Shown here one piece after another: positions 1 through 64,000 of a DNA stretch of 64,000 nt (positions are counted from its first letter, which is position 1; each line of letters begins with the position of its first letter). The notes beneath the pieces are model-generated. The model worked only from the letters and a program-made list of their open reading frames with translations, searched no databases and had not been told where the DNA came from. Source of the DNA: Prauserella cavernicola (GTDB lineage Bacteria; Actinomycetota; Actinomycetes; Mycobacteriales; Pseudonocardiaceae); NCBI RefSeq assembly GCF_016595675.1, contig NZ_JAENJH010000001.1, positions 310,001 through 374,000 on the forward strand. The letters are read 5' to 3'. A program made the translations under genes and the position numbers.

Positions 1-1426
1 AGCGCGTCGGGCGGTAGCGCGGATCGCCCGTGGCCTCGAGCAGAGCGCGTTGCAGCGTCAGGAGTTCCGGAGCGCCGATGCTCTCGCCCCACGCGAGCGG
101 TCCCGCGGGGTAGCCGAGCCCGGTGGTGACGGCGACGTCGATGTCGGTGGGGGTGGCGAGTCCGCGCTCGGCGATGGACGCGGCCACCGAGATGATCGAC
201 GAGACCAGGCGCTGCGCGGGCGATCCCGGGCTGTCGCGGACGACGGACACGCGGTGGTCGCTGAGCGCGAGCGCGGCTCTGGCGTCGCGGGCGGCGCCGG
301 GATCGGTCGCCGGGGTCACGGCGAGCACGCGGCGTGCGGTCGGCAGCGACAGCGGGTCGACGCCGACGGTGCGTGCGGCGGGCAGACCGTCCTCGGCCAC
401 CCGTGCCGCCACGGTCGTTCCCCACGTGGGCACCAGCACCACGGCGTCGGCCGAGGGCCGCGCGGCGTCCTCGACGGTCGCTCCGTCGGCGGCGAGCGCC
501 GTGCGCACCGTGTCGTCGGGTGTCCACACCGGACGATCGGGGTCGCCGGTCACCGGAGCCTCGGCGGGTGGCCGCGCGCCCTCAGCGTGGTCGAACCAGC
601 CACGGCCCGTCTTGCGGCCGTACAGACCGGCGGCGAGCCGGTTGGGCGTCAGGAACGACGCCCGGAGCCGGTCGGAGTAGCGAAAGCCCTCCCAGATGGA
701 GTCGATCACCGTGGCGGTGACGTCCAGGCCGGTGAGGTCCATCAGTTCGAACGGCCCCATCTTGAGGCCCAGCACGTCGCGGGCGATGCGGTCGAGCTCA
801 GCGGGCTCGGCGACGCGTTCCTCGAGCAGCGCCAGCGCCTCGGTGACCAGCCCTCGCCCGGCGTGGTTGACGAGAAAGCCCGGCGTGTCGGCGACGACGA
901 CGGCGCGGTGCCCGGTGGCGCGCACCAGCTCGGTGAGCATGCCCGGGACGTCCGGCCGGGTCGCCGCGCCGGGCACGACCTCGACGATCGTCATCAACGG
1001 CACCGGGTTGAAGAAGTGCAGCCCGCACAGCCGTGACGGGTCGGCCAGCCGGGCGGCGATCTGGGTGACCGGCAGCGACGAGGTGTTGGTGGCGAACACG
1101 GTGCTCGCGGGCAGTGCGGCCTCGAGCTCGGTGAACAGCGCTGCCTTCGTGTCCAGGTCCTCGCGGATCGCCTCCACCACCAGGTCGACGTCGCCGGGCT
1201 CGCCGGGGGCACCGACCGGGACGAGCCGGTCCACGATCGCGGCGGCCTCCTGCTCGCTCGTGCGGCCCTTGGCGACCGAGCGGTCGAGCAGGCCCCGGAC
1301 GAACGTGATCGCCTCGCCGACCGACTCCGGGCGGGCGTCGGTCAGCTCGACCGTGTGCCCGGCGGTGGCCGCCCACTGGGCGATCCCCCTGCCCATCACT
1401 CCGGTGCCGACGATCCTGATGCGCAT
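1..1426 (-). CDS. 3-hydroxyacyl-CoA dehydrogenase (PaaH type), 3' end off window
   Basis: NAD-dependent oxidation of 3-hydroxyacyl-CoA to 3-oxoacyl-CoA in beta-oxidation-like catabolism. The N-terminus has the Rossmann motif GTGVMG at residues 7-12. HFFNPVPLM at 137-145 carries the catalytic His of this family. A C-terminal 3HCDH domain follows (PGFLVNHAGRG, GPFELMDLTGLD), then a second half continuing past the window edge, as in the roughly 500-residue PaaH/PaaC proteins. Start is ATG at 1426, preceded by AAGGAG at a good distance. It lies 37 bases after the CoA-transferase pair on the same strand, so co-transcription is likely. At least 475 residues are visible; the stop is outside the window. 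Substrate is not determinable; PaaH is the closest named type. Confidence 0.88.
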   Translation of the reverse strand, partial: MRIRIVGTGVMGRGIAQWAATAGHTVELTDARPESVGEAITFVRGLLDRSVAKGRTSEQEAAAIVDRLVPVGAPGEPGDVDLVVEAIREDLDTKAALFTELEAALPASTVFATNTSSLPVTQIAARLADPSRLCGLHFFNPVPLMTIVEVVPGAATRPDVPGMLTELVRATGHRAVVVADTPGFLVNHAGRGLVTEALALLEERVAEPAELDRIARDVLGLKMGPFELMDLTGLDVTATVIDSIWEGFRYSDRLRASFLTPNRLAAGLYGRKTGRGWFDHAEGARPPAEAPVTGDPDRPVWTPDDTVRTALAADGATVEDAARPSADAVVLVPTWGTTVAARVAEDGLPAARTVGVDPLSLPTARRVLAVTPATDPGAARDARAALALSDHRVSVVRDSPGSPAQRLVSSIISVAASIAERGLATPTDIDVAVTTGLGYPAGPLAWGESIGAPELLTLQRALLEATGDPRYRPTR

Positions 1427-1463
1427 GGTGCGTTCTCCTTGTTGTTACCGCTACAGCTTCGGA

Positions 1464-2222
1464 TCAGCGAAGGTAGACCCGGGCCGGGTCGACATCGTCG
1501 CGCAGCAGGCGCAGCTCGCCCGCCGAGGGCGGCTCGACGGTGGTGAGGTCGTCGGCGACGGCCAGCTCCCACCCGGTGGCCTCGCGCACCCGCGCCGCGG
1601 TGACGCCCGGGTGCACCGCCACCAGTCGCAGCTCGTCGCCCGGCGCGGTGCGGCCGAGAATGCCCAGCTCGGTCACCACCCGGGTGACGCCGGCGCCGAA
1701 CGGGCGGAACCCCTCGGCCAGCGCCCGGTCCGGTCCGGGCGAGGTGCAGAAGTCCAGCTCGTCCACAAAGGATCGGCGGTCGTGACGGCGCATCACGACG
1801 AACACCTCGCGGGCGTTGGCCATGACCTCCATCGCGCCGCCGGGTCCCGGCAGCCGCGCCGTGGGCGAGTGCCAGTCGCCGATCACCGACGAGTTCAGGT
1901 TGCCCCACCGGTCGATCTGGGCGGCGCCGAGAAAACCGACGTCGATGTGGCCGCCCTGCAGGACATAGCCGAACAGCGCGGGCATCGACAGCACCGCCTC
2001 GGCGCCGGTGATCAGCACCGCGTCGGCGATGGTCTGGGGCAGGTGCGAGGGATGCGCTCCGCAGACGCCGGACTCGTAGACGGTCTCCAGCTCCGGTGCC
2101 ACGGTCAGGTGTGCCAGCGAGGCCGCGAGCGTGGGCAGGCCGATGCCGGCGAAGACGGTCCGCCGCCCGGCGAGCTCCCGCGAGGCGACGACGGCCAGCA
2201 GTTCCGAGGACGTGTACTCCAT
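1464..2222 (-). CDS. CoA-transferase subunit B (glutaconate/3-oxoadipate type)
   Basis: Beta subunit of a class I CoA-transferase, 252 residues. The motif YESGVCG near residue 50 carries the Glu that forms the gamma-glutamyl-CoA thioester in this family; GGHIDVGFLGAAQID and the GNLNSS stretch are typical of the SDH/CoA_trans fold. Start ATG 2222 is three bases after the subunit A stop, so the two are translated together. The family includes glutaconate, 3-oxoadipate and IpdAB ring-cleavage enzymes; the sequence alone does not decide among them. With a hydroxyacyl-CoA dehydrogenase downstream and a LysR regulator divergent, a role in aromatic or dicarboxylic acid breakdown is inferred. Confidence 0.85.
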   Translation of the reverse strand: MEYTSSELLAVVASRELAGRRTVFAGIGLPTLAASLAHLTVAPELETVYESGVCGAHPSHLPQTIADAVLITGAEAVLSMPALFGYVLQGGHIDVGFLGAAQIDRWGNLNSSVIGDWHSPTARLPGPGGAMEVMANAREVFVVMRRHDRRSFVDELDFCTSPGPDRALAEGFRPFGAGVTRVVTELGILGRTAPGDELRLVAVHPGVTAARVREATGWELAVADDLTTVEPPSAGELRLLRDDVDPARVYLR

Positions 2223-2225
2223 GGC

Positions 2226-3155
2226 TCAGAGCCGCCTTCCGTAGTTCACCGGCGTGCTCAGGGCCTCGCCCACCGCGAGCCCGGCCCAGTGCCCTTCGCC
2301 GAGCTTGGTGACGTACTCGCCGTGGTCGGCCGTGCCGTAGACCCACTCGGCGAGCCACGCGCGCAGCCGGTCCGGCTTGGCACTGATGGCCGACCACTCG
2401 CGGTAGAAGTCGTTGTCCCGGTCGTAGTAGCCCTGGGCGAAGGAGGGATGCGCGCCGCGCGGGCACTCGACGACGGCGTCCACGGCGTGCGCGGGGATCA
2501 GCGTGCGGTTCGGGTCCGAGCGCACGACGCCGTCGGCCACCACCTCCTCGACCACGACCACGGCCGTGCGTGCCGCGAACACCGCCTCGGCCTGGACCCC
2601 GGTGAGTCCCCAGATCTGGGTGTTGCCCGCCCGGTCGGCGCGCTGCGCGTGCACGATCGTCACGTCCGGGTTCACCGGCGGCACGACGTGCACGCGCTCG
2701 CCCGCGTAGGGCGAGGTGACGGTCCGGATGCCGGGGTTGACCCTCGGCAGGTCGCTGCCCGCGTACGAGTGCAGCGGGTAGAACGGCAGCCGCTGGGCGC
2801 CTGCCAGGTAGCGGCAGACCATGCCGTAGTGGCTGTACTCCTCGAACTCCAGCGGCTCGGGGTCGGCGTGCTCGACCCGCCTGCGCAGCTCGCCCAGCGA
2901 GCCCGCCGACGAGTTGCCCACGAACGACGAGACGAGCGCGCGAACGCACCCGGCCGCGAGCAGCTGGTCGGTCACGATGTCGGCGGTCATCCGCACCAGC
3001 GTGAGATCGCGCCTGCCCTGCCGGATGATCTCGTGACCCGCCGCCGTCGGGATGAGGTGGGTGAAGCCCTCGAGCGACACGGTGTCCCCGTCACGCACGT
3101 GGGCCGCGACGGCCTCGCGCAGGGTCGTGGTCTTGTCCGGCGTGGACCGGGGCAT
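2226..3155 (-). CDS. CoA-transferase subunit A (glutaconate/3-oxoadipate type)
   Basis: Alpha subunit, 309 residues, partner of the downstream subunit B. VRDGDTVSLEGFTHLIPTAA near residue 20 is the usual glycine-rich N-terminal strand-loop of family I CoA-transferases, and NPDVTIVHAQRADRAGN near 175 is the conserved core. ATG 3155 is chosen over a start 20 codons upstream because CAGGAG sits seven bases before it and the extra N-terminus resembles no family member. First gene of the minus-strand operon (A, B, dehydrogenase), divergent from the LysR gene with 138 bases between the starts. Substrate unknown; 3-oxoadipate, glutaconate and IpdA-type substrates are all open. Confidence 0.85.
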   Translation of the reverse strand: MPRSTPDKTTTLREAVAAHVRDGDTVSLEGFTHLIPTAAGHEIIRQGRRDLTLVRMTADIVTDQLLAAGCVRALVSSFVGNSSAGSLGELRRRVEHADPEPLEFEEYSHYGMVCRYLAGAQRLPFYPLHSYAGSDLPRVNPGIRTVTSPYAGERVHVVPPVNPDVTIVHAQRADRAGNTQIWGLTGVQAEAVFAARTAVVVVEEVVADGVVRSDPNRTLIPAHAVDAVVECPRGAHPSFAQGYYDRDNDFYREWSAISAKPDRLRAWLAEWVYGTADHGEYVTKLGEGHWAGLAVGEALSTPVNYGRRL

Positions 3156-3213
3156 CGTCGCTCCTGAACGGCTGAGGGGGCAGCGTGGTCGGTTCCTCAC
3201 CTTGCCAGGCCAC

Positions 3214-3230
3214 ATTGTTATGCGTCCAAT
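3214..3230. promoter_or_regulatory. Possible LysR-type operator
   Basis: ATTG, nine bases, CAAT: a 17-bp interrupted inverted repeat with an AT-rich look that stands out locally. It lies between the divergent CoA-transferase operon (start 3155) and lysR (start 3294), where LysR-type regulators normally bind. Only position and symmetry support it; arms are four bases. Confidence 0.3.
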
Positions 3231-3293
3231 ACTGAATTAGGGTCACATTGATACGCTGAGCGTCTGAATTCGGCTCGGTGTCTGGAGGGGCTC

Positions 3294-4196
3294 GTGGAGC
3301 TGCGCTACCTCACGTCGTTCGTCGCCGTGGCCGAGGAACTGCACTTCGGTCGCGCCGCGACACGACTCGGCATGGCCCAGCCCCCGTTGAGTCAGCAGAT
3401 CCGGCAGCTGGAGAAGGAGCTCGGCGTCCCGCTGTTCGAGCGCAACACCCGCTCGGTGCGGCTGACGAGCGCGGGGGAGTCGTTCCTCGATCCCGTGCGC
3501 CGGGTGCTCGACGACCTTGACCTCGCCGTCAGCGCCGCCAAGTCGGGTGGCCGCGGCGAGTACGGCAGGGTGAGCGTCGGGTTCGCCGGCGCGTCGAGCC
3601 ACGAGAGCCTGCCTCTGCTCACCAGGGCGGTCCGCGCAGCGCACCCCGGGCTGGAACTGGTCATGCGCGGGCAGACCTATGCCAACGTCGCGCTGGCCCG
3701 GGTCGCCGACGGCTCGCTCGACCTCGGGTTCGTCCGGCTGCCGGTGACCCAGCCCGGTGTGGCCGCCAGGGTGATCGACGAGGAGGACATGGTCTGCGCA
3801 CTGCCGTCGGACCACCCGCTCGCCCTGCGGGACGCCATCGCGATCTCCGACCTCGCCGACGAACCGTTCGTGAGCTTTCCCGCCAACGCGGGTTCGACGG
3901 TGCGCGACGCGACCGTGCGCGTGTGCGGCGAGGAGGGGTTCACGCCCAGGGTTGTGCAGGAGGCGCCGGACTCGTGGACGATCCTCGCGCTCGTGGCGGC
4001 GGGCGTGGGCGTGACGCTGACGCTGACCTCCTGTCAGCACATCCAGCAGACCGGGCTCGTGTACCGGCCCCTCTCCGGGCCGGGGCACCGCCTTCAGGTG
4101 GCTCTGGCCTGGCGGCCCGACAACCCCTCCGCCGCGCTGCGCACGGTGCTCGCCATCGCCGAGCGCGCCCTGCCCACGCTGCACGTGGACCGCTGA
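3294..4196 (+). CDS. LysR-family transcriptional regulator
   Basis: 300 residues, normal length for the family. Residues 1-60 form the winged helix (ELRYLTSFVAVAEELHFGRAATRL, then PLSQQIRQLEKELGVPLFERNTRSVRLTSAG), the rest a type 2 periplasmic-binding-like effector domain. The LHFGRAA and NTRSVRLT wording is close to the CatR/BenM branch that senses aromatic catabolites. Start is GTG at 3294 behind GGAGGGG. Divergent from the CoA-transferase/hydroxyacyl-CoA dehydrogenase operon, which it probably controls; the inducer is unknown. Confidence 0.9.
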   Translation: MELRYLTSFVAVAEELHFGRAATRLGMAQPPLSQQIRQLEKELGVPLFERNTRSVRLTSAGESFLDPVRRVLDDLDLAVSAAKSGGRGEYGRVSVGFAGASSHESLPLLTRAVRAAHPGLELVMRGQTYANVALARVADGSLDLGFVRLPVTQPGVAARVIDEEDMVCALPSDHPLALRDAIAISDLADEPFVSFPANAGSTVRDATVRVCGEEGFTPRVVQEAPDSWTILALVAAGVGVTLTLTSCQHIQQTGLVYRPLSGPGHRLQVALAWRPDNPSAALRTVLAIAERALPTLHVDR

Positions 4197-4324
4197 AAAT
4201 ACTCGGGGCCGGGGCTAGTCGTGGCAGGCCATTAGTGCTTGGCTAAGAGATTGAGGCCATGGCGGTGAGGGTAGTTCTCGGATGTCCGGCACCAACGCTG
4301 GCTTTCTCGTGACACACCAACGTC

Positions 4325-5377
4325 GTGCGGGCCGAGGAGGCGATGTTTCCCGTGGGCGCGCGGAACACAACCAATCGTGACCTGATCGTCGTCGGCGCGT
4401 CGGCAGGCGGCGTCGAAGCGCTGCGCTGCCTCGTCGCCGGGCTGCCACCGGATCTGCCGGCCGCGGTACTGGCGGTCCTGCACCTGCCCGCTGGCGGTAC
4501 CAGCGCACTGGCCTCGATTCTCGACCGCGCGGGTGCCCTGCCGGTCCGTCCGGCCGAGAACGATGTGCCGCTGAAACCGGGAACCGTGGCTGTCGCCGTG
4601 CCCGACCACCATCTGCTCGTGGAGAACGGCCGGACACTACTGACCAACGGCCCCACCGAAAGCGGGCACCGGCCCGCGATCAACGCACTGTTCCGGTCCG
4701 CGGCCCTCGACCTGAACGGTCGCGTCACCGGCGTCGTGCTCTCGGGCATGCTCGACGACGGGGCTGCCGGTCTCGCGGCGATCGCCGCGGCCAACGGCAG
4801 GACCGTCGTCCAGTCGCCCGACGACGCCTTGTACAGCAGCATGCCGGAGAGCGCTCTGCGCGCGGTCGCCGCCGATCACGTCGTCACACTCGACGAGATG
4901 GGCGAGGTGCTGACGGCGCTCGCCGCCGAGCCAGCGGAGGGCGAGGAACACATGCAGCCCGATGTACTGGTGGAACTGGAAAACCGGATCGCGCGGGGCA
5001 ACGACATGCTGACCCGGCGCGACCACGCCGAACTCGGGGTTCCGTCGGGGTTCGTGTGCCCCGACTGCTCGGGATCGCTGCTGGACCTCGGGGCCGGCCG
5101 GTACCGCTGCTACGTGGGTCACGCATGGACGGAGGAGGCTCTGCTGCGAGCGCGGGGCCACGAGCTGGAGCGAGCGCTGTGGACCGCTCTGCGGACACTC
5201 GACGAGGAGGCGAGCCTCGCGCGGAGGATGGCGGAACGCGCGGGCGCGAGTCCCCGGTCGCAGCCCTCCCTGCGCGGGCGTTACGAGCGGGCCGCGGCGG
5301 AGGCCGCGCACGCGGCGGACGTGCTGCGCTCGCACCTGGGGACCGTGTACTCGACGGCCGGAACCTCGGTGAGCTGA
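4325..5377 (+). CDS. cheB: CheB-type protein-glutamate methylesterase with C-terminal Cys-rich domain
   Basis: 350 residues. Residues about 18-195 are a CheB catalytic domain with the Ser-His-Asp triad: GASAGG (Ser26), ESGHRP (His115), GMLDDG (Asp144 or 145). It has no N-terminal receiver domain, unlike enterobacterial CheB. A C-terminal segment with CPDC and RYRCYVGHAW looks like a small zinc-binding domain and ends in a helical tail. The start is uncertain: GTG 4325, ATG 4343 (GAGGAGG only two bases away) and GTG 4352 are all in frame, and all leave the domain intact. One base separates it from the next gene. With CheR downstream but no receptors or CheA nearby, the methylated target is unlikely to be an ordinary chemoreceptor encoded here. 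Confidence 0.88.
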   Translation: MRAEEAMFPVGARNTTNRDLIVVGASAGGVEALRCLVAGLPPDLPAAVLAVLHLPAGGTSALASILDRAGALPVRPAENDVPLKPGTVAVAVPDHHLLVENGRTLLTNGPTESGHRPAINALFRSAALDLNGRVTGVVLSGMLDDGAAGLAAIAAANGRTVVQSPDDALYSSMPESALRAVAADHVVTLDEMGEVLTALAAEPAEGEEHMQPDVLVELENRIARGNDMLTRRDHAELGVPSGFVCPDCSGSLLDLGAGRYRCYVGHAWTEEALLRARGHELERALWTALRTLDEEASLARRMAERAGASPRSQPSLRGRYERAAAEAAHAADVLRSHLGTVYSTAGTSVS

Positions 5378-5378
5378 G

Positions 5379-6116
5379 ATGGCGACGACACAACCCTGGC
5401 TCGACATCACGCTGGAGGACGTCGCCGGCTGCCTCGTCGTGCGCCCGTCGGGTGAGCTGAGCGCCCGCACCTACGCCCAGCTCAGGGACACGCTCGTCAA
5501 ATGCGCCGTGGAGGAGCCGGACGCGGTGGTCGTCGACTTCGACGACCTCGAGATCGTCTCCACCGCGTCGCTGACGGTGCTCACCAGTGCCTACACGTGC
5601 ACGGCCGAGTGGCCGGGCGTACCGCTGTCGGTCGTGGTGCGCGATCCAGACAGGTTGCACCGGTTGCGCACATCCGCGATCGCCAGGTTCATCCCCATCC
5701 ATGCGGACCTGGAGTCGGCGGTGGCGGCCGTGGGCACACCGCCGCCCCGGCGCAGGGCGATCGCCACGATGACGGACGGCAGCGCGGGTGCGCTCGCCCG
5801 CGAGTTCTCGATGGGCGTGCTGCGGCGGTGGGACGTGCGCGGCAGGGACGACGACGTGAAGCTCCTCGTCACGGAGCTCGTCGAGAACACGGTGCGGCAC
5901 ACACTGTCGTTCGCGACGGTGCGCCTGGAACTGCGGGAGAACCTGCTGACGGTGGCCGTCGCCGACGACGACCCCAGTCCAGCGGTGCTGCGCGAACGCC
6001 CGGACGGCGTGCGGAAGGTGTCCGGGCTGCAAGTGGTCGCCCGGCTGGCGCGGGCGTGGGGCAGCGCTCCCACCCGAGCGGGCGGCAAGGTGGTGTGGGC
6101 GACGATTCGCGTGTGA
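5379..6116 (+). CDS. STAS domain fused to RsbW-like ATPase
   Basis: 245 residues joining two modules normally found as separate partners. Residues about 5-115 are a STAS (anti-anti-sigma) domain, with DFDDLEIVSTASLTVL where the phosphorylated Ser usually lies. Residues about 125-245 are a GHKL ATPase of the RsbW/SpoIIAB kinase type, with the N-box ELVENTVRH and a shortened G1 box (ADDDPSP). The start codon is one base past the cheB stop, so the two are co-translated. A fusion of antagonist and kinase suggests self-contained partner switching, possibly controlling a sigma factor or the neighbouring CheR. No sigma factor gene is in view. Confidence 0.82.
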   Translation: MATTQPWLDITLEDVAGCLVVRPSGELSARTYAQLRDTLVKCAVEEPDAVVVDFDDLEIVSTASLTVLTSAYTCTAEWPGVPLSVVVRDPDRLHRLRTSAIARFIPIHADLESAVAAVGTPPPRRRAIATMTDGSAGALAREFSMGVLRRWDVRGRDDDVKLLVTELVENTVRHTLSFATVRLELRENLLTVAVADDDPSPAVLRERPDGVRKVSGLQVVARLARAWGSAPTRAGGKVVWATIRV

Positions 6117-6161
6117 TCACCACGCCGACCACTGGTCGGGACGATTCCCCAGGACGCTACG

Positions 6162-8039
6162 GTGATGACTGTGAACGGCGTTGACGAGGGCACGACGGAT
6201 CCCGATTTCGAGGCTCTGCTGACCTACCTCAAGGAATCCAGGGGATTCGATTTCACAGGGTACAAAAGGGCGAGCCTCATGCGCCGCGTGCGCAGGCGCA
6301 TGAGTCAGATCAACGTGACCCAGTTCGCCGATTACGTCGACGTTCTCCAGGTCAACGCCGAGGAGTTCGTCGCGCTGTTCAACACGATTCTGATCAACGT
6401 CACCGCGTTCTTCCGCGACCAGGAGGCATGGGACTTCCTGCGTGACGACGTCATCCCCACGCTGCTGGCCGAGCGGACTCCCGACGACCCGATCCGGGTG
6501 TGGAGCGCGGGGTGCGCGTCAGGGGAGGAGGCATACAGCCTCGCTATCGTCCTGGCGGAGGCGCTGGGCGCCGAACAGTTCCGGCAGCGGGTGAAGATAT
6601 ACGCGACTGACGTCGACGACGAGGCCCTGGCGCAGGCGCGGCACGCCTCGTACGATCCGGCAGCGGTGGAAAGTGTTCCACCGGACCTGCTGGAGAAATA
6701 CTTCGAACTGCAGGGGGACCGGTACTCGTTCCGCAGCGATCTGCGCCGTTCCGTGATCTTCGGGCGCAACGATCTCGTGCAGGACGCGCCGATTTCGCGG
6801 ATCGACCTGCTGGTCTGCCGCAACACTTTGATGTATTTCAATGTCGAGACACAGACGAAGATTCTCAACCGGTTGCATTTCGCGCTGGCGCCGCGCGGCC
6901 TGCTTTTCCTGGGCCAGGCCGAGATGCTGCTGAGCCACACGAAGATCTTCGACCCGTTCGACCTGAAACGGCGGGTGTTCCGCAAGGCCGCGACCGCTCC
7001 GAGCGTGCTGAACCGCTTCGTCGCCGACACCTTGATCACCGACCGGCACGGGGAGGTCTCCGGAATCGGGCAGTTGCGGGAGCTGGCGTTCGCCGCGAGC
7101 CCGGTCGCGCAGATCGTGGTGACCGGTGACGACGTCGTCGCACTGGTCAACCAGCCCGCGGAGCAGATGTTCGGCCTGTCGAGCCGGGACGTGGGGCGGC
7201 TGCTGCGGGACCTGGAGATCTCGTACCGCCCGGTGGAGCTGCGTGCGTTCATCGAACAGGCCAAGCTCGAACGCAGGGCGATCCGCATCAAGGACGTGGA
7301 GTGGCGCAGGCCCGCCAGCGAGTCGAGCTGGTTCGAGGTGCACGTCAACCCGCTCGCCAACGCCGACAGCGGGCTCATCGGTGTGTCGGTCGTGTTCCAC
7401 GACGTGACGTCCTCGCGCACCCTGCTGGACGAGCTCGAGCAGGCGCACCGCCAGCTCGAGTCCACCTACGGCGAGCTCCAGTCCACGAACGAGGAGCTGG
7501 AGACCACCAACGAGGAACTCCAGTCGACCAACGAGGAACTGGAGACCACCAACGAGGAACTCCAGTCCACGAACGAGGAACTGGAGACGATGAACGAGGA
7601 GCTGCAGTCGACCAACGACGAGCTCCAGGTCATCAACGACACGTTGCGCGGCCGCACACTCGAGCTCGACGAGGTGAACAACTTCCTCGAGTCGATACTG
7701 ACGTCCATCAAGGCGGGCGTGGTGGTGCTGGATCCGGACATGCGCATCTCGGTGTGGAACTCCGGCGCCGAGGACCTCTGGGGCCTGCGCCACGAGGAGG
7801 CGGACGGCCAGCGCCTGTTCGGCCTCGACATCGGCCTGCCGCTGGACGAGATCCGCTCCGTGGTCGGCAGTACGCTCGCCGACCCGTCGTTCTCGGCGGA
7901 GCTGGAACTGACGGCGGTGAACCGGTTCGGCAGGCAGATCGAGCTGCGCCTGGTGTGCGGTGCTCTGCGCAGCCCCTCCGGCGCGCCGCAGGGCGTGATA
8001 CTGCTGATGGAGGCACGGGGAACCAAGCCGGTCGAGTGA
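6162..8039 (+). CDS. cheR: CheR-type methyltransferase with coiled coil and PAS domains
   Basis: 625 residues, about twice the size of a simple CheR. Residues 10-275: CheR all-alpha N-domain (GFDFTGYKRASLMRRVRRRM) and SAM-binding domain (VWSAGCASGEEAYSLA, then IDLLVCRNTLMYF). A PAS domain follows (about 300-425), then a long coiled coil of repeated Q-S-T-N-E-E-L / E-T-T-N-E-E-L heptads (about 437-495), then a second PAS (about 505-620). This is the CheR half of known CheB/CheR-PAS sensor proteins, split here from CheB by the STAS-ATPase gene. Starts GTG 6162 and ATG 6165 are adjacent. The PAS domains probably sense a small molecule or redox signal and the coil transmits it. Confidence 0.9.
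   Translation: MMTVNGVDEGTTDPDFEALLTYLKESRGFDFTGYKRASLMRRVRRRMSQINVTQFADYVDVLQVNAEEFVALFNTILINVTAFFRDQEAWDFLRDDVIPTLLAERTPDDPIRVWSAGCASGEEAYSLAIVLAEALGAEQFRQRVKIYATDVDDEALAQARHASYDPAAVESVPPDLLEKYFELQGDRYSFRSDLRRSVIFGRNDLVQDAPISRIDLLVCRNTLMYFNVETQTKILNRLHFALAPRGLLFLGQAEMLLSHTKIFDPFDLKRRVFRKAATAPSVLNRFVADTLITDRHGEVSGIGQLRELAFAASPVAQIVVTGDDVVALVNQPAEQMFGLSSRDVGRLLRDLEISYRPVELRAFIEQAKLERRAIRIKDVEWRRPASESSWFEVHVNPLANADSGLIGVSVVFHDVTSSRTLLDELEQAHRQLESTYGELQSTNEELETTNEELQSTNEELETTNEELQSTNEELETMNEELQSTNDELQVINDTLRGRTLELDEVNNFLESILTSIKAGVVVLDPDMRISVWNSGAEDLWGLRHEEADGQRLFGLDIGLPLDEIRSVVGSTLADPSFSAELELTAVNRFGRQIELRLVCGALRSPSGAPQGVILLMEARGTKPVE
7468..7626 (+). repeat. In-frame 42-bp tandem repeat coding the CheR coiled coil
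   Basis: Nearly four copies of a 42-bp unit encoding LQSTNEELETTNEE, with synonymous drift between copies (gaggaactc against gaggagctg). It is coding repetition of a 14-residue double heptad, not a mobile or CRISPR repeat. Copy number could vary by slippage or recombination, changing coil length between strains. Confidence 0.85.
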
Positions 8040-8119
8040 CACGAGGGTCGCCGGGGGAATAGCATGTTTTCCTTGGCCCGCCAGGGTTGCGTGCGAACCG
8101 GGGGAGGAGGTGCCGGACG

Positions 8120-8494
8120 ATGCCGGACCACCCACTCTTCTCCGACGTGGACGTGTTGCTGTCGTGGCGGAGTCACTGGCCCGCGCCCGATCTGGTCGTG
8201 GTCTCTGTCCACGGTGAGATCGATCTGAGCACCGCGGCGCGGCTGCGTTTCGCGCTGACCGAGCACCTCGACCTGCTGCCCCGCGTCGTGGTCGCCGACC
8301 TGGTGCCCGTGCGGTTCCTCGGCGTCGCCGGGCTGAACGTGTTCACCGAGGTGCGGACGGTGGCCGCGGAGCGGGGCGCGCAGCTGCGGATCGTCACCGG
8401 TGGGCGCAGGCCGTTGCAGCGCCCCATCGAGCTGTGCGGTCTCTGCGACGTGCTGCCGGTGTATCGCACCGTCGAGGACGCACTCGGTCGCTGA
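8120..8494 (+). CDS. STAS-domain anti-sigma-factor antagonist with no phosphorylatable Ser
   Basis: 124 residues, one STAS domain: LVVVSVHGEIDLSTAARL at about 23-40, then VVVADLVPVRFLGVAGLNVF. The usual D-S-S/T-G-L motif is replaced by L-G-V-A-G-L, so the Ser or Thr that an RsbW-type kinase phosphorylates is an Ala or Val. If it works as an antagonist it may be permanently active. ATG 8120 is chosen because GGAGGAGG lies nine bases upstream; a start 11 codons earlier has no such site. It follows cheR by 80 bases on the same strand and probably belongs to the same signalling set, perhaps as a target of the STAS-ATPase fusion. Confidence 0.82.
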   Translation: MPDHPLFSDVDVLLSWRSHWPAPDLVVVSVHGEIDLSTAARLRFALTEHLDLLPRVVVADLVPVRFLGVAGLNVFTEVRTVAAERGAQLRIVTGGRRPLQRPIELCGLCDVLPVYRTVEDALGR

Positions 8495-8518
8495 GCGCCT
8501 CCCCGACGGTGCCCCGGC

Positions 8519-9946
8519 TCAGCGCACGTCCTCGATGGCGGTGCCCTTGGTCTCCTTGATGAACTTCAGCACGAACGGGATCGACAGCACGGCGAAGGCC
8601 GCGTAGATCCAGTAAGTGACGCTGAGGTTCCACGCGCCCATGCTCGGGAACGACACCGTGACGATCCAGTTGGCGACCCAGTTGGCCGCCGTGCCGACGG
8701 CGAGCGCGGCCTCCCGGATGCGCAGCGGGAACATCTCGCCGAGCAGGACCCACAGGATCACACCCCACGACAGCGCGAACGACAGGACGAACACGTTGGC
8801 GAACACCAGCGCGACCGGTCCCCACACACCGGGCAGCCGCAGCGCGCCGTCGACGGTCACCGCGTTGCCGAACGCGATCGCGGCGACGCCGAGGCCGATC
8901 GCCATGCCCACGGAACCGATGAGCAACAACGGTTTCCGGCCGATCCGGTCGATGAACGCGATGGCGATCAACGTACCGATGATGTTGATGGTCGGGCTCA
9001 CCATCGAGATCAGCAGCGAGTCGGTGTTCTGGCCGACCGAGTGCCACAGCGTGTCCGAGTAGTAGAAGATCACGTTGATGCCGACGAACTGCTGGAAGGC
9101 GGCCAGCGCGATCCCGATCCACACGATCGGGAGCAGCCCGAGCTTGCCGCCGAGGATGTCGCGGATCGCGGGCCTGCGCTCGGTGCTCAGCTCCCGCCGG
9201 ATGTCGGCGAGCTTCGCGTCGGCGTCGGCGCCGTCGCCCTCGACCTGGGCGAGCACCGCGCGCGCCTGGTCGAACCTGCCCATCGAGACGAGGTAGTGCG
9301 GCGACTCGGGGATGATCGACGCGAGGACGAAGTAGATGACCGCCGGCACCGCGGCCGCACCGAGCATCCACTGCCACGCCTCGACCCCGCCGAGCATGCC
9401 GTTGATGTCGTGCGTGCCATCGGCCCCGATGGGCGAAGAGTCCTTGATGAACCAGTTCACGAGCGCCGAACTGCCGATGCCGAGCACGATGGCCAGCTGC
9501 TGCAGCGACGCCAGCCTGCCCCGGTAGGCCGGTGGCGCTACCTCCGCGATGTAGGCGGGCCCGATCACCGAGGCGACACCGATCGCGACGCCGCCGACGA
9601 CGCGCCAGATCGCCAGATCCCAGACACTGAACGGGAACATCGCGCCGATCGCGCTGACGAAGAAGAGGATCGCGGCCAGCTTCATGGTGCGGATGCGGCC
9701 GGCGCGTCGCGACAGCACGCCGCCGAACCACGCACCCACTGCGGAGCCGATGAGCGCCGAGGACACCGTGAGGCCGGTGATTGCCTCACCGACGTCGAAA
9801 TGTCGTTGGATTCCGAGTACCGCGCCGTTGATGTTCGAACTGTCGTAACCGAACAGGAATCCGCCGACGGCGGCGGCCCCGGCGATGAAGACGACGTGCG
9901 CGAGATGTTGCTGGCCGGTGCGTTCACCGGCCGATGACGTGCTCAC
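8519..9946 (-). CDS. MFS sugar porter (sugar:H+ symporter)
   Basis: 475 residues with about 12 membrane segments. Sugar-porter signatures are present: GFLFGYDSSNINGA in TM1, the loop after TM2 (SRRAGRIRTMK), PESPHYLVSMGR after TM6, and QQFVGINVIFYYSDTLW in TM7, close to PESPRYL and QQxxGINxxxYY of XylE/GlcP/GLUT proteins. The start is GTG at 9946 behind AGGAG. Uptake of a hexose or pentose driven by protons is expected; the sugar cannot be read. It stands alone, convergent with the STAS gene (24 bases apart), and its promoter shares the 189-base gap with the antiporter gene. Confidence 0.9.
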   Translation of the reverse strand: MSTSSAGERTGQQHLAHVVFIAGAAAVGGFLFGYDSSNINGAVLGIQRHFDVGEAITGLTVSSALIGSAVGAWFGGVLSRRAGRIRTMKLAAILFFVSAIGAMFPFSVWDLAIWRVVGGVAIGVASVIGPAYIAEVAPPAYRGRLASLQQLAIVLGIGSSALVNWFIKDSSPIGADGTHDINGMLGGVEAWQWMLGAAAVPAVIYFVLASIIPESPHYLVSMGRFDQARAVLAQVEGDGADADAKLADIRRELSTERRPAIRDILGGKLGLLPIVWIGIALAAFQQFVGINVIFYYSDTLWHSVGQNTDSLLISMVSPTINIIGTLIAIAFIDRIGRKPLLLIGSVGMAIGLGVAAIAFGNAVTVDGALRLPGVWGPVALVFANVFVLSFALSWGVILWVLLGEMFPLRIREAALAVGTAANWVANWIVTVSFPSMGAWNLSVTYWIYAAFAVLSIPFVLKFIKETKGTAIEDVR

Positions 9947-10135
9947 AACCCACTCCTACTTCGGGCGTTGTCTGCTGACCCATCTGGAGTAACCGTACGA
10001 GTGGTCCGGACCATGTCGGGTGTTCCGGTGACGTGTCACACGCTCGTGTTCCCCCGGTCGGGACTACCCGCGGACCCGGTGTCCGACACGGCGAATTACC
10101 GGATGCCCTCCTCTGGGTGAGGCGATGATGGAGCG

Positions 10136-11998
10136 ATGAAGGTCGCGGCCGAACTGTCGGGCCTGGTCGTCGCGGTGCTCGTGGTCGCGGCGCTGGCACG
10201 GCGGCTCAACTGGTCGGCGCCGCTCTGCCTGGTCGTGGTCGGTGTCGGTCTGTCCTATGTGCCCGGTGTGCCCGAATTCGACCTGCACCCGCAACTGGTT
10301 CTGGTCGGCCTGCTGCCGCCGTTGCTGTACGCGACGGCCATCCGCTCGTCCCTGATCGACTTCCGAGCCAACCGCGGTGCGATCGCGCTGTTGTCGGTGG
10401 GGCTCGTCGTGTTCACGGCGGTCGGTGTGGGTGTGCTGGCGTGGCTGATCGTGCCCGGACTGCCCCTGGCGGCGGGCATCGCGCTGGGCGCCGTGGTGGC
10501 TCCTCCCGACGCGGTCGCCGCGAGCGCGGTGGCCCGCAGGGTCGGCCTGCCGCGCCGGATCGTGCGGCTGCTGGAGGGCGAGAGCTTGTTCAACGACGCC
10601 GCCGCGCTGGTCACCCTGCGCACCGCCATCGCGGCCATCGGCGGGTCGGTGACGGTGTGGCAGACGGGCGCGCAGTTCCTCGTCGCGGCCGTCGGTGGAA
10701 TCGTGGCGGGCCTCGTCGTCGGCGTCGGTGCGGCACAGTTGCGGGCCAGGATGGACGACCCGGTGCTCGACACGGCGTTCTCGTTCGCGCTGCCGTTCCT
10801 CGCCTACCTGCCCGCCGAGGTGGTCCACGGCTCCGGCGTGCTGGCCGTCGTGACGACGGGGCTGATCGTCGGCCACCAGACGCCGGCGGTGCTGTCCGGC
10901 CCTTCGCGCCTGGCCAGCAGACTGAACTGGCAGACGGTGCAGTTCCTGCTCGAGAACATGGTCTTCCTGCTCATCGGCCTGCAGTTGCGCCGCATCCTCG
11001 CCGAGGTGGCGGGCAGCGGCCTGACATCGCCGACCATCGTGGTGATCTGCGGAGCCGTGCTGGCGTCGACCATCGCGCTGCGGTTCGTGTGGATGTTCGG
11101 GATCGCGCTGCTGCGCAGGATCGCCGGGGCCCACGTCTGGCCCTGGCGGTACTCGACCGTCATCGCCTGGGCGGGCATGCGCGGCGTGGTCACCCTCGCG
11201 GCGGCGTTCGCCCTGCCCACCGACACTCCGCACCGGGGCGTGCTCGTGCTCGCGGCGTTCGTCGTCGTGGCGGGCACACTGCTGGTGCAGGGCACGACAC
11301 TGCCGGTGCTGGTGCGCAGGCTCCGGCTGCCCGCACCGGACCCGGCCGCCGACGCGCTCCAGGAAGCCGCCCTGCTGGACGAGATGACGCGTGCGGGGCT
11401 GGAGCGGCTCGAGCGGGTCCGTCAACCCGAGGACCCGGAGGAGGTCGTGCGGCGGCTGCACGAGCGCGTGCGCCACCGCTCGGACGAGGCGTGGGAGCAG
11501 CTCGGCAGCCGAAGCGGCGGCCAGGGGGAGACGCCGAGCGGGGCCTACCGGCGGCTGAGGCTGGAAATGCTGGAGGCCGAACGGCTGGAGTTCCTCACCG
11601 CACGGGGTGAACGCCGCTACGACGACGCCGTGCTGGAACGGATTCTCGACCTCATGGACATCGAGGAGTCTATGCTCGACCACGTGTCCGACGACACTGA
11701 CGAGAGCGAGCGGGAGCTGACCACCCCCGCCACGTCCAAGCGGTCGTGTGAGCACCTCACGGCCACGTTCCGCGAGGTGGAGCCGAGTTCGCCCGACTCG
11801 TGCCTGGCCTGTCTGGCCGAGCACAGTACGTGGGTGCATCTGCGGTTGTGCCTGGACTGCGGCAACGTCGCGTGCTGCGACTCCTCACCCCGGCGCCACG
11901 CCAGCGCGCACTTCCACGGCTCCGGCCACCCGGTGATGCGCAGCTTCGAGCCCGGCGAGAGCTGGCGCTGGTGTTTCGTCGACCGGCAACTCGGCTGA
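10136..11998 (+). CDS. CPA1-family Na+/H+ antiporter with C-terminal UBP zinc finger
   Basis: 620 residues. Residues 1-400 form a 12-13 helix CPA1 antiporter (NhaP/NHE type) with the ion-site stretch ALGAVVAPPDAVAASAVARR and the diagnostic GESLFNDAAALV. A helical cytoplasmic tail follows. The last 80 residues (CEHL, CLACLAEH, LRLCLDCGNVACCD, HASAHFHGSGHPVM) are a UBP-type zinc finger, a fold known for binding ubiquitin C-termini in eukaryotes but recurrent in actinobacterial antiporters. It probably senses or tethers something in the cytoplasm. The next gene starts nine bases downstream, with its ribosome-binding site overlapping this stop codon. Confidence 0.9.
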   Translation: MKVAAELSGLVVAVLVVAALARRLNWSAPLCLVVVGVGLSYVPGVPEFDLHPQLVLVGLLPPLLYATAIRSSLIDFRANRGAIALLSVGLVVFTAVGVGVLAWLIVPGLPLAAGIALGAVVAPPDAVAASAVARRVGLPRRIVRLLEGESLFNDAAALVTLRTAIAAIGGSVTVWQTGAQFLVAAVGGIVAGLVVGVGAAQLRARMDDPVLDTAFSFALPFLAYLPAEVVHGSGVLAVVTTGLIVGHQTPAVLSGPSRLASRLNWQTVQFLLENMVFLLIGLQLRRILAEVAGSGLTSPTIVVICGAVLASTIALRFVWMFGIALLRRIAGAHVWPWRYSTVIAWAGMRGVVTLAAAFALPTDTPHRGVLVLAAFVVVAGTLLVQGTTLPVLVRRLRLPAPDPAADALQEAALLDEMTRAGLERLERVRQPEDPEEVVRRLHERVRHRSDEAWEQLGSRSGGQGETPSGAYRRLRLEMLEAERLEFLTARGERRYDDAVLERILDLMDIEESMLDHVSDDTDESERELTTPATSKRSCEHLTATFREVEPSSPDSCLACLAEHSTWVHLRLCLDCGNVACCDSSPRRHASAHFHGSGHPVMRSFEPGESWRWCFVDRQLG

Positions 11999-12007
11999 GG
12001 GGGCGAC

Positions 12008-12031
12008 GTGGGGGCCAACGTGGGGGCCAAC
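12008..12031 (+). repeat. Tandem 12-bp duplication over the ligD-pol start
   Basis: Two exact head-to-tail copies of GTGGGGGCCAAC, each beginning with a usable GTG in the same frame. GAGGGGG at the upstream stop codon suits the first copy. The duplication adds four residues (MGAN) and creates two candidate starts. Confidence 0.8.
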
Positions 12032-12988
12032 GACGAACAGCGCGAGGGTGTGGCGCTCACCAACCTCGACCAGCCGCTGTTCGACGGCGCCGAGGCGACC
12101 AAGCGGGACCTCGTGGACTACCTCGACGCCGTCCACGACCGGATCATCCCCGGCTTGGCGGGCAGGCCGCTGTCGGTGATGCGGGTGTTGCGCGGCCAGC
12201 GGCCGTTCATGCAGAAGAACGTCCCGAAGTACACCCCGGACTGGGTGCGCACGGTGTCGCTGTGGGCGGAGTCGTCGCGGCGGGAGGTCTCCTACGCGCT
12301 GTGCGACGACCGGCGGACGCTGTTGTGGTTCGCCAACCAGCGTGCCGTCGAGTACCACCCGACGCTGGTGACGGCGGGCCGGTGGGACCGGGTGAGTCAC
12401 CTGGTGCTCGACCTCGACCCGCCCGCCGGTGACGGTGATGGTGCACGCGGGTTCGGGCTCGCCGTGCGCGCGGCGCACGTGGTCCGGCAGGCGCTGGCCG
12501 ACGCGGGGCTGACCGGTGTGGTGAAGACCAGCGGCGCCAAGGGCGTCCACGTGTTCGTGCCGGTGTCGGCCGACGTGCCCATCGACGACGTCGCCGGCGC
12601 CACGCGCGCGCTCGCGGCCAGGGCCGAGCGACTCGATCCCGGACTCGCGACCACCGCCTACCTGCGTGAGGACCGTGGTGGCAAGGTCTTCCTCGACTCC
12701 ACGCGCGCGGGCGGGGCCACGGTCGTCGCGGCCTACAGTCCCCGGCTGCGGCCGGGGACGCCGGTGTCGTTCCCGGTCGCCTGGGAGGACCTCGATGCGG
12801 TCATGCCGCGCGACTTCACCGTGCGCACCGCGCCGGCGTTGCTGGGTGCACGCGATCCCTGGGCCGAGTGGATGCCCGCGCCGCAGTCGCTGCCCGCGGA
12901 CCTGCTGGAGCAGGGCAGAGCGATCCCGGTCGCCAGGGTGGCCGCGATGCACGAGGGCAAGCGGCGCGCCCGTGCCCGGCGTGACTGA
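12008..12988 (+). CDS. LigD-type polymerase/primase domain protein (stand-alone)
   Basis: 326 residues matching only the polymerase domain of the NHEJ ligase LigD, with no ligase or phosphoesterase domain. Key parts: RPFMQKN near 70, the catalytic metal-binding motif LVLDLDPP near 140, and KTSGAKGVHVFVP near 178, with the His and Ser that contact the incoming nucleotide in the archaeo-eukaryotic primase fold. Proteins of this kind fill in or extend ends, often with ribonucleotides, during Ku-dependent end joining or base-excision repair. Start GTG 12008 or GTG 12020: the two lie in tandem 12-bp copies. No ku gene is in view. It is co-oriented with the antiporter nine bases upstream, but a functional link is not obvious. 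Confidence 0.9.
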   Translation: MGANVGANDEQREGVALTNLDQPLFDGAEATKRDLVDYLDAVHDRIIPGLAGRPLSVMRVLRGQRPFMQKNVPKYTPDWVRTVSLWAESSRREVSYALCDDRRTLLWFANQRAVEYHPTLVTAGRWDRVSHLVLDLDPPAGDGDGARGFGLAVRAAHVVRQALADAGLTGVVKTSGAKGVHVFVPVSADVPIDDVAGATRALAARAERLDPGLATTAYLREDRGGKVFLDSTRAGGATVVAAYSPRLRPGTPVSFPVAWEDLDAVMPRDFTVRTAPALLGARDPWAEWMPAPQSLPADLLEQGRAIPVARVAAMHEGKRRARARRD

Positions 12989-13130
12989 GCGTCCACAGTG
13001 GAGCACATGCTGACCACAACGGCGTAACGTGCCGCAGCCGAACGGAGCAGGCTCGGGTGGCGAAGCGGCGAATTCCACCGGGGTGGCGGCTTGTCGCGTT
13101 TCGCGCGCGGATTCCGGGGAAGCCCTGCCC

Positions 13131-13430
13131 ATGCCAAGGTCAGGAATTCACCGCAGTCGTACCACCGCAGGGCGAATTGTCACAGGAATCGGCACACTCT
13201 TCGCCCTGATCGAAGCCTGTCACATCCTGCTCGTGGTCCTCGGAGCCAATGCCGCGAACGGATTCGCGACCTTCATCCGGTCACTGGCCGAGCCACTGGC
13301 GCTGTTCTTCCCTGGACTGTTCCCCATTGCGGAGCCGAAGCTGGCCGTGCTGGTCAACTATGGGCTGGCGGCGGTGTTCTGGCTCGTTGTCACCGGGCTG
13401 CTGGCGAAGGTGCTCGGCGGGACCCGCTGA
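13131..13430 (+). CDS. Small membrane protein, unknown function
   Basis: 99 residues with two strongly hydrophobic segments: ATFIRSLAEPLALFFPGLFPI (about 48-68) and LVNYGLAAVFWLVVTGLLAKVLG (about 75-97), plus a weaker one at about 15-40 (IVTGIGTLFALIEACHILLVVLGA). The arrangement resembles small actinobacterial integral membrane proteins, but I recognise no family. ATG 13131 is preferred; an upstream GTG at 13029 would add 34 residues of no evident structure. Its last 150 bases lie opposite the 3' end of the MerR gene, so one reading of the overlap may be shorter than drawn. Confidence 0.6.
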   Translation: MPRSGIHRSRTTAGRIVTGIGTLFALIEACHILLVVLGANAANGFATFIRSLAEPLALFFPGLFPIAEPKLAVLVNYGLAAVFWLVVTGLLAKVLGGTR

Positions 13431-13745
13431 GGGCTGGGGGCCAGTGAGGAGTCTCGCGCGCAGCTCGGCGGCCTCCCGCCGGGCGTGCGCGAGTTCGTGC
13501 TCCAGCCAGAGGATGCGCCGGGCCGCCGCGAGGTTGTGGCCCTCGTCGAACAGTTCCCGCAGCCTGCCCGCCTGGCCGAGCTGATGGCGCGAGTAGCGCC
13601 GGTGACCGCCGCGGGAGCGTTCGGGCGACAGCACGCCCGCGTTGTCCAGACTGCGCAGGAAAGGTTGTTCCACGCCCAGGATGTCGGCCGCCTGACCCGT
13701 GGTGTAGGTGGGCCGGTGCTCGTCGTCGAGCTGGTGCAGGTTCAT
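13281..13745 (-). CDS. MerR-family (helix-turn-helix) regulator
   Basis: 154 residues as an open frame. Residues about 12-80 are a MerR-type winged helix (YTTGQAADILGVEQPFLRSLDNAGVLSPERSRGGHRRYSRHQLG), then a coiled-coil helix rich in Glu and Arg. The tail after about residue 105 is polar, low in hydrophobics and lies entirely opposite the membrane-protein gene on the plus strand. Either the genes overlap convergently by 150 bases or the tail is unconstrained. There is no effector-binding domain, as in HspR-like short MerR proteins. It begins 13 bases after DUF6292 ends, so the pair is one operon. Confidence 0.75.
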   Translation of the reverse strand: MNLHQLDDEHRPTYTTGQAADILGVEQPFLRSLDNAGVLSPERSRGGHRRYSRHQLGQAGRLRELFDEGHNLAAARRILWLEHELAHARREAAELRARLLTGPQPSAGPAEHLRQQPGDNEPEHRRQPIVDQHGQLRLRNGEQSREEQRQWLGQ

Positions 13746-13758
13746 GGCGGCCGCCGGG

Positions 13759-14163
13759 CTAGGCGTACCCGGCGAGCAGCCGGGGGAGCTCGTCGGGACT
13801 GCCGGCCGTGCGGAACCGGGGCGGGTCGGGGTGCCTGCTCACGTGGCCCTCGAGCATGCTCGTGGCGAACAGCGCCACGGAGCGCGGCGGCGGCAGCACA
13901 TCGGTGTCCAGATAGGACAGAACGAGCAGTTCGTCGCAACAGCGCGCCTCGACGGCGAGCGCCCAGCCGTTCTCCTCGTCCCACGTCAGTGCGACGTCGA
14001 GCGCGGGAAACGAGCTGAGCCTGCCCTCGAGTGCGAGGTAGGCGTTGACGGGAGGTTCCAGCTGGACGCAGGAGGAGTCACCGCTGAGTCCCATGGCCTC
14101 GCGGACCAGTCGGACGTAGCGGCGCAGTCCCCGCGCCGTGGGTTCATGCTGTTCGAGTTCCAT
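13759..14163 (-). CDS. DUF6292 family protein
   Basis: 134 residues. The pattern YVRLVREAMGL, then VNAYLALEGRLSSFPALDVALTWDEENGWALAVE fits DUF6292, an uncharacterised family common in Pseudonocardiaceae. No catalytic residues can be named. ATG 14163 has GGTGAG seven bases upstream, better than the in-frame GTG at 14175. It is the first gene of a two-gene operon with the MerR regulator; in this family a nearby small DNA-binding protein is common, so a role in regulation is possible but unproven. Confidence 0.7.
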   Translation of the reverse strand: MELEQHEPTARGLRRYVRLVREAMGLSGDSSCVQLEPPVNAYLALEGRLSSFPALDVALTWDEENGWALAVEARCCDELLVLSYLDTDVLPPPRSVALFATSMLEGHVSRHPDPPRFRTAGSPDELPRLLAGYA

Positions 14164-14392
14164 ACGACGTCTCACCGCAGCAGCATCGAAAATGGGGGAG
14201 TTCCGCCGACTGCTTGACGTAAAACCGGATCATACGTGGAAGAAGCAGATCCGCAAGTGCTTCGGCTGACGCTCAGAGTCCATAGTGGATCTTCATGGCG
14301 GAGCGGGCCGCGTGCTGGGAACGGCGGGTGGCTGACCAGATCCCAGCCGTGTCCGGTCGACGCCGGAACCGGTGGAACGCACCGCTTTGGCA

Positions 14393-15277
14393 TCAGTTCT
14401 GCAGCGGCAGCAGGGTGGTGGTGAACTCCTCGACGAAGCGGGGCAGCGGTGTTTCCGGCGATCCGGGGCGGATGACGAACTTCGTGATTCCCGCCACGAT
14501 GTGGCGTTCGATCAGCTCCCGCGCGTGCGGCCAGCTCGTCGCGACGAGCTCGGCCGGGTCGGTGCCGGGATTGCGCTGCCGGGCGGCCTGTCGCAGCGAG
14601 TCCGGCACGCCGTCGGTCGCGACGGCGAGGGAAAGGCCGAAGTGGTCGGCCTCGATCTCCCTGCCCGCCTAGGCCGCCGCCGCGTCGATGGCCAGCCGGG
14701 CCCTGAGCGCCTCGTCGGGGCTGACGAAGCTGCCGAGCCAGCCGTCGGCCAACCGGCCGATCCGCCGGAACGCGGCGGGAACCGAGCCGCCCAGCCAGAG
14801 GTCCAGCGGCTTCGCGGGCAGCGGGCCGACGCCGAGACCGTCGAGGTCGAAGAACTCGCCGTGGAAGCTCACCTCCTCCTCGGTGAGCAGCAGCCGCAGC
14901 ACGCGCAGGGTCTCGTCGAACACCGCGGCCCTGCGCCCCTCCGGCACGGGAAAGCCCGCCAGTTCGTGCGGACGGGCCGGGCGCAGTCCGAACACCGGCA
15001 GCACCCGCGCGGGCGCCAGCGCGGCGAGCGAGGTGAGCTGCTTGGCCAGGCGCACCGGGTGCCTGCCGGGCAGCACCGCCACGCCGGTGCCGACCTTGAG
15101 CCGCTCGGTCCTGGCGAGCGCGTGGGCCATGCCGACGAACGGCTCGACCTGCGGTGAGGACACGACCTCCGACAGCCACAGCGAGTCGATGCCACGCCGT
15201 TCCAGGTCGTCGACGGCGTCGCCGAACTCCGCCGGTCCGGTCCGCGGGCCGAGCCCGATGCCGATGCGAATCTTCAT
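14393..15277 (-). pseudogene. LLM-class F420-dependent oxidoreductase gene interrupted by one TAG
   Basis: A luciferase-like (TIM-barrel) oxidoreductase, normally about 290 residues, that reduces or oxidises substrates with coenzyme F420. The first part, 202 residues from ATG 15277, carries GIGLGPRTGPAEF, RRGIDSLWLSEV and the LPVFGLRPA and PLDLWLGGSVPAAFRRIGRLADGWLG stretches. A TAG stands at 14669-14671. The same frame then continues with AGREIEADHFGLSL through FVIRPGSPETPLPRFVEEF to TGA at 14393, which is the expected C-terminal part. One substitution (from GAG, CAG, AAG, TGG or similar) explains it; no frameshift is needed. Truncation would remove the last helices of the barrel, so loss of function is likely. 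Readthrough or a sequencing error remain possible. Confidence 0.82.
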
Positions 15278-15332
15278 ACCCGCCTGCAACGTGACCGGCC
15301 CCGGGTCTATGCCGCCCGAGACCGTGCGCCGC

Positions 15333-16094
15333 TCAGTCGGCGATGGACCCGCAGGTGATGTTGAACGTCGTCGCGGTCATCGCGGAGGCGAGGTCGGAGG
15401 CGGCGAACGCGGCCACGTTGCCGACCTCGGCGAAGGTCGCCGCCCGCCGCAGCATCGTCTTCTCCACGATCGAGTCGACGATGGCCTGCCTGCCCTCGAA
15501 GTCCTCTGGCAGCGTCTCGACGATGCCGCCGGTGTGCAGCGTGACCACGCGGATGCCGTACTGGCCCAGCTCGGCGGCGAGCTGACGGCGCAGCACGTCC
15601 ACAGCGCCGAGGGCGACCACGAAGCCGCCGATGGAGTAGTCGCGGATGGGCTGGCCACCGCCGTCACCGCCGAAGGTGAGGATCACGCCCGAGCGCTGCC
15701 GGATCATGTGCCGGGCCGCGGCCCTCGTCGTGAGGAACGTCGTGCGGGTGGCGACGTGGACCGGGCGTTCGAAGTCCCCGAGCGACATCTCCGCGAGCGG
15801 GGTGCCCTGCACGTCGTCGTAGGAGATGACGTTCACCGAGATGTCGACGCTGCCAGCCGAGGCAGCGACGGTGTCGGCGTGCGCGTCCACCGCCGTCTCG
15901 TCGAGCGCGTCCAGGACGGCGGTCTCGGCCCTGCCGCCGGTCTCGCGGATGCGGCCCGCGACCTTGTCCAGCGTCTCGCGCGTGCGGCCCACCAGGTGCA
16001 CGGTGGCGCCCTCCCTGGCGAAGGCGGTGGCCAGTGCGGTGCCGACCGCGCCCGCTCCGCCGTAGACGATCGCGTTCTTGCCTTCGAGCAACAT
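15333..16094 (-). CDS. SDR-family protein lacking the catalytic Ser and Lys
   Basis: 253 residues with an SDR Rossmann fold: YGGAGAVGTALATAF (NAD(P)-binding, residues about 11-25) and VISYDDVQG near the usual NNAG. The active site is altered. Where SDRs have Ser then YxxxK, this protein has ILTFGGDGG and DYSIGGFV, so the Tyr remains but the Lys is Gly and no Ser is placed correctly. It may be a binding protein, or use another mechanism. ATG 16094 has AAGGAG six bases upstream; the ATG seven codons earlier has none. It follows the ArsR/SRPBCC pair on the same strand with a 25-base gap and may be the third gene of that operon. Confidence 0.8.
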   Translation of the reverse strand: MLLEGKNAIVYGGAGAVGTALATAFAREGATVHLVGRTRETLDKVAGRIRETGGRAETAVLDALDETAVDAHADTVAASAGSVDISVNVISYDDVQGTPLAEMSLGDFERPVHVATRTTFLTTRAAARHMIRQRSGVILTFGGDGGGQPIRDYSIGGFVVALGAVDVLRRQLAAELGQYGIRVVTLHTGGIVETLPEDFEGRQAIVDSIVEKTMLRRAATFAEVGNVAAFAASDLASAMTATTFNITCGSIAD

Positions 16095-16119
16095 CGTGGT
16101 CTCCTTGGTGTCCATGAGG

Positions 16120-16914
16120 TCAGTGCGTGAGGTCCTGGGAGCCGAGCCAGTCGGTCCAGCGGCGCAGCTCCGGTCCGGCGTGTGCTTCGGCGCCGGACCC
16201 GTACACGCGGCCGGTGACGTTCACCGACAGCGAGATCCCGTCCATCGGGAAGCTGGAGATGGCGAACAACGCGGGCGCGGGCTCGTGCCCGCGCAGCAGC
16301 AGGAAGTACGGGCCGACGTGCTCGACGGTGCCGGCGAGCGGCGGGGCGGTCGGCGCGGTGCGGAAGGGATCGCCCTCGGTGAGGCCGGTCAGCCCGAGCG
16401 CGGCCGTGAGCCGCGTGGTCACCTCGGCCCGTGCCGACGAGGGCGCGGCGACGGGCACGGTGAGGTCCACCGGGGCGGCGGGCAGGCCCGCGAAGTGCGC
16501 GACGTAGGCCCGCAGGAGCAGCAGCGACATCCGCCAGCCCGCGCCCGCCTCCTCGGCGAAGTGGTCCCACTCGTCGCCGTCGGCGTGGATGCCGCTGACC
16601 ACGCGCACCACACACGTGCCCTGCTCCCGGGCCTCGACGAGGAACTCCGTGGCGACGGTAGGGGCGGGAGCCTCGCCGGGTTCGGTGTAGGCGAGGCGGT
16701 GCGGCGGATCCCACGCGGTGACGACGGCGGAGGCGTCGGGCGCGAACGGCCCGCGGTGCAGGCGGACGGCGCCGCCGACGCCGGGTTCGATGTCGGTGGG
16801 GAAGAACCACGCGGAGCTGCCGGAGCCGGTCGCGATCGCCTGCCAGACCTCGCTGGGGTCGGCCGGGATCTCCAGTTCGGCTCCGCCGCGGTGGACCTCG
16901 CGTTCGTCGCTCAC
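16120..16914 (-). CDS. SRPBCC (AHSA1-like) domain protein
   Basis: 264 residues. The N-terminal 145 residues show the START/Bet v1-like fold used by AHSA1 proteins: LEIPADPSEVWQAIATG, AWFFPTDIEPGVGGAVRL, VVTAWDPPHRLAYTE, FAEEAGAGWRMSLLLLRAYVAHF. The rest is a second, less clear half of similar composition, possibly a divergent repeat. Its GTG start (16914) overlaps the ArsR stop in a GTGA, so the two are translationally coupled. ArsR-AHSA1 pairs are frequent in actinobacteria; the ligand is unknown. Confidence 0.82.
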   Translation of the reverse strand: MSDEREVHRGGAELEIPADPSEVWQAIATGSGSSAWFFPTDIEPGVGGAVRLHRGPFAPDASAVVTAWDPPHRLAYTEPGEAPAPTVATEFLVEAREQGTCVVRVVSGIHADGDEWDHFAEEAGAGWRMSLLLLRAYVAHFAGLPAAPVDLTVPVAAPSSARAEVTTRLTAALGLTGLTEGDPFRTAPTAPPLAGTVEHVGPYFLLLRGHEPAPALFAISSFPMDGISLSVNVTGRVYGSGAEAHAGPELRRWTDWLGSQDLTH

Positions 16915-17495
16915 GCCGCCTCCCCGGTGGGGGCCGGGTGCATCGCCACCATGAGGCGCTGCCTGCGACCGTTCTCGGCCTGCTCGTCGTGGTACTTCTG
17001 CGCGAGCCGGGTGACCGCCGTGGTGAGCTCGTCGGCGAAGGCCGCCCGGTCCGCTGGCGTCGCGAACCGGATCTCGGTGTCGAGGCCGAACACCGGCAGC
17101 CGCTTGTCCTGCTTCGCGGCCCTGCGGGCGAGCGCGCCCACCTCGCGTACCACGCGCGCGGCCAGCGAGATGAGGTAGGCGGCCGAGAGGCGGTTGTCCT
17201 CGCGCACGGCCCCGGGCTTGCCGAGCGGCTCGGGCGCGACCACGTACCCGGCCGCCGTGGCGACGAGTAGCCGTTCGGTGAGCCCGCCCCAGGTCCGGGT
17301 CTGCGCCACCTCGACCAGGCCGTGCGCCTCGAGCTGGCGCAGGTGGTAGTTGACCTTCTGTCGCGTCAGGCCCACGCGGCCGGCGAGCGTCGCTGCCGAC
17401 GCGGGCTCGTGCAGCTCGGCGAGCAGCCGGGCCCGCACGGGGTCCAGCGCCACGACGGCGGCGGCCGGGTCGGCGATCACCTCGATGTCCTGCAT
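16911..17495 (-). CDS. ArsR-type winged-helix regulator
   Basis: 194 residues. Residues about 5-75 form the helix-turn-helix (LDPVRARLLAELHEPASAATLAGRVGLTRQKVNYHLRQLEAHGLVEV), with no Cys pair for metal sensing. The C-terminal part is a helical extension of the kind seen in DNA-binding partners of SRPBCC proteins. ATG 17495 is preceded by GGAG three bases away, a short spacing. Directly upstream lies a perfect inverted repeat with 20-base arms (17501-17544) whose last bases form part of this ribosome-binding site, suggesting autoregulation. It leads a likely operon ArsR, SRPBCC, SDR. Confidence 0.85.
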   Translation of the reverse strand: MQDIEVIADPAAAVVALDPVRARLLAELHEPASAATLAGRVGLTRQKVNYHLRQLEAHGLVEVAQTRTWGGLTERLLVATAAGYVVAPEPLGKPGAVREDNRLSAAYLISLAARVVREVGALARRAAKQDKRLPVFGLDTEIRFATPADRAAFADELTTAVTRLAQKYHDEQAENGRRQRLMVAMHPAPTGEAA

Positions 17496-17500
17496 GCACT

Positions 17501-17544
17501 CCAGGGAACCGCTTGACAAACGGATTTGTCAAGCGGTTCCCTGG
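17501..17544. promoter_or_regulatory. Perfect inverted repeat, 20-base arms, 4-base loop
   Basis: The left arm CCAGGGAACCGCTTGACAAA and its exact reverse complement are separated only by CGGA. It sits between the stop of the exporter gene (17558) and the ArsR start (17495), both on the minus strand. It contains TTGACA in both orientations. As DNA it could be an ArsR operator; as RNA a hairpin that ends exporter transcription or hides the ArsR ribosome-binding site. There is no T-run after it, which weakens the terminator reading. Confidence 0.75.
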
Positions 17545-17557
17545 AGTCGTCGCCGAG

Positions 17558-19114
17558 CTACTTCGCGGGGTCCTCGATGTCGATGCTCGTGCGCAGCGGC
17601 GCGGGCTTGAGCGCCGCGGCGGCGAGCACGCCCACGACGGCGATCGCGGCCGAGATGAGGAAGATGAAGCCGGTCGCGTCCCCGTACGCGCCCTGCACGA
17701 TCTCCCGCACCGGCTCGGGCAGGGCCGCCAGGTTGAGGGCGCTGGTGTCGCCGGAGCCCGTGGCGGGCAGGCCGGCGGCGGCCAGTCCCTCGCTGATGTT
17801 GCCGTCGACCTGGCGCGCGAGCACCGCACCGAGCACGGAGACGCCCATCGTGCCGCCGAGCGAGCGGAAGAACGTGATCGACGCGCTCGCGGCCCCCATG
17901 TCGCGCAGCGACACCGTGTTCTGCACCGCCAGCACCAGGTTCTGCATGGACATGCCCACGCCGACGCCGACGAGCAGCATCCCGGCCGAGACCACGAGCA
18001 TCGACGTCTGGTGGTCGATGGTGGCCAGCACGCCGAACCCGGCCACGAGCACGATGGTGCCCGCGAGGATGTAGGGCTTCATCCGGCCGGTCTTGGTGAT
18101 CAGCAGGCCGACGACGGTGGAGGACACCAGCACACCGGCCATCATGGGGATGGTCAGCAGGCCCGCCTCGGTGGCGGAGTAGCCGCGGCCGATCTGGAAG
18201 TACTGGCCGAGGAACACGGCGCCACCGAACATCGCCATGCCCACCGCGAGGCTCGCGAGGATCGCCAGCGCGGGCGTGCGCTGGCGCACGATGTCGAGCG
18301 GCACCACGGGTTCCGCCGCGCGGGACTCCCACCAAACCGCCACGCCCAGCAGCACCACGGAGGCGCCCACGAGCACGCCGCTCTGCCACGACACCCAGGC
18401 GAACGAGCCGTCGACGAACGAGATCCAGATCAGCAGGATGCTGACGCCCGCGGCGATGAGGCCGGCGCCGAGGTAGTCGATGCGCACCTCATCCCTGCGC
18501 ACGGTCGGCAGGTGCAGGGTCCGCTCGAGCACCACCAGCGCGGCGAGCGCGACGGGCACCCCGACGAAGAAGCACCAGCGCCAGCCCAGCCAGTCGGTGT
18601 CGGCGATGACGCCGCCGAGCAGGGGGCCGCTGACGGTGGCCACCGCCATGACGCCGCCGAGCAGGCCGTTGTAGCGGCCGCGTTCGCGCGGCGGGATCAT
18701 CGCGGCGATCACCACCTGCACCAGCGCCTGCAGACCGCCGACGCCGAGGCCCTGGAACGCCCTGGCGGCGATGAGCTGGCCCGCGTCCTGGGCGAACCCG
18801 CTGATGACGGAGCCGAGCAGGAAGATCACGATGGCGATCTGGACGAGCGTCTTCTTGTTGTAGAGGTCGGCGAGCTTGCCCCAGATCGGCGTGGACGCCG
18901 TGGCCGTGAGCAGCGTGGCCGTGACGACCCACGTGTACTGCGTCTGGCTGCCGTTGAGGGAGCCGATGATCTGCGGCAGCGCGGTGGACACGATCGTCGA
19001 GCTGATCATCGCCACGAACAGGGCGAGCAGCAGGCCGCTGAGTGCCCTCAGGACCTCCCGGCGGGTCATGGCCGCGTCGTCCGCGGCGGCGGTGGTGGTG
19101 GTCGGTGCGCTCAC
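17558..19114 (-). CDS. DHA2 (EmrB/QacA) drug:H+ antiporter, 14 membrane segments
   Basis: 518 residues. DHA2 features: STIVSTALPQIIGSL in TM1 (motif D1 region), GKLADLYNKKTL (motif A), RAFQGLGVGGLQALVQVVIA (motif B), TVSGPLLGGVIAD (motif C), then a second half with 14 predicted segments in all. It should expel hydrophobic or cationic compounds with the proton gradient. GTG 19114 has AGGAGG six bases upstream and is preferred to an ATG 15 codons earlier. Divergent from a TetR gene, its probable repressor, with short palindromes between them. Confidence 0.9.
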   Translation of the reverse strand: MSAPTTTTAAADDAAMTRREVLRALSGLLLALFVAMISSTIVSTALPQIIGSLNGSQTQYTWVVTATLLTATASTPIWGKLADLYNKKTLVQIAIVIFLLGSVISGFAQDAGQLIAARAFQGLGVGGLQALVQVVIAAMIPPRERGRYNGLLGGVMAVATVSGPLLGGVIADTDWLGWRWCFFVGVPVALAALVVLERTLHLPTVRRDEVRIDYLGAGLIAAGVSILLIWISFVDGSFAWVSWQSGVLVGASVVLLGVAVWWESRAAEPVVPLDIVRQRTPALAILASLAVGMAMFGGAVFLGQYFQIGRGYSATEAGLLTIPMMAGVLVSSTVVGLLITKTGRMKPYILAGTIVLVAGFGVLATIDHQTSMLVVSAGMLLVGVGVGMSMQNLVLAVQNTVSLRDMGAASASITFFRSLGGTMGVSVLGAVLARQVDGNISEGLAAAGLPATGSGDTSALNLAALPEPVREIVQGAYGDATGFIFLISAAIAVVGVLAAAALKPAPLRTSIDIEDPAK

Positions 19115-19145
19115 GCGCAGCCTCCTGGCGGTGTCGAACGAATTG

Positions 19146-19210
19146 GTTGCTGTACGCAACTATCCGCTCGAGTGACTCACTGCGCAAGATTGCGCAATGA
19201 GAAATATTTC
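19146..19210. promoter_or_regulatory. Cluster of three short palindromes, probable TetR operators
   Basis: GTTGC-TGTAC-GCAAC at 19146-19160, TGCGCAA-GA-TTGCGCA at 19181-19196 and GAAATATTTC at 19201-19210, all exact. The first two share a (T/C)GCAA core. They lie between the divergent exporter (19114) and tetR (19233) starts, the usual place for a TetR repressor to control itself and an exporter. Evidence is symmetry and position. Confidence 0.5.
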
Positions 19211-19232
19211 CCATGCGGGTAAGCTCACACCC

Positions 19233-19826
19233 GTGGACACGGCGCTCGGACTGCGGGAACGGAAGAAGGCGGCGACCCGGCAGGCTCTCCACGAGGCCGC
19301 CGTGCGGCTGGCCATGGAGCTGGGCCTCGACCGGCTCACCGTCGAGGCCATCGCCGACGCCGCCACCGTCTCCCGCCGCACCTTCTCGAACTACTTCACG
19401 AGCAAGGAGGAGGCGCTGCTCTACGGCGACCGCTCCCGGGTCGAGGAGCTGCTCGGCCGGGTGCGCGCCCGGCCTCGCTCGGAGCGGCCGTGGGCCGCGC
19501 TCACCGCCGCCGCGCACGACGGATCTCCCGACCAGCTCGCACCCGACCCGGAGTGGGTCGCGCGGGCGCGGTTCATCCGCTCGCACGACGTGCTGCTCGC
19601 CCAGCAGGTCGCCACGTTCGCCTCGCTGGAACGCGAGCTCGTCGCCGAGCTCCTGAGCCGTATGCCCGAGGCGCAGCGGTCGCCGACCCGGGCGCGGTTG
19701 ATGGCGGCGTGCTACCTCGCCTCGCTGCGCGTGGCTGTGCAGGAGTGGCTGGACCGGTCCGCGGCGACGCCGCTGGCCACGGTGCTCGACGAGGTGCTCG
19801 CCGAGGCGGGTGCCGGCTTCGCGTGA
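19233..19826 (+). CDS. TetR-family repressor
   Basis: 197 residues. Residues 8-60 are the helix-turn-helix (GLRERKKAATRQALHEAAVRLAMELGLDRLTVEAIADAATVSRRTFSNYFTSKEEAL), followed by the all-helical ligand domain. GTG 19233 puts the helix at the usual distance from the N-terminus; an ATG at 19197, directly after a palindrome, would add 12 residues, and neither has a clear ribosome-binding site, so a leaderless message is possible. Divergent from the DHA2 exporter and 70 bases upstream of the monooxygenase gene; it could govern both. Confidence 0.88.
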   Translation: MDTALGLRERKKAATRQALHEAAVRLAMELGLDRLTVEAIADAATVSRRTFSNYFTSKEEALLYGDRSRVEELLGRVRARPRSERPWAALTAAAHDGSPDQLAPDPEWVARARFIRSHDVLLAQQVATFASLERELVAELLSRMPEAQRSPTRARLMAACYLASLRVAVQEWLDRSAATPLATVLDEVLAEAGAGFA

Positions 19827-19896
19827 GCCCCACGGCGCCGGACTGCTGGTAGCGTCCCGGCAGGTGTTGTCGTACGGCCAAGAACGGGGCAGGAAC

Positions 19897-21390
19897 ATGC
19901 CGCTCGACCACGTCGACGTGCTCATCGTGGGTGCCGGGCTCTCCGGGATCGGTGCCGCGTGCCATCTGCGGGAGCGCAGCCCCGGGTCGACGTTCGCGAT
20001 TCTCGAGTCCCGCGACGCGATCGGCGGGACGTGGGACCTGTTCCGCTATCCAGGTATCCGATCCGATTCGGACATGTTCACGCTCGGCTACTCCTTCCGG
20101 CCATGGACCGACTCCACGGCGATCGCCGACGGGCCGTCGATCCGCTCCTACGTGCGCGACACCGCCGCGGAGTACGGGATCGAGGAGCACATCCGCTTCG
20201 GCCACGAGGTCGTGAGCGCGGAGTGGTCCAGTGAACGAGCACAGTGGACGGTCGAGGCGCGGCGCACCGACACCGGCGAGACCGTGCATCTCACGTGCGG
20301 GTTCCTGTTCACCTGCTCCGGCTACTACCGCTACGACGAGGGCTACACGCCGGAACTGCCCGGGGCGGCGGACTTCGCAGGCCCCATCGTGCATCCCCAG
20401 CACTGGCCGGAGGACCTCGACTACGCGGGCAAGCGGGTGGTCGTGATCGGCAGCGGGGCCACCGCGGTGACGCTCGTGCCCGCGATGGCGCCCGAGGCGG
20501 AGCACGTCACGATGCTGCAGCGCTCGCCGAGCTACGTGCTCGCGATGCCACGGCACGATCCGCTGGCCCGCCTGCTGCGCCGGGTGCTCTCGCCGCGTCG
20601 CGCGTATCCCGTGGTGCGCTGGAAGAACACGCTCGTGATGACCGCGCTGTTCAAGCTGAGCCGCGCGCGGCCGGGCCTGGTCAAGAAGTTCCTGCGCAAG
20701 GAGGTCCAGCGCAGGCTGCCCGAGGGCTTCGACGTCGACCGGCACTTCCGGCCCCGCTACGACCCGTGGGACCAGCGCATGTGCTTCGTGCCCGACGGCG
20801 ATCTGTTCCGCGTGCTGCGGGAAGGACGCGCGTCGATCGTCACCGACACCATCGAGGCGATCACCGAGCACGGCATCCGCCTGACCTCGGGGGAGGAGCT
20901 GCCCGCCGACGTGATCGTCACCGCGACGGGACTCAATCTGCTGCCCGCGGGAGGCATCCGGCTGACCGTGGACGGCGAGCACGTCGAGCTCGCGGACACC
21001 GTGGCGTACAAGGGCATGATGCTCAGCGGCGTGCCGAACTTCGCGCTCACCATCGGTTACACCAACGCCTCGTGGACGCTCAAGGCCGACCTGGTGGCGC
21101 AGTACGTGTGCCGCGTGCTCGCCCACATGCGCGAGCACGATTACGATCGCTGCGTCCCGGTGGCGCCCGCCGGGGACCAGCCGCTGGAGCCGCTGATCGA
21201 TCTCAAGGCCGGGTACGTCCTGCGCGGGGTGGACTCGCTGCCGAGGCAGGGGCCCTCGGCGCCGTGGCGGCTGCACCAGAACTACGCGCGCGACGTCCTG
21301 CTGCTGCGGCGCGGCCGCGTCGACGACGAGGGCGTGCGGTTCTCCCGCGCCGGGGCCGGTCAGCCCAGCGGCGGCGGCGCGCTGCGGTAG
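19897..21390 (+). CDS. Baeyer-Villiger flavin monooxygenase (EthA-like)
   Basis: 497 residues. FAD-binding GAGLSG at 12-17, and GTWDLFRYPGIRSDSDMFTLGYSF at about 44-67 as in EthA. The Baeyer-Villiger fingerprint FxGxxxHxxxWP is seen exactly as FAGPIVHPQHWP at 160-171, followed by the NADPH-binding GSGATA at 185-190. It inserts oxygen next to a ketone using NADPH and O2; EthA itself also activates thioamides. ATG 19897 has GGGGCAGG upstream, whereas an upstream ATG would overlap tetR. Its last 31 bases overlap the convergent CoA-transferase gene. In Mycobacterium ethA is controlled by the TetR protein EthR; here a TetR gene lies directly upstream on the same strand. Confidence 0.9.
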   Translation: MPLDHVDVLIVGAGLSGIGAACHLRERSPGSTFAILESRDAIGGTWDLFRYPGIRSDSDMFTLGYSFRPWTDSTAIADGPSIRSYVRDTAAEYGIEEHIRFGHEVVSAEWSSERAQWTVEARRTDTGETVHLTCGFLFTCSGYYRYDEGYTPELPGAADFAGPIVHPQHWPEDLDYAGKRVVVIGSGATAVTLVPAMAPEAEHVTMLQRSPSYVLAMPRHDPLARLLRRVLSPRRAYPVVRWKNTLVMTALFKLSRARPGLVKKFLRKEVQRRLPEGFDVDRHFRPRYDPWDQRMCFVPDGDLFRVLREGRASIVTDTIEAITEHGIRLTSGEELPADVIVTATGLNLLPAGGIRLTVDGEHVELADTVAYKGMMLSGVPNFALTIGYTNASWTLKADLVAQYVCRVLAHMREHDYDRCVPVAPAGDQPLEPLIDLKAGYVLRGVDSLPRQGPSAPWRLHQNYARDVLLLRRGRVDDEGVRFSRAGAGQPSGGGALR

Positions 21391-22469
21391 GTCGGGGGAG
21401 TGGCCGACAGGCCGATCGGGTTGCGGGTGAGCCGCGCCGTGGTGCCGTCGCCGCGCTCGATCCCGACCACCGGGTCGAGCCCGAGGTCCGTGGCGAGCGC
21501 GAACGCGCCCGCCAGGTCGTTGACCACGCCCGCCGGGACGCGGGCCGCGCTCAGCTCCTTGGCCCAGTCCGCTGCGGAGCGCGCGGACAGCAGCCGCACG
21601 AGCTCGGCGCGCAGCGGCTCGCGGTGGGCCACGCGCGCGGTGTTGGTGGCGTAGCGGTCGTCGGCGGCGAGCCGGGGAGCGCCGAGCTCGGCGCACAGTG
21701 TCGCGAACTGGCGGTCGTTGCCCACCGCGAGCACGAGCTCGCCATCGCCGCACGGCAGCACCTCGTACGGCGCGACGCTCGGGTGCGCGTTGCCCATTCG
21801 CCGCGGCACCACGCCCCCCGCGGTGTAGCCCGCGGCCTGGTTCACGAGCGCCGCCAGCAGCGACGAGAGCAGGTTGATCTCCACCCGCTGGCCCTCGCCG
21901 GTGGCGTCACGGTGCCGCACGGCGGCGAGCAGCCCGACCGTCGCGAACAGTCCGGCGACGACGTCCACCATGGCCACGCCGACCTTCTGCGGCTCGCCCT
22001 CGGGGCTGCCGGTGATGCTCATGAGCCCGCCGAGCGCCTGGATCAGCAGGTCGTAGCCGGGCAGCTCGGCGCCCTTGTCGCGGCCGAACCCGGTGATGGA
22101 GCAGTAGACGAGCCCGGGATTGTCCGCGCACAGGTCGTCGTAGCCGAGTCCGAGCCGGTTCATCAGGCCGGGCCGGAAGTTCTCCACCACCACGTCCGCG
22201 CCCCGCACGAGCTCCCTGGCGCGCGCGAGGTCGCGCTCGTCGGTGAGGTCGAGCGTGATGCTGTCCTTGTTGCGGTTGACGGACTGGAAGTACGTCGCCT
22301 GGCCGCTCTCGTCGAAGGGCGGGCCCCACCCGCGGGTGTCGTCGCCGGTGCCGGGGCGCTCGATCTTGGTCACGGTGGCGCCCAGGTCGGCGAGCAGCAT
22401 CGTGGCGAACGGTCCGGCGAGCACGCGGGAGAAGTCGACGACCCGTAGGTCGCCCAGTGACGAGGCCAT
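21360..22469 (-). CDS. CaiB/BaiF class III CoA-transferase (likely glutarate activation)
   Basis: 369 residues. Class III features: LRVVDFSRVLAGPFATMLLADLGATVTKIERPG at the N-terminus, SVNRNKDSITLDL, VVVENFRPGLMNRLGLGY, and the catalytic Asp140 in PGYDLLIQA. Divergent from glutaryl-CoA dehydrogenase across a perfect palindrome, it is best read as the succinyl-CoA:glutarate CoA-transferase (human SUGCT or bacterial GcdG type) that makes glutaryl-CoA. That assignment comes from context; the family also acts on carnitine, formyl and other acids. ATG 22469. Confidence 0.85.
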   Translation of the reverse strand: MASSLGDLRVVDFSRVLAGPFATMLLADLGATVTKIERPGTGDDTRGWGPPFDESGQATYFQSVNRNKDSITLDLTDERDLARARELVRGADVVVENFRPGLMNRLGLGYDDLCADNPGLVYCSITGFGRDKGAELPGYDLLIQALGGLMSITGSPEGEPQKVGVAMVDVVAGLFATVGLLAAVRHRDATGEGQRVEINLLSSLLAALVNQAAGYTAGGVVPRRMGNAHPSVAPYEVLPCGDGELVLAVGNDRQFATLCAELGAPRLAADDRYATNTARVAHREPLRAELVRLLSARSAADWAKELSAARVPAGVVNDLAGAFALATDLGLDPVVGIERGDGTTARLTRNPIGLSATPPTYRSAPPPLG

Positions 22470-22487
22470 GTGTGGAAGTCTCCTCTT

Positions 22488-22507
22488 TTAGATTTTCGAA
22501 AATCTAA
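22488..22507. promoter_or_regulatory. Perfect 20-bp palindrome between caiB-type gene and gcdH
   Basis: TTAGATTTTCGAAAATCTAA, with no mismatch, strikingly AT-rich for this DNA. It is 18 bases from the CoA-transferase start and 43 bases from the gcdH start, so one bound protein could control both promoters. The GntR/FCD regulator coded just downstream of gcdH is the likely binder. Confidence 0.8.
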
Positions 22508-22550
22508 GCTATGGTCTCCGCCAGGACCACGTCAAGGGAGACCAGCACCG

Positions 22551-23738
22551 ATGACCACCCACCGCAGCACCACCGCCACCCTCGACCCGCACGACTTCCT
22601 CGCGATCGACTCGCTGCTCTCGGACGAGGAGCGCGACATCCGCGACGTCGTGCGCTCGTTCGTCCGCGACCACGTCGTGCCGAACGTGGGGCAGTGGTTC
22701 GAGGACGGCCGGATCCCGCGCGAGCTGCCCCGGGAGCTCGGCAAGCTCGGGGTGCTCGGCATGCACCTCGACGGCTACGGCTGCGCGGGCGCCAGCGCCA
22801 CCGCGTACGGCCTGGCGTGCCTCGAACTGGAGGCGGGCGACAGCGGGGTGCGCAGCCTCGTGTCGGTGCAGGGCTCACTGGCGATGTACGCGATCCACCG
22901 CTGGGGCTCGGAGGAGCAGAAGCAGGAGTGGCTGCCGCGCATGGCCGCGGGCGAGGCGGTGGGCTGCTTCGGTCTGACCGAGCCCGACTCCGGCTCCGAC
23001 CCCGGTTCGATGCGCACCTCCGCGCGCCGCGACGGCGACGACTGGATCCTGCGCGGCCAGAAGATGTGGATCACCAACGGCTCGATCGCCGACGTCGCCG
23101 TGGTGTGGGCGCGCACCGACGAGGGCGTGCGCGGTTTCGTGGTTCCGAAGGGCACCAAGGGATTCACCACCAACGACATCCACAGCAAGCTGTCGTTGCG
23201 CGCGTCGGTGACCTCCGAGCTGGTCTTCGACGAGGTCCGGCTGCCGTCGTCGGCGATGCTGCCCGGCGCCACCTCGCTGCGCGGGCCGCTGTCGTGCCTC
23301 AACGAGGCGCGCTACGGCATCGTCTGGGGCGCTGCCGGCGCCGCGCGGGCCTGCTACGAGTCCGCGCTGGACTACAGCACCACCCGCGTACAGTTCGGCA
23401 AACCGATCGCGTCGTTCCAGCTGCAGCAGCAGAAACTGGCCACGATGGCGCTGGAGGTCAACCGCGCCACGCTGCTGGCGCTGCACCTCGGCCGCCTCAA
23501 GGACGAGGGCACGTTGCGCACCGAGCACGTCAGCATGGGCAAGCTCGGCAACGTCAACGCCGCCCTCGACGTCGCGCGCACTGCCCGGCAGGTGCTGGGC
23601 GCCAACGGCATCACGCTGGAGTACCCGGTGATCCGGCACATGAACAACCTCGAGTCGGTGGTGACCTACGAGGGCACCGCGGACGTGCACTCGCTCGTGA
23701 TCGGTGGCGCCGTCACCGGTATCCAGGCGTTCCGCTGA
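22551..23738 (+). CDS. gcdH: Glutaryl-CoA dehydrogenase
   Basis: 395 residues, acyl-CoA dehydrogenase fold with FAD. GCDH-type features: SVQGSLAMYAIHRWGSEEQKQ (about 105-125), CFGLTEPDSGSDPGSM (about 139-154), the NEARYGIVWGAAGAA stretch with Arg254 (the Arg that holds the distal carboxylate in GCDH) and the catalytic base Glu374 in TYEGTADVHSLVIG. It oxidises and decarboxylates glutaryl-CoA to crotonyl-CoA in lysine, tryptophan or glutarate breakdown, passing electrons to ETF. ATG 22551 with AAGGGAG upstream. With the divergent CoA-transferase and following GntR gene it forms a complete glutarate module. Confidence 0.92.
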   Translation: MTTHRSTTATLDPHDFLAIDSLLSDEERDIRDVVRSFVRDHVVPNVGQWFEDGRIPRELPRELGKLGVLGMHLDGYGCAGASATAYGLACLELEAGDSGVRSLVSVQGSLAMYAIHRWGSEEQKQEWLPRMAAGEAVGCFGLTEPDSGSDPGSMRTSARRDGDDWILRGQKMWITNGSIADVAVVWARTDEGVRGFVVPKGTKGFTTNDIHSKLSLRASVTSELVFDEVRLPSSAMLPGATSLRGPLSCLNEARYGIVWGAAGAARACYESALDYSTTRVQFGKPIASFQLQQQKLATMALEVNRATLLALHLGRLKDEGTLRTEHVSMGKLGNVNAALDVARTARQVLGANGITLEYPVIRHMNNLESVVTYEGTADVHSLVIGGAVTGIQAFR

Positions 23739-23760
23739 CGGCCCCGGCTAAGGTCGAGCG

Positions 23761-24426
23761 GTGAGCACGCGCCAGACCGGTCCCGGCACGACCGCCCAGC
23801 ACGCCCTCGAGGGTCTGCGCCGGGCCATCATCGCCGGTGAGCTCCGGCCGGGTCAGCGGGTCCGGCAGGAGGAGATCGCCGACAACTTCGGCGTCAGCGT
23901 CGCGCCCGTGCGCGAGGCCCTGCGGGTGCTCGAACAGGAGGGCCAGGTCGAGTACCGGCCCCGCCGCGGGTACTTCATCACCGAGCTGTGGGCCAGCGAC
24001 CTCGCCGAGATCTACGCGCTGCGGCAGGTGCTGGAGGAGCGGGCCGCACGCAAGGCACTGCCCACTCTGGACGACGACGCCGTCGAACGGATCGCGGCGG
24101 CCGCGCGCGACTGCGCCGAGGCCGCCGAGCGCGGTGACGTGGCGGCCGAGCTCGCCGCCAACCGCCGGTTCCACTTCGGCATGCTGGAGTCGCCGGATCA
24201 GGTGCACACGATGCGCCTGATCCGGCTGCTCTGGGACTCCACCGAGTCCTACCGGGCGCTGTACTACAACTCGCCCGAGGAACGCACCAGGACCGTGCAC
24301 TCCCACGAGGCGATCCTCGAGGCGGTGCGCCGTCGCGACGCCGACACCCTCGTCGCCGAGCTCGACGCCCACCGTTCCCGCGCGCTCGACGTCCTCACGC
24401 GCGTGCTCGACGGGGACGCCGAGTAG
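23761..24426 (+). CDS. GntR-family regulator, FCD subfamily
   Basis: 221 residues. Residues about 10-75: winged helix (LEGLRRAIIAGELRPGQRVRQEEIADNFGVSVAPVREALRVLEQEG). Residues about 85-215: all-helical FCD ligand domain with the metal-binding His set (NRRFHFGML, TVHSHEAIL, ELDAHRSRAL). FCD regulators usually answer to carboxylic acids and bind 16-20 bp palindromes. It lies 22 bases after gcdH, so it probably senses glutarate or a CoA ester and acts at the palindrome 22488-22507. Start GTG 23761. Confidence 0.9.
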   Translation: MSTRQTGPGTTAQHALEGLRRAIIAGELRPGQRVRQEEIADNFGVSVAPVREALRVLEQEGQVEYRPRRGYFITELWASDLAEIYALRQVLEERAARKALPTLDDDAVERIAAAARDCAEAAERGDVAAELAANRRFHFGMLESPDQVHTMRLIRLLWDSTESYRALYYNSPEERTRTVHSHEAILEAVRRRDADTLVAELDAHRSRALDVLTRVLDGDAE

Positions 24427-24432
24427 CGCCGG

Positions 24433-25272
24433 TCATGACCAGCGCGGCAGCGTCACGCCGTGCAGGCCCGCGTAGGCGGCGGGCCGCGTCGGCTCCCAGC
24501 TCGCCGTGAGCTCCGCGGCCGGGCGGCACACCTCGACCTCCAGTGGCCTGCACACCTCGAGCGGATCGCGCGCGTCCGGCCCCCACAACGGGATCGACAG
24601 GTCCCCGGCCGGGCACGTCGACAACGCGCACAGCAGGTCCTGCTCGGCGAAGAACTCCACGAAGTCGCCGGCCCGCGCGGGGGAGGCCTTCATGAAGTAC
24701 TGGTCGTCGGCGTTGAGGCCGGTGCACTGGAAGACGTTGAGCACGTCGTGGACGTCGAACTCCGTGAGGCCGTAGGGCAGCACCGCCCGCACCAGGTTCG
24801 AATGGCAGTGGAAGTCGAAGTCGGTGTCGGCCAGGATCCGGTTGACGTAGGGATCGCATCGCGTGCCGAGCAGGTCGTGCACCCGCCCGCCCTCGGCGTC
24901 CACGCCGTAGGACTCCAGCGTGTCGGCTACGAACGTCAGCAACGGCCGCAGGTACGGCAGTGTCGACCACAGCCGGTCGTAGCGCGTCACGTGCGCGCTC
25001 TGCAGCTGCCGCGTCCGCGCCGCCCACAACCGTTCCCTCGGGTTGTGCCGGTTCCACACGTTGAGGTCGCCGACCTGCGGACCCTCCGGCGTGCTGATCC
25101 GGCACACGTGACCGGCGGGCACCTCCCACGCCCGGCCCGAGCGGATCGGGAGCACGAACGACTCGAGAACCTCGCGGCCCGTGGTGTCCGCGAGCCGGTC
25201 GTAGAACGGCCGGTCGACGTCGAGGATGCTGCCCGGCCTGGACTGGTATGCCGCGGGTGGGGTGTCCGTCAT
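24433..25272 (-). CDS. DUF1989 (urea carboxylase-associated) family protein
   Basis: 279 residues. The pattern VPAGHVCRISTPEGPQVGDLNVWNRHNPRERLWAARTRQLQ, TRCDPYVNRIL and DFHCHSNLVRAVLPYGL, then QYFMKASPARAGDFVEFFAEQDLLCALSTCPAGDLS matches the DUF1989 fold, whose members accompany urea carboxylase or allophanate genes. His and Cys residues in DFHCHSNL suggest a bound metal. No urea carboxylase gene is in view. Ten bases separate it from the BASS transporter upstream on the same strand, so both may handle the same small molecule. Function not established. Confidence 0.75.
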   Translation of the reverse strand: MTDTPPAAYQSRPGSILDVDRPFYDRLADTTGREVLESFVLPIRSGRAWEVPAGHVCRISTPEGPQVGDLNVWNRHNPRERLWAARTRQLQSAHVTRYDRLWSTLPYLRPLLTFVADTLESYGVDAEGGRVHDLLGTRCDPYVNRILADTDFDFHCHSNLVRAVLPYGLTEFDVHDVLNVFQCTGLNADDQYFMKASPARAGDFVEFFAEQDLLCALSTCPAGDLSIPLWGPDARDPLEVCRPLEVEVCRPAAELTASWEPTRPAAYAGLHGVTLPRWS

Positions 25273-25282
25273 CGACCCGAAA

Positions 25283-26290
25283 CTACCGGTTCTCGGCCGC
25301 AGGCTCCCGTTCGGAACGGCGGGCCCAGTACGTGGCCAGCAGCGAGCCGGACACGTTGTGCCACACGGAGAACAGCGCGGCGGGCAGGGCGGCCAGCGGC
25401 GCGAAGTGGGTGGTCGCGAGGCTCGCGGCGAGGCCCGAGTTCTGCATGCCGACCTCCACGCTGACGGCGCGGCTCGAGGACTCGCCGAGCCCGGTGAGCC
25501 GTCCCGCGGTGTAGCCCAGCAGCAGTCCCGCGCCGTTGTGCGCGATCACGGCCAGCACGAGCAGCGCGCCGCTGGTGGCGATCACGTCGGCGTTGGCACC
25601 GACCACCGCGGCCACGACCAGCAGGATGCCCGCCGAGGACACCAGCGGCAGGTAGGGCAGCACGCGCACCACGAACCGGCCCGCCACCGACCGCAGCAGC
25701 ACGCCCGCCACGATGGGCAGCAGCACCACCTGCAGGATCGAGGCGAACAGATCGCCGAAGCCGACGGGCAGATCCGACCCGGCCAGCCACAGCACCAGCA
25801 GCGGCGTCAGCACCGGGGCGATCAGCGTCGCCACCGACGTCAGCGTCACCGAGAGCGCCACGTCGCCGCGGGCGAAGTAGACGATCACGTTGGAGGCCGT
25901 ACCGCCGGGTGAAGCGCCCACCAGGATCATGCCGACCAGCAGCATGCCGGTGAACCCGAACAGCGAGCCGATGCCCCACGCCGTCAGCGGCATGATCGTG
26001 AACTGCGCCAGCAGCCCGATCAGTACGGCGTGCGGCCTGCGCAGCACCAGCGCGAAGTCCGAGGCGCGCAGGGTCAGGCCCATCCCGAACATGATCACGC
26101 CCAGGAGCACGGGAACGTACTCCGAGAGCTTCGCCGCCTGATCCGGCACGAGCATCCCGGCGAGCCCGCCGAGCAACACCAGCACCGCGAACCACCGGCC
26201 CGCGAACTCGGCGACCTTGAGCCACACACCCCGCTGCTTCGCCATGTCCTCCGCCAGTGATCGCCGGTCCGGGCGATCACTGTAGGACAC
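25283..26290 (-). CDS. Bile acid:Na+ symporter (BASS) family transporter
   Basis: 335 residues with about ten membrane helices. BASS marks: VLLGVIMFGMGLTL near 65, ILVGASPGGTASNVIVYFARGDVALSV near 125 (crossover helix and sodium site) and SVEVGMQNSGLAASLA near 285. Bacterial members take up organic anions, such as 2-keto acids or pantoate, with Na+. Start GTG 26290, or ATG 26245 with GGAGG only two bases away; the core is unaffected. Upstream partner of DUF1989 in a two-gene operon. Substrate unknown. Confidence 0.85.
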   Translation of the reverse strand: MSYSDRPDRRSLAEDMAKQRGVWLKVAEFAGRWFAVLVLLGGLAGMLVPDQAAKLSEYVPVLLGVIMFGMGLTLRASDFALVLRRPHAVLIGLLAQFTIMPLTAWGIGSLFGFTGMLLVGMILVGASPGGTASNVIVYFARGDVALSVTLTSVATLIAPVLTPLLVLWLAGSDLPVGFGDLFASILQVVLLPIVAGVLLRSVAGRFVVRVLPYLPLVSSAGILLVVAAVVGANADVIATSGALLVLAVIAHNGAGLLLGYTAGRLTGLGESSSRAVSVEVGMQNSGLAASLATTHFAPLAALPAALFSVWHNVSGSLLATYWARRSEREPAAENR

Positions 26291-26340
26291 GGTCGCGTGT
26301 GGCTCGGCTCACCCGGCTACTCGCGGGGTGACGGCGCCGT

Positions 26341-27756
26341 TCAGGGCCGCAGCGGCAGCCGCACCTGGAACCGTGTGTCGCCGGGAACGGACTCGACACG
26401 CAGGTCGCCGTGGTGCTTCTTCACCACGATGCGCCACGAGATGTCCAGACCGAGTCCGGTGCCCTCACCGAAGGGCTTGGTGGTGAAGAACGGGTCGTAG
26501 ATGCGGCCGAGGATCTCGGGGTCGATGCCGGGTCCGGTGTCGCCGATCTCGACGAGCAGCCGGTCGCCGTCGGCCGCCGTGCGCACCGTGAGGGTCCCTC
26601 CGCCGTCCATGGCCCAGACCGCGTTGTCGACGAGGTTCGTCCAGACCTGGTTGAGCTCCGCCGCGTAGACCGGGATCGGCGGGAGCTCGCGGTCGTAGTC
26701 CCGCACCACCGTGATGCCGTCGCCGATCTTGCGGGCCAGCATCGTGAGGGTGCTGTCGAGCAGCTCGTGCACGTCGACCGTCCGGTTGGGTGCGCGGTCG
26801 AGCTGGCTGTACTGCTTCGCGGCGCCGACGAGGCTGGACACGCGCGTGGTCGAGTCCTCGATCTCGCTCATCAGCTGTTCGGTCTCGATCGTGTAGTACA
26901 GCCAGCGGATCGCGCCCTCGAGCTGGTCGGGCTGACCGACGGTGGCCGCCACCTTCTCGAACCAGCTCGGACCGAGCCCGGCGGCGACGAAGGTCGCGGC
27001 CATCTCCCAGCCGCCGCCGATGTCGTGGTCGTCGAGCCAGTCGGTGACGGCGTCCTCACGGTCACCGGCCTCCATCGGACTCAGATCGGGCGCTTTGGCC
27101 GCGTGTTCGACCGCGTCCTCCTGCAGCGTGATGAGCGACTCGAGGATCGCCCTGTCGAACGGTCCGCTCGCGATGAGGCGCAGCTTGTGGCGCATCGCCG
27201 TGACGCGTTCGCGCAGCGAGCTGGTGGCGCGCACGGCCGCGGCGGCGGGGTTGTTCAGCTCGTGGGTGAGCCCCGCCGACAGCGAGCCGAGCGCGAGCAG
27301 CCGTTCGCGCTGGGCGACGGCCTGCTGCGTGTTGTGGAAGCCGAAGAACAGGCCCTCCAGCATGTGCACGGCCATGGGGAACCAGTCGCGCATCACGGAG
27401 GCGAGCTTCTCGGCGTCGAGCACGTAGAAGCGCGACGGCTCGGTGACGGTGAGCGTGTTGTTGTAGACCTGCGGGACCTGGTCGCCGAGATAGGCCTGCC
27501 ACGCGCCCGCGTACACCCCGCGCTGGGTGGTGCGGTGAGTCTCCACGTCGTCGTCGCCGACGCGGCGCGACAACGAGACCCCGCCCTCGATGAGGACGTA
27601 GAAGCACGTCGCGGGCTCGCCCTCGGTGAACAACACGCCCTGCTCGACGGTGGTGACGAACCCTTCCCGGCAGAGCCGGTCGAGCTGCTCGTCGGTGAGC
27701 TTCTCGAACAGGAACAGGGTGCGCAGTTCCTCGGCGTCGCAGGGGCCCTTGGTCAT
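26341..27756 (-). CDS. Sensor histidine kinase with N-terminal cyclic-nucleotide-binding-like domain
   Basis: 471 residues, soluble. Residues about 12-130: Crp-like beta-roll domain (LFEKLTDEQLDRLCREGFV, QGVLFTEGEPATCFYVLIEGGVSL). The phosphorylated His is His165 in SAGLTHELNNP. An unusual helical insert of about 130 residues separates it from the second half, which has N-box NQVWTNLVDNAVWAM, G1 DTGPGI, F-box PFFTTKPFGEGTGLGL and G2. Its start codon overlaps the stop of the receiver-flavoprotein gene (ATGA), and GGAG lies in that gene's last codons. The pair is almost certainly one two-component unit. Confidence 0.9.
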   Translation of the reverse strand: MTKGPCDAEELRTLFLFEKLTDEQLDRLCREGFVTTVEQGVLFTEGEPATCFYVLIEGGVSLSRRVGDDDVETHRTTQRGVYAGAWQAYLGDQVPQVYNNTLTVTEPSRFYVLDAEKLASVMRDWFPMAVHMLEGLFFGFHNTQQAVAQRERLLALGSLSAGLTHELNNPAAAAVRATSSLRERVTAMRHKLRLIASGPFDRAILESLITLQEDAVEHAAKAPDLSPMEAGDREDAVTDWLDDHDIGGGWEMAATFVAAGLGPSWFEKVAATVGQPDQLEGAIRWLYYTIETEQLMSEIEDSTTRVSSLVGAAKQYSQLDRAPNRTVDVHELLDSTLTMLARKIGDGITVVRDYDRELPPIPVYAAELNQVWTNLVDNAVWAMDGGGTLTVRTAADGDRLLVEIGDTGPGIDPEILGRIYDPFFTTKPFGEGTGLGLDISWRIVVKKHHGDLRVESVPGDTRFQVRLPLRP

Positions 27757-29429
27757 GGCTTCTCCAGGTAGCGGTGGACGAGGGAGACGGCCATCGCGCC
27801 GTCCCCGACGGCCGAGGCGACGCGCTTGACGGACTCGGCCCTGGCGTCCCCGGCCACGAATACGCCGGGCAGGCTTGTCTCGAGGTGGTAGGGGTCGCGC
27901 TCGGGGACCCAGCCCTGCGGCCGCTTGCCGTCCACGACCAGGTCGGGTCCGGCCAGTACGAACCCGGCGTCGTCACGGGCGACCACCCCGTCGAGCCAGT
28001 CGGTGTGCGGGCTGGCGCCGATGAACACGAACAGCCACGACGAGTCCACGAGTTCGACCTCGCCGCTGCGCAGGTCGCGCAGTTCAAGGCGTTCCAGGTG
28101 GTCCTCGCCGTGCGCGCAGACCACCTCGGTGCTGGTGCGCACCGTGATGTTGGGCTGGGCCGCGATCTGCTGGATGAGGTAGTGCGACATCGACGCCTCG
28201 AGCGAGGTGCCGCGCACCAGCATGGTCACCGACTTGGCGCTCCTGGCGAAGTAGACCGCGGCCTGGCCGGCGGAGTTGGCGCCGCCGACCACGTACACGT
28301 CCTGCTCGGCGCAGCTGGCGGCCTCGGTGAGCGCGGAGCCGTAGAACACGCCCTTGCTGGTCAGCTCGTCCAGGCCCGGCGCGCGGAGCTGCCGGTAGGA
28401 CACGCCCGTCGCGAGGATGACGGAGTGGGCGTGCAGTTGCGAACCGTCCGCGAAGCGCACCGAGCGGGCCGATCCGTGGGCGGAGAGTCCCACGGCGTCG
28501 CGGGTGGTGAGGACTTCGGCGCCGAACCGGGTGGCCTGCCGCCGCGCGCGGTCGGTGAGCTGGGAGCCCGAGACGCCGTCGGGGAAGCCGAGGTAGTTCT
28601 CGATGCGGGAGCTCTGCCCGGCCTGGCCTCCGGTGGCGGTGCGTTCGACCAGCACCGTGCGCAGTCCCTCCGACGCCGCGTAGACGGCGGCGCCGAGCCC
28701 GGCCGGGCCACCGCCGATCACCACGACGTCGTAGAAGTCCGACGACGGCACCGTCGACAGACCCACGCGTTCGGCGAGTTCGGCGTCGCTCGGGGCGACG
28801 AGCGCGTCGCCGCCCGGCGGGACGACCACCGGCAGCCGGAGCCCGTCCGCGCCCGCGGCGTCGAGCAGTCGCCTGCCCTCGGGCTCGTCGGCGAGGCACC
28901 AGCGGTAGGCGATCTGGTTGCGCGCGAGGAAGTCGCGGACCTCGTGCGAGCGCGCGGACCAGCGATGGCCGACCACCCTTGTCTCGGTGACGGGCGTGCG
29001 GTCGGACGTGCGCCAGGCGTCGAGCAGCGCGTCGACGACGGGGTAGAGCTTCTCCTCGGGCGGGTCCCACGGCTTGAGGAGATAGTGGTCGAGGTCGACG
29101 ACGTTGATGGCCTCGATCGCGGCCCCGGTGTCGGCGTAGGCGGTGAGCAGCACGCGCCGCGCGGCCGGGAACAGGTCCATCGCCTGCTCGAGGAACTCGA
29201 TGCCCGTCATGCCGGGCATCCGGTAGTCGGCGAGCAGCACGGCCACCTGATCGCCACGCAGCGTGATCTCGCGCAGGGCCTCCAGCGCCTGCTCACCCGA
29301 CTCGGCGCGCACGACGCGATGGTGCTCGCCGTAGCGGCGCCGCAGGTCTCGCGCGACGGCACGGGAGATGCTCGGATCGTCGTCCACCGTCAACAGGACC
29401 GGGCGCAGGCCGGCCAGACTCTCGGTCAC
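27753..29429 (-). CDS. Receiver domain fused to thioredoxin-reductase-like flavoprotein without redox cysteines
   Basis: 558 residues from GTG 29429 (a TTG 13 codons upstream lacks a ribosome-binding site). Residues about 10-135: response-regulator receiver, phosphorylated Asp about 68 in LLADYRMPG, Lys in LLKPWD. About 145-225: glutaredoxin-like segment with RWSARSHEVRDFL where C-x-x-C would be. About 235-558: FAD/NAD(P)H domain like thioredoxin reductase (VVIGGGPAGLGAAVYAASEG, ENYLGFPDGVSG, VYVVGGANSAGQAAVYFA, GVFVAGDAR). The CATC dithiol is missing: GSALTEAASCAEQ keeps one Cys. So phosphorylation probably controls an NAD(P)H:flavin reaction that does not use the usual dithiol. Coupled to the histidine kinase by ATGA overlap. 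Confidence 0.88.
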   Translation of the reverse strand: MTESLAGLRPVLLTVDDDPSISRAVARDLRRRYGEHHRVVRAESGEQALEALREITLRGDQVAVLLADYRMPGMTGIEFLEQAMDLFPAARRVLLTAYADTGAAIEAINVVDLDHYLLKPWDPPEEKLYPVVDALLDAWRTSDRTPVTETRVVGHRWSARSHEVRDFLARNQIAYRWCLADEPEGRRLLDAAGADGLRLPVVVPPGGDALVAPSDAELAERVGLSTVPSSDFYDVVVIGGGPAGLGAAVYAASEGLRTVLVERTATGGQAGQSSRIENYLGFPDGVSGSQLTDRARRQATRFGAEVLTTRDAVGLSAHGSARSVRFADGSQLHAHSVILATGVSYRQLRAPGLDELTSKGVFYGSALTEAASCAEQDVYVVGGANSAGQAAVYFARSAKSVTMLVRGTSLEASMSHYLIQQIAAQPNITVRTSTEVVCAHGEDHLERLELRDLRSGEVELVDSSWLFVFIGASPHTDWLDGVVARDDAGFVLAGPDLVVDGKRPQGWVPERDPYHLETSLPGVFVAGDARAESVKRVASAVGDGAMAVSLVHRYLEKP

Positions 29430-29527
29430 GGTGTCGAGTATGCCGCCACTGCCAGCCGACTCTGACAAATTACGCGGTTGAGGGACGGGCGTGGTGGGTA
29501 CGCGGTCGCCATGACGAAGGCGGCGAC

Positions 29528-29989
29528 GTGATCGGCGTCAGCCGGGTGGTTCCGGCACCACCGCACGAGGTGTTCGGGGTGCTGGCCGACGGCTGGTCGT
29601 ACGCGGGCTGGGTGGTGGGCAACGCCCACATCAGGACGGTGGACGGTGATTGGCCCTCCGTGGGCAGCCGCATCCACCACAGTGCGGGCATGTGGCCGGT
29701 GCAGGTGCCCGACGTGTCGACGGTGGTGGCGATGCGGCCGGACGAGCTGCTGGAGCTCGAGGCGCGGCTGTGGGTGCTCGGCAGAGCCAGGGTACGGCTC
29801 ACGTTGCAGCCGCAGCTCGACGGCGGCACCGAGGTGATCATGGAGGAGCGGGTGGTGTCGGGGCCGGCGTCGCTCGTGCCGGTGGCCGTGCAGGCGCTGG
29901 TGGTGAAGCCACGCAACGCCGAGGCGCTGGGCCGGCTCTGCGACATCGCCGTGGCCCGCACGGCGCTGGCGGGCGCCCGGCACCTCTGA
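29528..29989 (+). CDS. SRPBCC-family protein
   Basis: 153 residues with the polyketide-cyclase/START-like pattern: SRVVPAPPHEVFGVLADGWSYAGWVVGNAHIRTVD, then PSVGSRIHHSAGMWPVQVPDVSTVV and a C-terminal helix. Start GTG 29528. It is 260 bases before a second SRPBCC gene of the same length on the same strand, but the two share only the fold. No enzyme activity can be assigned; these proteins bind hydrophobic ligands. Confidence 0.75.
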   Translation: MIGVSRVVPAPPHEVFGVLADGWSYAGWVVGNAHIRTVDGDWPSVGSRIHHSAGMWPVQVPDVSTVVAMRPDELLELEARLWVLGRARVRLTLQPQLDGGTEVIMEERVVSGPASLVPVAVQALVVKPRNAEALGRLCDIAVARTALAGARHL

Positions 29990-30248
29990 GCGCCGGGACT
30001 CCACCGTGGACGGTGGGGGAGCGGCACGATCCACGTCGGACTCACCGGCGCCGGGCGCACTTGAGTCACGCCTCCTGACGCGCCGGTGCCCGCCCGTCAG
30101 TTCGATGGTGTCCGCCACGGTGAAGTCCGCGGCGACCGTGCCCGGCATCCGGTTCGGATGTGTGTCCCGTGCACTCGCGGGTACCCGACCACGACGACCT
30201 GACGCACGAGGTGCGTCTGACCCCCGAGTGCGGAACGAGGAGGTTGTG

Positions 30249-30710
30249 GTGAGCACGATCATCAAGGCCGTCGATGTGAACGTTGCCGTATCGACCGCCT
30301 ACAACCAGTGGACGCAGTTCGAGTCCTTTCCGGAGTTCATGGAAGGCGTCGACGAGGTGAGGCAGCTGGACGCGACCCGCACGCACTGGGTCACCAGGAT
30401 CGGTGGCATCACGCGGGAGTTCGACGCCACGATCACCGAGCAGCACCCCGACGAGCGCGTGGCGTGGACCTCGGACTCCGGTCCGAACCACGCCGGGGTG
30501 ATCACGTTCCATCGCCTCGGCGATGGCGTCACCCGCGTGACGGCGCAGATGGACATCGACCCCGAGGGCTTCGCCGAGAACGTGGCCGACAAGGCCGGGC
30601 TGATCGACCAGCGCGTCAACGGGGATCTCCAGCGGTTCAAGGAGTTCATCGAGGACCGCGGCCGGGAGACCGGTGCGTGGCGAGGCGACATCGACCGCCC
30701 CGGGCAGTAG
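30249..30710 (+). CDS. SRPBCC-family (polyketide cyclase/dehydrase-like) protein
   Basis: 153 residues: VNVAVSTAYNQWTQFESFPEFMEGVDEVRQLD is the classic N-terminus of the cyclase/dehydrase group, followed by THWVTRIGGITREFDATITEQHPDERVAW and a C-terminal helix (IDQRVNGDLQRFKEFIED). GTG 30249 is chosen because GAGGAGG ends five bases before it; the open frame upstream has no domain. The 259 bases before it hold no other gene. Similar proteins in actinobacteria are often stress-induced, but no clear promoter was recognised. Ends flush against the convergent crotonase gene. Confidence 0.82.
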   Translation: MSTIIKAVDVNVAVSTAYNQWTQFESFPEFMEGVDEVRQLDATRTHWVTRIGGITREFDATITEQHPDERVAWTSDSGPNHAGVITFHRLGDGVTRVTAQMDIDPEGFAENVADKAGLIDQRVNGDLQRFKEFIEDRGRETGAWRGDIDRPGQ

Positions 30711-31499
30711 TCACCGGCCGGTGAAGCGTGCGTCGCGCCGTTCGAGGAAGCTCTGGACGCCCTCGGCGGCGTCCTCACTGGACACGATGCCGGGCATCGC
30801 GGCGCGCAGGTGCTCCGCGGCCTCGGCTTCGGAGCCGGAGCGCAACGCGACCCTGGCGTTGGCCAGCGTCGTCCGCACGCCCAGGGGTGCCTGTGCGGCG
30901 ACGAGCCTGGCCAGTTCGACGGCGCGCGGCAGTTGCTCGCCGGGACGCACCACTTCCTGCACGAGCCCGATCCGGTGGGCCTGTTCGGCGCCGAACTCCT
31001 CGCCGGTGAGCAGGAACCGCATCGCGTTGCCCCAGCCGAGTTGAGCGGGCGCGCGCAGGGTGGCTCCGCCGAAGGGCAGGATGCCGCGGGCGATCTCGAG
31101 TTGCCGGAACCGGACGTCGTCGGCGGCGACCACGATGTCGCTGGCGAGCGCGAGCTCGATCGACAGTGTGAACGCGATGCCCTGGACGGCCAGCACCACC
31201 GGCTTTGGCACCGGTTCCTTCCAGAGCCCGAAGGGGTCGTGCCTGCCCTCGCCCGACAGCGCGTCGGGGCCGTGCTCGGTGACGGCGGGCCACACGTCGG
31301 CGAGGTCGAGTCCCGCGCTGAAGTGGTCGCCGTGTCCGAACACGACACCGACCCTGGCCTCGTCGTCGTCGGCAAGCCGGTCGTAGGCGAGGGCCACCTC
31401 GGTGATGGTGGCCCGGTCCCAGGCGTTGCGTTTGTCGGCCCGGTCGATGCCGATCAGCAGGACGTGGCCGTCGCGTTCGACGGTGACTCGAGGGGACAC
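30711..31499 (-). CDS. Enoyl-CoA hydratase/isomerase family protein, atypical active site
   Basis: 262 residues, crotonase fold. The N-terminal oxyanion-hole loop is FSAGLDLADVW. The second one, normally G-x-A-x-G-G-G, reads GIAFTLSIELALASDIVVAA, with Thr-Leu where the glycines should be. The catalytic-Glu region is FRQLEIARGILPFGGATLRAPAQLGW. It may be a hydrolase, isomerase or non-catalytic member. GTG 31499 follows AAGGAG. It shares no spacer with the convergent SRPBCC gene. Confidence 0.82.
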   Translation of the reverse strand: MSPRVTVERDGHVLLIGIDRADKRNAWDRATITEVALAYDRLADDDEARVGVVFGHGDHFSAGLDLADVWPAVTEHGPDALSGEGRHDPFGLWKEPVPKPVVLAVQGIAFTLSIELALASDIVVAADDVRFRQLEIARGILPFGGATLRAPAQLGWGNAMRFLLTGEEFGAEQAHRIGLVQEVVRPGEQLPRAVELARLVAAQAPLGVRTTLANARVALRSGSEAEAAEHLRAAMPGIVSSEDAAEGVQSFLERRDARFTGR

Positions 31500-31577
31500 G
31501 CTCGGGCTCCTTCGTTGGCTGCGCCGCTCAGACTCTCACGAGAGATATGTATAACGACCTATACGGCTCGGCATTGG

Positions 31578-31595
31578 AGGGGCCTGTTGGCCCCT
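31578..31595. terminator. Short GC hairpin between VOC and crotonase genes
   Basis: AGGGGCC, TGTT, GGCCCCT: a perfect 7-bp stem with a 4-base loop, 37 bases after the VOC stop (minus strand). No T-run follows, so it would be an intrinsic terminator of the weak type common in GC-rich actinobacteria. Confidence 0.5.
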
Positions 31596-31631
31596 TACCG
31601 ACGTCCTCACACCCAAAAACAGCACGGAAGG

Positions 31632-32018
31632 TCAGGGGCAGCGGGTCTCCAGCACGCAGAACTCGTTGCCCTCGGGATCGGTGAGCACGATCCAGGTTTC
31701 GTCGCCCTGACCGACGTCGGAACGCCGGGCGCCCAGTTCGAGCAGCCGGCGCACCTCGTCGTCCCGGCTCCGGTCGGTCGGGTTGACGTCGATGTGGACC
31801 CTGTTCTTGACGGACTTGCCCTCGGGGACCCGGGCGAAAGTCAGGGTCGGAGGAATCGGACCGGGGTGGTTCCTGCCCTCCGGCACCTCGGGCGGGCCGA
31901 TGGTGACGAGTCCGTCCTCCTCGTCCTGCACCACATAGTCGAGGACCGAGCACCAGAACCCGGCCAGCCGGCGAGGATCGGCGCAGTCGATCGCGAGTTC
32001 GGTGAACTTGCTGGCCAC
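31632..32018 (-). CDS. VOC-superfamily (glyoxalase-like) protein
   Basis: 128 residues with the paired beta-alpha-beta-beta-beta modules of the VOC fold: FTELAIDCADPRRLAGFWCSVLDY, then KNRVHIDVNPTD and TWIVLTDPEGNEFCVLE. His and Glu at the usual metal positions (VHID, FCVLE) are present. GTG 32018 has GGGGAGG six bases upstream; an upstream ATG gives a tail foreign to the fold. Members include glyoxalases, dioxygenases and antibiotic-binding proteins, and nothing here separates them. Confidence 0.85.
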   Translation of the reverse strand: MASKFTELAIDCADPRRLAGFWCSVLDYVVQDEEDGLVTIGPPEVPEGRNHPGPIPPTLTFARVPEGKSVKNRVHIDVNPTDRSRDDEVRRLLELGARRSDVGQGDETWIVLTDPEGNEFCVLETRCP

Positions 32019-32072
32019 GTCGAACCTCCCCGTCACGCCGACCTTTGTCGAGGGCCACACACTAATCGCCGG

Positions 32073-32903
32073 TCACTCGATGTCGCGACGCCACAGCAGG
32101 AATCCGCCGACGACCGTGAACACCACCAGGTAGCAGGCCACCACGACCGCGCCCTGCCCGGCGCCGACGACCTCGGAGACCCCGGGCGTCCCTGACGGTG
32201 CGCCCAGTGCCGAGACGAGCGAGCCCGCGTTGGGCCCCGGCAGCACCTTCTGCAGGGACGCGATCCAGTCCACGAGCGGAGCCGCCACGGCGGACAGCAG
32301 GTTCTGCACGGCCAGCAACCACACCAGGCCGAGCCCGATCGGCAGCGCGACGCCGCGCAACGCCACCGCCAGCAGCACCCCCGCCATCGCCCACATCGTG
32401 GTGATCAGCCAGCCGCCACCGGCGCCGACGAGCAGGGCCGGCAGCGATGGCCACGTGATCGGCGCACCCTGCAGCAGCGCGACGCCGAGTCCCGCCGCGG
32501 CACCGGTCGCGAGCAGGGCGAGCACCAGCACGAGCGAGCCGAGCGTGGTCACCACGACCTTGGCGGCGAACACCCGCAGCCGAGGCGAACCCTGCGCCAG
32601 CACGGTCTTCCAGGTCTGCCAGCCGTACTCGCCGCCGACCACCAGCACTCCGAAGATCAGCGCGAGCGCGCCGACGAACACGGGCGTGCCCGCGATGGTG
32701 TTGCCCACCAGCTCGGCGGGCAGCATCGACTCGAGACCTCGGCTGCGCTCACCGGAACGACCGGTGTAGCCCAGGTACGGGATCACGTAGGCGAAGGTCA
32801 GTGTCAGCACCACGGCGACACCCAGGAGCAGCCAGTGCGCGGGCCGCCGGACCTGCTTGCGCAGCTCCGCGCGGACATCGGCGAGGACACGGTCAACGAG
32901 CAC
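32073..32903 (-). CDS. ABC-2 type transporter permease
   Basis: 276 residues, about six membrane helices: one near 20-42 (WLLLGVAVVLTLTFAYVIPYLGY), then a large loop (RSRGLESMLPAELVGNTIAGTPVFVG) and five more, ending LVVFTVVGGFLLWRRDIE. GTG 32903 has GGAGG eight bases upstream and overlaps the ATPase stop by 11 bases, so permease and ATPase are made together. Exports an unknown compound or acts on the membrane; most resembles permeases of the bacitracin/lantibiotic-resistance and NatB type. Confidence 0.85.
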   Translation of the reverse strand: MLVDRVLADVRAELRKQVRRPAHWLLLGVAVVLTLTFAYVIPYLGYTGRSGERSRGLESMLPAELVGNTIAGTPVFVGALALIFGVLVVGGEYGWQTWKTVLAQGSPRLRVFAAKVVVTTLGSLVLVLALLATGAAAGLGVALLQGAPITWPSLPALLVGAGGGWLITTMWAMAGVLLAVALRGVALPIGLGLVWLLAVQNLLSAVAAPLVDWIASLQKVLPGPNAGSLVSALGAPSGTPGVSEVVGAGQGAVVVACYLVVFTVVGGFLLWRRDIE

Positions 32904-33786
32904 GGGAACCACCTCCGGTGAGTTCGAGAAACCTCTGTTCGAGATCCACCTCGGCGGGCCGCAGCTCCCGCACCGCGAGTCCGGAGTGGACCAGCTCGGC
33001 GTTGAGCGCCGCCGCTCGGTCGGCGGGAACATCGACGCGCAGGGCGTCGCCGTCGACCTCGACGCGGCCGTGGCCGACGAGCGAGGTGAGCAGAGTGCGC
33101 GCCTCGGTGAGGGGATCGGCGACCACCCGCAGGCCGCGCGTGCCCAGGTCGGCCACGGCGAGCTCGGCCACCAGACTGCCGCGCGAGATCATGCCGACGC
33201 GGTCGCAGATCTGCTGCACCTCGCCGAGCAGGTGGCTCGAGAGCAGCACGGTCCGGCCCTCGTCGGCAAGCCGGCGGACGGTGGCGCGGATGTCGGCCAT
33301 GCCCGCGGGGTCGAGCCCGTTGGTGGGTTCGTCGAGGATCAGCAGACCCGGGTCCTTGAGCAGCGCGGCGGCCAGACCGAGGCGCTGCTTCATCCCGAGC
33401 GAGTAGGTCGAGTAGCGGTCGCGCCCGCGCTCGGTGAGGTCGACGACGTCGAGCACCTCGGCGACCCTCGCGGTCCCCGCCCCGGCGTGGCGGGCGAGCA
33501 CCCGCAGGTTGTCGCGCCCCGAGAGGTAGGGATAGAACGCGGGGCCCTCGATGAGGGCGCCGACACCGGCGAGGGCGGCGGTGCCACGCACTCCGTACAG
33601 GCGCACCGATCCCGAACTCGGCCGGATGAGCCCGAGCAGCATGCGCAGGGTCGTTGTCTTGCCCGCGCCGTTGGGTCCGAGGAAGCCGTACACCTCGCCC
33701 TGACGCACGGTCAGGTCCAGTTCGTCGACGGCCACGAGGTCGCCGTAGCGCTTGGTCAGCGCGGTGGTTTCGACTGGTTCGCTCAT
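32893..33786 (-). CDS. ABC transporter ATP-binding protein
   Basis: 297 residues. Walker A GPNGAGKTTT near 40, signature YSLGMKQRLGLAAALL near 130, Walker B LLILDEPTNGLDP near 150, His of the switch in LLSSHLLGEVQQ. The C-terminal 85 residues are the usual regulatory tail of the BcrA/DrrA exporters. ATG 33786 or ATG 33795; neither has a strong ribosome-binding site. Partner of the overlapping permease. No dedicated regulator is adjacent. Confidence 0.9.
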   Translation of the reverse strand: MSEPVETTALTKRYGDLVAVDELDLTVRQGEVYGFLGPNGAGKTTTLRMLLGLIRPSSGSVRLYGVRGTAALAGVGALIEGPAFYPYLSGRDNLRVLARHAGAGTARVAEVLDVVDLTERGRDRYSTYSLGMKQRLGLAAALLKDPGLLILDEPTNGLDPAGMADIRATVRRLADEGRTVLLSSHLLGEVQQICDRVGMISRGSLVAELAVADLGTRGLRVVADPLTEARTLLTSLVGHGRVEVDGDALRVDVPADRAAALNAELVHSGLAVRELRPAEVDLEQRFLELTGGGSRAR

Positions 33787-33881
33787 GACACCCATCGTGG
33801 GCGCGCGGAGCGGTGTGGTCGTCCGTCGCGGAGCGCGTTCCGTCGCTACGCCCGCCGACGTAGGTGTGCGAGGCTGCGCGG

Positions 33882-34373
33882 GTGACCGAGACCGACTGGG
33901 AGCAGCGGGTCGCCGGGGTGTGGAGCACGCTTGACGACCGCACCGAGGCCGACTTCAGGGACGCCATCGACGCACTCGCCGCCGAACGGCCGGGCGAGGC
34001 CGCGGCGGTCTTCGAACGGGCGGCAGCGTTCGACTCGACGGGCCACTCCGATCGCGCGGTGCCGCTCTACCGGGAGGCGCTCGCGACCGGGTTGGCCGGC
34101 GAGCGCAGGCGGCGGGCGGTGATCCAGCTGGCCAGCTCGCTGCGCAACCTGGGCGAGTCGCACGAGAGTGTGCGGCTGTTGACGGCCGAACTCGCGGAGG
34201 GCCCGGATCACCTGGACGACGCGGTGCGGGCGTTTCTCGCGCTGGCGCTGACGGACGTGGGGCGCGAGCGCGAGGCGGTGTCGCACGTGCTCACCGCGCT
34301 CGCGCCGCACCTGCCGCGTTATCAGCGTTCGGTGGGCAACTACGCGCGGCTGCTCACCGATCCTCCCGCGTGA
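33882..34373 (+). CDS. Tetratricopeptide-repeat protein
   Basis: 163 residues, all helical, with TPR-like pairs: PGEAAAVFERAAAFDSTGHSDRAVPLYREALATGL (about 38-72), ERRRRAVIQLASSLRNLGESHESVRLLTAELAEG (about 74-107) and DDAVRAFLALALTDVGREREAVSHVLTALAPHL (about 111-143). It fits the TPR_5 group of small actinobacterial proteins; the binding partner is unknown. GTG 33882. Its end overlaps the convergent phosphatase-like gene by 20 bases. Confidence 0.78.
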   Translation: MTETDWEQRVAGVWSTLDDRTEADFRDAIDALAAERPGEAAAVFERAAAFDSTGHSDRAVPLYREALATGLAGERRRRAVIQLASSLRNLGESHESVRLLTAELAEGPDHLDDAVRAFLALALTDVGREREAVSHVLTALAPHLPRYQRSVGNYARLLTDPPA

Positions 34374-35181
34374 TCGTGTCGACGAGCTCCTCCGCCAGTT
34401 CTCTGCTCGCCGCGATCACGCCGGACCACCGGCGCGTCAGGTCCGGGTCGAGCTCGAGCGGCCTGCCCCTGACGTCGAGCACGGCCCCGCCCGCGGCGGG
34501 CAGCGTGACCAGCGCGGTGGCGAGGTCGACGATGCGGTGGGTGTCGGAGCCGGGGTCGCAGAAGGCGTCGGTGGAACCCTCCGCGACGAGTGCGGCCTCG
34601 AGCACGGTGCTCGACAGGATCCGCACCCGGCCCGCGGCGCGTTCGACGCGCCACCAGGCGTCGGCGCTGGCGCGTTTGGGGCGCAGCATGCTCACGGCCG
34701 CGCCCGTGAGGGTCGTTCGTCCTGTCGTGCGGTAGGAAGTGGCCTCACCGGCGACCGCGTGCCAGGCGCGGCCGGTGTCGAGCCACGTCGTGAGTGCTTC
34801 GGTGGCGGTGCCGTCGATGGCGACGACGCCGCCGAAGCAGCTCAGCGGCACGCCCGCGGCGGCGTTGGCGGAGCCGTCCATGGGGTCGACCACGAGCGTG
34901 ACCGCCGAGCCGTGGTCGAGGAAACCGACCTCCTCGCTGAGCAGGTTCACGCCCGAGCGCTGCGCCGCCTCGGCGATGGCGTCCTCGACGAGCTGGTCGA
35001 CGCGCATGGTGGGAGTGCCGTCGGCGCCGTCGGCGACCTCCTCGGCCAGTTCGAGCCTGGTGAACCGGCGGCGGGCGTCGGCGTAGGCGGCCGAAGCGGC
35101 CCTGGCCGCGGCGGCCAGCGCGCCGTGCACGCCGTCGGGGAGCTCGGGTTCGGGCACGGGCCAGGCGATGCGGGTACTCAC
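34354..35181 (-). CDS. Inositol-monophosphatase-family phosphatase, last gene of the phn operon
   Basis: 275 residues. IMPase marks are present but divergent: LLSEEVGF (Glu82-83 region, metal site 1) and VVDPMDGSANAAAG (Asp99, Asp102, metal sites) in place of the usual D-P-L-D-G-T-T-N-F; the C-terminal Asp site is probably FCDPGSDTHRIVDLATALV. It should remove a phosphate from a sugar phosphate or similar molecule with Mg2+. Its GTG overlaps the phnM stop (GTGA), making it part of the C-P lyase operon. Since phnN and phnP are missing, a role on the ribose phosphate left after C-P cleavage is an attractive inference, not shown. Confidence 0.78.
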   Translation of the reverse strand: MSTRIAWPVPEPELPDGVHGALAAAARAASAAYADARRRFTRLELAEEVADGADGTPTMRVDQLVEDAIAEAAQRSGVNLLSEEVGFLDHGSAVTLVVDPMDGSANAAAGVPLSCFGGVVAIDGTATEALTTWLDTGRAWHAVAGEATSYRTTGRTTLTGAAVSMLRPKRASADAWWRVERAAGRVRILSSTVLEAALVAEGSTDAFCDPGSDTHRIVDLATALVTLPAAGGAVLDVRGRPLELDPDLTRRWSGVIAASRELAEELVDTITREDR

Positions 35182-36377
35182 AGCTCCATCCTCACCGGCT
35201 CGCCCGCCCGCAGCACGGCGGGCACGGCGGGCCACGGTTCACCGGGTGCGACGAGTGCCAGGTCGGCGCGCAGGCCGGGTTCGAGCCTGCCGCGGTCGGT
35301 CAGTCCGGCGACGTCGGCGGGTCCGCTGGTGACGAGTGCGACGGCCTCCGGAAGGGTGACCAGTTTCTGTTCGGCGAGCAGCAGCGCTGCCCCCAGCAGG
35401 CCGGAGGGCAGGTAGTCCGACGCGAGTGCGGTGACGAGGCCGAGGTCGACGAGTTCCTGCGCTGAGGTGTTGCCGTTGTGGGAGCCGCCGCGCAGGACGT
35501 TCGGCGCGCCCATCACGACGGCGAGGTCCTGCTGCCTGGCCGCCCGTGCGGCCTCGACGGTGGTGGGGAACTCGGCGACGCGGCCGCCGCGCTCGCGCAG
35601 CGCGTCGATCTCGCCCGCCGTGGCCGGGTCGTGCCCGAGCAGTCGTACGCGGCCCGCGTGGGCCTGCTCGCCGAGCCAGCCCAGCGACTCGTCGCGCACG
35701 GTGAGCCTGCCCGCGCGTTGTTCGATGAGCTCGTCGACGACGTCGCGCGCCTCGTGCTCGCTCATGCCGCGGGAACCCGAGAGGTAGCGCTCGAAGTAGG
35801 TGCGGTCGGCGTACTGGCCCTGGCCGGGGGTGTGGTCCTCGTGCGACACGAGCGCGGGCTCGGTGAGTCCGGCGAGGCGGTCGCGCAGGGCGGCGAGGCC
35901 GGTGGGGCAGCGGACGTCGAGCCGGTACAGGATCCGGTGGTCGACCAGGCCGTCGTGGTGGGCGTCGACGGCGCCGCAGACGTCGAGCGCCGTGCTGACG
36001 GAGCGCGCGAGGCCGCGGCCGGAGCTCTCCTCGAAGCCTGCGCCGTGGAAGACGGTGGTCACTCCGGCGGCACGCAGTTTGCCCTCGAAGGACAGCAGGG
36101 CGAACTCGATCGGCAGTTCGGCGCCGGGGCGGGGCAGACGTTCCTTCTCCAGGCCGTCGCTGTGCACGTCGACGAGGCCGGGCAGGCACAGCAGGCCCTG
36201 GCCGTCGACGTCGGCGGTGACGCCGGGCCGGTGGGGTTCGACGGCGGCGAGTACGCCGTCGCGCACGGCCACGAGCGCGTCGTCGAGCACGCGGTCGGGC
36301 AGTACGGCCCTGACGTGGCCGAGCACGTAGTCCTCGGGTGGGGCGGCGAGTGTCCAGGGGGCGATCGCGGTGGTCAT
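35178..36377 (-). CDS. phnM: RPn triphosphate diphosphatase PhnM
   Basis: 399 residues, amidohydrolase superfamily. In the C-P lyase pathway it splits diphosphate from 5-triphosphoribosyl-1-phosphonate to give the 5-phosphoribosyl phosphonate that PhnJ attacks. Visible marks: LPGLVDVHSDGLEKERLPRP near 67 (metal-binding, matching HTDNLEKH of E. coli PhnM), LVSHEDHTPGQGQYAD near 183 and ASDYLPSGLLGAALLLAE near 325. ATG 36377 overlaps the phnL stop (ATGA), and its own stop overlaps the next start, so the operon is tightly coupled. Confidence 0.93.
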   Translation of the reverse strand: MTTAIAPWTLAAPPEDYVLGHVRAVLPDRVLDDALVAVRDGVLAAVEPHRPGVTADVDGQGLLCLPGLVDVHSDGLEKERLPRPGAELPIEFALLSFEGKLRAAGVTTVFHGAGFEESSGRGLARSVSTALDVCGAVDAHHDGLVDHRILYRLDVRCPTGLAALRDRLAGLTEPALVSHEDHTPGQGQYADRTYFERYLSGSRGMSEHEARDVVDELIEQRAGRLTVRDESLGWLGEQAHAGRVRLLGHDPATAGEIDALRERGGRVAEFPTTVEAARAARQQDLAVVMGAPNVLRGGSHNGNTSAQELVDLGLVTALASDYLPSGLLGAALLLAEQKLVTLPEAVALVTSGPADVAGLTDRGRLEPGLRADLALVAPGEPWPAVPAVLRAGEPVRMEL

Positions 36378-37090
36378 ACGGTCTCCAGCAGGTCGGCGGG
36401 GGCGCCCTGGTCGGCGATGAGTCCGTCGCGCATCAGCACCACGCGGGTGGCGAGCCTGCGCATGGCGTCGAGGTCGTGGAACACGGCGAGCACGGCGACG
36501 CCGTGTTCGCGCAGTGCCTCGATCAGGTCGAGTGCGGCCTCGCGGTTGGCGGGGTCGAGTGCGGAGACCGGTTCGTCGAGCAGGAGCAGCCGAGGGGGCC
36601 GGACCGTGCCCGCGGCGAGGTTGACGCGCTGGCGTTCGCCGCCGGAGAGCACGGAGCAGTCGACGTCCCACAGGGTCTCGTCGAGGTTGAGCCGTCGCAG
36701 CGAGTCGGCGGCGGCGTCGCGGGCCTCGCTCGGGTCGAGTCCGCGGCGCCGGGCGGAGGCGGCGACCACGTCCAGCGGTCCCGTTCGCGGTGGTGCGCTG
36801 AGGAACTGGGAGACGTAGCCGAACTCGCGGCCGCGCAGGCGGGCCATCGCGCGGTCGGGCAGCGAGGTGAGTTCAGTGTCGCCGAGCCGGACGGAACCGG
36901 AGTCGGGCAGGTAGGTGCGGTGCACGCAGCGCAGCAGCGACGACTTGCCCGCGCCGCTGGGTCCGGCGAGCGCGACGTGCTCGGCTTCCTCGACGTCGAG
37001 GTCGACGCCGTGCAGGGACGCGACGGTGCGCCCGTCGATGGTGTGCAGGGTGAAGGACTTGCGCAGAGCCCGGATCGAGAGCACCGGCAT
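36374..37090 (-). CDS. phnL: C-P lyase ABC ATPase PhnL
   Basis: 238 residues. Walker A GPSGAGKSS at 43-51, signature VLSGGERQRVNLAAG, Walker B LLLLDEPVSALDP, switch His in VLAVFHDLDAMRR. PhnL is not a transporter: it joins PhnK on the PhnGHIJ core, and the ATPase pair opens the core during catalysis. ATG 37090 has GGAGG eight bases upstream inside the end of phnK; a GTG at 37099 overlaps the phnK stop but has a poor site. Confidence 0.92.
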   Translation of the reverse strand: MPVLSIRALRKSFTLHTIDGRTVASLHGVDLDVEEAEHVALAGPSGAGKSSLLRCVHRTYLPDSGSVRLGDTELTSLPDRAMARLRGREFGYVSQFLSAPPRTGPLDVVAASARRRGLDPSEARDAAADSLRRLNLDETLWDVDCSVLSGGERQRVNLAAGTVRPPRLLLLDEPVSALDPANREAALDLIEALREHGVAVLAVFHDLDAMRRLATRVVLMRDGLIADQGAPADLLETV

Positions 37091-37095
37091 GGCGG

Positions 37096-38913
37096 TCACC
37101 TCCGTGCCGCGGCGACGAGCCGCTGGGTGTAGGGGTGGTGCGGGTCGTGGAAGAGCTGGTCGGTGAGTCCGCGTTCGACCACGCGGCCGAGCTGCATCAC
37201 GAGCGTGCGGTCGGTGAGTGCTTCGATGACGGCGAAGTCGTGGCTCACCACCACGGCGGCGATGTCGCGTTCGGAGAGCAGTCCGCGCAGCAGGTCGAGC
37301 ACGCCGGCGGCGACGGAGGCGTCGAGTCCGGTGGTGGGTTCGTCGAGTAGCAGCACCGGTGGTTCGGTGGCGAGTGCCTTGGCGATCTGGACGCGCTGGC
37401 GCATGCCGCCGGAGAAGGTGCGCACCGGATCGTCCATCCTGGACAGTGGGACCTCGACGCGGTCGAGCAGTTCGGCCGCGCGTTCGCGGATCCCGTGGTA
37501 GGAGCGCCAGCCTGCGGCGGTGAGGCGTTCGGCGATGTTGCCGCCCGCGCTGACGCGCAGGTCCAGGCCCGCCGCCGGGTTCTGGTGCACCACGGCCATG
37601 GAGTCGATGCGCAGCCGTCTGCGGGCCTCGGGCGGCAGGGTGAGCAGGTCGGTGCGGCCCTCATCGAGTGCGGCCAGGCGCACCGTGCCCGCGGTGGCCT
37701 GTTCGTCGCCGATCACGCACGCCAGCGCGGTGGACTTGCCCGAGCCCGACTCGCCGATCACGCCGAGTGCCTCGCCGGGCGCCACGTCGAACGAGACGTC
37801 CCAGGCGGCCACGATCGCGCCGGTGGTGGGGCTGATGGCGCTGCCGGACTCGGGGCCGGTGCCGGGCACGGCGTCGGCGCCGCCCGCGCCGAAGACCTTG
37901 CCGAGTCCGTCCACGCGCAGCGCCCAGTCCTGTCCCGGTGTGGGCGCGGGCCGGGCGCGTTGGGGGCGCGGTGTGGTCGTGGTGGTGCCGGTGAGCCGGG
38001 TGGCCGGGTCGGGCAGCAGGTGCAGTGGCGCGCGGTCGCGGTGGGCGGTGAGGTCGGCGTCGGCCTCGCGCACGCGGGCGCACCACTCGGTGTCGCTGCA
38101 CGCGTAGGCGCCGGAGGTGCCCGCCGCGACGAGGAAGACGTCGTCGTGGCCGCAGAGCACACAGGCCGCTCCCGGCGTGTACTCGACCTCGAACGGCACG
38201 TCGTCGAAGGTGAGCGGGCGGACGTCGGTGTGAGGCGGGATGGCGTAGATCCGCTTCTCCCTGCCCGCGCCGAACAGGCTCAGGTGCTCGCTGTCGTGCA
38301 GGCGCGGCACGTCCCAGCGCGGGATCGGCGTGGTCGCCAGCACGTAGCGGCCGTCGACGAGCACGGGGTAGCCGGTGGTGCGGGTGATCATGCCGTTGCG
38401 GACGAGGTCCTCGTAGAGGCTCACCCACATCGCCGAGTAGTCGCCCTCGGCGTGCATCCTGGCGCACTCGACGACCGACTTCTGCACGCCGCGCAGCGGT
38501 TCGGGCACGGGCACCTGCAGCACGAGTACCTGGCCGTCGGCGAGGTGTTCCTCGGGGACCCGGTGTCGGGTCTGCACGATGGTCGCCTCGCGGGTGTCGG
38601 CGGTGTCGGCGCAGCCGGTGGTGCTCGCGATCATGCGGCGGAGGTTGGTGGCGTTGACTCCGGCGTCGTCGCCCTGGTCGATCACCTTGACGGTGTCGTC
38701 GGCGCCGATGACGGCGAGGGTGATCTGGAGTCCGCCGGAGCCCCAGCCACGGGCCACCGGCATCTCGCGGGAGCCGAACGGCACCTGGTAGCCGGGCACG
38801 CACACGGCGGTGAGCGTGGCGCGGCGGATCTCGCGTTTGGCGCCCTCGTCGAGGATTCCCAGGGTCAGGGTGTCCTCGGCGGTGGCGGCCAGTGCGTCCA
38901 GTGTGGAGGTCAT
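37096..38913 (-). CDS. phnJ-phnK: Fused C-P lyase PhnJ - ABC ATPase PhnK
   Basis: One uninterrupted frame of 605 residues joins two proteins that are separate in E. coli. Residues 1-300 are PhnJ, the radical-SAM enzyme that breaks the C-P bond of ribosyl phosphonates: GYQVPFGSREMPVARGWGSGG (41-61), and the cysteines Cys251, Cys254, Cys272 (4Fe-4S) and Cys278 (the radical Cys) in CVLCG and CSDTEWC. A Thr/Pro/Arg-rich linker (about 301-330) follows. Residues 331-605 are PhnK: Walker A GESGSGKST at 387-395, signature SGGMRQRV at 501-508, Walker B LLLDEPTTG with Asp524 and Glu525, ending HDPHHPYTQRLV. No stop or frameshift lies between them; an internal GTG could still give some free PhnK. ATG 38913 overlaps the phnI stop. 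Confidence 0.9.
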   Translation of the reverse strand: MTSTLDALAATAEDTLTLGILDEGAKREIRRATLTAVCVPGYQVPFGSREMPVARGWGSGGLQITLAVIGADDTVKVIDQGDDAGVNATNLRRMIASTTGCADTADTREATIVQTRHRVPEEHLADGQVLVLQVPVPEPLRGVQKSVVECARMHAEGDYSAMWVSLYEDLVRNGMITRTTGYPVLVDGRYVLATTPIPRWDVPRLHDSEHLSLFGAGREKRIYAIPPHTDVRPLTFDDVPFEVEYTPGAACVLCGHDDVFLVAAGTSGAYACSDTEWCARVREADADLTAHRDRAPLHLLPDPATRLTGTTTTTPRPQRARPAPTPGQDWALRVDGLGKVFGAGGADAVPGTGPESGSAISPTTGAIVAAWDVSFDVAPGEALGVIGESGSGKSTALACVIGDEQATAGTVRLAALDEGRTDLLTLPPEARRRLRIDSMAVVHQNPAAGLDLRVSAGGNIAERLTAAGWRSYHGIRERAAELLDRVEVPLSRMDDPVRTFSGGMRQRVQIAKALATEPPVLLLDEPTTGLDASVAAGVLDLLRGLLSERDIAAVVVSHDFAVIEALTDRTLVMQLGRVVERGLTDQLFHDPHHPYTQRLVAAARR

Positions 38914-40019
38914 CGGCACTCCTGTCCGGCTGGTTCGGCGACGCGGGGGCCTTCTGCGGCCTCGGCCGCGGCGCGCATGGCCTGCTTGCGCTCGACCATC
39001 GAGCGGAACGTGACGTAGTGGGGGAGCTTGAGGTGTTCGAGGAAGCCGCCGGAGTCGAGGCCGTCGGTGGTGAGCAGCAGCAGCTGTTCGAGCGGGCCGG
39101 TGCGGCCGAAGCGGCGGTTGGCGACGTCGAGGTTGGCCATCGCGATGGCCTTGCGTTCGTTGTGGCCGAAGCACAGGCCGTAGCCGACGTCGAAGCGGCT
39201 GCGGTCCTCGTCCGCGCCGTCGAGGTCCTCGATGGCCTCGGCCTCGGTGACCCGGAACCGGCCGACGCACACGGGGTTGCCGGTGTGCGGGTGGCGCACC
39301 CGCAGGGGGAGCCTGCCGTGGCGGACCTCGCCGAGGGTGACCTCGTGGATGTCGCCGTCGGGTCCCAGGATCGAGCGGTACCAGAGCGCGACGAGCGCAC
39401 CGGTCTCCGCGCGGGCCATCGACGCGAGCGCGGCGGAGCGTTCGGCGGGAGGCCTGGCGGGGGTGCGGGTGATGTCGACGGGTTCGGGGTCGTCGACGCG
39501 GCGGTGGTCGACGACGAGGTCGAGCTTGCGCAGCAGGTCGAGGAAGCGGCCCGGTCGGCGTTGCTCCTCGGTCCGCTCGCGGACCTCGGTGTCGGGTTTC
39601 GGTGCCGGGGCCGGGGGCCCGGAGGGTTGTTCGAGGAGCCTGCCGGTGTAGTCGGTGGTGCGCCCGAGCAGCTGCGGGCCGTCCGGTTCGCGGAAGGCGG
39701 GCACGATCCGGCGCAGCACCACCATCTCGTCGGGGTCGACCGGTTCGCTCACGGCGAGGCGGGGCAGGCGCGAGCGGTGTGCGCGCACGAGGTGTGACGC
39801 CTCGAGGGGGTCGCCCTCGGCCTGGCGCAGCGCGGCGGCGGAGGTGTCCTCGTGGTGAAGCCCGGCCTCGCCCATGACGCGGTCGACGGCGAGGCGGAAT
39901 CGGGCGGTGATCTGTTCGGTGGGCGCCCAGGGTGCGGCGGCGTGGTCGCGGGCGCGGCGGACGAGGTCCTCGGCGGCGAGGATCGCCTCGAGTCCGCCGC
40001 GGGCTCCGGAGTACCCCAT
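38910..40019 (-). CDS. phnI: C-P lyase core subunit PhnI
   Basis: 369 residues. MGYSGARGGLEAILAAEDLVRRAR, then LHHEDTSAAALRQAEGDPLEASHLVRAHRSRLPRLAVSEP, and late RFDVGYGLCFGHNERKAIAMANLD and LPHYVTFRSMVERKQAMR are characteristic. PhnI, with PhnG, H and L, attaches the phosphonate to ribose of ATP, displacing adenine. ATG 40019 shares one base with the phnH stop (TGATG), and its stop overlaps the next start (ATGA). Confidence 0.94.
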   Translation of the reverse strand: MGYSGARGGLEAILAAEDLVRRARDHAAAPWAPTEQITARFRLAVDRVMGEAGLHHEDTSAAALRQAEGDPLEASHLVRAHRSRLPRLAVSEPVDPDEMVVLRRIVPAFREPDGPQLLGRTTDYTGRLLEQPSGPPAPAPKPDTEVRERTEEQRRPGRFLDLLRKLDLVVDHRRVDDPEPVDITRTPARPPAERSAALASMARAETGALVALWYRSILGPDGDIHEVTLGEVRHGRLPLRVRHPHTGNPVCVGRFRVTEAEAIEDLDGADEDRSRFDVGYGLCFGHNERKAIAMANLDVANRRFGRTGPLEQLLLLTTDGLDSGGFLEHLKLPHYVTFRSMVERKQAMRAAAEAAEGPRVAEPAGQECR

Positions 40020-40624
40020 CAGTTCTCCTTGCCTGCGGTGTCGGCGGTGGTGTCGGTGAGGCGGGTGGTGCGGGGCAGGCCGGCGAGCGAGCCGTCGGGT
40101 GCGACGAGCAGGAGGTCGATCCCGGCGGGGAAGTCGCCGTGGCCGCGTGCGGTGACGAAGCCGGCGGGCAGGCCCGCCGGGGCGAGCACGGTCCGGTCCC
40201 GGATTCCGGGTCCGGTGAGGTGCAGTTGCTCGCCACCCGTGAGGCGTGGCACGGCGAGGGCGGCCAGTGCCGCGTTCTCGGGGGCGGGTGCGCTGCCCCG
40301 GCACAGCGAGGCGAGCTCGGTGCCGGTGATGGGCCGCAGTGCGGCGACCAGACGTGCCTCGTCCAGTGGCGCCGACGGGGCGTTGGTCGCCACGCCGGTG
40401 ATGTCGGCCCAGAGCGGGTCGTCGGCGAGCACGTGGACGCCGGTGCCGAGGTCGGCCAGCGCGAGTACCGGCACCAGCGCCGCGGGCACTGTCCCCAGCG
40501 GACCCTGGGGCAGTCGGGTGATCCTGCCGGGGCGGGCGAGGGCGTCGAGCACCGCGCGGAACGCGTGCTGTGCGTCGTCGGGCCGCAGGCTCGCGGTGCG
40601 GATCAGTTCGGCTGTCGTGTTCAT
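40019..40624 (-). CDS. phnH: C-P lyase core subunit PhnH
   Basis: 201 residues. DDAQHAFRAVLDALARPGRITRLP near 16, then VLALADLGTGVHVLADDP and FPAGIDLLLVAPDGSLAGLPRTTRL at the C-terminus, the usual PhnH ends. It is a structural dimer subunit of the PhnGHIJ core and resembles a PLP-enzyme fold without the cofactor. ATG 40624 overlaps the phnG stop. Confidence 0.93.
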   Translation of the reverse strand: MNTTAELIRTASLRPDDAQHAFRAVLDALARPGRITRLPQGPLGTVPAALVPVLALADLGTGVHVLADDPLWADITGVATNAPSAPLDEARLVAALRPITGTELASLCRGSAPAPENAALAALAVPRLTGGEQLHLTGPGIRDRTVLAPAGLPAGFVTARGHGDFPAGIDLLLVAPDGSLAGLPRTTRLTDTTADTAGKEN

Positions 40625-41055
40625 GTCAGCTCCTCGAACTCGACGACGGTCGGGGCCAGCTCGGCCCACTCTGCGTCGTCGCGGTCGGCGCGCCTGCCGG
40701 CGACGTGCGCGCACAGTCGGTGCACGGCCTCGGCGTGGGGCCTGCCGGCCTCGGCCTCGGCGTCGAGTACCGCGGCGGCGAGCACGGCCGCCCGGTCGTC
40801 GCCGAGGCGCATCGCCCAGCCGCGGTGTCCGTCGAGCTCCACCTCGGCGCGGCACGTGAGCACGTCGCCGAGCAGGAAGCGTTCTGCCGCAACGGGTTCC
40901 CGGATCTGTGCCGTGACGAAGCCGACCTCGGGGCCCACCAGCACGCGGACGTCGCCGCCGTCGGCGAGGCACTCGTCGGCCAGCGCGCGCAGCTCGTCCG
41001 GTTCGGCGTCGGCGAGCAGGCCGCACCGTTGTTCGCGGCTCACCACCTGTGTCAC
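40621..41055 (-). CDS. phnG: C-P lyase core subunit PhnG
   Basis: 144 residues: REQRCGLLADAEPDELRALAD at the N-terminus, VLVGPEVGFVTAQIREPVAAERFLLGDVLTCRAEVELDGHRGWAMRLGDDRAAVLAAAVLDA in the middle. The FLLGDVLVTRAEV-like stretch and the final helix are standard for PhnG. GTG 41055 follows AGGAGG and overlaps the phnF stop in a GTGA. Part of the nucleosidase step of C-P lyase. Confidence 0.92.
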   Translation of the reverse strand: MTQVVSREQRCGLLADAEPDELRALADECLADGGDVRVLVGPEVGFVTAQIREPVAAERFLLGDVLTCRAEVELDGHRGWAMRLGDDRAAVLAAAVLDAEAEAGRPHAEAVHRLCAHVAGRRADRDDAEWAELAPTVVEFEELT

Positions 41056-41807
41056 CGCTGTTCCTCCTCTGTGTCGTTCGGGTTGTCGGGATGCCAGGTC
41101 TCCTGGAGCTCGACGACCACGCGGACGGCGTCGGCGCGCGTCCACGCGGTGCTGCAGGTCAGTCCGGCGCCGGTCTCGGCGTCGCGGCTGAGGCTCTCCA
41201 CCTGCCAGGTGGGGGAGCTCGCCTCGATGCGCAGGTTGCGCACCACCTCGGGCGGCGGGACGTCGAGGCTCGCGCGGCACCAGGCGCGTACCGGGCTCAC
41301 CCGGCCCATCTGGCGCAGCACGAGGTCGAGCGAGTCGGCCGCGTGCAGCGCGAGTTCGAGTTCCGGCACCACGTCGACGGGAATCCACTCCTGAATCCAC
41401 GTGGCGAGCAGGTCGTCGATGTAGAACTCGCGCGCCACGCGGTGGGCGAGCGTGCCGGGCTCGCGCCGGAGCTGACCCGCGTAGCGCGGCGGCAGCGGTA
41501 CCCGGTCGACGTCCTTGACGACCGAGCGCGGCACCGCCCCGGCCGCCTGCACCGTCGCGCTCCACGACGGTGGCCTGCTGTGCGAGATGACGTAGTCGAT
41601 GCGCCGGTTGACGAACGTGCCCGCTCCCTGCACCCGGCGGACCAGCAGGCGGCGTTCCAGCTCCTGCAGCGCGGAGCGGGCCGCCGCCCTGCCGACCCCG
41701 AATCGCTGGGCCAGCTCGGGTTCGCTGGCCACCCGGGTGCCGGGGGCGCGGTCGGCGAGCTCGTCGGCGAGCCGTTCGGCGATCTCGAGGTATCTCGTCG
41801 AGCTCAT
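41052..41807 (-). CDS. phnF: GntR/HutC-family regulator PhnF
   Basis: 251 residues. Residues about 5-70: winged helix (YLEIAERLADELADRAPGTRVASEPELAQRFGVGRAAARSALQELERRLLVRRVQGAGTFVNRR). Residues about 85-250: UTRA ligand-binding domain typical of HutC members. In Mycobacterium PhnF represses phosphonate genes. Here it heads the phnFGHIJKLM transcript. A perfect palindrome TTGTCCGGACAA lies 24 bases upstream of ATG 41807, probably for autoregulation. GTG 41816 is an alternative start. The ligand may be a phosphonate or phosphate ester. Confidence 0.9.
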   Translation of the reverse strand: MSSTRYLEIAERLADELADRAPGTRVASEPELAQRFGVGRAAARSALQELERRLLVRRVQGAGTFVNRRIDYVISHSRPPSWSATVQAAGAVPRSVVKDVDRVPLPPRYAGQLRREPGTLAHRVAREFYIDDLLATWIQEWIPVDVVPELELALHAADSLDLVLRQMGRVSPVRAWCRASLDVPPPEVVRNLRIEASSPTWQVESLSRDAETGAGLTCSTAWTRADAVRVVVELQETWHPDNPNDTEEEQR

Positions 41808-41830
41808 GTCCGAGACTCTGCGCCCCCGGC

Positions 41831-41842
41831 TTGTCCGGACAA
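41831..41842. promoter_or_regulatory. Candidate PhnF operator
   Basis: TTGTCCGGACAA, an exact 12-bp palindrome fitting the T-N-G-T-N4-A-C-N-A pattern of HutC-type operators (M. smegmatis PhnF sites are of this class). It lies in the 94-base gap between phnE and phnF, just upstream of phnF. No equally good copy was seen before phnD. Confidence 0.5.
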
Positions 41843-41901
41843 CCTCACCGCGACCAACGCGGCGAACCCCGCAGGTGAACATCCCGCACGGTTGTCGGGA
41901 A

Positions 41902-43521
41902 CTAGCGGCGTCCGGCGACCCGGCGCAGCCACAACGCGATCAGCTCCACCACCATCGCGAGCGCGAACACCAGCAGCAGCACCGTGGTGACCACGCCGAA
42001 CTCCAGCACGCGTGAGGCGTTCTGCAGGTAGAAGCCGATGCCTCCGGCGCCGACGATGCCCAGCAGCGTTGCCGAGCGGATGTTCACGTCGAGCTGGTAG
42101 AGCACGTGTCCCACGAACGCGGGCGCCGCCTGAGGCACGGTCGCGGAGGCGAACACCTGCCACCGGCTCGCGCCGGTGGCGCTCACGGCGTTCTCGACGC
42201 GTTCGTCGACCTCTTCGAGCGAGTCGGCGACGAGCTTGCCCAGCAGGCCGACGGCGCCCACCGCCAGCGCGAGCGTGCCCGCGACCGCGCCGAGCCCCGT
42301 GAGCACCACGAACACCACCGCGAGCACGAGTTCGGGGACGCCGCGGATGAGCACGATCAGTCCCCGGAACACCGCCGCCACGCGCGGCGAGGGTGCCACG
42401 TTGCGTGCGGCGAGCGCCCCGATGGGCAGGGCCAGCACGGCACCGAGCAGCGTCGCGGCGAGTGCGATCTTGACCGTCTGCCACAGCGCGGCCAGCAGGT
42501 CGGGAAGGATGCCGCCGGTCTCCGGTGGCCAGAACAAGCCGAGCGTCGTGCCCAGTTGCCCGAGCCCGGAGAAGAATCCGGCGGGGGAGAGTTCCGCTCC
42601 CCACAGCGACGCCACGACCACGAGTGCCGCGACCAGTGCGTAGCCGGTGCGCCGCACGCGGCTGCCGGTCCACGGTGGACTGATCCGCCCGCGCGCCGGG
42701 CGGGGTGGGGAGGGCGGCGCGTGCGCGAGGGCCCTGCGCACCGCCCCGGAGAGCAGTTCCGCCAGCACGCACAGCACGAGCACCACGAAGGCGAGGGCCA
42801 TGCCGCGCTGGTAGTCCAGCTCCCGGAACGCGCCCGCGATGGCGAATCCGAGTCCGTCCACGCCGACGAAGCCGAGCAGCACGGACACGCGCAGGTTGAT
42901 GTCGAAGCGGTGCAGCGCCGTGGACACGAACGCGGGCAGCACCTGCGGCAGCACACCCGTGGTCAGCTCCTGCAACCGGCCCGCGCCGCCCGCGCGCACA
43001 GCGGTGCGCGGGCCCTCGTCGATCTGCTCGACGGCGTCGGCGTAGAGCTTGCCGATCATGCCCACCGAGTGCAGGCCCATCGCGAGCACGCCCGCCATCG
43101 AGCCGAGTCCGAAGACGCGGATGAACACGATGGCCAGCACCACGTCCGGTACTGCCCTGGCCAGCACGATCAGCGCGCGCGAGCCGAGCCTGGCGGTGTT
43201 GCCGGGGGTGGTGTTGCTCGCCGCGAGCACGGCGGCAGGCACGCTCAGCAGCACCGAGAGCAGGGTGGCGCTGATGACGATCGCCAGCGTGATGCCCGAC
43301 AGGCGCAGCAGTTCGCCGATCTCCGGGAAGTCGAGCGGGAACATGCGCTGGGCGAAGTCGGCGACGTTGCTCGCGCTGTCGACGAGCGTGGCGATGTTGA
43401 TGCCCAGGTCGCCCGCCGCCCACACGCCCGCGCCGAGTATGGCGAGCACCACCACCGACGCCGCCACGCCCGGCCCCGACGGGGCCGGCACGGTGCGGCG
43501 ATCGAGGACCGGCCGCGTCAT
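41902..43521 (-). CDS. phnE: Phosphonate ABC transporter permease, two PhnE domains fused
   Basis: 539 residues, double the usual 260-280. Two PhnE-type permease halves are joined. The first (about 1-260) has the ABC contact loop AVEQIDEGPRTAVRAGGAGRLQ and ends LGFVGVDGLGFAIAGAFRELDYQRG. The second (about 285-539) has ADSLEEVDERVENAVSATGASRWQ and TLLGIVGAGGIGFYLQNASRVLEFG. Between them is a short charged, Pro/Arg-rich linker. One chain thus supplies both transmembrane halves for PhnC. ATG 43521 overlaps the phnC stop (ATGA). Confidence 0.9.
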   Translation of the reverse strand: MTRPVLDRRTVPAPSGPGVAASVVVLAILGAGVWAAGDLGINIATLVDSASNVADFAQRMFPLDFPEIGELLRLSGITLAIVISATLLSVLLSVPAAVLAASNTTPGNTARLGSRALIVLARAVPDVVLAIVFIRVFGLGSMAGVLAMGLHSVGMIGKLYADAVEQIDEGPRTAVRAGGAGRLQELTTGVLPQVLPAFVSTALHRFDINLRVSVLLGFVGVDGLGFAIAGAFRELDYQRGMALAFVVLVLCVLAELLSGAVRRALAHAPPSPPRPARGRISPPWTGSRVRRTGYALVAALVVVASLWGAELSPAGFFSGLGQLGTTLGLFWPPETGGILPDLLAALWQTVKIALAATLLGAVLALPIGALAARNVAPSPRVAAVFRGLIVLIRGVPELVLAVVFVVLTGLGAVAGTLALAVGAVGLLGKLVADSLEEVDERVENAVSATGASRWQVFASATVPQAAPAFVGHVLYQLDVNIRSATLLGIVGAGGIGFYLQNASRVLEFGVVTTVLLLVFALAMVVELIALWLRRVAGRR

Positions 43522-44285
43522 GCGGCGGCGGGCACGGTCGCGACGGCCGAGTACACCGCCATCGCCTCGCCCCGGTCGAGCCCGGCGGTCTCCCGGTCGA
43601 GCACGACCCGCCCCGAGCGAAGTCCCACCACCCGGTCGCCCCAGCTCAGCGCCAGGTCCACCTGGTGCAGGCTGCACAGCACCGTCAGGTCCTGCTCGGT
43701 GCTGATCTCGCGCAGCAGCCGCATCACCTGGCCCGCGGACTCGGGATCGAGCGAGGCGACGGGCTCGTCGGCCAGCAGCACCTCGGGCCGCTGCAGCAGC
43801 GCCCGCGCGATCGCGACCCGCTGCTGCTGCCCGCCGGAGAGCGTGTCGGCGCGCTGGAACGCCTGCTCGGCCAGCCCGACCCGGTCGAGGTGACGCAACG
43901 CCTCGTGGCGCACGTGCTTCGGGTAGGTGGCCAGCCCGAGCCGGGGACCACGCAGCGCGCCGAGCGCGCCGGTGCACACGTTCTCCAGCACCGTCAGGGT
44001 GCCGACGAGGTGGAACTGCTGGAACACGAACCCAACCCGGCGCCGCAGCGCGCGCAGGCGCGTCCCGGAGACGGTGGCGAGGTCGGTGCCCAGCACGGTG
44101 ACGGTGCCCGCGGTGGCGCGCTGCAGTCCGTCGACGTGGCGCAGCAGCGTGGACTTGCCGGAACCGGAGAGGCCGAGCAGCACGGTGGTCTGCCCGCGCG
44201 GCACGCGCAGCGACACGTCGTCGAGCGCCAGCGTGGCCTGCCCGAACCGCTTGCTGACGTTGCTGAAGGTTACGACGTCGTGCAC
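43518..44285 (-). CDS. phnC: Phosphonate ABC transporter ATPase PhnC
   Basis: 255 residues. Walker A GLSGSGKST at 38-46, signature TLSGGQQQRVAIARALLQRP, Walker B VLLADEPVASLDPESAG, switch His in CSLHQVDLAL. The QFHLVGTLTVLENVCTGALG stretch is characteristic of PhnC. GTG 44285 with AAGGACG upstream overlaps the phnD stop by 16 bases. Drives uptake through the fused PhnE with PhnD as binding protein. Confidence 0.92.
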   Translation of the reverse strand: MHDVVTFSNVSKRFGQATLALDDVSLRVPRGQTTVLLGLSGSGKSTLLRHVDGLQRATAGTVTVLGTDLATVSGTRLRALRRRVGFVFQQFHLVGTLTVLENVCTGALGALRGPRLGLATYPKHVRHEALRHLDRVGLAEQAFQRADTLSGGQQQRVAIARALLQRPEVLLADEPVASLDPESAGQVMRLLREISTEQDLTVLCSLHQVDLALSWGDRVVGLRSGRVVLDRETAGLDRGEAMAVYSAVATVPAAA

Positions 44286-45193
44286 TGCTCGTCCTTGGTG
44301 ACGTCGCAGACGCGGCGCACGCCGTCGTAGAAGGCGTCGTCGACCGCGCCGAAGCCCCACACGCTGTCGCCGAGGCGGCAGTCTCCCTCGCAGAAACCGT
44401 TGGCGCGCAGGTAGTCCACATTGGCCCGCTCGCCGAGCGCGGTGGCGATCCGCTCGCGCAGCTCCGGGGCGAGGTCGTCGCTCAGCGCGATGGGCGAACC
44501 GGCGATGACGTCGGACTTCCACACGGTGCGGACGTCGCCCTGCTTGAGCTGTCCCTTCTGGATCAGCTGCTTCTCGACCATGTTGTCGGTGGCGAAGCCG
44601 ACGTCGCACTGTCCGCTCGCGACGGCCAGCACCGAGGCGTCGTGCCCGCCGGACATCACCGGCGTGATGTCGGAGTCGGGGTCGATGCCCTCCTCGATCA
44701 GGCCAGCGCTCGGGTACAGGTAGCCGGAGGTGGAACCGGGGTCGACGAAGCAGGTCTTCTTGCCGCGGAAGTCACCAAGGTCCTGTACGGGCGAGCCGGC
44801 GGCGGTGACGCCGTAGGACTGGTAGCCCGGCTCCTCGCCCTTCTGCTGCACCTGGGCGGCGACGGCCGTGGTCTTGACACCGCTGTTGCGGGCGAGCACG
44901 TAGGAGAACGGGCCGTACTGCGCGATGTCGATCTTGCCGGCTCGCTGTCCCTCGATGATCGCCGCGTAGTCGGTGGCCTGCTGGAACTCGATGGTCTTGC
45001 CGGTCTCCTCCTCCAGCAGGTCGATCACCGGCTGGAACGCTTCCTGCAGGCTCGTCGACTCCTCGGAGGGGATCGAGGCGAACACGAGCGTGTCGGAGTC
45101 GCCGGAGTCGTTGGCCGCGCTCTCGCCGCAACCTGCCAGTGTCACGGTGGCGATCGCGGCCAATCCCACGGCGCGCCAAGGGGTCGGGGACAT
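44270..45193 (-). CDS. phnD: Phosphonate-binding lipoprotein PhnD
   Basis: 307 residues. Lipoprotein signal: WRAVGLAAIATVTLAGCGE, with the lipobox LAGC giving Cys23 as the anchor. The mature part has the PhnD fold: LVFASIPSEE, then IEFQQATDYAAIIEGQRAGKIDIAQYGPFSYVLA (near 75-108), KTCFVDPGSTSGYLYPSAGL and PVMSGGHDASVLAVASGQCDVGFATDN. Cell-surface capture of phosphonates or phosphate esters. ATG 45193 with AAAGAGG upstream. First gene of the transport half; the 140-base region upstream should hold the promoter. Confidence 0.93.
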   Translation of the reverse strand: MSPTPWRAVGLAAIATVTLAGCGESAANDSGDSDTLVFASIPSEESTSLQEAFQPVIDLLEEETGKTIEFQQATDYAAIIEGQRAGKIDIAQYGPFSYVLARNSGVKTTAVAAQVQQKGEEPGYQSYGVTAAGSPVQDLGDFRGKKTCFVDPGSTSGYLYPSAGLIEEGIDPDSDITPVMSGGHDASVLAVASGQCDVGFATDNMVEKQLIQKGQLKQGDVRTVWKSDVIAGSPIALSDDLAPELRERIATALGERANVDYLRANGFCEGDCRLGDSVWGFGAVDDAFYDGVRRVCDVTKDEQCTTS

Positions 45194-45333
45194 CGAGGTG
45201 CCTCTTTCGTCGGGGGAGGGGTGGCACGGACGAGGTTGGTGGCGGGGAATGCCAGCCACGCGGCCTCCTGGTTACCGGCAACCGAACGCGGCGGGTCGCC
45301 TCGACTCACCCGACCGGACGACCACGGAGCGCC

Positions 45334-46914
45334 TCACGCCCGCTGGGCTTCTGGCCGGTCCCGTTCGACGACGAACGACGCGAACGTGGACTCGGCGGCG
45401 TCGCGGCGGCTCACCGTGTCGACCATCCGCAGGTCGGTGCGGAACTCGGACGTGTCGACGCGGCAGCGCACATAGCCGCGGCGGTCGCCGTCGAAGAACC
45501 GGATGTGCGGGTTGTGCTTGATCATCGGGCCGTAGTAGGGGCCGTAGACCTCGCCGTCGCCGTTGGAGGAGATGGACGTGCCGACGAACTCGGTGGCGAT
45601 CACGGGGGAGTCGGGGCGGTCGAAGTCGGTGTGGATGTCGTTGACGAACGTCGAGTGCCAGTCACCGGTCACCACCACGGGGTTGCGCACGCCGTGGCGT
45701 GCCCACGCGTCGGTCAGGCGGGTGCGGGCGGCGGGAAAGCCGTCCCACGCGTCGTGCCACAGCCTGCTGCCGTCCGGGCCGTCGTGGTCGAGCCTCGCGA
45801 GCAGCACGTTGCTGCCCAGCACGTTCCACGTCGCCGACGACGGGGCGAAGCCGTCGTAGAGCCACTTCTCCTGCGTGCGGCCGAGCATGGTCACCTCCGG
45901 TGCGTAGGCGGCGGCGCACGCGTCGGCCTCGCCCCAGCCGCACGGCGGGACGCTGCGGTACTGCCTGCCGTCGACGACATCGAGCTGTGCGAGCCTGCCC
46001 CAGTTCGTCCTGCGGTAGATGCGTGGCCCACCGAGCGCGTCGTGGCGGGCCGGTGCGCGCACCGGCTGGTGTTCGTACCAGGCCTGGTAGGCGGCGGCGC
46101 GCAGGGCGCTGATGTCGCCCGCCTGTTCCTGTTCGGTGCCCGCGTAGTCGTTCTTGACCTCGTGGTCGTCCCACGTCACCAGCCACGGGAACCGGGCGTG
46201 CGCGAGCTGCAGGTCCGGGTCGCTCTTGTAGAGCGCGTACTGCATGCGCCACCGTTCGAGGTCGAGCGGCTCGCTGCGCAGCACCTCGGGTGTCGCGACC
46301 TTGCGGTAGCCGCCGTCGGCGGGGATGCCACCCTCGTAGACGTAGTCGCCGAGGTGCAGCACCAGGTCGAGGTCCTCGCGCGCCAGGTGCCGATACGACG
46401 GGTAGTAGCCGCTGGCCCAGTCCTGGCACGACGCGAACGCGAACTCCAGCGAACCGGCAGGCCCGCCGGGCCGCGGCGTCGTGCGGGTCCGGCCGACCGG
46501 CGAGACGTGGCCGCGATAGCGGAACCGGTAGAACCACTCCCGGTCCGGAGCCAGGCCCTCCACCTCGACGTGCACCGAGTGCGCGAGCTCGGGCAGTGCC
46601 CACGCCGAGCCCGTCGCGACGGGGTGCCGGAACCGCTCGTCGCGCGCCACCTGCCACTGCACCGGCACCCGCCGGGGCTCCATGCCGCCGCCGGGTTCGA
46701 ACGGCTCGGGCACGAGCCGCGTCCACAGCACCATGCCCGTTGACGTCGGATCGCCACTGGCGACGCCGAGCCGGAACGGATGGTCGCCGCCCGAGGGCCG
46801 GGTCGTCGCCGCGGCCCGGCCGACGGGGAGCTGGGCCAGTGCGGCGGCACCGGCCACCGCGGACACGCCGGCGAGGAACCTGCGCCGGCCGAGATCGGAG
46901 GAGGTGTCGTTCAT
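45334..46914 (-). CDS. phoD: PhoD-type alkaline phosphatase/phosphodiesterase, Tat-exported
   Basis: 526 residues. Tat signal LGRRRFLAGVSAVAGAAALAQL at the N-terminus. PhoD core: PFRLGVASGDPTSTGMVLWTRL, FAFASCQDW, LVLHLGDYVYEGG, VTWDDHEVKNDYAG, GRTQEKWLYD, NVLLARLDHD and VVVTGDWHSTFVND, which supply the metal ligands of this iron/calcium enzyme family. It releases phosphate from mono- and diesters outside the cell. Same strand as and upstream of the phn genes, with 140 bases between. A PHO-box-like tandem repeat lies 41 bases before ATG 46914, so phosphate control of both is plausible. Confidence 0.93.
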   Translation of the reverse strand: MNDTSSDLGRRRFLAGVSAVAGAAALAQLPVGRAAATTRPSGGDHPFRLGVASGDPTSTGMVLWTRLVPEPFEPGGGMEPRRVPVQWQVARDERFRHPVATGSAWALPELAHSVHVEVEGLAPDREWFYRFRYRGHVSPVGRTRTTPRPGGPAGSLEFAFASCQDWASGYYPSYRHLAREDLDLVLHLGDYVYEGGIPADGGYRKVATPEVLRSEPLDLERWRMQYALYKSDPDLQLAHARFPWLVTWDDHEVKNDYAGTEQEQAGDISALRAAAYQAWYEHQPVRAPARHDALGGPRIYRRTNWGRLAQLDVVDGRQYRSVPPCGWGEADACAAAYAPEVTMLGRTQEKWLYDGFAPSSATWNVLGSNVLLARLDHDGPDGSRLWHDAWDGFPAARTRLTDAWARHGVRNPVVVTGDWHSTFVNDIHTDFDRPDSPVIATEFVGTSISSNGDGEVYGPYYGPMIKHNPHIRFFDGDRRGYVRCRVDTSEFRTDLRMVDTVSRRDAAESTFASFVVERDRPEAQRA

Positions 46915-46954
46915 GCGCCCCTGTCTAGCCGCTCACCGTGGCGGCGAGACCACG

Positions 46955-46976
46955 TCGAGATGAACCGGGTGTGAGC
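46955..46976 (-). promoter_or_regulatory. PHO-box-like tandem 11-mers upstream of phoD
   Basis: On the minus strand GCTCACACCCG is followed directly by GTTCATCTCGA. Both share the T-C-A core at the same place of an 11-base unit, the layout of Streptomyces PhoP boxes (two or more direct 11-mers near G-T-T-C-A-C-C). Match to that consensus is partial, and Pseudonocardiaceae boxes may differ. Confidence 0.4.
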
Positions 46977-47024
46977 GGAAAAATCCGGTGGACAGCGCCT
47001 CGCGGCGGCGGGCACGCTCGGCGC

Positions 47025-47567
47025 GTGGAGATCGGCATTCGCGGTCAGCGACCCGGCGACGCGCCTGGCGTGCGCGACGTCCTCGAACGGTCCTTCGCCA
47101 CCGAGCCGGTGGTCGCCGACCTCGCGGAGGCATTGAGGCAGGGACCGGCCGGCGCGGCCGGACTGTCCTTTGTGGCCGAGAACGCCGGAGAAATCGTGGG
47201 TCACGTCCAGCTCACGCGCTCCTGGGTGGACGCCCCGCGACGGCTGGTCGAGGTACTGGTGCTGAGCCCGCTCGGCGTGGTCCCGGCGCTGCAGGGCCGG
47301 GGCATCGGAGCACGCCTGGTGACGCGCGCGCTCGACGAAGCGGCCCGGGCCGGGGCGCCGCTGGTGTTCCTGGAGGGCTCGCCGGACTACTACCCGCGCT
47401 TCGGGTTCGAGCGCGCGAGCGCCCGTGGCTTCACCGCGCCGTCGACGCGGATTCCCGACGCGGCGTTCCAGGTGGACACCCTGCCCGCGCACGAGGAGTG
47501 GATGACGGGCGCGGTGGTCTACGCCGAGCGGTTCTGGAGCTTCGACTGCGTCGGCCTGCGCGACTGA
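47025..47567 (+). CDS. GNAT-family N-acetyltransferase (YhbS-like)
   Basis: 180 residues. The acetyl-CoA loop is seen as VVPALQGRGIGARLV (near 90-104), preceded by the beta-strand LVEVLVLSPLGV and followed by GAPLVFLEGSPDYYPRFGFERAS, which is typical of the YhbS branch. GTG 47025 is likely leaderless or has a weak site. It transfers acetyl to an amine whose identity is unknown. Although near the phn block, it is on the other strand and does not resemble PhnO closely. Confidence 0.85.
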   Translation: MEIGIRGQRPGDAPGVRDVLERSFATEPVVADLAEALRQGPAGAAGLSFVAENAGEIVGHVQLTRSWVDAPRRLVEVLVLSPLGVVPALQGRGIGARLVTRALDEAARAGAPLVFLEGSPDYYPRFGFERASARGFTAPSTRIPDAAFQVDTLPAHEEWMTGAVVYAERFWSFDCVGLRD

Positions 47568-47574
47568 ACCCCGC

Positions 47575-48180
47575 TCAGCGGTCCCTGTACTCGGAGCCGG
47601 TCAGCACCGGCGACTCCACGTACTCGAGCACGCCACGCTCCAGCAGCAGGTCCACGATCCGCTCCGCGGACGGCCCCGCGTCGAGCTCGGTGGTGTCCAG
47701 CCGCAGGTCGGGATGCTCCGGCTGCTCGTAGACGTCGTCGTAGCCGGTCAGCCCGGTGATCTCGCCCGAGGCCGCCTTCGCGTAGAGCCCCTTCGGGTCG
47801 CGGCGGGCGCACTCGCCCAGCGGCGTGCTCACGTACACCTCGAGAAAGGCCGAACCATTGCGCTCGTGGCGTTCACGCACGGCGTCGCGCGTCTCCGCGT
47901 ACGGCGCGATCACCGGCACCAGGGTCAGCACCCGGTGCCGCGTCAGCAGTTCGGCGATGAAGCCGACCCTGCGGCCTTGCGCGTCGCGGTCCTGCCGGGA
48001 GAAGCCCAGGTCGCTGGAGATCGTCCTGCGGATCTCGTCGCCATCGAGCACCTCCACCTCGGTGCCGCCGCCAACCAGTTCCGCGACCGTGCCTGCCAGC
48101 GTCGACTTCCCGGCGCCCGACAGTCCGGTCAGCCAGACCGTCGCGCCGCGGTTGAGTCGCAGTGCCGGGCCCGATGCCAT
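47575..48180 (-). CDS. cysC: Adenylylsulfate (APS) kinase
   Basis: 201 residues. P-loop GLSGAGKST at 19-27, DGDEIRRTISSDLGFSRQDRDAQGRRVGFIAELL with the LGFSR motif around the Ser that marks the family, PVIAPYAETRDAVRERH, and the late stretch DPKGLYAKAASGEITGLTGYDDVYEQPEHPDL. It phosphorylates APS to PAPS. ATG 48180 follows GAGGAGG; longer starts exist but lack a site. Divergent from a sulfotransferase gene, which would use the PAPS; no ATP sulfurylase (cysD/cysN) is present here. Confidence 0.93.
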   Translation of the reverse strand: MASGPALRLNRGATVWLTGLSGAGKSTLAGTVAELVGGGTEVEVLDGDEIRRTISSDLGFSRQDRDAQGRRVGFIAELLTRHRVLTLVPVIAPYAETRDAVRERHERNGSAFLEVYVSTPLGECARRDPKGLYAKAASGEITGLTGYDDVYEQPEHPDLRLDTTELDAGPSAERIVDLLLERGVLEYVESPVLTGSEYRDR

Positions 48181-48337
48181 AGCTGGGTCCTCCTCGGTGT
48201 CGCCGGCCATGAGAAGCCGTCCTCGCTGGTGATCGCCCATCATCCCGGTTCGTATCCACATTGATAACGTTCTGAGAGAAACACTCAGGAAGGTGACAGG
48301 AAACCATCCGCGTCCACCCACGACGATCCCGGGGCTC

Positions 48338-49519
48338 ATGACCTCTCCCACTCAGCGCGTGTACCTGCACATCGGTCTGCCGAAGACCGGCACCACGTCC
48401 CTGCAAGAGCTGCTCTGGCACCACCGGGAGGCGCTCACCGAGGACGGGGTGCTCTACCCGGGCAACGACCGGGCCACCCAGCACCGTGCCGCCATGGACG
48501 TTCACAGCGGCCGCTACGGGCGCTGGAAGGAACGCGGCACCGCAGGCTCCTGGGCCTGGGTCGTCGAGCAGGCCAGAGCCTGGCCCGCCACCACGGTGAT
48601 CTCCACCGAGCTGCTGGCCCCCGCGGGACCCGAGGAGGCGGCCCGCCTCCTCGCCGACCTGGACTTCGCCGAGGTGCACGTGGTGTGCACCGCGCGCGAC
48701 CTCGCCCGGCAGATCCCGTCGGTGTGGCAGGAGAACGTCAAGACCCGCCAGACCACGTCGTTCGTCGACTTCCTCGGCGCGCTGACGGCCCCCGAGCTCA
48801 ACGACACGTCCCGCCTGTTCTGGGACTACCAGGACCTGCCGAGGGTCCTCCGGACCTGGGGCGGGAACCTGCCGCCCGAGCGGGTGCACGTGGTCACCGT
48901 CCCGCCTCGCGGGGGTGCGAGCGGGCTGCTGTGGGAGCGCTTCGCGTCCGTGCTCGGCGTCGACGGGAGCCGCTACTCCACCGACGTGCCGCACTACAAC
49001 AACTTCTCCCTCGGCATGACCGAGACCGAGCTGCTGCGCCGCGTCAACACCGCGCTCGGCGACGACGTGCCGTGGCTGCGCTACGCCGACGTCGTCAAGG
49101 ACGACTTCGCCGCCACCATCCTCGCCGGCCGCAGCGGCTCCACCCACATCCCGTTGCCGGACGCCGATCACGGCTGGGTCGCCACGACCGCGCAGCGGTT
49201 CCGTGAAGACCTCGAGGGCCGGGGTTACGACATCGTCGGCGACCTCGGCGATCTCGAGCCGGCTCCGCCCTCGGGTAAGGCCGCCGACTCCCACGCCGCC
49301 ACGCCGGACGACCTCGATGTGCTCGACGCCGCCGTCGACGCGCTCGCCGCACTCCTGCGCCGCGAACCGGAGGAACCGGCCGCGCCCACCGCGGCCCCGG
49401 CTCCGCCGCCTCCGCCAGGCGCGCTGCGGCAGCGCCTGGTCGACTTCACCGAGCGCCACCCCCGGACCATGATCGTGCGGCGCCTGTACTGGCGGGCCAA
49501 GGCGACGGTGCGCCGCTGA
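48338..49519 (+). CDS. Sulfotransferase-family protein (PAPS-dependent)
   Basis: 393 residues. The 5'-phosphosulfate loop is VYLHIGLPKTGTTSLQ at 8-23. A later strand-helix VVCTARDLARQIPSVWQENV near 125 is in the 3'-phosphate-binding region (Arg and Ser). The remaining half and a Pro-rich linker before a basic C-terminus (VRRLYWRAKATVRR) match actinobacterial sulfotransferases that modify glycolipids or polyketides. The acceptor cannot be deduced. Start ATG 48338, or GTG 48293 with 15 more residues. Its divergent neighbour makes PAPS. Confidence 0.85.
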   Translation: MTSPTQRVYLHIGLPKTGTTSLQELLWHHREALTEDGVLYPGNDRATQHRAAMDVHSGRYGRWKERGTAGSWAWVVEQARAWPATTVISTELLAPAGPEEAARLLADLDFAEVHVVCTARDLARQIPSVWQENVKTRQTTSFVDFLGALTAPELNDTSRLFWDYQDLPRVLRTWGGNLPPERVHVVTVPPRGGASGLLWERFASVLGVDGSRYSTDVPHYNNFSLGMTETELLRRVNTALGDDVPWLRYADVVKDDFAATILAGRSGSTHIPLPDADHGWVATTAQRFREDLEGRGYDIVGDLGDLEPAPPSGKAADSHAATPDDLDVLDAAVDALAALLRREPEEPAAPTAAPAPPPPPGALRQRLVDFTERHPRTMIVRRLYWRAKATVRR

Positions 49520-49588
49520 GCATTCCTGTACCTGGCCAGGCGTCGTCGGCGGCGAGGGTGCGGTAGAGCGTGACGGCTGTGGGATGTC

Positions 49589-49610
49589 GACCGGCGTTCT
49601 TCCCGGTCTT
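49589..49610 (+). terminator. Weak terminator-like hairpin after the sulfotransferase gene
   Basis: GACCGG, 8-base loop, CCGGTC, then TT. A 6-bp perfect stem 69 bases after the sulfotransferase stop. The 216-base gap to the next gene holds nothing else I can name. Confidence 0.3.
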
Positions 49611-49735
49611 GACGGTCGGCCGCATAGGGCGGCGCATCCGTCCCGACCTGGCCGTCACCCGCGACGACGGCAGAGGATAATCGCGACGGCCGGTCGCGGA
49701 GACAGGGCCGATGCACTGAAACACTGGGGACTCTC

Positions 49736-50662
49736 ATGCAGCTGGGATTGACGAGTCTCATCAACACGGAGCTCGCCGCGCACGTCGAAGAATGTCGGGC
49801 GGCCAACGCCGGGTCGGCCGGCGCGAAGGGCCCCAGCGGCCCAACTGACCTGCGGGAGGCACGAGCCAAGCGGGACGCGGTCTCATCACGGCATGACCCG
49901 TCAGTTGTCGAGCAGGTAGTCGAAGCCGCTGGTCGGCGAGCGCCCGTGAGAATCCACGCTCCCCGGGACACCGTGCCGCGCGCGGTCTACCTGGACATCC
50001 ACGGTGGTGGCTTCTACCTGGGGTCGGCGGCGCAGGGGGACGCGCGCAACCAGCAGCTCGCGGATGCTCTCGGGATCGTCGTTGTGAGCGTGGACTACCG
50101 GCTCGCTCCTGAACATCCGTGGCCGGCCGCGCCCGACGACTGCGAAACAGTGGCGCTGTGGCTCCTCGATCAGGCCGAGGCTCGCTTCGGCACGACCCGG
50201 CTGGCGATCGGCGGCTTCTCGGCGGGAGCCACGCTTGCCATGACGACACTGTTGCGTCTGCGTGATCGCGGCGTCGTCGACTCGGTCGCCGGTGCCGCGC
50301 TGCAATTCGGCACGTACGACCTGAGTGGTCTGACCCCAGCAGGTCGGCTGATCGCTGACGAGTACTTCATCCAGGCCTATGCCGGTCATGTCGCCGACCG
50401 CACCGCCCCGGACATCTCCCCGGTCTACGGCGACCTGCGTGGCCTGCCTCCGCTTGTGATCGTCGTCGGTAGCTTGGACGTCCTGCTGGAGGACAACATG
50501 GCCCTGGCGGCCCGGGTGTCAGCAGCCGGTGGCGACGTCGATCTCCGGATCTATCCGGAAGCACGACACGGCTTCACCTCTCGTTCAACCGGCATGGCCA
50601 CAGCCGCGCTGCGCGACATCGAGTGTTGGCTCGCGGACCGCTTCTCCTCGGCGTCTGGCTGA
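49736..50662 (+). CDS. Alpha/beta-hydrolase (hormone-sensitive-lipase family esterase)
   Basis: 308 residues. HSL oxyanion motif LDIHGGGFYLG near 82-92, RLAPEHPWPAAPDDCETVALWL, the nucleophile elbow IGGFSAGATLA near 160 (GFSAG where GDSAG is usual), catalytic Asp in VGSLDVLLEDN and His in PEARHGFT. It should hydrolyse short acyl esters or lactones in the cytoplasm. Its third-position G/C seems lower than its neighbours and it is bracketed by hairpins, so it may be a recent arrival; this is an impression, not a count. Start ATG 49736. Confidence 0.88.
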   Translation: MQLGLTSLINTELAAHVEECRAANAGSAGAKGPSGPTDLREARAKRDAVSSRHDPSVVEQVVEAAGRRAPVRIHAPRDTVPRAVYLDIHGGGFYLGSAAQGDARNQQLADALGIVVVSVDYRLAPEHPWPAAPDDCETVALWLLDQAEARFGTTRLAIGGFSAGATLAMTTLLRLRDRGVVDSVAGAALQFGTYDLSGLTPAGRLIADEYFIQAYAGHVADRTAPDISPVYGDLRGLPPLVIVVGSLDVLLEDNMALAARVSAAGGDVDLRIYPEARHGFTSRSTGMATAALRDIECWLADRFSSASG

Positions 50663-50723
50663 GGTGGGCGCTACCCCGACCACTTGGCAGGTTTCTCCCG
50701 TATCCCGGCATCCCCGTACACGA

Positions 50724-50765
50724 CGAACGCCCCGCCACACCGACGAAGGTGTGACAGGGCGTTCG
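50724..50765. terminator. Bidirectional terminator between esterase and CNNM genes
   Basis: Outer arms CGAACGCCC and GGGCGTTCG (9 bp, perfect) enclose an inner CACACC/GGTGTG stem (6 bp) with a 6-base loop. It sits between two convergent genes ending at 50662 (plus) and 50776 (minus). There is no long T-run, but stem strength and place fit a shared terminator. Confidence 0.75.
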
Positions 50766-50775
50766 GGTCGCCGCG

Positions 50776-51783
50776 CTAGACGGTGAGCAGCTCGTCGAGC
50801 AGGTCCTGCATCGTGACCAGCCCGAGCAGCTCGTCGCCGTCCTGCACGATCGCCAGGTGATCGCGCCGCTCCCGCATCGTCGTCAACGCCGTGTGCACGG
50901 GCGTGTCGGCGGGCAGGGTCTGCGCGGGGCGCATCAGGTCGGCCGCCGTCGTGCCCGCGGGCTCGGCCAGCGTGTCCCGCACGTGGACCACACCGATCGC
51001 CGCGGCGCCACCGCCGTACACGACCAGCCTCAGGTGGCCACTCGTGCGCGAGGCCTCCTGGACCTCGGCCACGGTCGCCGTGGGCGCCACCGAGATGACG
51101 TCCTCCCTCGGAGCCATGACGTCGCGGACCCGGTGCGAGCCGAGATCCAGCGCCGTCGACAGCTGCTCGTGCGTGGGCGCGTCGAGCGAGCCAGCCTGAA
51201 CCGAGTGATCCACGAGCTGGCGCAGGTCATCGGGCGTGCGGCCCGCGCTGACCTCGTCGACCGCCTCGACCCCGACCTTGTGCAGGCACCAGTTGGCCAC
51301 CCCGTTCAGCGCGATCAGCAGCGGTCTCGTGAACCACATGAAGATCCGCATCGGGACGGCCAGCATGGTCGCCGACCGCTCGGGGTGCGCGATGGCCCAC
51401 GACTTCGGAGCCATCTCGCCCACCACGAGGTGCAGGAACGTCACCACAACCAGCGACAGCACGAACGCGATCACGTCCGCCGTCGCCATCGGCAGGCCCC
51501 AGCTCTCCATCACCGGGGTCAGCATCTGGTGCACGGCGGGCTTGGCCACCGCACCCAGGCCGAGCGTGCACAGCGTGATGCCAAGCTGCGAACCCGCCAG
51601 GAGCAGCGACAGCTCCCGCGCGCTCGCGAGCGCCGCCCGTGCCGACCGGCTCGACTCCGCCGCGTCCTCCAGCCGGTAGCGCCTCGCGGCGACGAGCGCG
51701 AACTCGATCGCCACGAAGAACGCGCTGAGCGCGATGATCGCCGCGGCGATGGTCATCGCGAGCCATGGACTCAGGTTGCTCAC
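50776..51783 (-). CDS. CNNM/CorC-type transporter-like protein with CBS pair (second gene)
   Basis: 335 residues. Residues 1-180: CNNM (DUF21) membrane domain with about four segments (AFFVAIEFALVAARRYRLEDA, QLGITLCTLGLGAVAKPAV, VVTFLHLVVGEMAPKSWAI). Residues about 205-335: two CBS motifs (RVRDVMAPREDVISVAPTATVAEV, ADLMRPAQTLPADTPVHTAL). No C-terminal CorC_HlyC domain, unlike its neighbour. Family members export Mg2+ or bind it through the DUF21 domain. GTG 51783 overlaps the upstream stop (GTGA), so the two CNNM proteins are made together and may pair as a heterodimer. Confidence 0.88.
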   Translation of the reverse strand: MSNLSPWLAMTIAAAIIALSAFFVAIEFALVAARRYRLEDAAESSRSARAALASARELSLLLAGSQLGITLCTLGLGAVAKPAVHQMLTPVMESWGLPMATADVIAFVLSLVVVTFLHLVVGEMAPKSWAIAHPERSATMLAVPMRIFMWFTRPLLIALNGVANWCLHKVGVEAVDEVSAGRTPDDLRQLVDHSVQAGSLDAPTHEQLSTALDLGSHRVRDVMAPREDVISVAPTATVAEVQEASRTSGHLRLVVYGGGAAAIGVVHVRDTLAEPAGTTAADLMRPAQTLPADTPVHTALTTMRERRDHLAIVQDGDELLGLVTMQDLLDELLTV

Positions 51784-53150
51784 TGGTCCACCTCCTCGGC
51801 GCTGTACTCGTGTTCCTCGAGCCGCAGCCGCACCGTCTCGGGCACGTGCCGGTCGACCTCGCCGACGGTCATCGACAGCAGCCTCGTGGGCTCGTCGTCC
51901 TCGGCGCCGGGCCTGCGGGGCAGCGTGATGGTCACGCTCTCGCCCGGCTCCGGCAGCGTGCCCAGTTCGGTGATCACCAGGCCGCCGATGGTCTCGTAGT
52001 CGCCGTGCGGGAGGTCGTGCCCGATGAGGCGCTCGACCTCGTCGATGTGCACGATGCCCGCGACCTGCCAGCTGTCGTCGGCCAGTCGCGTCGCCACGTC
52101 ACCCGCGGGGTCGTGCTCGTCGGCGATCTCGCCCACGAGCTCCTCGGCGACGTCCTCCACGGTGATCACACCGGCGAGGCCGCCGTACTCGTCGACGACA
52201 CACGCGATCTGCTCGCCTGCCTCCCGCAGTTGCGTGAGCACCTGCCGCAGCGGCAGCGAGGAGGGCACCATCACCGGTTCCCTCGCGATCTCGGTGACCC
52301 GGCGGGTGCTGCGCTCGGCGGGCGTCAGCGCCAGCACGTCGCGCAGGCACACGATGCCGCGCACGTCGTCGATGCCGTCGCCGAGAACCGGGTACCTCGA
52401 GTGCCCCGACGCCATGCGCTCCACGACCTCGGTGACCGTGGCCGTGCCGGGCACGGTCGCGACGCGGGGGCGGGGAATCATGGCGTGTTCCGCTGTGCGC
52501 TCGTGCAGGTCGAGCACCCGGTCGAGCAAAGTGGACAGCTCGTCGGGCAGGTCGCCCGTGCGCCGCGACTCGTCCACGATGCGCTCGAGGTCACGCGGGG
52601 TCGCCGCGTGCTCGACGTCGTGGACGGGTTCGATGCGCACGGCCTTGAGCAGCAGGTTCGACGCCGCGTCGAACAGCTTGATCAGCCAGCCGAACGCCGC
52701 GAGATACACGTTCGTCGACCACGCCAGCCAGCGGGCGACCGGTTCGGGACGGGAGATGGCGAGGTTCTTCGGGAACAGCTCCCCGAAGACCATCTGCACC
52801 ACGGTGGAGAACAGCAGCGCCAGCGCGATGCCGATGCCGACACCGACCGACTGGGAGACTCCGACGCCGCCGAGCAGCTGGCCGATCCCGTTACCGATCA
52901 GTGGTTCGGCGACGTAGCCGACCAGCAGGCCGGTGACGGTGATGCCCAACTGTGCCCCGGAGAGCATGAACGACGTGCGTTTGGTGATGGTCAGAGCGCG
53001 TTCGGCGCCGGAATCACCGGCGGAGGCGCGGGCCTTGAGGCGGGAACGGTCCACGGCCATGTAGGCGAACTCCTGCGCGACGAAATATCCCGTCGCGGCT
53101 GTGAGCAGGAGAACCACGAGCATGCCGAGGAGAATGTTGACCACGATCAT
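51780..53150 (-). CDS. CNNM/CorC-type transporter-like protein with CBS and CorC_HlyC domains
   Basis: 456 residues. DUF21 domain about 1-185 (GYFVAQEFAYMAVDRSRLKARA, QLGITVTGLLVGYVAEPLIG, VQMVFGELFPKNLAISRPE), CBS pair about 215-340 (AEHAMIPRPRVATVPGTATVTEVVERMASGHSRYPV; IACVVDEYGGLAGVITVEDVAEELVGEI), then the CorC_HlyC domain (about 350-445) with HGDYETIGGLVI. Probably moves or senses Mg2+ or Co2+. ATG 53150. A long nested hairpin lies in the 167 bases upstream. Confidence 0.9.
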   Translation of the reverse strand: MIVVNILLGMLVVLLLTAATGYFVAQEFAYMAVDRSRLKARASAGDSGAERALTITKRTSFMLSGAQLGITVTGLLVGYVAEPLIGNGIGQLLGGVGVSQSVGVGIGIALALLFSTVVQMVFGELFPKNLAISRPEPVARWLAWSTNVYLAAFGWLIKLFDAASNLLLKAVRIEPVHDVEHAATPRDLERIVDESRRTGDLPDELSTLLDRVLDLHERTAEHAMIPRPRVATVPGTATVTEVVERMASGHSRYPVLGDGIDDVRGIVCLRDVLALTPAERSTRRVTEIAREPVMVPSSLPLRQVLTQLREAGEQIACVVDEYGGLAGVITVEDVAEELVGEIADEHDPAGDVATRLADDSWQVAGIVHIDEVERLIGHDLPHGDYETIGGLVITELGTLPEPGESVTITLPRRPGAEDDEPTRLLSMTVGEVDRHVPETVRLRLEEHEYSAEEVDQ

Positions 53151-53194
53151 CGCGTCATCACCAGCTTACGGAGCGTGGTGGCGACGCGGACGGT

Positions 53195-53282
53195 ACTTCG
53201 GGAGGGGTCCATTGTCCTCTCGTCAGGAAGATGAGCCGGAATTGTCCGCTACTCATATCACGAGCGAACCCCTCCCGGAAGT
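53195..53282 (-). other. Long nested hairpin between desaturase stop and CNNM start
   Basis: Arms 53195-53208 and 53268-53282 pair over 14 bp with one bulged G (core CGGGAGGGGT / ACCCCTCCCG). Inside, further nested pairs line up on the minus strand: CTCGT/ACGAG, ATGAG/CTCAT and CGG/CCG around an ACAATT loop. The RNA made from the minus strand would fold into one extended rod 45 bases before the CNNM start and 36 bases after the desaturase stop. It can be a structured leader controlling the CNNM pair or a terminator of the desaturase gene. No T-run follows. I do not recognise a known riboswitch consensus. Confidence 0.6.
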
Positions 53283-53317
53283 TCCGCCATGCCACTGGAT
53301 GTGGCGTGCGTCAACTC

Positions 53318-54364
53318 TCAGCGGAGTGGTGCGCCCGTGTCGTGCATGTGTCTGAGCGCCTCACGATAGGACGCGAACAGACCCGTCTCATGGTAGGGCA
53401 CCCCGAGCTCCGCGCAGTAGTCACGCACGATCGGTCGCGCTTTGCGCAGGTGCACGGACGGCATGGCGGGGAACAGGTGGTGCTCGATCTGGTAGTTGAG
53501 CCCGCCGAGTGCCACGTCGATGAACCGGCCGCCCAGTACGTTGCGGGAGGTGAGCACCTGCTTGCGGAAGAAGTCGGGCTGGGCGTCGCCCGAGAACATG
53601 GGCATTCCCTTGTGGTTCGGGGCGAAGATCGATCCCATGTAGACGCCCCACAGTCCTTGGTGGACGAGGATGAACAGGACCGCCTTGCCGGGGGAGAGCA
53701 CCAGGAACACCGCGGCGAGGTAGGCCACGACGTGGGTGCTCAGCAGCACCGCCTCCAGGCCCCGGCGCTTCAGGTTGCCCGAGAACAGGGCACGGAAGCC
53801 CGACACATGGAGGTTGAAACCTTCCAACGTCAGCAGCGGGAAGAACAGCCACGCCTGCCTGCGCCCGATGAAGCGGGCTACTCCCGAGCTCGCGCGCGCC
53901 TGGTTCTGCGACCACACGAGGAGGTCGGGCGAGACGTCGGGGTCGAGCTCCTCGTGGTTCGGGTTGGCGTGGTGGCGGGTGTGCTTGTCCATCCACCAGC
54001 CGTAGCTCAGCCCGATGCCGAGGTTGCCCACGAGCAGGCCGGCGAGCTCCGTCGCCCCTCGGCGGCGGGACACCTGGCGGTGGGCGAGGTCGTGGGCGAG
54101 TAGGGCGACCTGTCCGAACAGGACGGCGAGCGCGGCGGCGAGCAGCAGCTGCCACCACGAGTCGCCGAGCGCGAAGAAGGCCACCCACGCCCCTGCGAAG
54201 AGCCCGCCGACAGTGGCGAAGCGCACAACGTAGTACCCGGGTCTGCGACGCAGGAGTCCGGCTTCCGAGATCCGCTGGGACAGGCGCGCGTAGTCGCCGC
54301 CCCGCTGGGCGCGGCCCTCGGGCCGCGCGATGTCGTCGATGCTCACCTGACAGAGTCTGCTCAT
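53318..54364 (-). CDS. Membrane fatty acid (acyl) desaturase
   Basis: 348 residues. The three His boxes of the non-haem di-iron desaturases are all present: HDLAHRQ near 91, HTRHHANPNH near 127 and QIEHHLFP near 293. Four hydrophobic stretches fit the usual membrane plan. It inserts a double bond into a fatty acyl chain using O2 and an electron donor; the QIEHH box is typical of the Delta6/DesA3-like front-end branch. ATG 54364. Followed by a long hairpin and the CNNM operon; 53 bases upstream is a TetR gene on the same strand, so co-transcription is possible. Confidence 0.9.
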   Translation of the reverse strand: MSRLCQVSIDDIARPEGRAQRGGDYARLSQRISEAGLLRRRPGYYVVRFATVGGLFAGAWVAFFALGDSWWQLLLAAALAVLFGQVALLAHDLAHRQVSRRRGATELAGLLVGNLGIGLSYGWWMDKHTRHHANPNHEELDPDVSPDLLVWSQNQARASSGVARFIGRRQAWLFFPLLTLEGFNLHVSGFRALFSGNLKRRGLEAVLLSTHVVAYLAAVFLVLSPGKAVLFILVHQGLWGVYMGSIFAPNHKGMPMFSGDAQPDFFRKQVLTSRNVLGGRFIDVALGGLNYQIEHHLFPAMPSVHLRKARPIVRDYCAELGVPYHETGLFASYREALRHMHDTGAPLR

Positions 54365-54417
54365 CGCACTTTCGCGCGGTAATCCCGGGTGCACCCGAAT
54401 CGAGCCGGGGGTCAGCC

Positions 54418-55005
54418 CTACCCCCGCTCCGCGCCGCGCAGCCCTGCGACGACGCGGTCCGTCGTGGCGCTCAGGAACTCGTCGGTCACCGGCTCGCCGG
54501 TGACCAGCACGCGGAAGTACGGCGGCCCGAGCACGGCCTCGATCACCTCGCGGGGTTCGACCGCGGCGATCTCGCCCCTGGCCACGGCCCGTTCGACGAC
54601 CTCGCCATCGACGGCGAGCCGCTCTGCCCAGAACGCGCGGCTCGCCGCGGCGACGGTCGCGTCGTGCGGCGCCAGTGCCGCCACCGTGCGGACGACGGCC
54701 TGGACCTCGGGGGTGGCCAGGTTCGCGATCGCCGCGCGAGCCAGCGCGAGCAGGTCGTCCCGGAGGGAGCCGGTGTCGGGAATGGGGACCGCCGCCTGCG
54801 CGCGGGCGCGCATCGCGTCGTGGAGCAGTGCTTCCCGGGTGCCCCAGCGGCGGTAGACGGTCGTCTTGTGCACTCCGGCCCGGTGGGCGACCGCGTCGAG
54901 AGTCAGGCCGTGGTAGCCGGACGCGACGAGTTCGGCCAGCGCCGCGGCCTGCACGGAGGCCCCGACCTTCGCGCTGCGCCCGCCCGGGCGCGTTGCTCGC
55001 ACCAT
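54418..55005 (-). CDS. TetR-family regulator
   Basis: 195 residues. Helix-turn-helix at about 20-60 (ALAELVASGYHGLTLDAVAHRAGVHKTTVYRRWGTREALLHDAMRA), then the ligand domain. ATG 55005 leaves a short basic N-terminus (MVRATRPGGRSAKVGASVQ). Divergent from the Tat-signal SDR gene and upstream of the desaturase. Two exact copies of a 10-base half-site flank the intergenic region, the likely operator. It probably represses the SDR and perhaps itself and the desaturase. Confidence 0.87.
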   Translation of the reverse strand: MVRATRPGGRSAKVGASVQAAALAELVASGYHGLTLDAVAHRAGVHKTTVYRRWGTREALLHDAMRARAQAAVPIPDTGSLRDDLLALARAAIANLATPEVQAVVRTVAALAPHDATVAAASRAFWAERLAVDGEVVERAVARGEIAAVEPREVIEAVLGPPYFRVLVTGEPVTDEFLSATTDRVVAGLRGAERG

Positions 55006-55017
55006 GAGCGCAGACCC

Positions 55018-55085
55018 TAACGCAACTCGTCGTTGCAGCTGTTCGGAGATTCCGGTAGAGGTTAAAGCGACCAATAGTTGCGTTA
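55018..55085. promoter_or_regulatory. Paired 10-bp inverted half-sites between tetR and SDR
   Basis: TAACGCAACT at 55018-55027 and its exact complement AGTTGCGTTA at 55076-55085, 48 bases apart, each close to one of the two divergent starts. The left copy also overlaps a tighter palindrome GCAAC-TCGTC-GTTGC (55022-55036). Good candidate for binding by the TetR protein with one dimer near each promoter. Confidence 0.6.
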
Positions 55086-55097
55086 AGGGAGGCCGAG

Positions 55098-56009
55098 TTG
55101 CTCGAACACAGGAGACGCACGGTTCTAGGCGGGGCGGCCGGGGTGGGAGCGATCGCGACTCTGACGGCGCTGCCGCGGCGGGCGTCGGCCCAGCAGGGCC
55201 GCACCGGAAGTGCCGGTGGCCGGTTCCAGGGCAAGGTCGTGCTCGTCACCGGAGGCACCTCGGGCATCGGCGAGGCCACTGTGCGCGCCTTCGCCGCCGA
55301 AGGGGCCACAGTCGCGTTCTGCGGCAGGCGCCGGCACCTCGGCAGGCACGTCGAACGCGTCGTGCGCGAAGCCGGGGGACAGGCGGTCTATACCCACGCC
55401 GACGTCCGCGATCCCCGCTCGGTGCAGCGGTTCGTCGATGGGGCCGTGCGCCGCCACGACGGGCTCGACATCGCGTTCAACAACGCCGGCATCCAGTACT
55501 CGGCTCCGCTGCACGAGACCACCCTGGAGCAGTGGGACGACCTCATGAACACCAACGCGCGCGGTGTCTTCCTCGCGATGCGTCATCAGCTGCCGCATCT
55601 GATCGAGCGCGGTGGCGGGCACATCATCGTCAACTCATCCGTCGGCGCCCTCGTCGGCCGCCCCGACCTGTCGCTGTACCAGGCCAGCAAACAGGCCGTC
55701 CAAGCGCTCGTGAAGTCCGCCGCGCTGGAGTACGGCAGGCATGGCGTGCGCGTGAACGCGATCCTGCCCGGCATCACCGACACGGCGATGATCCGCCCGC
55801 CCGACCTGGACGACGCGACGTGGGAACGGGCCAAGGTCGCGCTCGGGGAGCTGAACGTCGACGGGCTCAAGTCCGTCGCCACACCTGATCAGATCGCGGC
55901 CGGTGTGCTGGCGCTGGCGGCCGACGAGTTCGGCTATCTCACCGGCGTCTCGTTGCCGGTCGACGGCGGAATCGCGGCCGGACGGCGGATGCTGCTGCCG
56001 GAGGTGTGA
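55098..56009 (+). CDS. SDR-family dehydrogenase with N-terminal Tat signal
   Basis: 303 residues. After a twin-arginine leader (RRRTVLGGAAGVGAIATLTA then a possible ASA/QQ cleavage site at about 31) comes a classical SDR: VTGGTSGIGEATV (about 50-62), NNAGIQ, catalytic Ser in VNSSVGAL, YQASK with Tyr and Lys, and PGITDTAMIRPP. An SDR with a Tat signal would be folded with its NAD(P) before export. The start is TTG 55098, supported by GGGAGG five bases upstream; without it the leader would be lost. Divergent from a TetR gene. Substrate unknown. Confidence 0.85.
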   Translation: MLEHRRRTVLGGAAGVGAIATLTALPRRASAQQGRTGSAGGRFQGKVVLVTGGTSGIGEATVRAFAAEGATVAFCGRRRHLGRHVERVVREAGGQAVYTHADVRDPRSVQRFVDGAVRRHDGLDIAFNNAGIQYSAPLHETTLEQWDDLMNTNARGVFLAMRHQLPHLIERGGGHIIVNSSVGALVGRPDLSLYQASKQAVQALVKSAALEYGRHGVRVNAILPGITDTAMIRPPDLDDATWERAKVALGELNVDGLKSVATPDQIAAGVLALAADEFGYLTGVSLPVDGGIAAGRRMLLPEV

Positions 56010-56013
56010 CGGC

Positions 56014-58317
56014 TCACGCCGTCGCGATCGGCGGCGGGCGCAGGGAATCCACGGCGGGCAGTGGCCCGTCGAAGCGCTCCACCTGCACGCGTGTGTGCTG
56101 GGCGGCGCAGCCCTGCGCCAGCCGCGACGTCGGGACGTCCGCGATGAGCACGTTCGGGTTGCCGTGCGCGCACAGCGTGCCGCCGGGCCTGCGCGGGTCC
56201 TCCACGGGGGCGAACCACGCGCCGGTGGCCAGCACCACCACGCCGCGCCGCAGCCCGTCGTCGAGCCGCGCGCCTGCCAGGCACGCGCCCCGGTCGGTGA
56301 ACACCCGGACGACGTCGCCCTCGCCGACGCCGCGCTCGGCGGCGTCGGCCGGATGCAGTGTGATGGGCTCCCTGCCTCCGATCTTGGCGCCCTGGCTCGT
56401 CGCTCCGACGTCGCCCTGGCCGTGCAGCCGCGTCCCCGGCTGGTTGGCGATGAGCCACAGTGGATGGTCCTCATCGGACTCCGGCTCCAGCCACGTGGGG
56501 TGGCCGGGGCAGTCCGCGTAGCCGAACCCGGCCACGGCAGGGGAGAACAGCTCGACGCGGCCGCTCGGCGTGTTCAGTGGCGTGCGTTCGGGATCCGCGC
56601 GGAACTCGGCGAAGGGAGTCGGATGCTCGCGCTCGGCCGGCAGGCGCCATTCGCCGTCGGCCCAGAACCGGTCGAAGTCCGGAGCCTCGTGCCCGCTATC
56701 GGCGAGCCGGTCGCGCCACTCGCCGTAGAGGTGCGCGAGCCACTCCCGGGGCGTGCGGCCCTCCGTGAACCGCTGTCCGAGACCGAGGCGCTCGGCGACG
56801 CCGGTGAGGATCGCGTAGTCGTCGCGTGCGTCGGCGAAGGGTTCCAGCACGCGGTGCATCGCGATCACATGCGTGTCGCGGCGGCCGGAGCCGAGGTCCT
56901 CGCGTTCGAGTGTGGTCGTGGCGGGCAGCACGATGTCGGCGTGCCGGGCGGTGGCCGTCCAATGTGTCTCGTGCACCACCACCGTGTCGGGCCTTTCGAA
57001 CGCGCGCCGGAGCCTGGCGAGGTCCTGGTGGTGGTGGAACGGGTTGCCGCCAGCCCAGTACACGAGCCGCAGATCCGGATAGGTGAGTGCGGCGCCGTCG
57101 AAGTCGTAGGACCGGCCGGGGTGCAGCAGGGCGTCGGCGATCCTGGCCACCGGGATGAACGCCGGCACGGGGTTGTGTCCCTGCGGCAGGGTCGGCAGCG
57201 GCAGCAGCGGTCCGTCCTCGCCGACGTGGCCGATCGAGCCGTAGCCGTGGCCGAAGCCGCCGCCCGGCAGTCCGATCTGACCGAGCATGGCGGCCAGCAG
57301 CACTCCGGCCCACACCGGCTGCTCGCCGTGGCGGGTGCGCTGCAGCGACCACGACACCGTCACCAGCGTCCGGCCGGAGGCCATCCGGCGCGCCAGCGTG
57401 CGGATCTCGTCGGCGGGCAGGCCGCAGCGCTCGGCGGCCCACTCCGCGCCCTTCACAGTTCCGTCGCTGCCGAGCAGGTACTCCGCGACGGTGTCGAAGC
57501 CCGTGCAGTGGCTGTCGAGGAACGTGGAGTCGTGCAGGTTCTCGGTGAGCAGCGTGTGCGCCAGCCCCAGCATCAGCGCGACGTCCGAGGCGGGCGCGAC
57601 GGGCAGCCAGCGCGCGTTGGGCGCCGCGGGCACGTCGGAGCCCAGCGGCGTCACCACGGCCAGCTCCACTCCGGACCCGGCCAGCGCGTGCAGCGCCGTC
57701 GCGGTGGCGTGCCCGGTGGTGCCCCCCGGCGTCACCGAGACGTTCTTGAGCGCGAGCCCGCCGAAGGCCACCACCAGGTCGGTGTGCCTGGCGATGGTGT
57801 CCCACGTGTCGGCGCGGTAGAGCACGGTCGCCGCGTCGCCGAGCACGTGCGGCAGCAGCACCGTCGACGTGCCGTGGCTGTAGGTGCCCCGGGACGCGGT
57901 GTAGCCGCCCGCGAGGTTGAGCAGCCGGTGCAGCTGGCTCTGGGTGTGGTGGAAGCGGCCAGCGCTGCCCCAGCCGTAGGAGCCGCCGAAGATCGCCTCG
58001 TTGCCGTGCTCGCGCCGAACCCGGTCGAGCTCGCCCGCAACCAGGTCGAGGGCGGTGTCCCACGAGACCTCGACGAACTCCTCGCGACCGCGGCCCTCAC
58101 CGCGGCCGGGTCCGTGGTCCAGCCAGCCTCGCCGCACGGCGGGAGCGCGCACGCGCGTGGCGTGCCGGACGCTGCCCGCCACGTTGCCGAGCAGCGGCGA
58201 CGGGTTCGCGTCCAGCGGATGGGGCGCGATCTCCAGCTCGCCGGCTTCGGTGGTGCGGGCTCGGTAGGCGCCCCAGTGCGACGTGGTGCTGCGCCAGGTC
58301 CCCGTGCTGCCGGACAT
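56014..58317 (-). CDS. Molybdopterin oxidoreductase, biotin sulfoxide reductase (BisC) type
   Basis: 767 residues, DMSO-reductase family without an N-terminal Fe-S motif and without a Tat signal, like cytoplasmic BisC (about 740-780 residues). The motif IFGGSYGWGSAGRFHH at about 109-124 carries the Mo-ligating Ser of the DMSO/TMAO/biotin-sulfoxide group. Other molybdopterin contacts: GTYSHGTSTVLLPHVLGD, VTPGGTTGH, YWAGGNPFHHHQDL, ETHWTATARHADIVLPATTTLERED and SQGAKIGGREPITLHPADAAERGV. It probably reduces biotin sulfoxide or methionine sulfoxide with NADPH. ATG 58317. Convergent with the SDR gene, four bases apart. Confidence 0.88.
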   Translation of the reverse strand: MSGSTGTWRSTTSHWGAYRARTTEAGELEIAPHPLDANPSPLLGNVAGSVRHATRVRAPAVRRGWLDHGPGRGEGRGREEFVEVSWDTALDLVAGELDRVRREHGNEAIFGGSYGWGSAGRFHHTQSQLHRLLNLAGGYTASRGTYSHGTSTVLLPHVLGDAATVLYRADTWDTIARHTDLVVAFGGLALKNVSVTPGGTTGHATATALHALAGSGVELAVVTPLGSDVPAAPNARWLPVAPASDVALMLGLAHTLLTENLHDSTFLDSHCTGFDTVAEYLLGSDGTVKGAEWAAERCGLPADEIRTLARRMASGRTLVTVSWSLQRTRHGEQPVWAGVLLAAMLGQIGLPGGGFGHGYGSIGHVGEDGPLLPLPTLPQGHNPVPAFIPVARIADALLHPGRSYDFDGAALTYPDLRLVYWAGGNPFHHHQDLARLRRAFERPDTVVVHETHWTATARHADIVLPATTTLEREDLGSGRRDTHVIAMHRVLEPFADARDDYAILTGVAERLGLGQRFTEGRTPREWLAHLYGEWRDRLADSGHEAPDFDRFWADGEWRLPAEREHPTPFAEFRADPERTPLNTPSGRVELFSPAVAGFGYADCPGHPTWLEPESDEDHPLWLIANQPGTRLHGQGDVGATSQGAKIGGREPITLHPADAAERGVGEGDVVRVFTDRGACLAGARLDDGLRRGVVVLATGAWFAPVEDPRRPGGTLCAHGNPNVLIADVPTSRLAQGCAAQHTRVQVERFDGPLPAVDSLRPPPIATA

Positions 58318-58419
58318 CGGGCCACGATAGCCCCGAGCGGACCGGGCCTTTGCCGAACGGCCCGTCGATCTTGATACTCGGGGGGCGTGAGCGGCACGCG
58401 GACGGAGAGTGAGCACGTG

Positions 58420-59175
58420 ATGAGCAAGGTGGCACTGGACAACGACGCCGGCCGGTGGACCCTCACCCTGACCGACCCCGAGCGGCGCAACTGCCTCGAC
58501 GAGCAGATGTGCCGGGAGCTGGGCGAGGCGATCTCGACCGTCGCCGACGACGCCGACGCGAGAACCCTCGTCGTCACCGGTGAGGGCAAGTCCTTCTGCG
58601 CGGGCGCCGACCTGCCCGCCCTCTTCGGTGAGGCGGCGGGACGCTCGGTGGCGGACCTGCGGACCCACCTGCACCGCGTGTACGACAGCTTCCTGCGCCT
58701 GCGCGGGCTCAGCATCCCGACGGTCGCCGCCGTGCAGGGCGCGGCCGTGGGCGCCGGGCTCAACCTGGCGATGGCCTGCGACGTCCGCATCGCGGGACCG
58801 CGTGCGTCGTTCGCGGCGACGTTCTCGAAGATCGGACTGCATCCCGGCGGCGGCTGCACGTGGTTCCTCGTCGACGCGCTCGGCCCGCAGCAGGCGCTCG
58901 CGCTGCTGCTCGACGGTGGCGCACTGGACGGCGAGCAGGCCGTCCGGCAGGGGCTCGCGCTCCAGATGGCCGACGATCCGCTGGCCACGGCGCACGAGAC
59001 CGCGGCGCGGTGGGCCGGGCTCGACCCGGCGCTGGTGCGCGACATCAAGGCCGCCGTGGGCGTCGCGCGCACCGGCGGGTTCGACGCCTCGCTCGAATTC
59101 GAGTCCTGGGCGCAGGCCTCCTCGGCGACCGGCCCCGCGATCCAGGAGGTCGTCGCCAGGTTCCGCAAGTCCTGA
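58420..59175 (+). CDS. Enoyl-CoA hydratase/isomerase family protein
   Basis: 251 residues, crotonase fold: NCLDEQMCRELGEAI, oxyanion loop FCAGADLPALFGEAAG, second oxyanion loop AAVGAGLNLAMACDVRIAG (GAG in place of GGG), FSKIGLHPGGGCTWFLVDALG, where the catalytic-Glu position appears to be changed to His or Gly (usual E-x-x-L-G-L-x-P). Substrate not known; hydratase, isomerase or thioesterase activity is open. Start ATG 58420 is one of several in frame; GTG 58387 would add 11 residues. Confidence 0.82.
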   Translation: MSKVALDNDAGRWTLTLTDPERRNCLDEQMCRELGEAISTVADDADARTLVVTGEGKSFCAGADLPALFGEAAGRSVADLRTHLHRVYDSFLRLRGLSIPTVAAVQGAAVGAGLNLAMACDVRIAGPRASFAATFSKIGLHPGGGCTWFLVDALGPQQALALLLDGGALDGEQAVRQGLALQMADDPLATAHETAARWAGLDPALVRDIKAAVGVARTGGFDASLEFESWAQASSATGPAIQEVVARFRKS

Positions 59176-59194
59176 GGCAAGTCCTCAGGCCGCG

Positions 59195-59749
59195 TCAGCG
59201 ACCGTCGGACCGCAGCGCGATGTCGAGCGTGCGCACGAGCTCGCCCACCCGGCCTCCGCCACCCGGCGCGGCCGGGTACCGGTGCAGGACGCTCACCACG
59301 GTGGCATCGGCCAGGTCGCGGGCACGGTCCAGGTGGGCCGCACCGATCGCGGGGTCGCCGCCAGCGTCGAGTTCGAACGCCCTCGCGGCGTTGCCCGCGG
59401 AGCCGAGGATGTGCAGCACCTGGGTGGCTTTCGCCAGCGGGTGCAGATATCCCGCCGCTCCCGCGTGCCCTGCTGCGCGCGCCGCCTCGGCCGCGGCCCA
59501 CCGGTGCTCGTCCCTGGCGGTGCGGGCCGATCGGTGTGCGTCCAGCGCGGTCACCCGGAGGGCCTTGGTACGGCGGCCTCCCTCGGCGAACGCGGCGGCC
59601 TCGTCGAGTACGGCCCTGGGTCGAGGGTCGTCCGGGTAGTCGCGGTCGAAGAGCGCCACCGCGGGCCGCGCGCATGCCAGCGCGTAGCCCGCGACCGCCC
59701 GCAGCTCGGTCAGGGTCAGCTCGATGTAGAGGTCGTCGTCGGTTGCCAT
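59195..59749 (-). CDS. Imm5-like (putative immunity) family protein
   Basis: 184 residues, all helical. ELTLTELRAVAGYALACARPAVALFDRDYPDDPRPRAVLDEAAAFAEGGRRTKALRVTALDAHRSARTA matches the Imm5-like family, often misnamed exonuclease SbcC in actinobacteria. No toxin gene is adjacent, so an immunity role is not supported by context. ATG 59749 chosen over an open frame upstream. Divergent from dinB, so its promoter region may overlap the SOS box. Confidence 0.65.
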   Translation of the reverse strand: MATDDDLYIELTLTELRAVAGYALACARPAVALFDRDYPDDPRPRAVLDEAAAFAEGGRRTKALRVTALDAHRSARTARDEHRWAAAEAARAAGHAGAAGYLHPLAKATQVLHILGSAGNAARAFELDAGGDPAIGAAHLDRARDLADATVVSVLHRYPAAPGGGGRVGELVRTLDIALRSDGR

Positions 59750-59878
59750 GACATTGACGCTATCGCTGAACGACCGGTGCAAACCTGCGCGCGATCGCCG
59801 CTGGAGAACCACGTCGAAGTCTCAAACCGCGGCCGGCTCCCGCGTCCCGCTCTTCCCGGTTCGTGTCGGTGGGCCATG

Positions 59879-59892
59879 CGAACATATGTTCG
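59879..59892. promoter_or_regulatory. LexA (SOS) box overlapping the dinB start
   Basis: CGAACATATGTTCG, a perfect 14-bp palindrome matching the actinobacterial SOS box C-G-A-A-C-N4-G-T-T-C-G. The ATG at 59886 lies inside it, so bound LexA would cover the start of the gene, and the mRNA would have to begin at or near the start codon. Confidence 0.88.
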
Positions 59893-61082
59893 TGTCGAAC
59901 GAGGGCCCCATCCTGCACGCCGATCTGGACGCGTTCTACGCGTCGGTCGAGCAGCGCGACGACCCGCGCCTGCGCGGCAGGCCGGTGATCGTGGGCGGCG
60001 GCGTGGTCCTCGCCGCCAGTTACGAGGCCAAGGCGTGCGGGGTGCGCACCGCGATGGGCGGGGGACTCGCGCGCAGGCTGTGCCCGCAGGCGATCGTCGT
60101 GCCGCCGCGCATGGCGGCCTACTCCGCGGCGAGCAAGGCGGTCTTCGAGGTGTTCGGTCAGACGACACCGCTCGTGGAGGGCCTCTCGATCGACGAGGCG
60201 TTCCTCGACGTCGGCGGCCTGCGCCGCATCGCCGGCACGCCCACCGAGATCGCGCGGACCCTGCGGGCCGATGTCGCCGAGCAGGTCAGGCTGCCCATCA
60301 CGGTGGGGGTGGCCAGGACCAAGTTCCTCGCCAAGGTCGCCAGCGGTGTCGCCAAGCCCGATGGCCTGCTCGTGGTGCCGCACGACGGCGAACTCGACTT
60401 CCTGCACCCGCTGCCCGTTGAACGGCTCTGGGGCGTCGGGCGGGTCACGGCCGAGAAGCTGCGAACGCGTGGAATCACCACGGTCGGCCAGGTCGCCCGG
60501 CTCGACGAGACCTCGCTGGTGGCGATGCTGGGCAAGGCGTCGGGGCGGCATCTGCACGCGCTGGCCCACAACCGCGACCCCCGGCCGGTGCAGGTGGGCC
60601 GACGCCGCCGGTCGATGGGCGCGCAGCGCGCGCTCGGGCGCAGGCAACGCTCGCCGGGGGAGCTCGACGCGATGGTGGCCGGGCTTGCCGACAAGCTCGC
60701 CCGGCGGCTGCGCGCCGCCCACCGGGTGTGCCGCACCGTGGTACTGCGCCTGCGCTTCGGCGACTTCACCCGCGTCACCCGCTCCCACACCATCGCCGAG
60801 GCCACCGACCACACCGAGACCATCCTGGGCACCGCGCGGATCCTGCTGGCCGCGGCGCTGCCGACGATCGAACGCGAGGGCCTGACCCTGATCGGGCTCG
60901 CACTGACCAATCTGGACAACGACGGCGCCGTCCAGCTCGCGCTGCCCTTCGACGAGCGCTCCGGCAGCGCGCTGGACTCCACATTGGACACCGTGCGCGA
61001 CCGGTTCGGCTCGGCCGCGGTCACCAGGGCGACGTTGCTGGGCCGCGACCCCGGCATCTCCGTGCCCTTGCTGCCCGACTAG
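59886..61082 (+). CDS. dinB: DNA polymerase IV (Y-family)
   Basis: 398 residues. Catalytic motifs: LHADLDAFYASVE at the N-terminus, EGLSIDEAFLDVGGL near 100, VGVARTKFLAKVASGVAKPDGL, then the helix-hairpin-helix LWGVGRVTAEKLRTRGITTVGQVA and the little-finger domain. VQLALPF at about 357 is a likely sliding-clamp-binding motif (QL-x-L-F). It performs error-prone synthesis past damaged bases. Start ATG 59886, or GTG 59892; neither has a ribosome-binding site, fitting a leaderless message. An SOS box spans the start, so damage induction is expected. Confidence 0.92.
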   Translation: MFVSNEGPILHADLDAFYASVEQRDDPRLRGRPVIVGGGVVLAASYEAKACGVRTAMGGGLARRLCPQAIVVPPRMAAYSAASKAVFEVFGQTTPLVEGLSIDEAFLDVGGLRRIAGTPTEIARTLRADVAEQVRLPITVGVARTKFLAKVASGVAKPDGLLVVPHDGELDFLHPLPVERLWGVGRVTAEKLRTRGITTVGQVARLDETSLVAMLGKASGRHLHALAHNRDPRPVQVGRRRRSMGAQRALGRRQRSPGELDAMVAGLADKLARRLRAAHRVCRTVVLRLRFGDFTRVTRSHTIAEATDHTETILGTARILLAAALPTIEREGLTLIGLALTNLDNDGAVQLALPFDERSGSALDSTLDTVRDRFGSAAVTRATLLGRDPGISVPLLPD

Positions 61083-61139
61083 CGCCCCGCCATCGACAGT
61101 GATGCGCGGCGAGGCGCCAGGACAGTGGCCGGGTAGTTC

Positions 61140-61889
61140 TCAGGCCGTGGTGCGGCGCATCGCCCGCACTCCGATCCCGAGCCCCACCGCGCCGACCGCG
61201 AACGCCGCCAGCACGCCGTAGCCCACCGTCGCCGAGAACACCTCGCCGTTGAACAGGACCCGCACGGCGTCCACGACATAGGTGAGCGGGTTGAGCTGCG
61301 AGGCGGTGCGCAGCCAGCCCGGCGCGTTGTCGATCGGCAGCAGGATCCCGGCGAGCAGTAATAGCGGGAACAGCAGTGTCTGCTGCACGGCCCAGAACAT
61401 CCACTCCTTGTTACGGGCCGCGAGCGCCAGCGTGTACGACAGCGAGCCCAGCCCGACGGAGAACAGCGCGAGGACCACCAGCGCCAGCAGCGCGCCGCCG
61501 ACGTGGAGCGTGAAGCCGAACGGCAGGGTGATCAGCACGATGACCGCGGCCTGCACCAGCATCGGCACGATCTCCTTGAGCGCCCGGCCCACGATCAGCG
61601 CGGGCCTGCGCAGCGGCGAGACCAGCATCCGCTCGTGCGAGCCGGTCTGGATCTCGAACAGCAGGTTCGCGCCGGTCGCCGACGTGCCGAACAGACACGA
61701 CATCACCACGATGCCCGGCACGAACCACTGCAACGCCGAACCCCCGCCGGTGTCGGGCAGCAGCGGGGCGAACAGCGCGAGGAACAGCAACGGCTGCAGC
61801 ATCGAGAAGATCACGGAGAACGGGTCGCGCAGCACGGGCCGCAGCTCCCGGCTGAACACCGTCGTGGTGTCGCTGACGAAGGTGGTCAT
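61140..61889 (-). CDS. ABC-2 type permease (DrrB-like)
   Basis: 249 residues, six membrane helices. DrrB/NodJ family marks: TTTVFSRELRPVLRDPFSVIFSMLQPLLFLALFAPLLP, VVMSCLFGTSATGANLLFEIQTGSHERMLVSPLRRPALIVGRALKE, and LLLLAGILLPIDNAPGWLRTASQLNPLTYVVDAVR near the end. Exports a hydrophobic compound with the ATPase encoded just upstream; ATG 61889 overlaps its stop (ATGA). Confidence 0.9.
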   Translation of the reverse strand: MTTFVSDTTTVFSRELRPVLRDPFSVIFSMLQPLLFLALFAPLLPDTGGGSALQWFVPGIVVMSCLFGTSATGANLLFEIQTGSHERMLVSPLRRPALIVGRALKEIVPMLVQAAVIVLITLPFGFTLHVGGALLALVVLALFSVGLGSLSYTLALAARNKEWMFWAVQQTLLFPLLLLAGILLPIDNAPGWLRTASQLNPLTYVVDAVRVLFNGEVFSATVGYGVLAAFAVGAVGLGIGVRAMRRTTA

Positions 61890-62884
61890 GCCGCACTCTC
61901 CTCGGCGTCGGCGGTACCGGTGCCCTCTTCGCGCAGGCTCCGGCCGGTGAGGTTCAGGAAGACGTCGTCGAGCGTCGGCCTCGCGACCTCGACGGAGGCA
62001 ACCGGCAGGTGGGCCTCGTCGAAGCTCCGCAGCAGCTTGGGCGCCAGCCGGGCGCCGCCGTCGAGCCGCAGTTCGAGCCGGTTGCCCTCGCGCACGGCCA
62101 CGGCGCCCTCCGCGATGCCGAGCCCGCGGGCCTGCGCGCGCCGCGCCTCGTCGTCGTGGTCGAACTCGAGGACGATCCGGTCGCCCGCGTGCGCGGACTT
62201 GAGCCGCGCCGGGGTGTCGTCGGCGATGATCCGGCCGTGGTCGATCACCACCACCCGCTCCGCCAGCTGGTCGGCCTCCTCCAGGTAGTGGGTGGTGAGC
62301 ACCATCGTGGTGCCGCGCTCGGCCCGCAACCGCCGGATGTGCTCGGCGAGGTTCGCGCGGTTCTGCGGGTCGAGTCCGGTCGAGGGCTCGTCGAGGAACA
62401 ACAGCTCAGGCGCGTGGATCAGGCCCATCGCGATGTCGAGGCGCCTGCGCTGTCCTCCGGACAGCGTCGACACCACCCGGTCGGCGACCGCCTCCAGATC
62501 GAGCGATGCGACGAGCTCGGCGGCCCTGCTGCGCGCCGCGCGCACGCTCATCCCGTACGCGCGGCCCTGGCTGATCAGCTCGTCGCGAGCGCGCTGGCTG
62601 TGTCCCGCGCCGTTGCCCTGCCCGATGTAGCCGATGCGGTTGCGCACCCCGCGCGGATCGCGGATCACGTCGTGGCCCGCGACCTCGGCGGTGCCGGAGG
62701 TCGGCCGCAGCAGGGTGGTGAGCATCCGCAGCGTCGTGGACTTCCCGGCGCCGTTCGGGCCGAGCAGGGCCACGAGCTCGCCCTCGGCGACGGAGAGGTC
62801 GAGCCCCTTCACCGCCTCGACCGTCTGCCGCTTGACGGTGAAATGCCTGGTCAGTCCGCGGGTGCGGATCATGGTTGAGGTCAT
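61886..62884 (-). CDS. ABC transporter ATPase (DrrA-like)
   Basis: 332 residues. Walker A GPNGAGKSTT near 45, DrrA-type YIGQGNGAGHSQRARDELISQGRAYGM, signature TLSGGQRRRLDIAMGLI, Walker B LLFLDEPSTGLDP, switch LTTHYLEEADQLAERVVVIDHGRIIADDTP, and a C-terminal domain ending RPTLDDVFLNLTGRSL, typical of daunorubicin-resistance exporters. ATG 62884; an upstream start at 62905 lacks a site. Divergent from a WYL-domain regulator with 62 bases between starts. Confidence 0.92.
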   Translation of the reverse strand: MTSTMIRTRGLTRHFTVKRQTVEAVKGLDLSVAEGELVALLGPNGAGKSTTLRMLTTLLRPTSGTAEVAGHDVIRDPRGVRNRIGYIGQGNGAGHSQRARDELISQGRAYGMSVRAARSRAAELVASLDLEAVADRVVSTLSGGQRRRLDIAMGLIHAPELLFLDEPSTGLDPQNRANLAEHIRRLRAERGTTMVLTTHYLEEADQLAERVVVIDHGRIIADDTPARLKSAHAGDRIVLEFDHDDEARRAQARGLGIAEGAVAVREGNRLELRLDGGARLAPKLLRSFDEAHLPVASVEVARPTLDDVFLNLTGRSLREEGTGTADAEESAA

Positions 62885-62908
62885 GACACCTAAGCTAGAG
62901 TTCACTCC

Positions 62909-62923
62909 GGTCAGTTCTTGACC
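62909..62923. promoter_or_regulatory. Candidate operator between ABC exporter and WYL regulator
   Basis: GGTCA-GTTCT-TGACC, exact 5-bp arms, centred in the 62-base gap between the two divergent starts. Likely bound by the WYL regulator; short arms keep confidence low. Confidence 0.4.
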
Positions 62924-62946
62924 TCAATGGACACGAGGCTGGAGTC

Positions 62947-63915
62947 ATGGCGAACACGAGCGGACGGATGCTGCGGCTGCTATCGCTGCTGCAGACCCAT
63001 CGGTACTGGCCCGGCAGCGACCTCGCCGAGCGGCTCGAGGTCAGCGAACGCACCCTGCGCCGCGACATCGACCGGCTGCGCGAGCTCGGCTACCCGGTCG
63101 ACGCGAGCCGGGGCGTCGCGGGCGGCTATCAGCTCAGGTCGGGCGCGGCGATGCCACCGTTGCTGGTCGACGACGAGGAGGCCGTGGCCATCGCCGTCGG
63201 CCTGCGCACCGCGGCCGGCGGCGCGATCGACGGCATCGAGGAGGTCTCGGTCCGCGCGCTGAGCAAGGTCATCCAGGTGATGCCCCCCCGGCTGCGGCGG
63301 CGGGTCGACGCGCTGCAGGCGTTCACCGTGCCCGCGACCTTCGCGGGCGGTCCGACCGTCGACGCCACCGCGCTCACCGTCCTCGCGCAGGGCTGCCGCG
63401 ACGACGAGCGCATCCGGTTCGGCTACACGGCGCGCGACGGCGAACAGAGCACGCGGCTGGTGGAGCCGCACCGGCTGGTGTCGCTGGGGCGGCGGTGGTA
63501 CCTCGTGGCGTGGGACGCCGAGAAACACGGCTGGCGCACGTTCCGCGTCGACCGGCTCACCGAGCCGAGGGCCACCGGCGCCCGGTTCCGGCAGCGCGAG
63601 CTGCCCGGCGGTGACGCGGCGGAGTTCGTGCGGCAGCGGCTGAGCGTCGCACCGGCACAATACGAGGTGGTGCTGACCGTGCACGCACCCGCGGAGGTCG
63701 TGGAGCGCGTGGTGGGGCAGTGGGCGACGGTGGACGTTCGCGACGACGGCTCGAGCACGATGACGATGCGCGTCGACAGCTTCGAGTGGCCCGTGCTCGT
63801 GCTGGCCTCGGTGGGCGCGGAGTTCGACGTCGTCGGCCCGCCCGAGCTGCGCGACTACCTGCGCGAGACGGGGGAGCGGCTGCTCAGGGGCGCGGCGGCC
63901 CCGGTCACGTCATGA
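62947..63915 (+). CDS. HTH-WYL transcriptional regulator
   Basis: 322 residues. Residues about 5-60: HTH_11 winged helix (MLRLLSLLQTHRYWPGSDLAERLEVSERTLRRDIDRLRELGYPVDASRGVAGGY). Residues about 135-210: WYL domain, with the motif seen as RRWYLVAWDAEKHGWRTFRVDRL. A C-terminal WCX extension follows (VLTVHAPAEVVERVVGQW). WYL regulators sense nucleic acids or small ligands and often govern DNA-damage or drug-response genes. ATG 62947 with GGAG two bases away, a tight spacing. Probable controller of the divergent DrrAB-type exporter. Confidence 0.9.
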   Translation: MANTSGRMLRLLSLLQTHRYWPGSDLAERLEVSERTLRRDIDRLRELGYPVDASRGVAGGYQLRSGAAMPPLLVDDEEAVAIAVGLRTAAGGAIDGIEEVSVRALSKVIQVMPPRLRRRVDALQAFTVPATFAGGPTVDATALTVLAQGCRDDERIRFGYTARDGEQSTRLVEPHRLVSLGRRWYLVAWDAEKHGWRTFRVDRLTEPRATGARFRQRELPGGDAAEFVRQRLSVAPAQYEVVLTVHAPAEVVERVVGQWATVDVRDDGSSTMTMRVDSFEWPVLVLASVGAEFDVVGPPELRDYLRETGERLLRGAAAPVTS

Positions 63916-64000
63916 GACCCGGCAGGCCCACCGCGGCGCGGCTGCGCCGCCTGCGGAGCCACACCCGGCGCGTCCCGTCGGAGTAGAGGCGGACGTTGGA
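63905..64000 (-). CDS. Possible C-terminus of a minus-strand gene entering from the right edge
   Basis: 31 codons end in TGA at 63905: a stretch with RLYSDGTRRVWLRRRR then AVGLPGLMT, whose beta-hairpin-like pattern (Leu-Tyr-Ser-Asp-Gly-Thr, Val-Trp-Leu) looks coding. It would overlap the convergent WYL stop by 11 bases. The alternative, a 24-codon plus-strand ORF at 63912-63986 sharing ATGA with the WYL stop, is Arg-rich and looks random. Too short to name. Confidence 0.35.
   Translation of the reverse strand, partial: SNVRLYSDGTRRVWLRRRRSRAAVGLPGLMT

Follow-up and report, generated by a model that had tools for sequence, protein, structure and literature searches.

A thioredoxin reductase-like response regulator lacking both dithiols and its cNMP-domain histidine kinase partner: a possible two-component module with a flavoenzyme output

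The window, a stretch of 64,000 nucleotides from Prauserella cavernicola (contig NZ_JAENJH010000001.1, positions 310,001 to 374,000), encodes a conserved gene pair comprising a response regulator with a thioredoxin reductase (TrxR)-like flavoprotein output and a histidine kinase with a cNMP-binding-like domain (Table 1). With a rough probability of one half, we interpret this pair as a two-component module with a flavoenzyme instead of a transcription factor as its output, which would use phosphorylation to control an electron transfer that proceeds independently of dithiols. The sequences directly show the structure of the two genes, their domain homology, the residues conserved, the lack of both dithiols and the conservation of the gene pairing. 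The usual targets of response regulators are transcription and second messengers; if the above interpretation is true, a redox enzyme under direct two-component control would link signalling to NAD(P)H, bypassing gene expression. The flavoprotein family is common in both the family and the phylum of the host organism, with matches at E 1e-60 or better in 37/100 and 97/396 sampled genomes respectively, counts which include the genome under study as well as receiver-less and kinase-less forms.

Table 1. Features of the flavoprotein-kinase gene pair (positions in the window)
Feature	Residues	Position	Strand	Remarks
Flavoprotein: receiver, Trx/Grx-like, TrxR-like		27753..29429	-	558 aa; GTG start at 29429
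Receiver domain	10-135	29025..29402	-	D16-D18, D68 (29226-29228), T96, K119
Glutaredoxin/thioredoxin-like domain	146-225	28755..28994	-	Predicted beta-alpha-beta-alpha-beta-alpha; lacks active-site CxxC
WSARS	157-161	28947..28961	-	Site of WCPDC in dithiol-bearing relatives; start of predicted helix 159-170
TrxR-like FAD and NAD(P) domains	229-558	27756..28745	-	
YGSALTEA	363-370	28320..28343	-	Site of (F/Y)CATCDGx in TrxR
Single cysteine	C373	28311..28313	-	Invariant in close orthologues, variable in wider family
Dinucleotide motif VGGANSAGQAA	381-391	28257..28289	-	Contains Q389
Arginine	R536	27822..27824	-	245/245 dithiol-free members
Histidine kinase with cNMP-like domain		26341..27756	-	471 aa; ATGA overlap with flavoprotein stop codon
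cNMP-binding-like domain	9-123	27388..27732	-	Lacks canonical phosphate-binding cassette
Phospho-acceptor candidate, in LTHELNNPAAAA	H165	27262..27264	-	Invariant 110/110
Helical insertion, H-box helix to second dimerisation helix	~75-100 in length	26932..27159	-	Limits approximate
HATPase_c catalytic domain	367-470 (Pfam)	26347..26658	-	

Both genes are intact, and the four nucleotides that they share combine the kinase start with the flavoprotein stop, just as the sequence-only reading of this DNA had described. In 134 of 164 loci the last letters of the flavoprotein gene are ATGA, GTGA or TTGA, which serves as a proxy for overlap as these letters alone were scored. An upstream TTG at 29468 provides an alternative start that would extend the flavoprotein to 571 aa. 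A sequencing error, frameshift or pseudogene was ruled out by the intact frame and 110 concordant orthologues. The pair is small, easy to assay and apparently soluble.

The N-terminal module of the flavoprotein was recovered by the Pfam Response_reg profile (PF00072, residues 13-124, 52.3 bits against a cut-off of 30.2) and displays the full set of response regulator residues, namely the acidic pair, the phospho-acceptor aspartate, the Thr/Ser and the lysine, all of which are invariant in 110/110 close orthologues. These 110 are close kin by selection, since the search for related loci retained the best 80 of 576 relatives. Pyr_redox_2 (residues 233-544) is likewise detected above its gathering score; the output is indeed a TrxR-like FAD domain, as initially proposed, rather than a DNA-binding domain. 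The genome encodes three flavoproteins of this family, and the D, T and K of the receiver are retained only in the kinase-paired copy: one paralogue (L199) shows G, I and R in their place, and the other (L225) A and M for the T and K.

The segment between the receiver and the TrxR-like core aligns from end to end with the glutaredoxin-like domains of five dithiol-bearing relatives (L251-L255), which display GASWCPDCRRAK where the window protein has GHRWSARSHEVR; this alignment confirms the proposal that SARS stands in place of a CxxC. A profile of the orthologues matched these glutaredoxin domains with E-values from 2e-14 to 1e-8, and together with the predicted order of strands and helices this identifies the segment as possessing the glutaredoxin/thioredoxin fold. 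Pfam searches called Glutaredoxin in the one dithiol-bearing relative that was tested (L251) and in a dithiol-free relative with a cNMP domain (L228, E 4e-6), and recovered no family with the window's own segment. None of the 110 close orthologues has a CxxC at the glutaredoxin active-site position; two (L019 and L049) have one elsewhere in the segment, and three have a lone cysteine at position 161.

The core of the protein comprises FAD and NAD(P) domains of the TrxR fold, in which YGSALTEA aligns with FCATCDGP. The claimed replacement of CATC is thus upheld, with the qualification that the replacement as quoted earlier includes the cysteine C373; a CxxC at the TrxR active-site position occurs in 0/110 close orthologues. 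The score against the NCBIfam model TRX_reduct is 210, with a cut-off of 343. The 2'-phosphate motif HRRxxxR is absent as well: the genome's own TrxR has HRREEFRA where the window protein has VRGTSLEAS, which makes the use of NADPH doubtful, and NADH is our guess for the cofactor. With neither a CxxC nor an HRRxxxR motif, an ordinary thioredoxin reductase can be ruled out. Across the 245 dithiol-free members Q389, Y417 and L418 are unvarying, and R406 (243), M414 (242) and S415 (244) are nearly so. Q389 is replaced by E in the CxxC forms compared, and R536 corresponds to Q in the five CxxC forms with coverage of that position (L004 and L251-L254). These residues make up a near-invariant signature particular to the dithiol-free family (Q389, R406, MSxYL, R536), and the family's cofactor sites are not decaying.

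An AF2 model of the flavoprotein (pLDDT 78.4, pTM 0.66) falls below a pLDDT of 50 at residues 264-290 and 529-539, stretches that probably lie near the flavin. Its superposition on TrxR is closer for the FR conformation (5mh4, Z 30.1, 2.3 A over 295 residues; 1f6m, Z 29.4, 2.9 A over 305) than for the FO form, where 5mjk gives 7.7 A over 285; this fit is weak evidence because the model is middling. The comparison with 8c16, from the group of TrxR-like ferredoxin/flavodoxin-NADP reductases and Bacillus Bdr, gave Z 25.3 and 3.3 A over 300 residues, with 21% identity over the aligned core.

The loss of the dithiols had been presented as a peculiarity of this protein, together with the question of whether it extends to relatives. 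It is a trait of a whole clade: among 250 relatives (254 less the short duplicates L001-L003 and the true TrxR L004) both CxxC motifs are absent in 245 and both are kept in five. As none retains exactly one of the two, the joint loss can be regarded as a family trait, and its confinement to this genome is ruled out. In a tree of 132 sequences, obtained after removing those more than 90% identical or with fewer than 200 core columns, the dithiol-free members all fall to the same side of a supported branch. Database names like thioredoxin-disulfide reductase are probably misleading for members that lack CxxC. Forms with a receiver and a nearby kinase also occur in cyanobacteria, Deinococcus and Paraburkholderia.

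The partner kinase contains the H-, N- and G-box motifs HELNNP, NLVDNA, DTGPGI and GTGLGL and a HATPase_c domain (PF02518) that scores 83 bits, above the gathering score, which together identify it as a histidine kinase. Its fold matches that of ZraS (9jfj, Z 22.6 over 149 residues), and the 208 residues that align with KinB (3d36) span 315 residues of the model versus 211 of the KinB chain. The distance from the H to the N motif is 196-215 residues in 157 of 180 kinase ORFs (the other 23 have no measurable motif pair), which departs from an ordinary two-helix dimerisation hairpin; this sample leans toward the insertion because the search profile was built from insertion-bearing kinases. No HisKA match was recovered in the kinase by Pfam at E 0.01. 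The N-terminal cNMP-like domain, asserted at the outset, was detected above the gathering score (PF00027, residues 41-123, 33.9 bits against a cut-off of 27.5). The phosphate-binding cassette, with its cAMP-holding Glu and Arg, was seen in 0/110 orthologues and 5/64 other kinases when searched with a consensus pattern. The genome's second-best match to the kinase is confined to residues 296-469 (E 2.7e-14).

In the window and all of the other 109 close orthologues, a kinase is encoded on the same strand no more than 1.2 kb away. In the set of 141 members outside those 109 (L016-L124), which includes the window and some additional close orthologues sampled from the phylum, 67 have an intact receiver when the acidic pair is not required, and 56 of these adjoin a kinase. 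The corresponding counts are 0/34 for degenerate receivers (five with less than 1.5 kb on one side) and 0/39 for members lacking a receiver, the latter including the five CxxC forms and some (e.g. L214, L219, L238 and L243) that may hide a degenerate receiver. Requiring the acidic pair leaves 174 of the 250 relatives with an intact receiver, 164 with a kinase and 10 without. Contig ends do not account for six of the 11 kinase-less intact receivers in the set of 141 (L155, L180, L202 and L256-L258), since more than 5 kb of sequence is available on both sides; L155 has a kinase at a distance of 3 kb. The Fisher test for this association gives p 1.2e-17 and ignores relatedness, and the tree provides only three independent pairs, one in the expected direction, none against and two without a difference; the association was hence dropped as a statistically independent result. 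In hand-picked sets searched with Pfam, cNMP_binding was found on the flavoprotein itself in 10/10 receiver-less members and on the kinase in 9/10 diverse kinases. A noisy clustering of neighboring genes over 78 loci recovered zf-UBP and, among others, a family starting MVLHISATNPEHPG upstream in 35 Streptomyces loci.

Taken together, these contexts suggest that an NAD(P)H-flavin oxidoreductase is most likely acted on by a cNMP-like input, either directly or via phosphotransfer from His to Asp. We infer phosphotransfer, NAD(P)H-FAD turnover, a direction of control and an acceptor. The cNMP-like domain of the kinase would serve as the input, upon which the kinase would autophosphorylate at H165 and pass the phosphate to D68. 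The receiver could then act through the glutaredoxin-like domain, as a linker devoid of active-site cysteines, on the TrxR-fold FAD enzyme, in which electrons would flow from NAD(P)H to FAD and on to the acceptor, bypassing CxxC relays. The natural switch point might lie in how the NAD(P)H domain rotates over the flavin, a movement that exposes the dithiol in TrxR and the flavin in TrxR-like ferredoxin/flavodoxin-NADP reductases (FNRs). We give somewhat less than even odds to a more specific version, in which one dithiol-free TrxR-fold flavoenzyme receives the cNMP-like input by either of two interchangeable routes, a dedicated histidine kinase with a receiver or a direct fusion, and phosphorylation directly gates NAD(P)H electron flow to a non-thiol acceptor.

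Alternatively, the flavoprotein might be a flavin/NAD(H) sensor rather than an enzyme, which senses NAD(P)H or the redox state of the flavin and signals by protein contact, with the receiver setting the read-out; we consider this unlikely, although it is the strongest of the competing possibilities. The loss of both dithiol relays, even as the cofactor-site signature is kept, would suit such a role, and a contact partner might be the small zf-UBP protein encoded within 2.5 kb in 70 of the 77 orthologous loci with sufficient flank. This partner is a candidate by gene proximity, but in the window's own genome the sole zf-UBP match forms part of an antiporter fusion some 14 kb away from the pair. 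Moreover, CxxC-free TrxR-fold enzymes with turnover, namely the FNRs and Bdr, are known.

A slightly less probable proposal is that of a non-canonical thiol-disulfide reductase, which would reduce thioredoxin or other disulfides via other cysteines such as C373. This residue is a cysteine in 110/110 close orthologues, within which it may be important, and in 178 of the 245 dithiol-free members. Outside the 109 it is a cysteine in 69 of 136 dithiol-free members and replaced in the other 67; its replacement in 15 of 57 kinase-paired members rules it out as a family-wide essential remaining catalytic residue. Thiol chemistry via other cysteines retains some plausibility because a probable relative, the cNMP-TrxR protein ATII-TrxR, which very probably lacks CATC, is reported to reduce thioredoxin with a kcat of 28.4 s-1 and DTNB, using both NADPH and NADH (PMC6544261). 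ATII-TrxR and the annotated cNMP-domain thioredoxin-disulfide reductases very probably belong to the same core family, with a cNMP-like domain replacing the receiver. Three of the four cysteines named for ATII-TrxR (206, 223 and 376) match those of an ORF from C. metallidurans CH34 (249, 266 and 419) with a single offset, and C419 of the latter (VEAKLCKDE), a cNMP-TrxR protein without CATC, appears to be the equivalent of C373. Set against this, the comparison was made through named cysteine positions alone and the fourth (467) is unmatched in the CH34 ORF; the protein was obtained from E. coli BL21 by a His column and dialysis, which would permit carry-over of host TrxR, and the accessible text describes no cysteine mutants (PMC6544261). 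The idea that the TrxR part is a decayed scaffold, serving the receiver as a structural platform devoid of cofactor chemistry, draws on the loss of both catalytic dithiols and the paralogues with degenerate receivers, but is very improbable given the residues unvarying in 245/245 members (Q389, Y417, L418 and R536) and the FAD-domain families above cut-off.

The enzyme reading, i.e. phosphorylation-gated electron transfer by a dithiol-free flavoenzyme, can be compared with several known systems. The architecture is already in print, without a function: Table 1 of PMC9739842 lists the Streptomyces coelicolor kinase SCO7297 with the response regulator SCO7298 of the output class TrxB, which resemble the window pair in output class and in the order of the regulator and kinase genes; it is an unnamed list entry, for which the accessible passages give no function, cysteine status or partner. 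The Streptomyces sequences in our set share 73-76% identity with the window flavoprotein, and SCO7297/SCO7298 are presumably orthologous to the window pair. Census studies mention the same domain architecture, as a 'Mycobacterium-like' REC-thioredoxin reductase combination (Galperin et al. 2018, PMC5847659) and as a TrxB output class in one thermophilic cyanobacterium (PMC9953108); dithiol loss, the glutaredoxin-like domain, the pairing with a cNMP-kinase and the zf-UBP link go unmentioned in their accessible portions. A literature search, largely of open texts, found no paper on what the receiver-TrxR/cNMP-kinase pair does or on its missing cysteines, and the accessible parts of PMC8945050 and PMC6599016 contain nothing on the receiver-TrxR family. 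ATII-TrxR, unlike the window pair, shows a one-component wiring and is reported as a true thioredoxin reductase (PMC6544261). Low-Mr thioredoxin reductase and AhpF share the fold of the FAD and NAD(P) domains with the window flavoprotein, which differs from them in lacking CATC and HRRxxxR, in the change from Q to R at 536 and in a two-residue MS insertion. TrxR-like FNRs that lack CxxC provide an established precedent (PMC8564101). The TrxR fold devoid of CxxC that is seen in these FNRs and in Bacillus Bdr is likewise found in the window flavoprotein. The TrxR-like FNRs and Bdr are not known to carry a receiver. The glutaredoxin-TrxR fusions L251-L255 differ from the window flavoprotein in retaining WCPDC and CATC, in lacking a receiver and in that no kinase was found alongside; they share with it the glutaredoxin-like domain and TrxR core, and are the nearest dithiol-bearing relatives in the set.

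The start codon of the histidine kinase lies inside the stop codon of the flavoprotein gene, as had been noted earlier, with an ATGA shared by both genes; of 164 pairs, 134 show ATGA, GTGA or TTGA at the end of the flavoprotein gene. Pfam searches delineate a receiver (residues 13-124) and a pyridine-nucleotide oxidoreductase domain (233-544) in the flavoprotein, and cNMP-binding (41-123) and HATPase_c (367-470) domains in the kinase, in which no HisKA domain was recovered. Sequence and fold searches identify the oxidoreductase part as a thioredoxin-reductase (TrxR) fold, and its NCBIfam TrxR score is 210 bits, far below the 343-bit cut-off.

Features of the window with their positions and strands
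Feature	Position	Strand
Na+/H+ antiporter with C-terminal UBP-type zinc finger	10136-11998	+
SBF-type sodium symporter family gene, immediately downstream of the kinase	25283-26290	-
Histidine kinase, 471 residues	26341-27756	-
Predicted helical insertion in kinase dimerization region	26932-27159	-
Flavoprotein, 558 residues	27753-29429	-

The nearest dithiol-bearing relatives in our set are five glutaredoxin-TrxR fusions that carry WCPDC as well as CATC, drawn from a phylum sample (rows L251-L255 of the collected relatives). At the glutaredoxin-like active site these read GASWCPDCRRAK or GATWCPDCRRAK where the window has GHRWSARSHEVR, and their HFCATCDGPFY aligns with FYGSALTEAAS of the window, bearing out the claim of the sequence-only reading that both redox motifs are replaced. 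Its question of whether relatives share the cysteine loss is answered in the affirmative: both CxxC motifs are absent from 245 of 250 relatives and present in five, with none possessing a single one. No close ortholog among 110 bears a CxxC at the glutaredoxin-like active site or at the position of CATC. This set comprises the window, 29 members from the window's own family and another 80 out of named genomes (the best 80 of 576 relatives; chiefly Streptomyces, also Pseudonocardia, Frankia and Rhodococcus); in it, L019 and L049 have a CxxC elsewhere within the glutaredoxin-like segment. Dithiol absence is a trait of the whole family. A profile of the middle segment of the window's family matches the L251-L255 domains over the length of that segment (E 2e-14 to 1e-8); Pfam calls Glutaredoxin in the L251 domain and in L228, a dithiol-free relative of the cNMP form, and does not call it in the window's own middle segment. 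In a tree of 132 cores with the motif columns left out, the CxxC rows (L251-L255 and the genome's own TrxR, on a long branch) constitute one side of a supported branch; judging from this outgroup, we infer that the change was a loss.

Q389, Y417, L418 and R536 are present in all 245 dithiol-free proteins, R406 in 243, M414 in 242 and S415 in 244 of them, with position 389 being E in the CxxC forms printed and position 536 being Q in those covering it. By this comparison the site looks rebuilt rather than decayed. NADPH selectivity is probably weakened, because VRGTSLEAS in the window flavoprotein stands for the aligned HRREEFRA of the genome's own TrxR. The lone cysteine C373 is invariant in 110/110 close orthologs and occurs in 178/245 of all dithiol-free rows; outside the other 109 close orthologs (L016-L124) it is found in only 69/136 dithiol-free and 42/57 kinase-paired members. 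The predicted flavoprotein model has pLDDT 78.4 and pTM 0.66, with poor stretches at 264-290 and 529-539 that are probably near the flavin. In the FR state of TrxR, NADPH comes into contact with the flavin. The model superimposes worse on the FO forms 5mjk (7.7 A over 285) and 1trb (7.8 A over 288), the latter of which we take to be FO, than on FR-conformation structures, namely 5mh4 (2.3 A over 295) and 1f6m (2.9 A over 305). PMC8564101 gives 1F6M as the FR conformation. The better FR superposition of this middling model is suggestive only.

All 110 close orthologs conserve receiver residues D16-D18, D68, T96 and K119 as well as kinase H165, and a same-strand kinase lies within 1.2 kb of the flavoprotein gene in the window and in 109/109 other close orthologs. 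Among the 141 members outside these 109, a kinase adjoins 56 of 67 with intact receivers, the single one with a cut receiver, 0 of 34 with degenerate receivers and 0 of 39 classed as receiver-less (five being the CxxC rows). Degenerate receivers cluster on the tree, with just three independent pairs, one as expected, none against and two without difference; no kinase lies within 1.2 kb of six intact receivers whose flanks each exceed 5 kb. Two flavoprotein paralogs in the window's genome, L199 (about 6001-7629; D68 changed to G) and L225 (about 6001-7611; receiver T and K lost), fall in a clade mostly of degenerate-receiver members; no kinase was found beside either, and the next kinase match in this genome is weak and partial. 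The gene association is consistent with phosphotransfer pairing. In Caballeronia sp. NK8 (L165, 5986-10588) and Paraburkholderia sp. PGU19 (L154, 6421-11041) two related kinases flank the flavoprotein gene.

The predicted kinase model has extra helices at about 202-273, and its alignment with KinB (3d36) comprises 208 residues spanning 315 in the model and 211 in the chain, with ~100 residues left over. In 157 of 180 kinase ORFs, i.e. all those with measurable spacing, 196-215 residues separate the H-box from the N-box; the set was collected with a profile of insertion-bearing kinases. This insertion may serve in partner recognition or in sensing.

cNMP_binding is found at the N-terminus of 10/10 receiver-less flavoproteins examined, likewise on the flavoprotein homolog of C. 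metallidurans CH34, and on 9/10 diverse kinases examined; the tenth kinase (Nostoc, not immediately adjacent) carries a receiver instead. As cNMP_binding sits in both places, the same kind of input domain appears either fused to the flavoprotein or on a kinase talking to a flavoprotein-fused receiver. The flavoprotein belongs to a large family that has one-component wiring as an alternative, and the two wirings provide the best evidence for the cNMP-like domain as putative input and the flavoprotein as output. The canonical cAMP cassette is present in 0/110 orthologs, window included, and in 5/64 other kinases. Separately, a transposase and a bestrophin gene lie between the flavoprotein and the kinase in Nostoc; on two cyanobacterial plasmids (L155, L156) the flavoprotein gene follows glgX and an AGE-family epimerase; and in Methylobacterium (L160, 4533-8742) a hybrid histidine kinase gene directly follows a gene annotated as a cNMP-domain thioredoxin-disulfide reductase.

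Of 77 orthologous loci with sufficient flanking sequence, 70 have a small UBP-type zinc-finger (zf-UBP) gene at most 2.5 kb away; receiver-less forms in Paraburkholderia, Rhodococcus and Rhizobium also have such a gene as a neighbor. The sole match in the window's genome is the C-terminal region (residues 556-616) of the Na+/H+ antiporter; the place of the SBF-type symporter gene is the zf-UBP site in many orthologous loci.

With the initial observation confirmed, its interpretation, that phosphorylation may switch NAD(P)H oxidation or flavin-based sensing, can be sharpened: two-component control of a TrxR-fold flavoenzyme that lacks dithiols is plausible. The literature searched yielded neither a function nor a cysteine analysis for the receiver-TrxR/cNMP-kinase pair. 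REC-TrxR is already a known architecture (PMC5847659; PMC9953108), and PMC9739842 has an entry for SCO7297/SCO7298 of S. coelicolor, an RR-HK pair without a name whose class is given as TrxB. PMC6544261 describes ATII-TrxR as a cNMP-TrxR protein, 87% identical to one from C. metallidurans, made in E. coli and prepared by His column and dialysis, which used NADPH and NADH and reduced DTNB and thioredoxin. The CH34 cNMP-TrxR homolog, which may differ from the protein compared there, has no CATC (YYWASPVEAKLC). Three of the four cysteines named for ATII-TrxR in that text match it at one offset, set by hand (another fits only two), and one of these is the C373 equivalent. If the CH34 homolog is the comparison protein of PMC6544261, the family would take up electrons from NAD(P)H, a point in favor of turnover, and may also reduce disulfides, which argues against a thiol-free mechanism.
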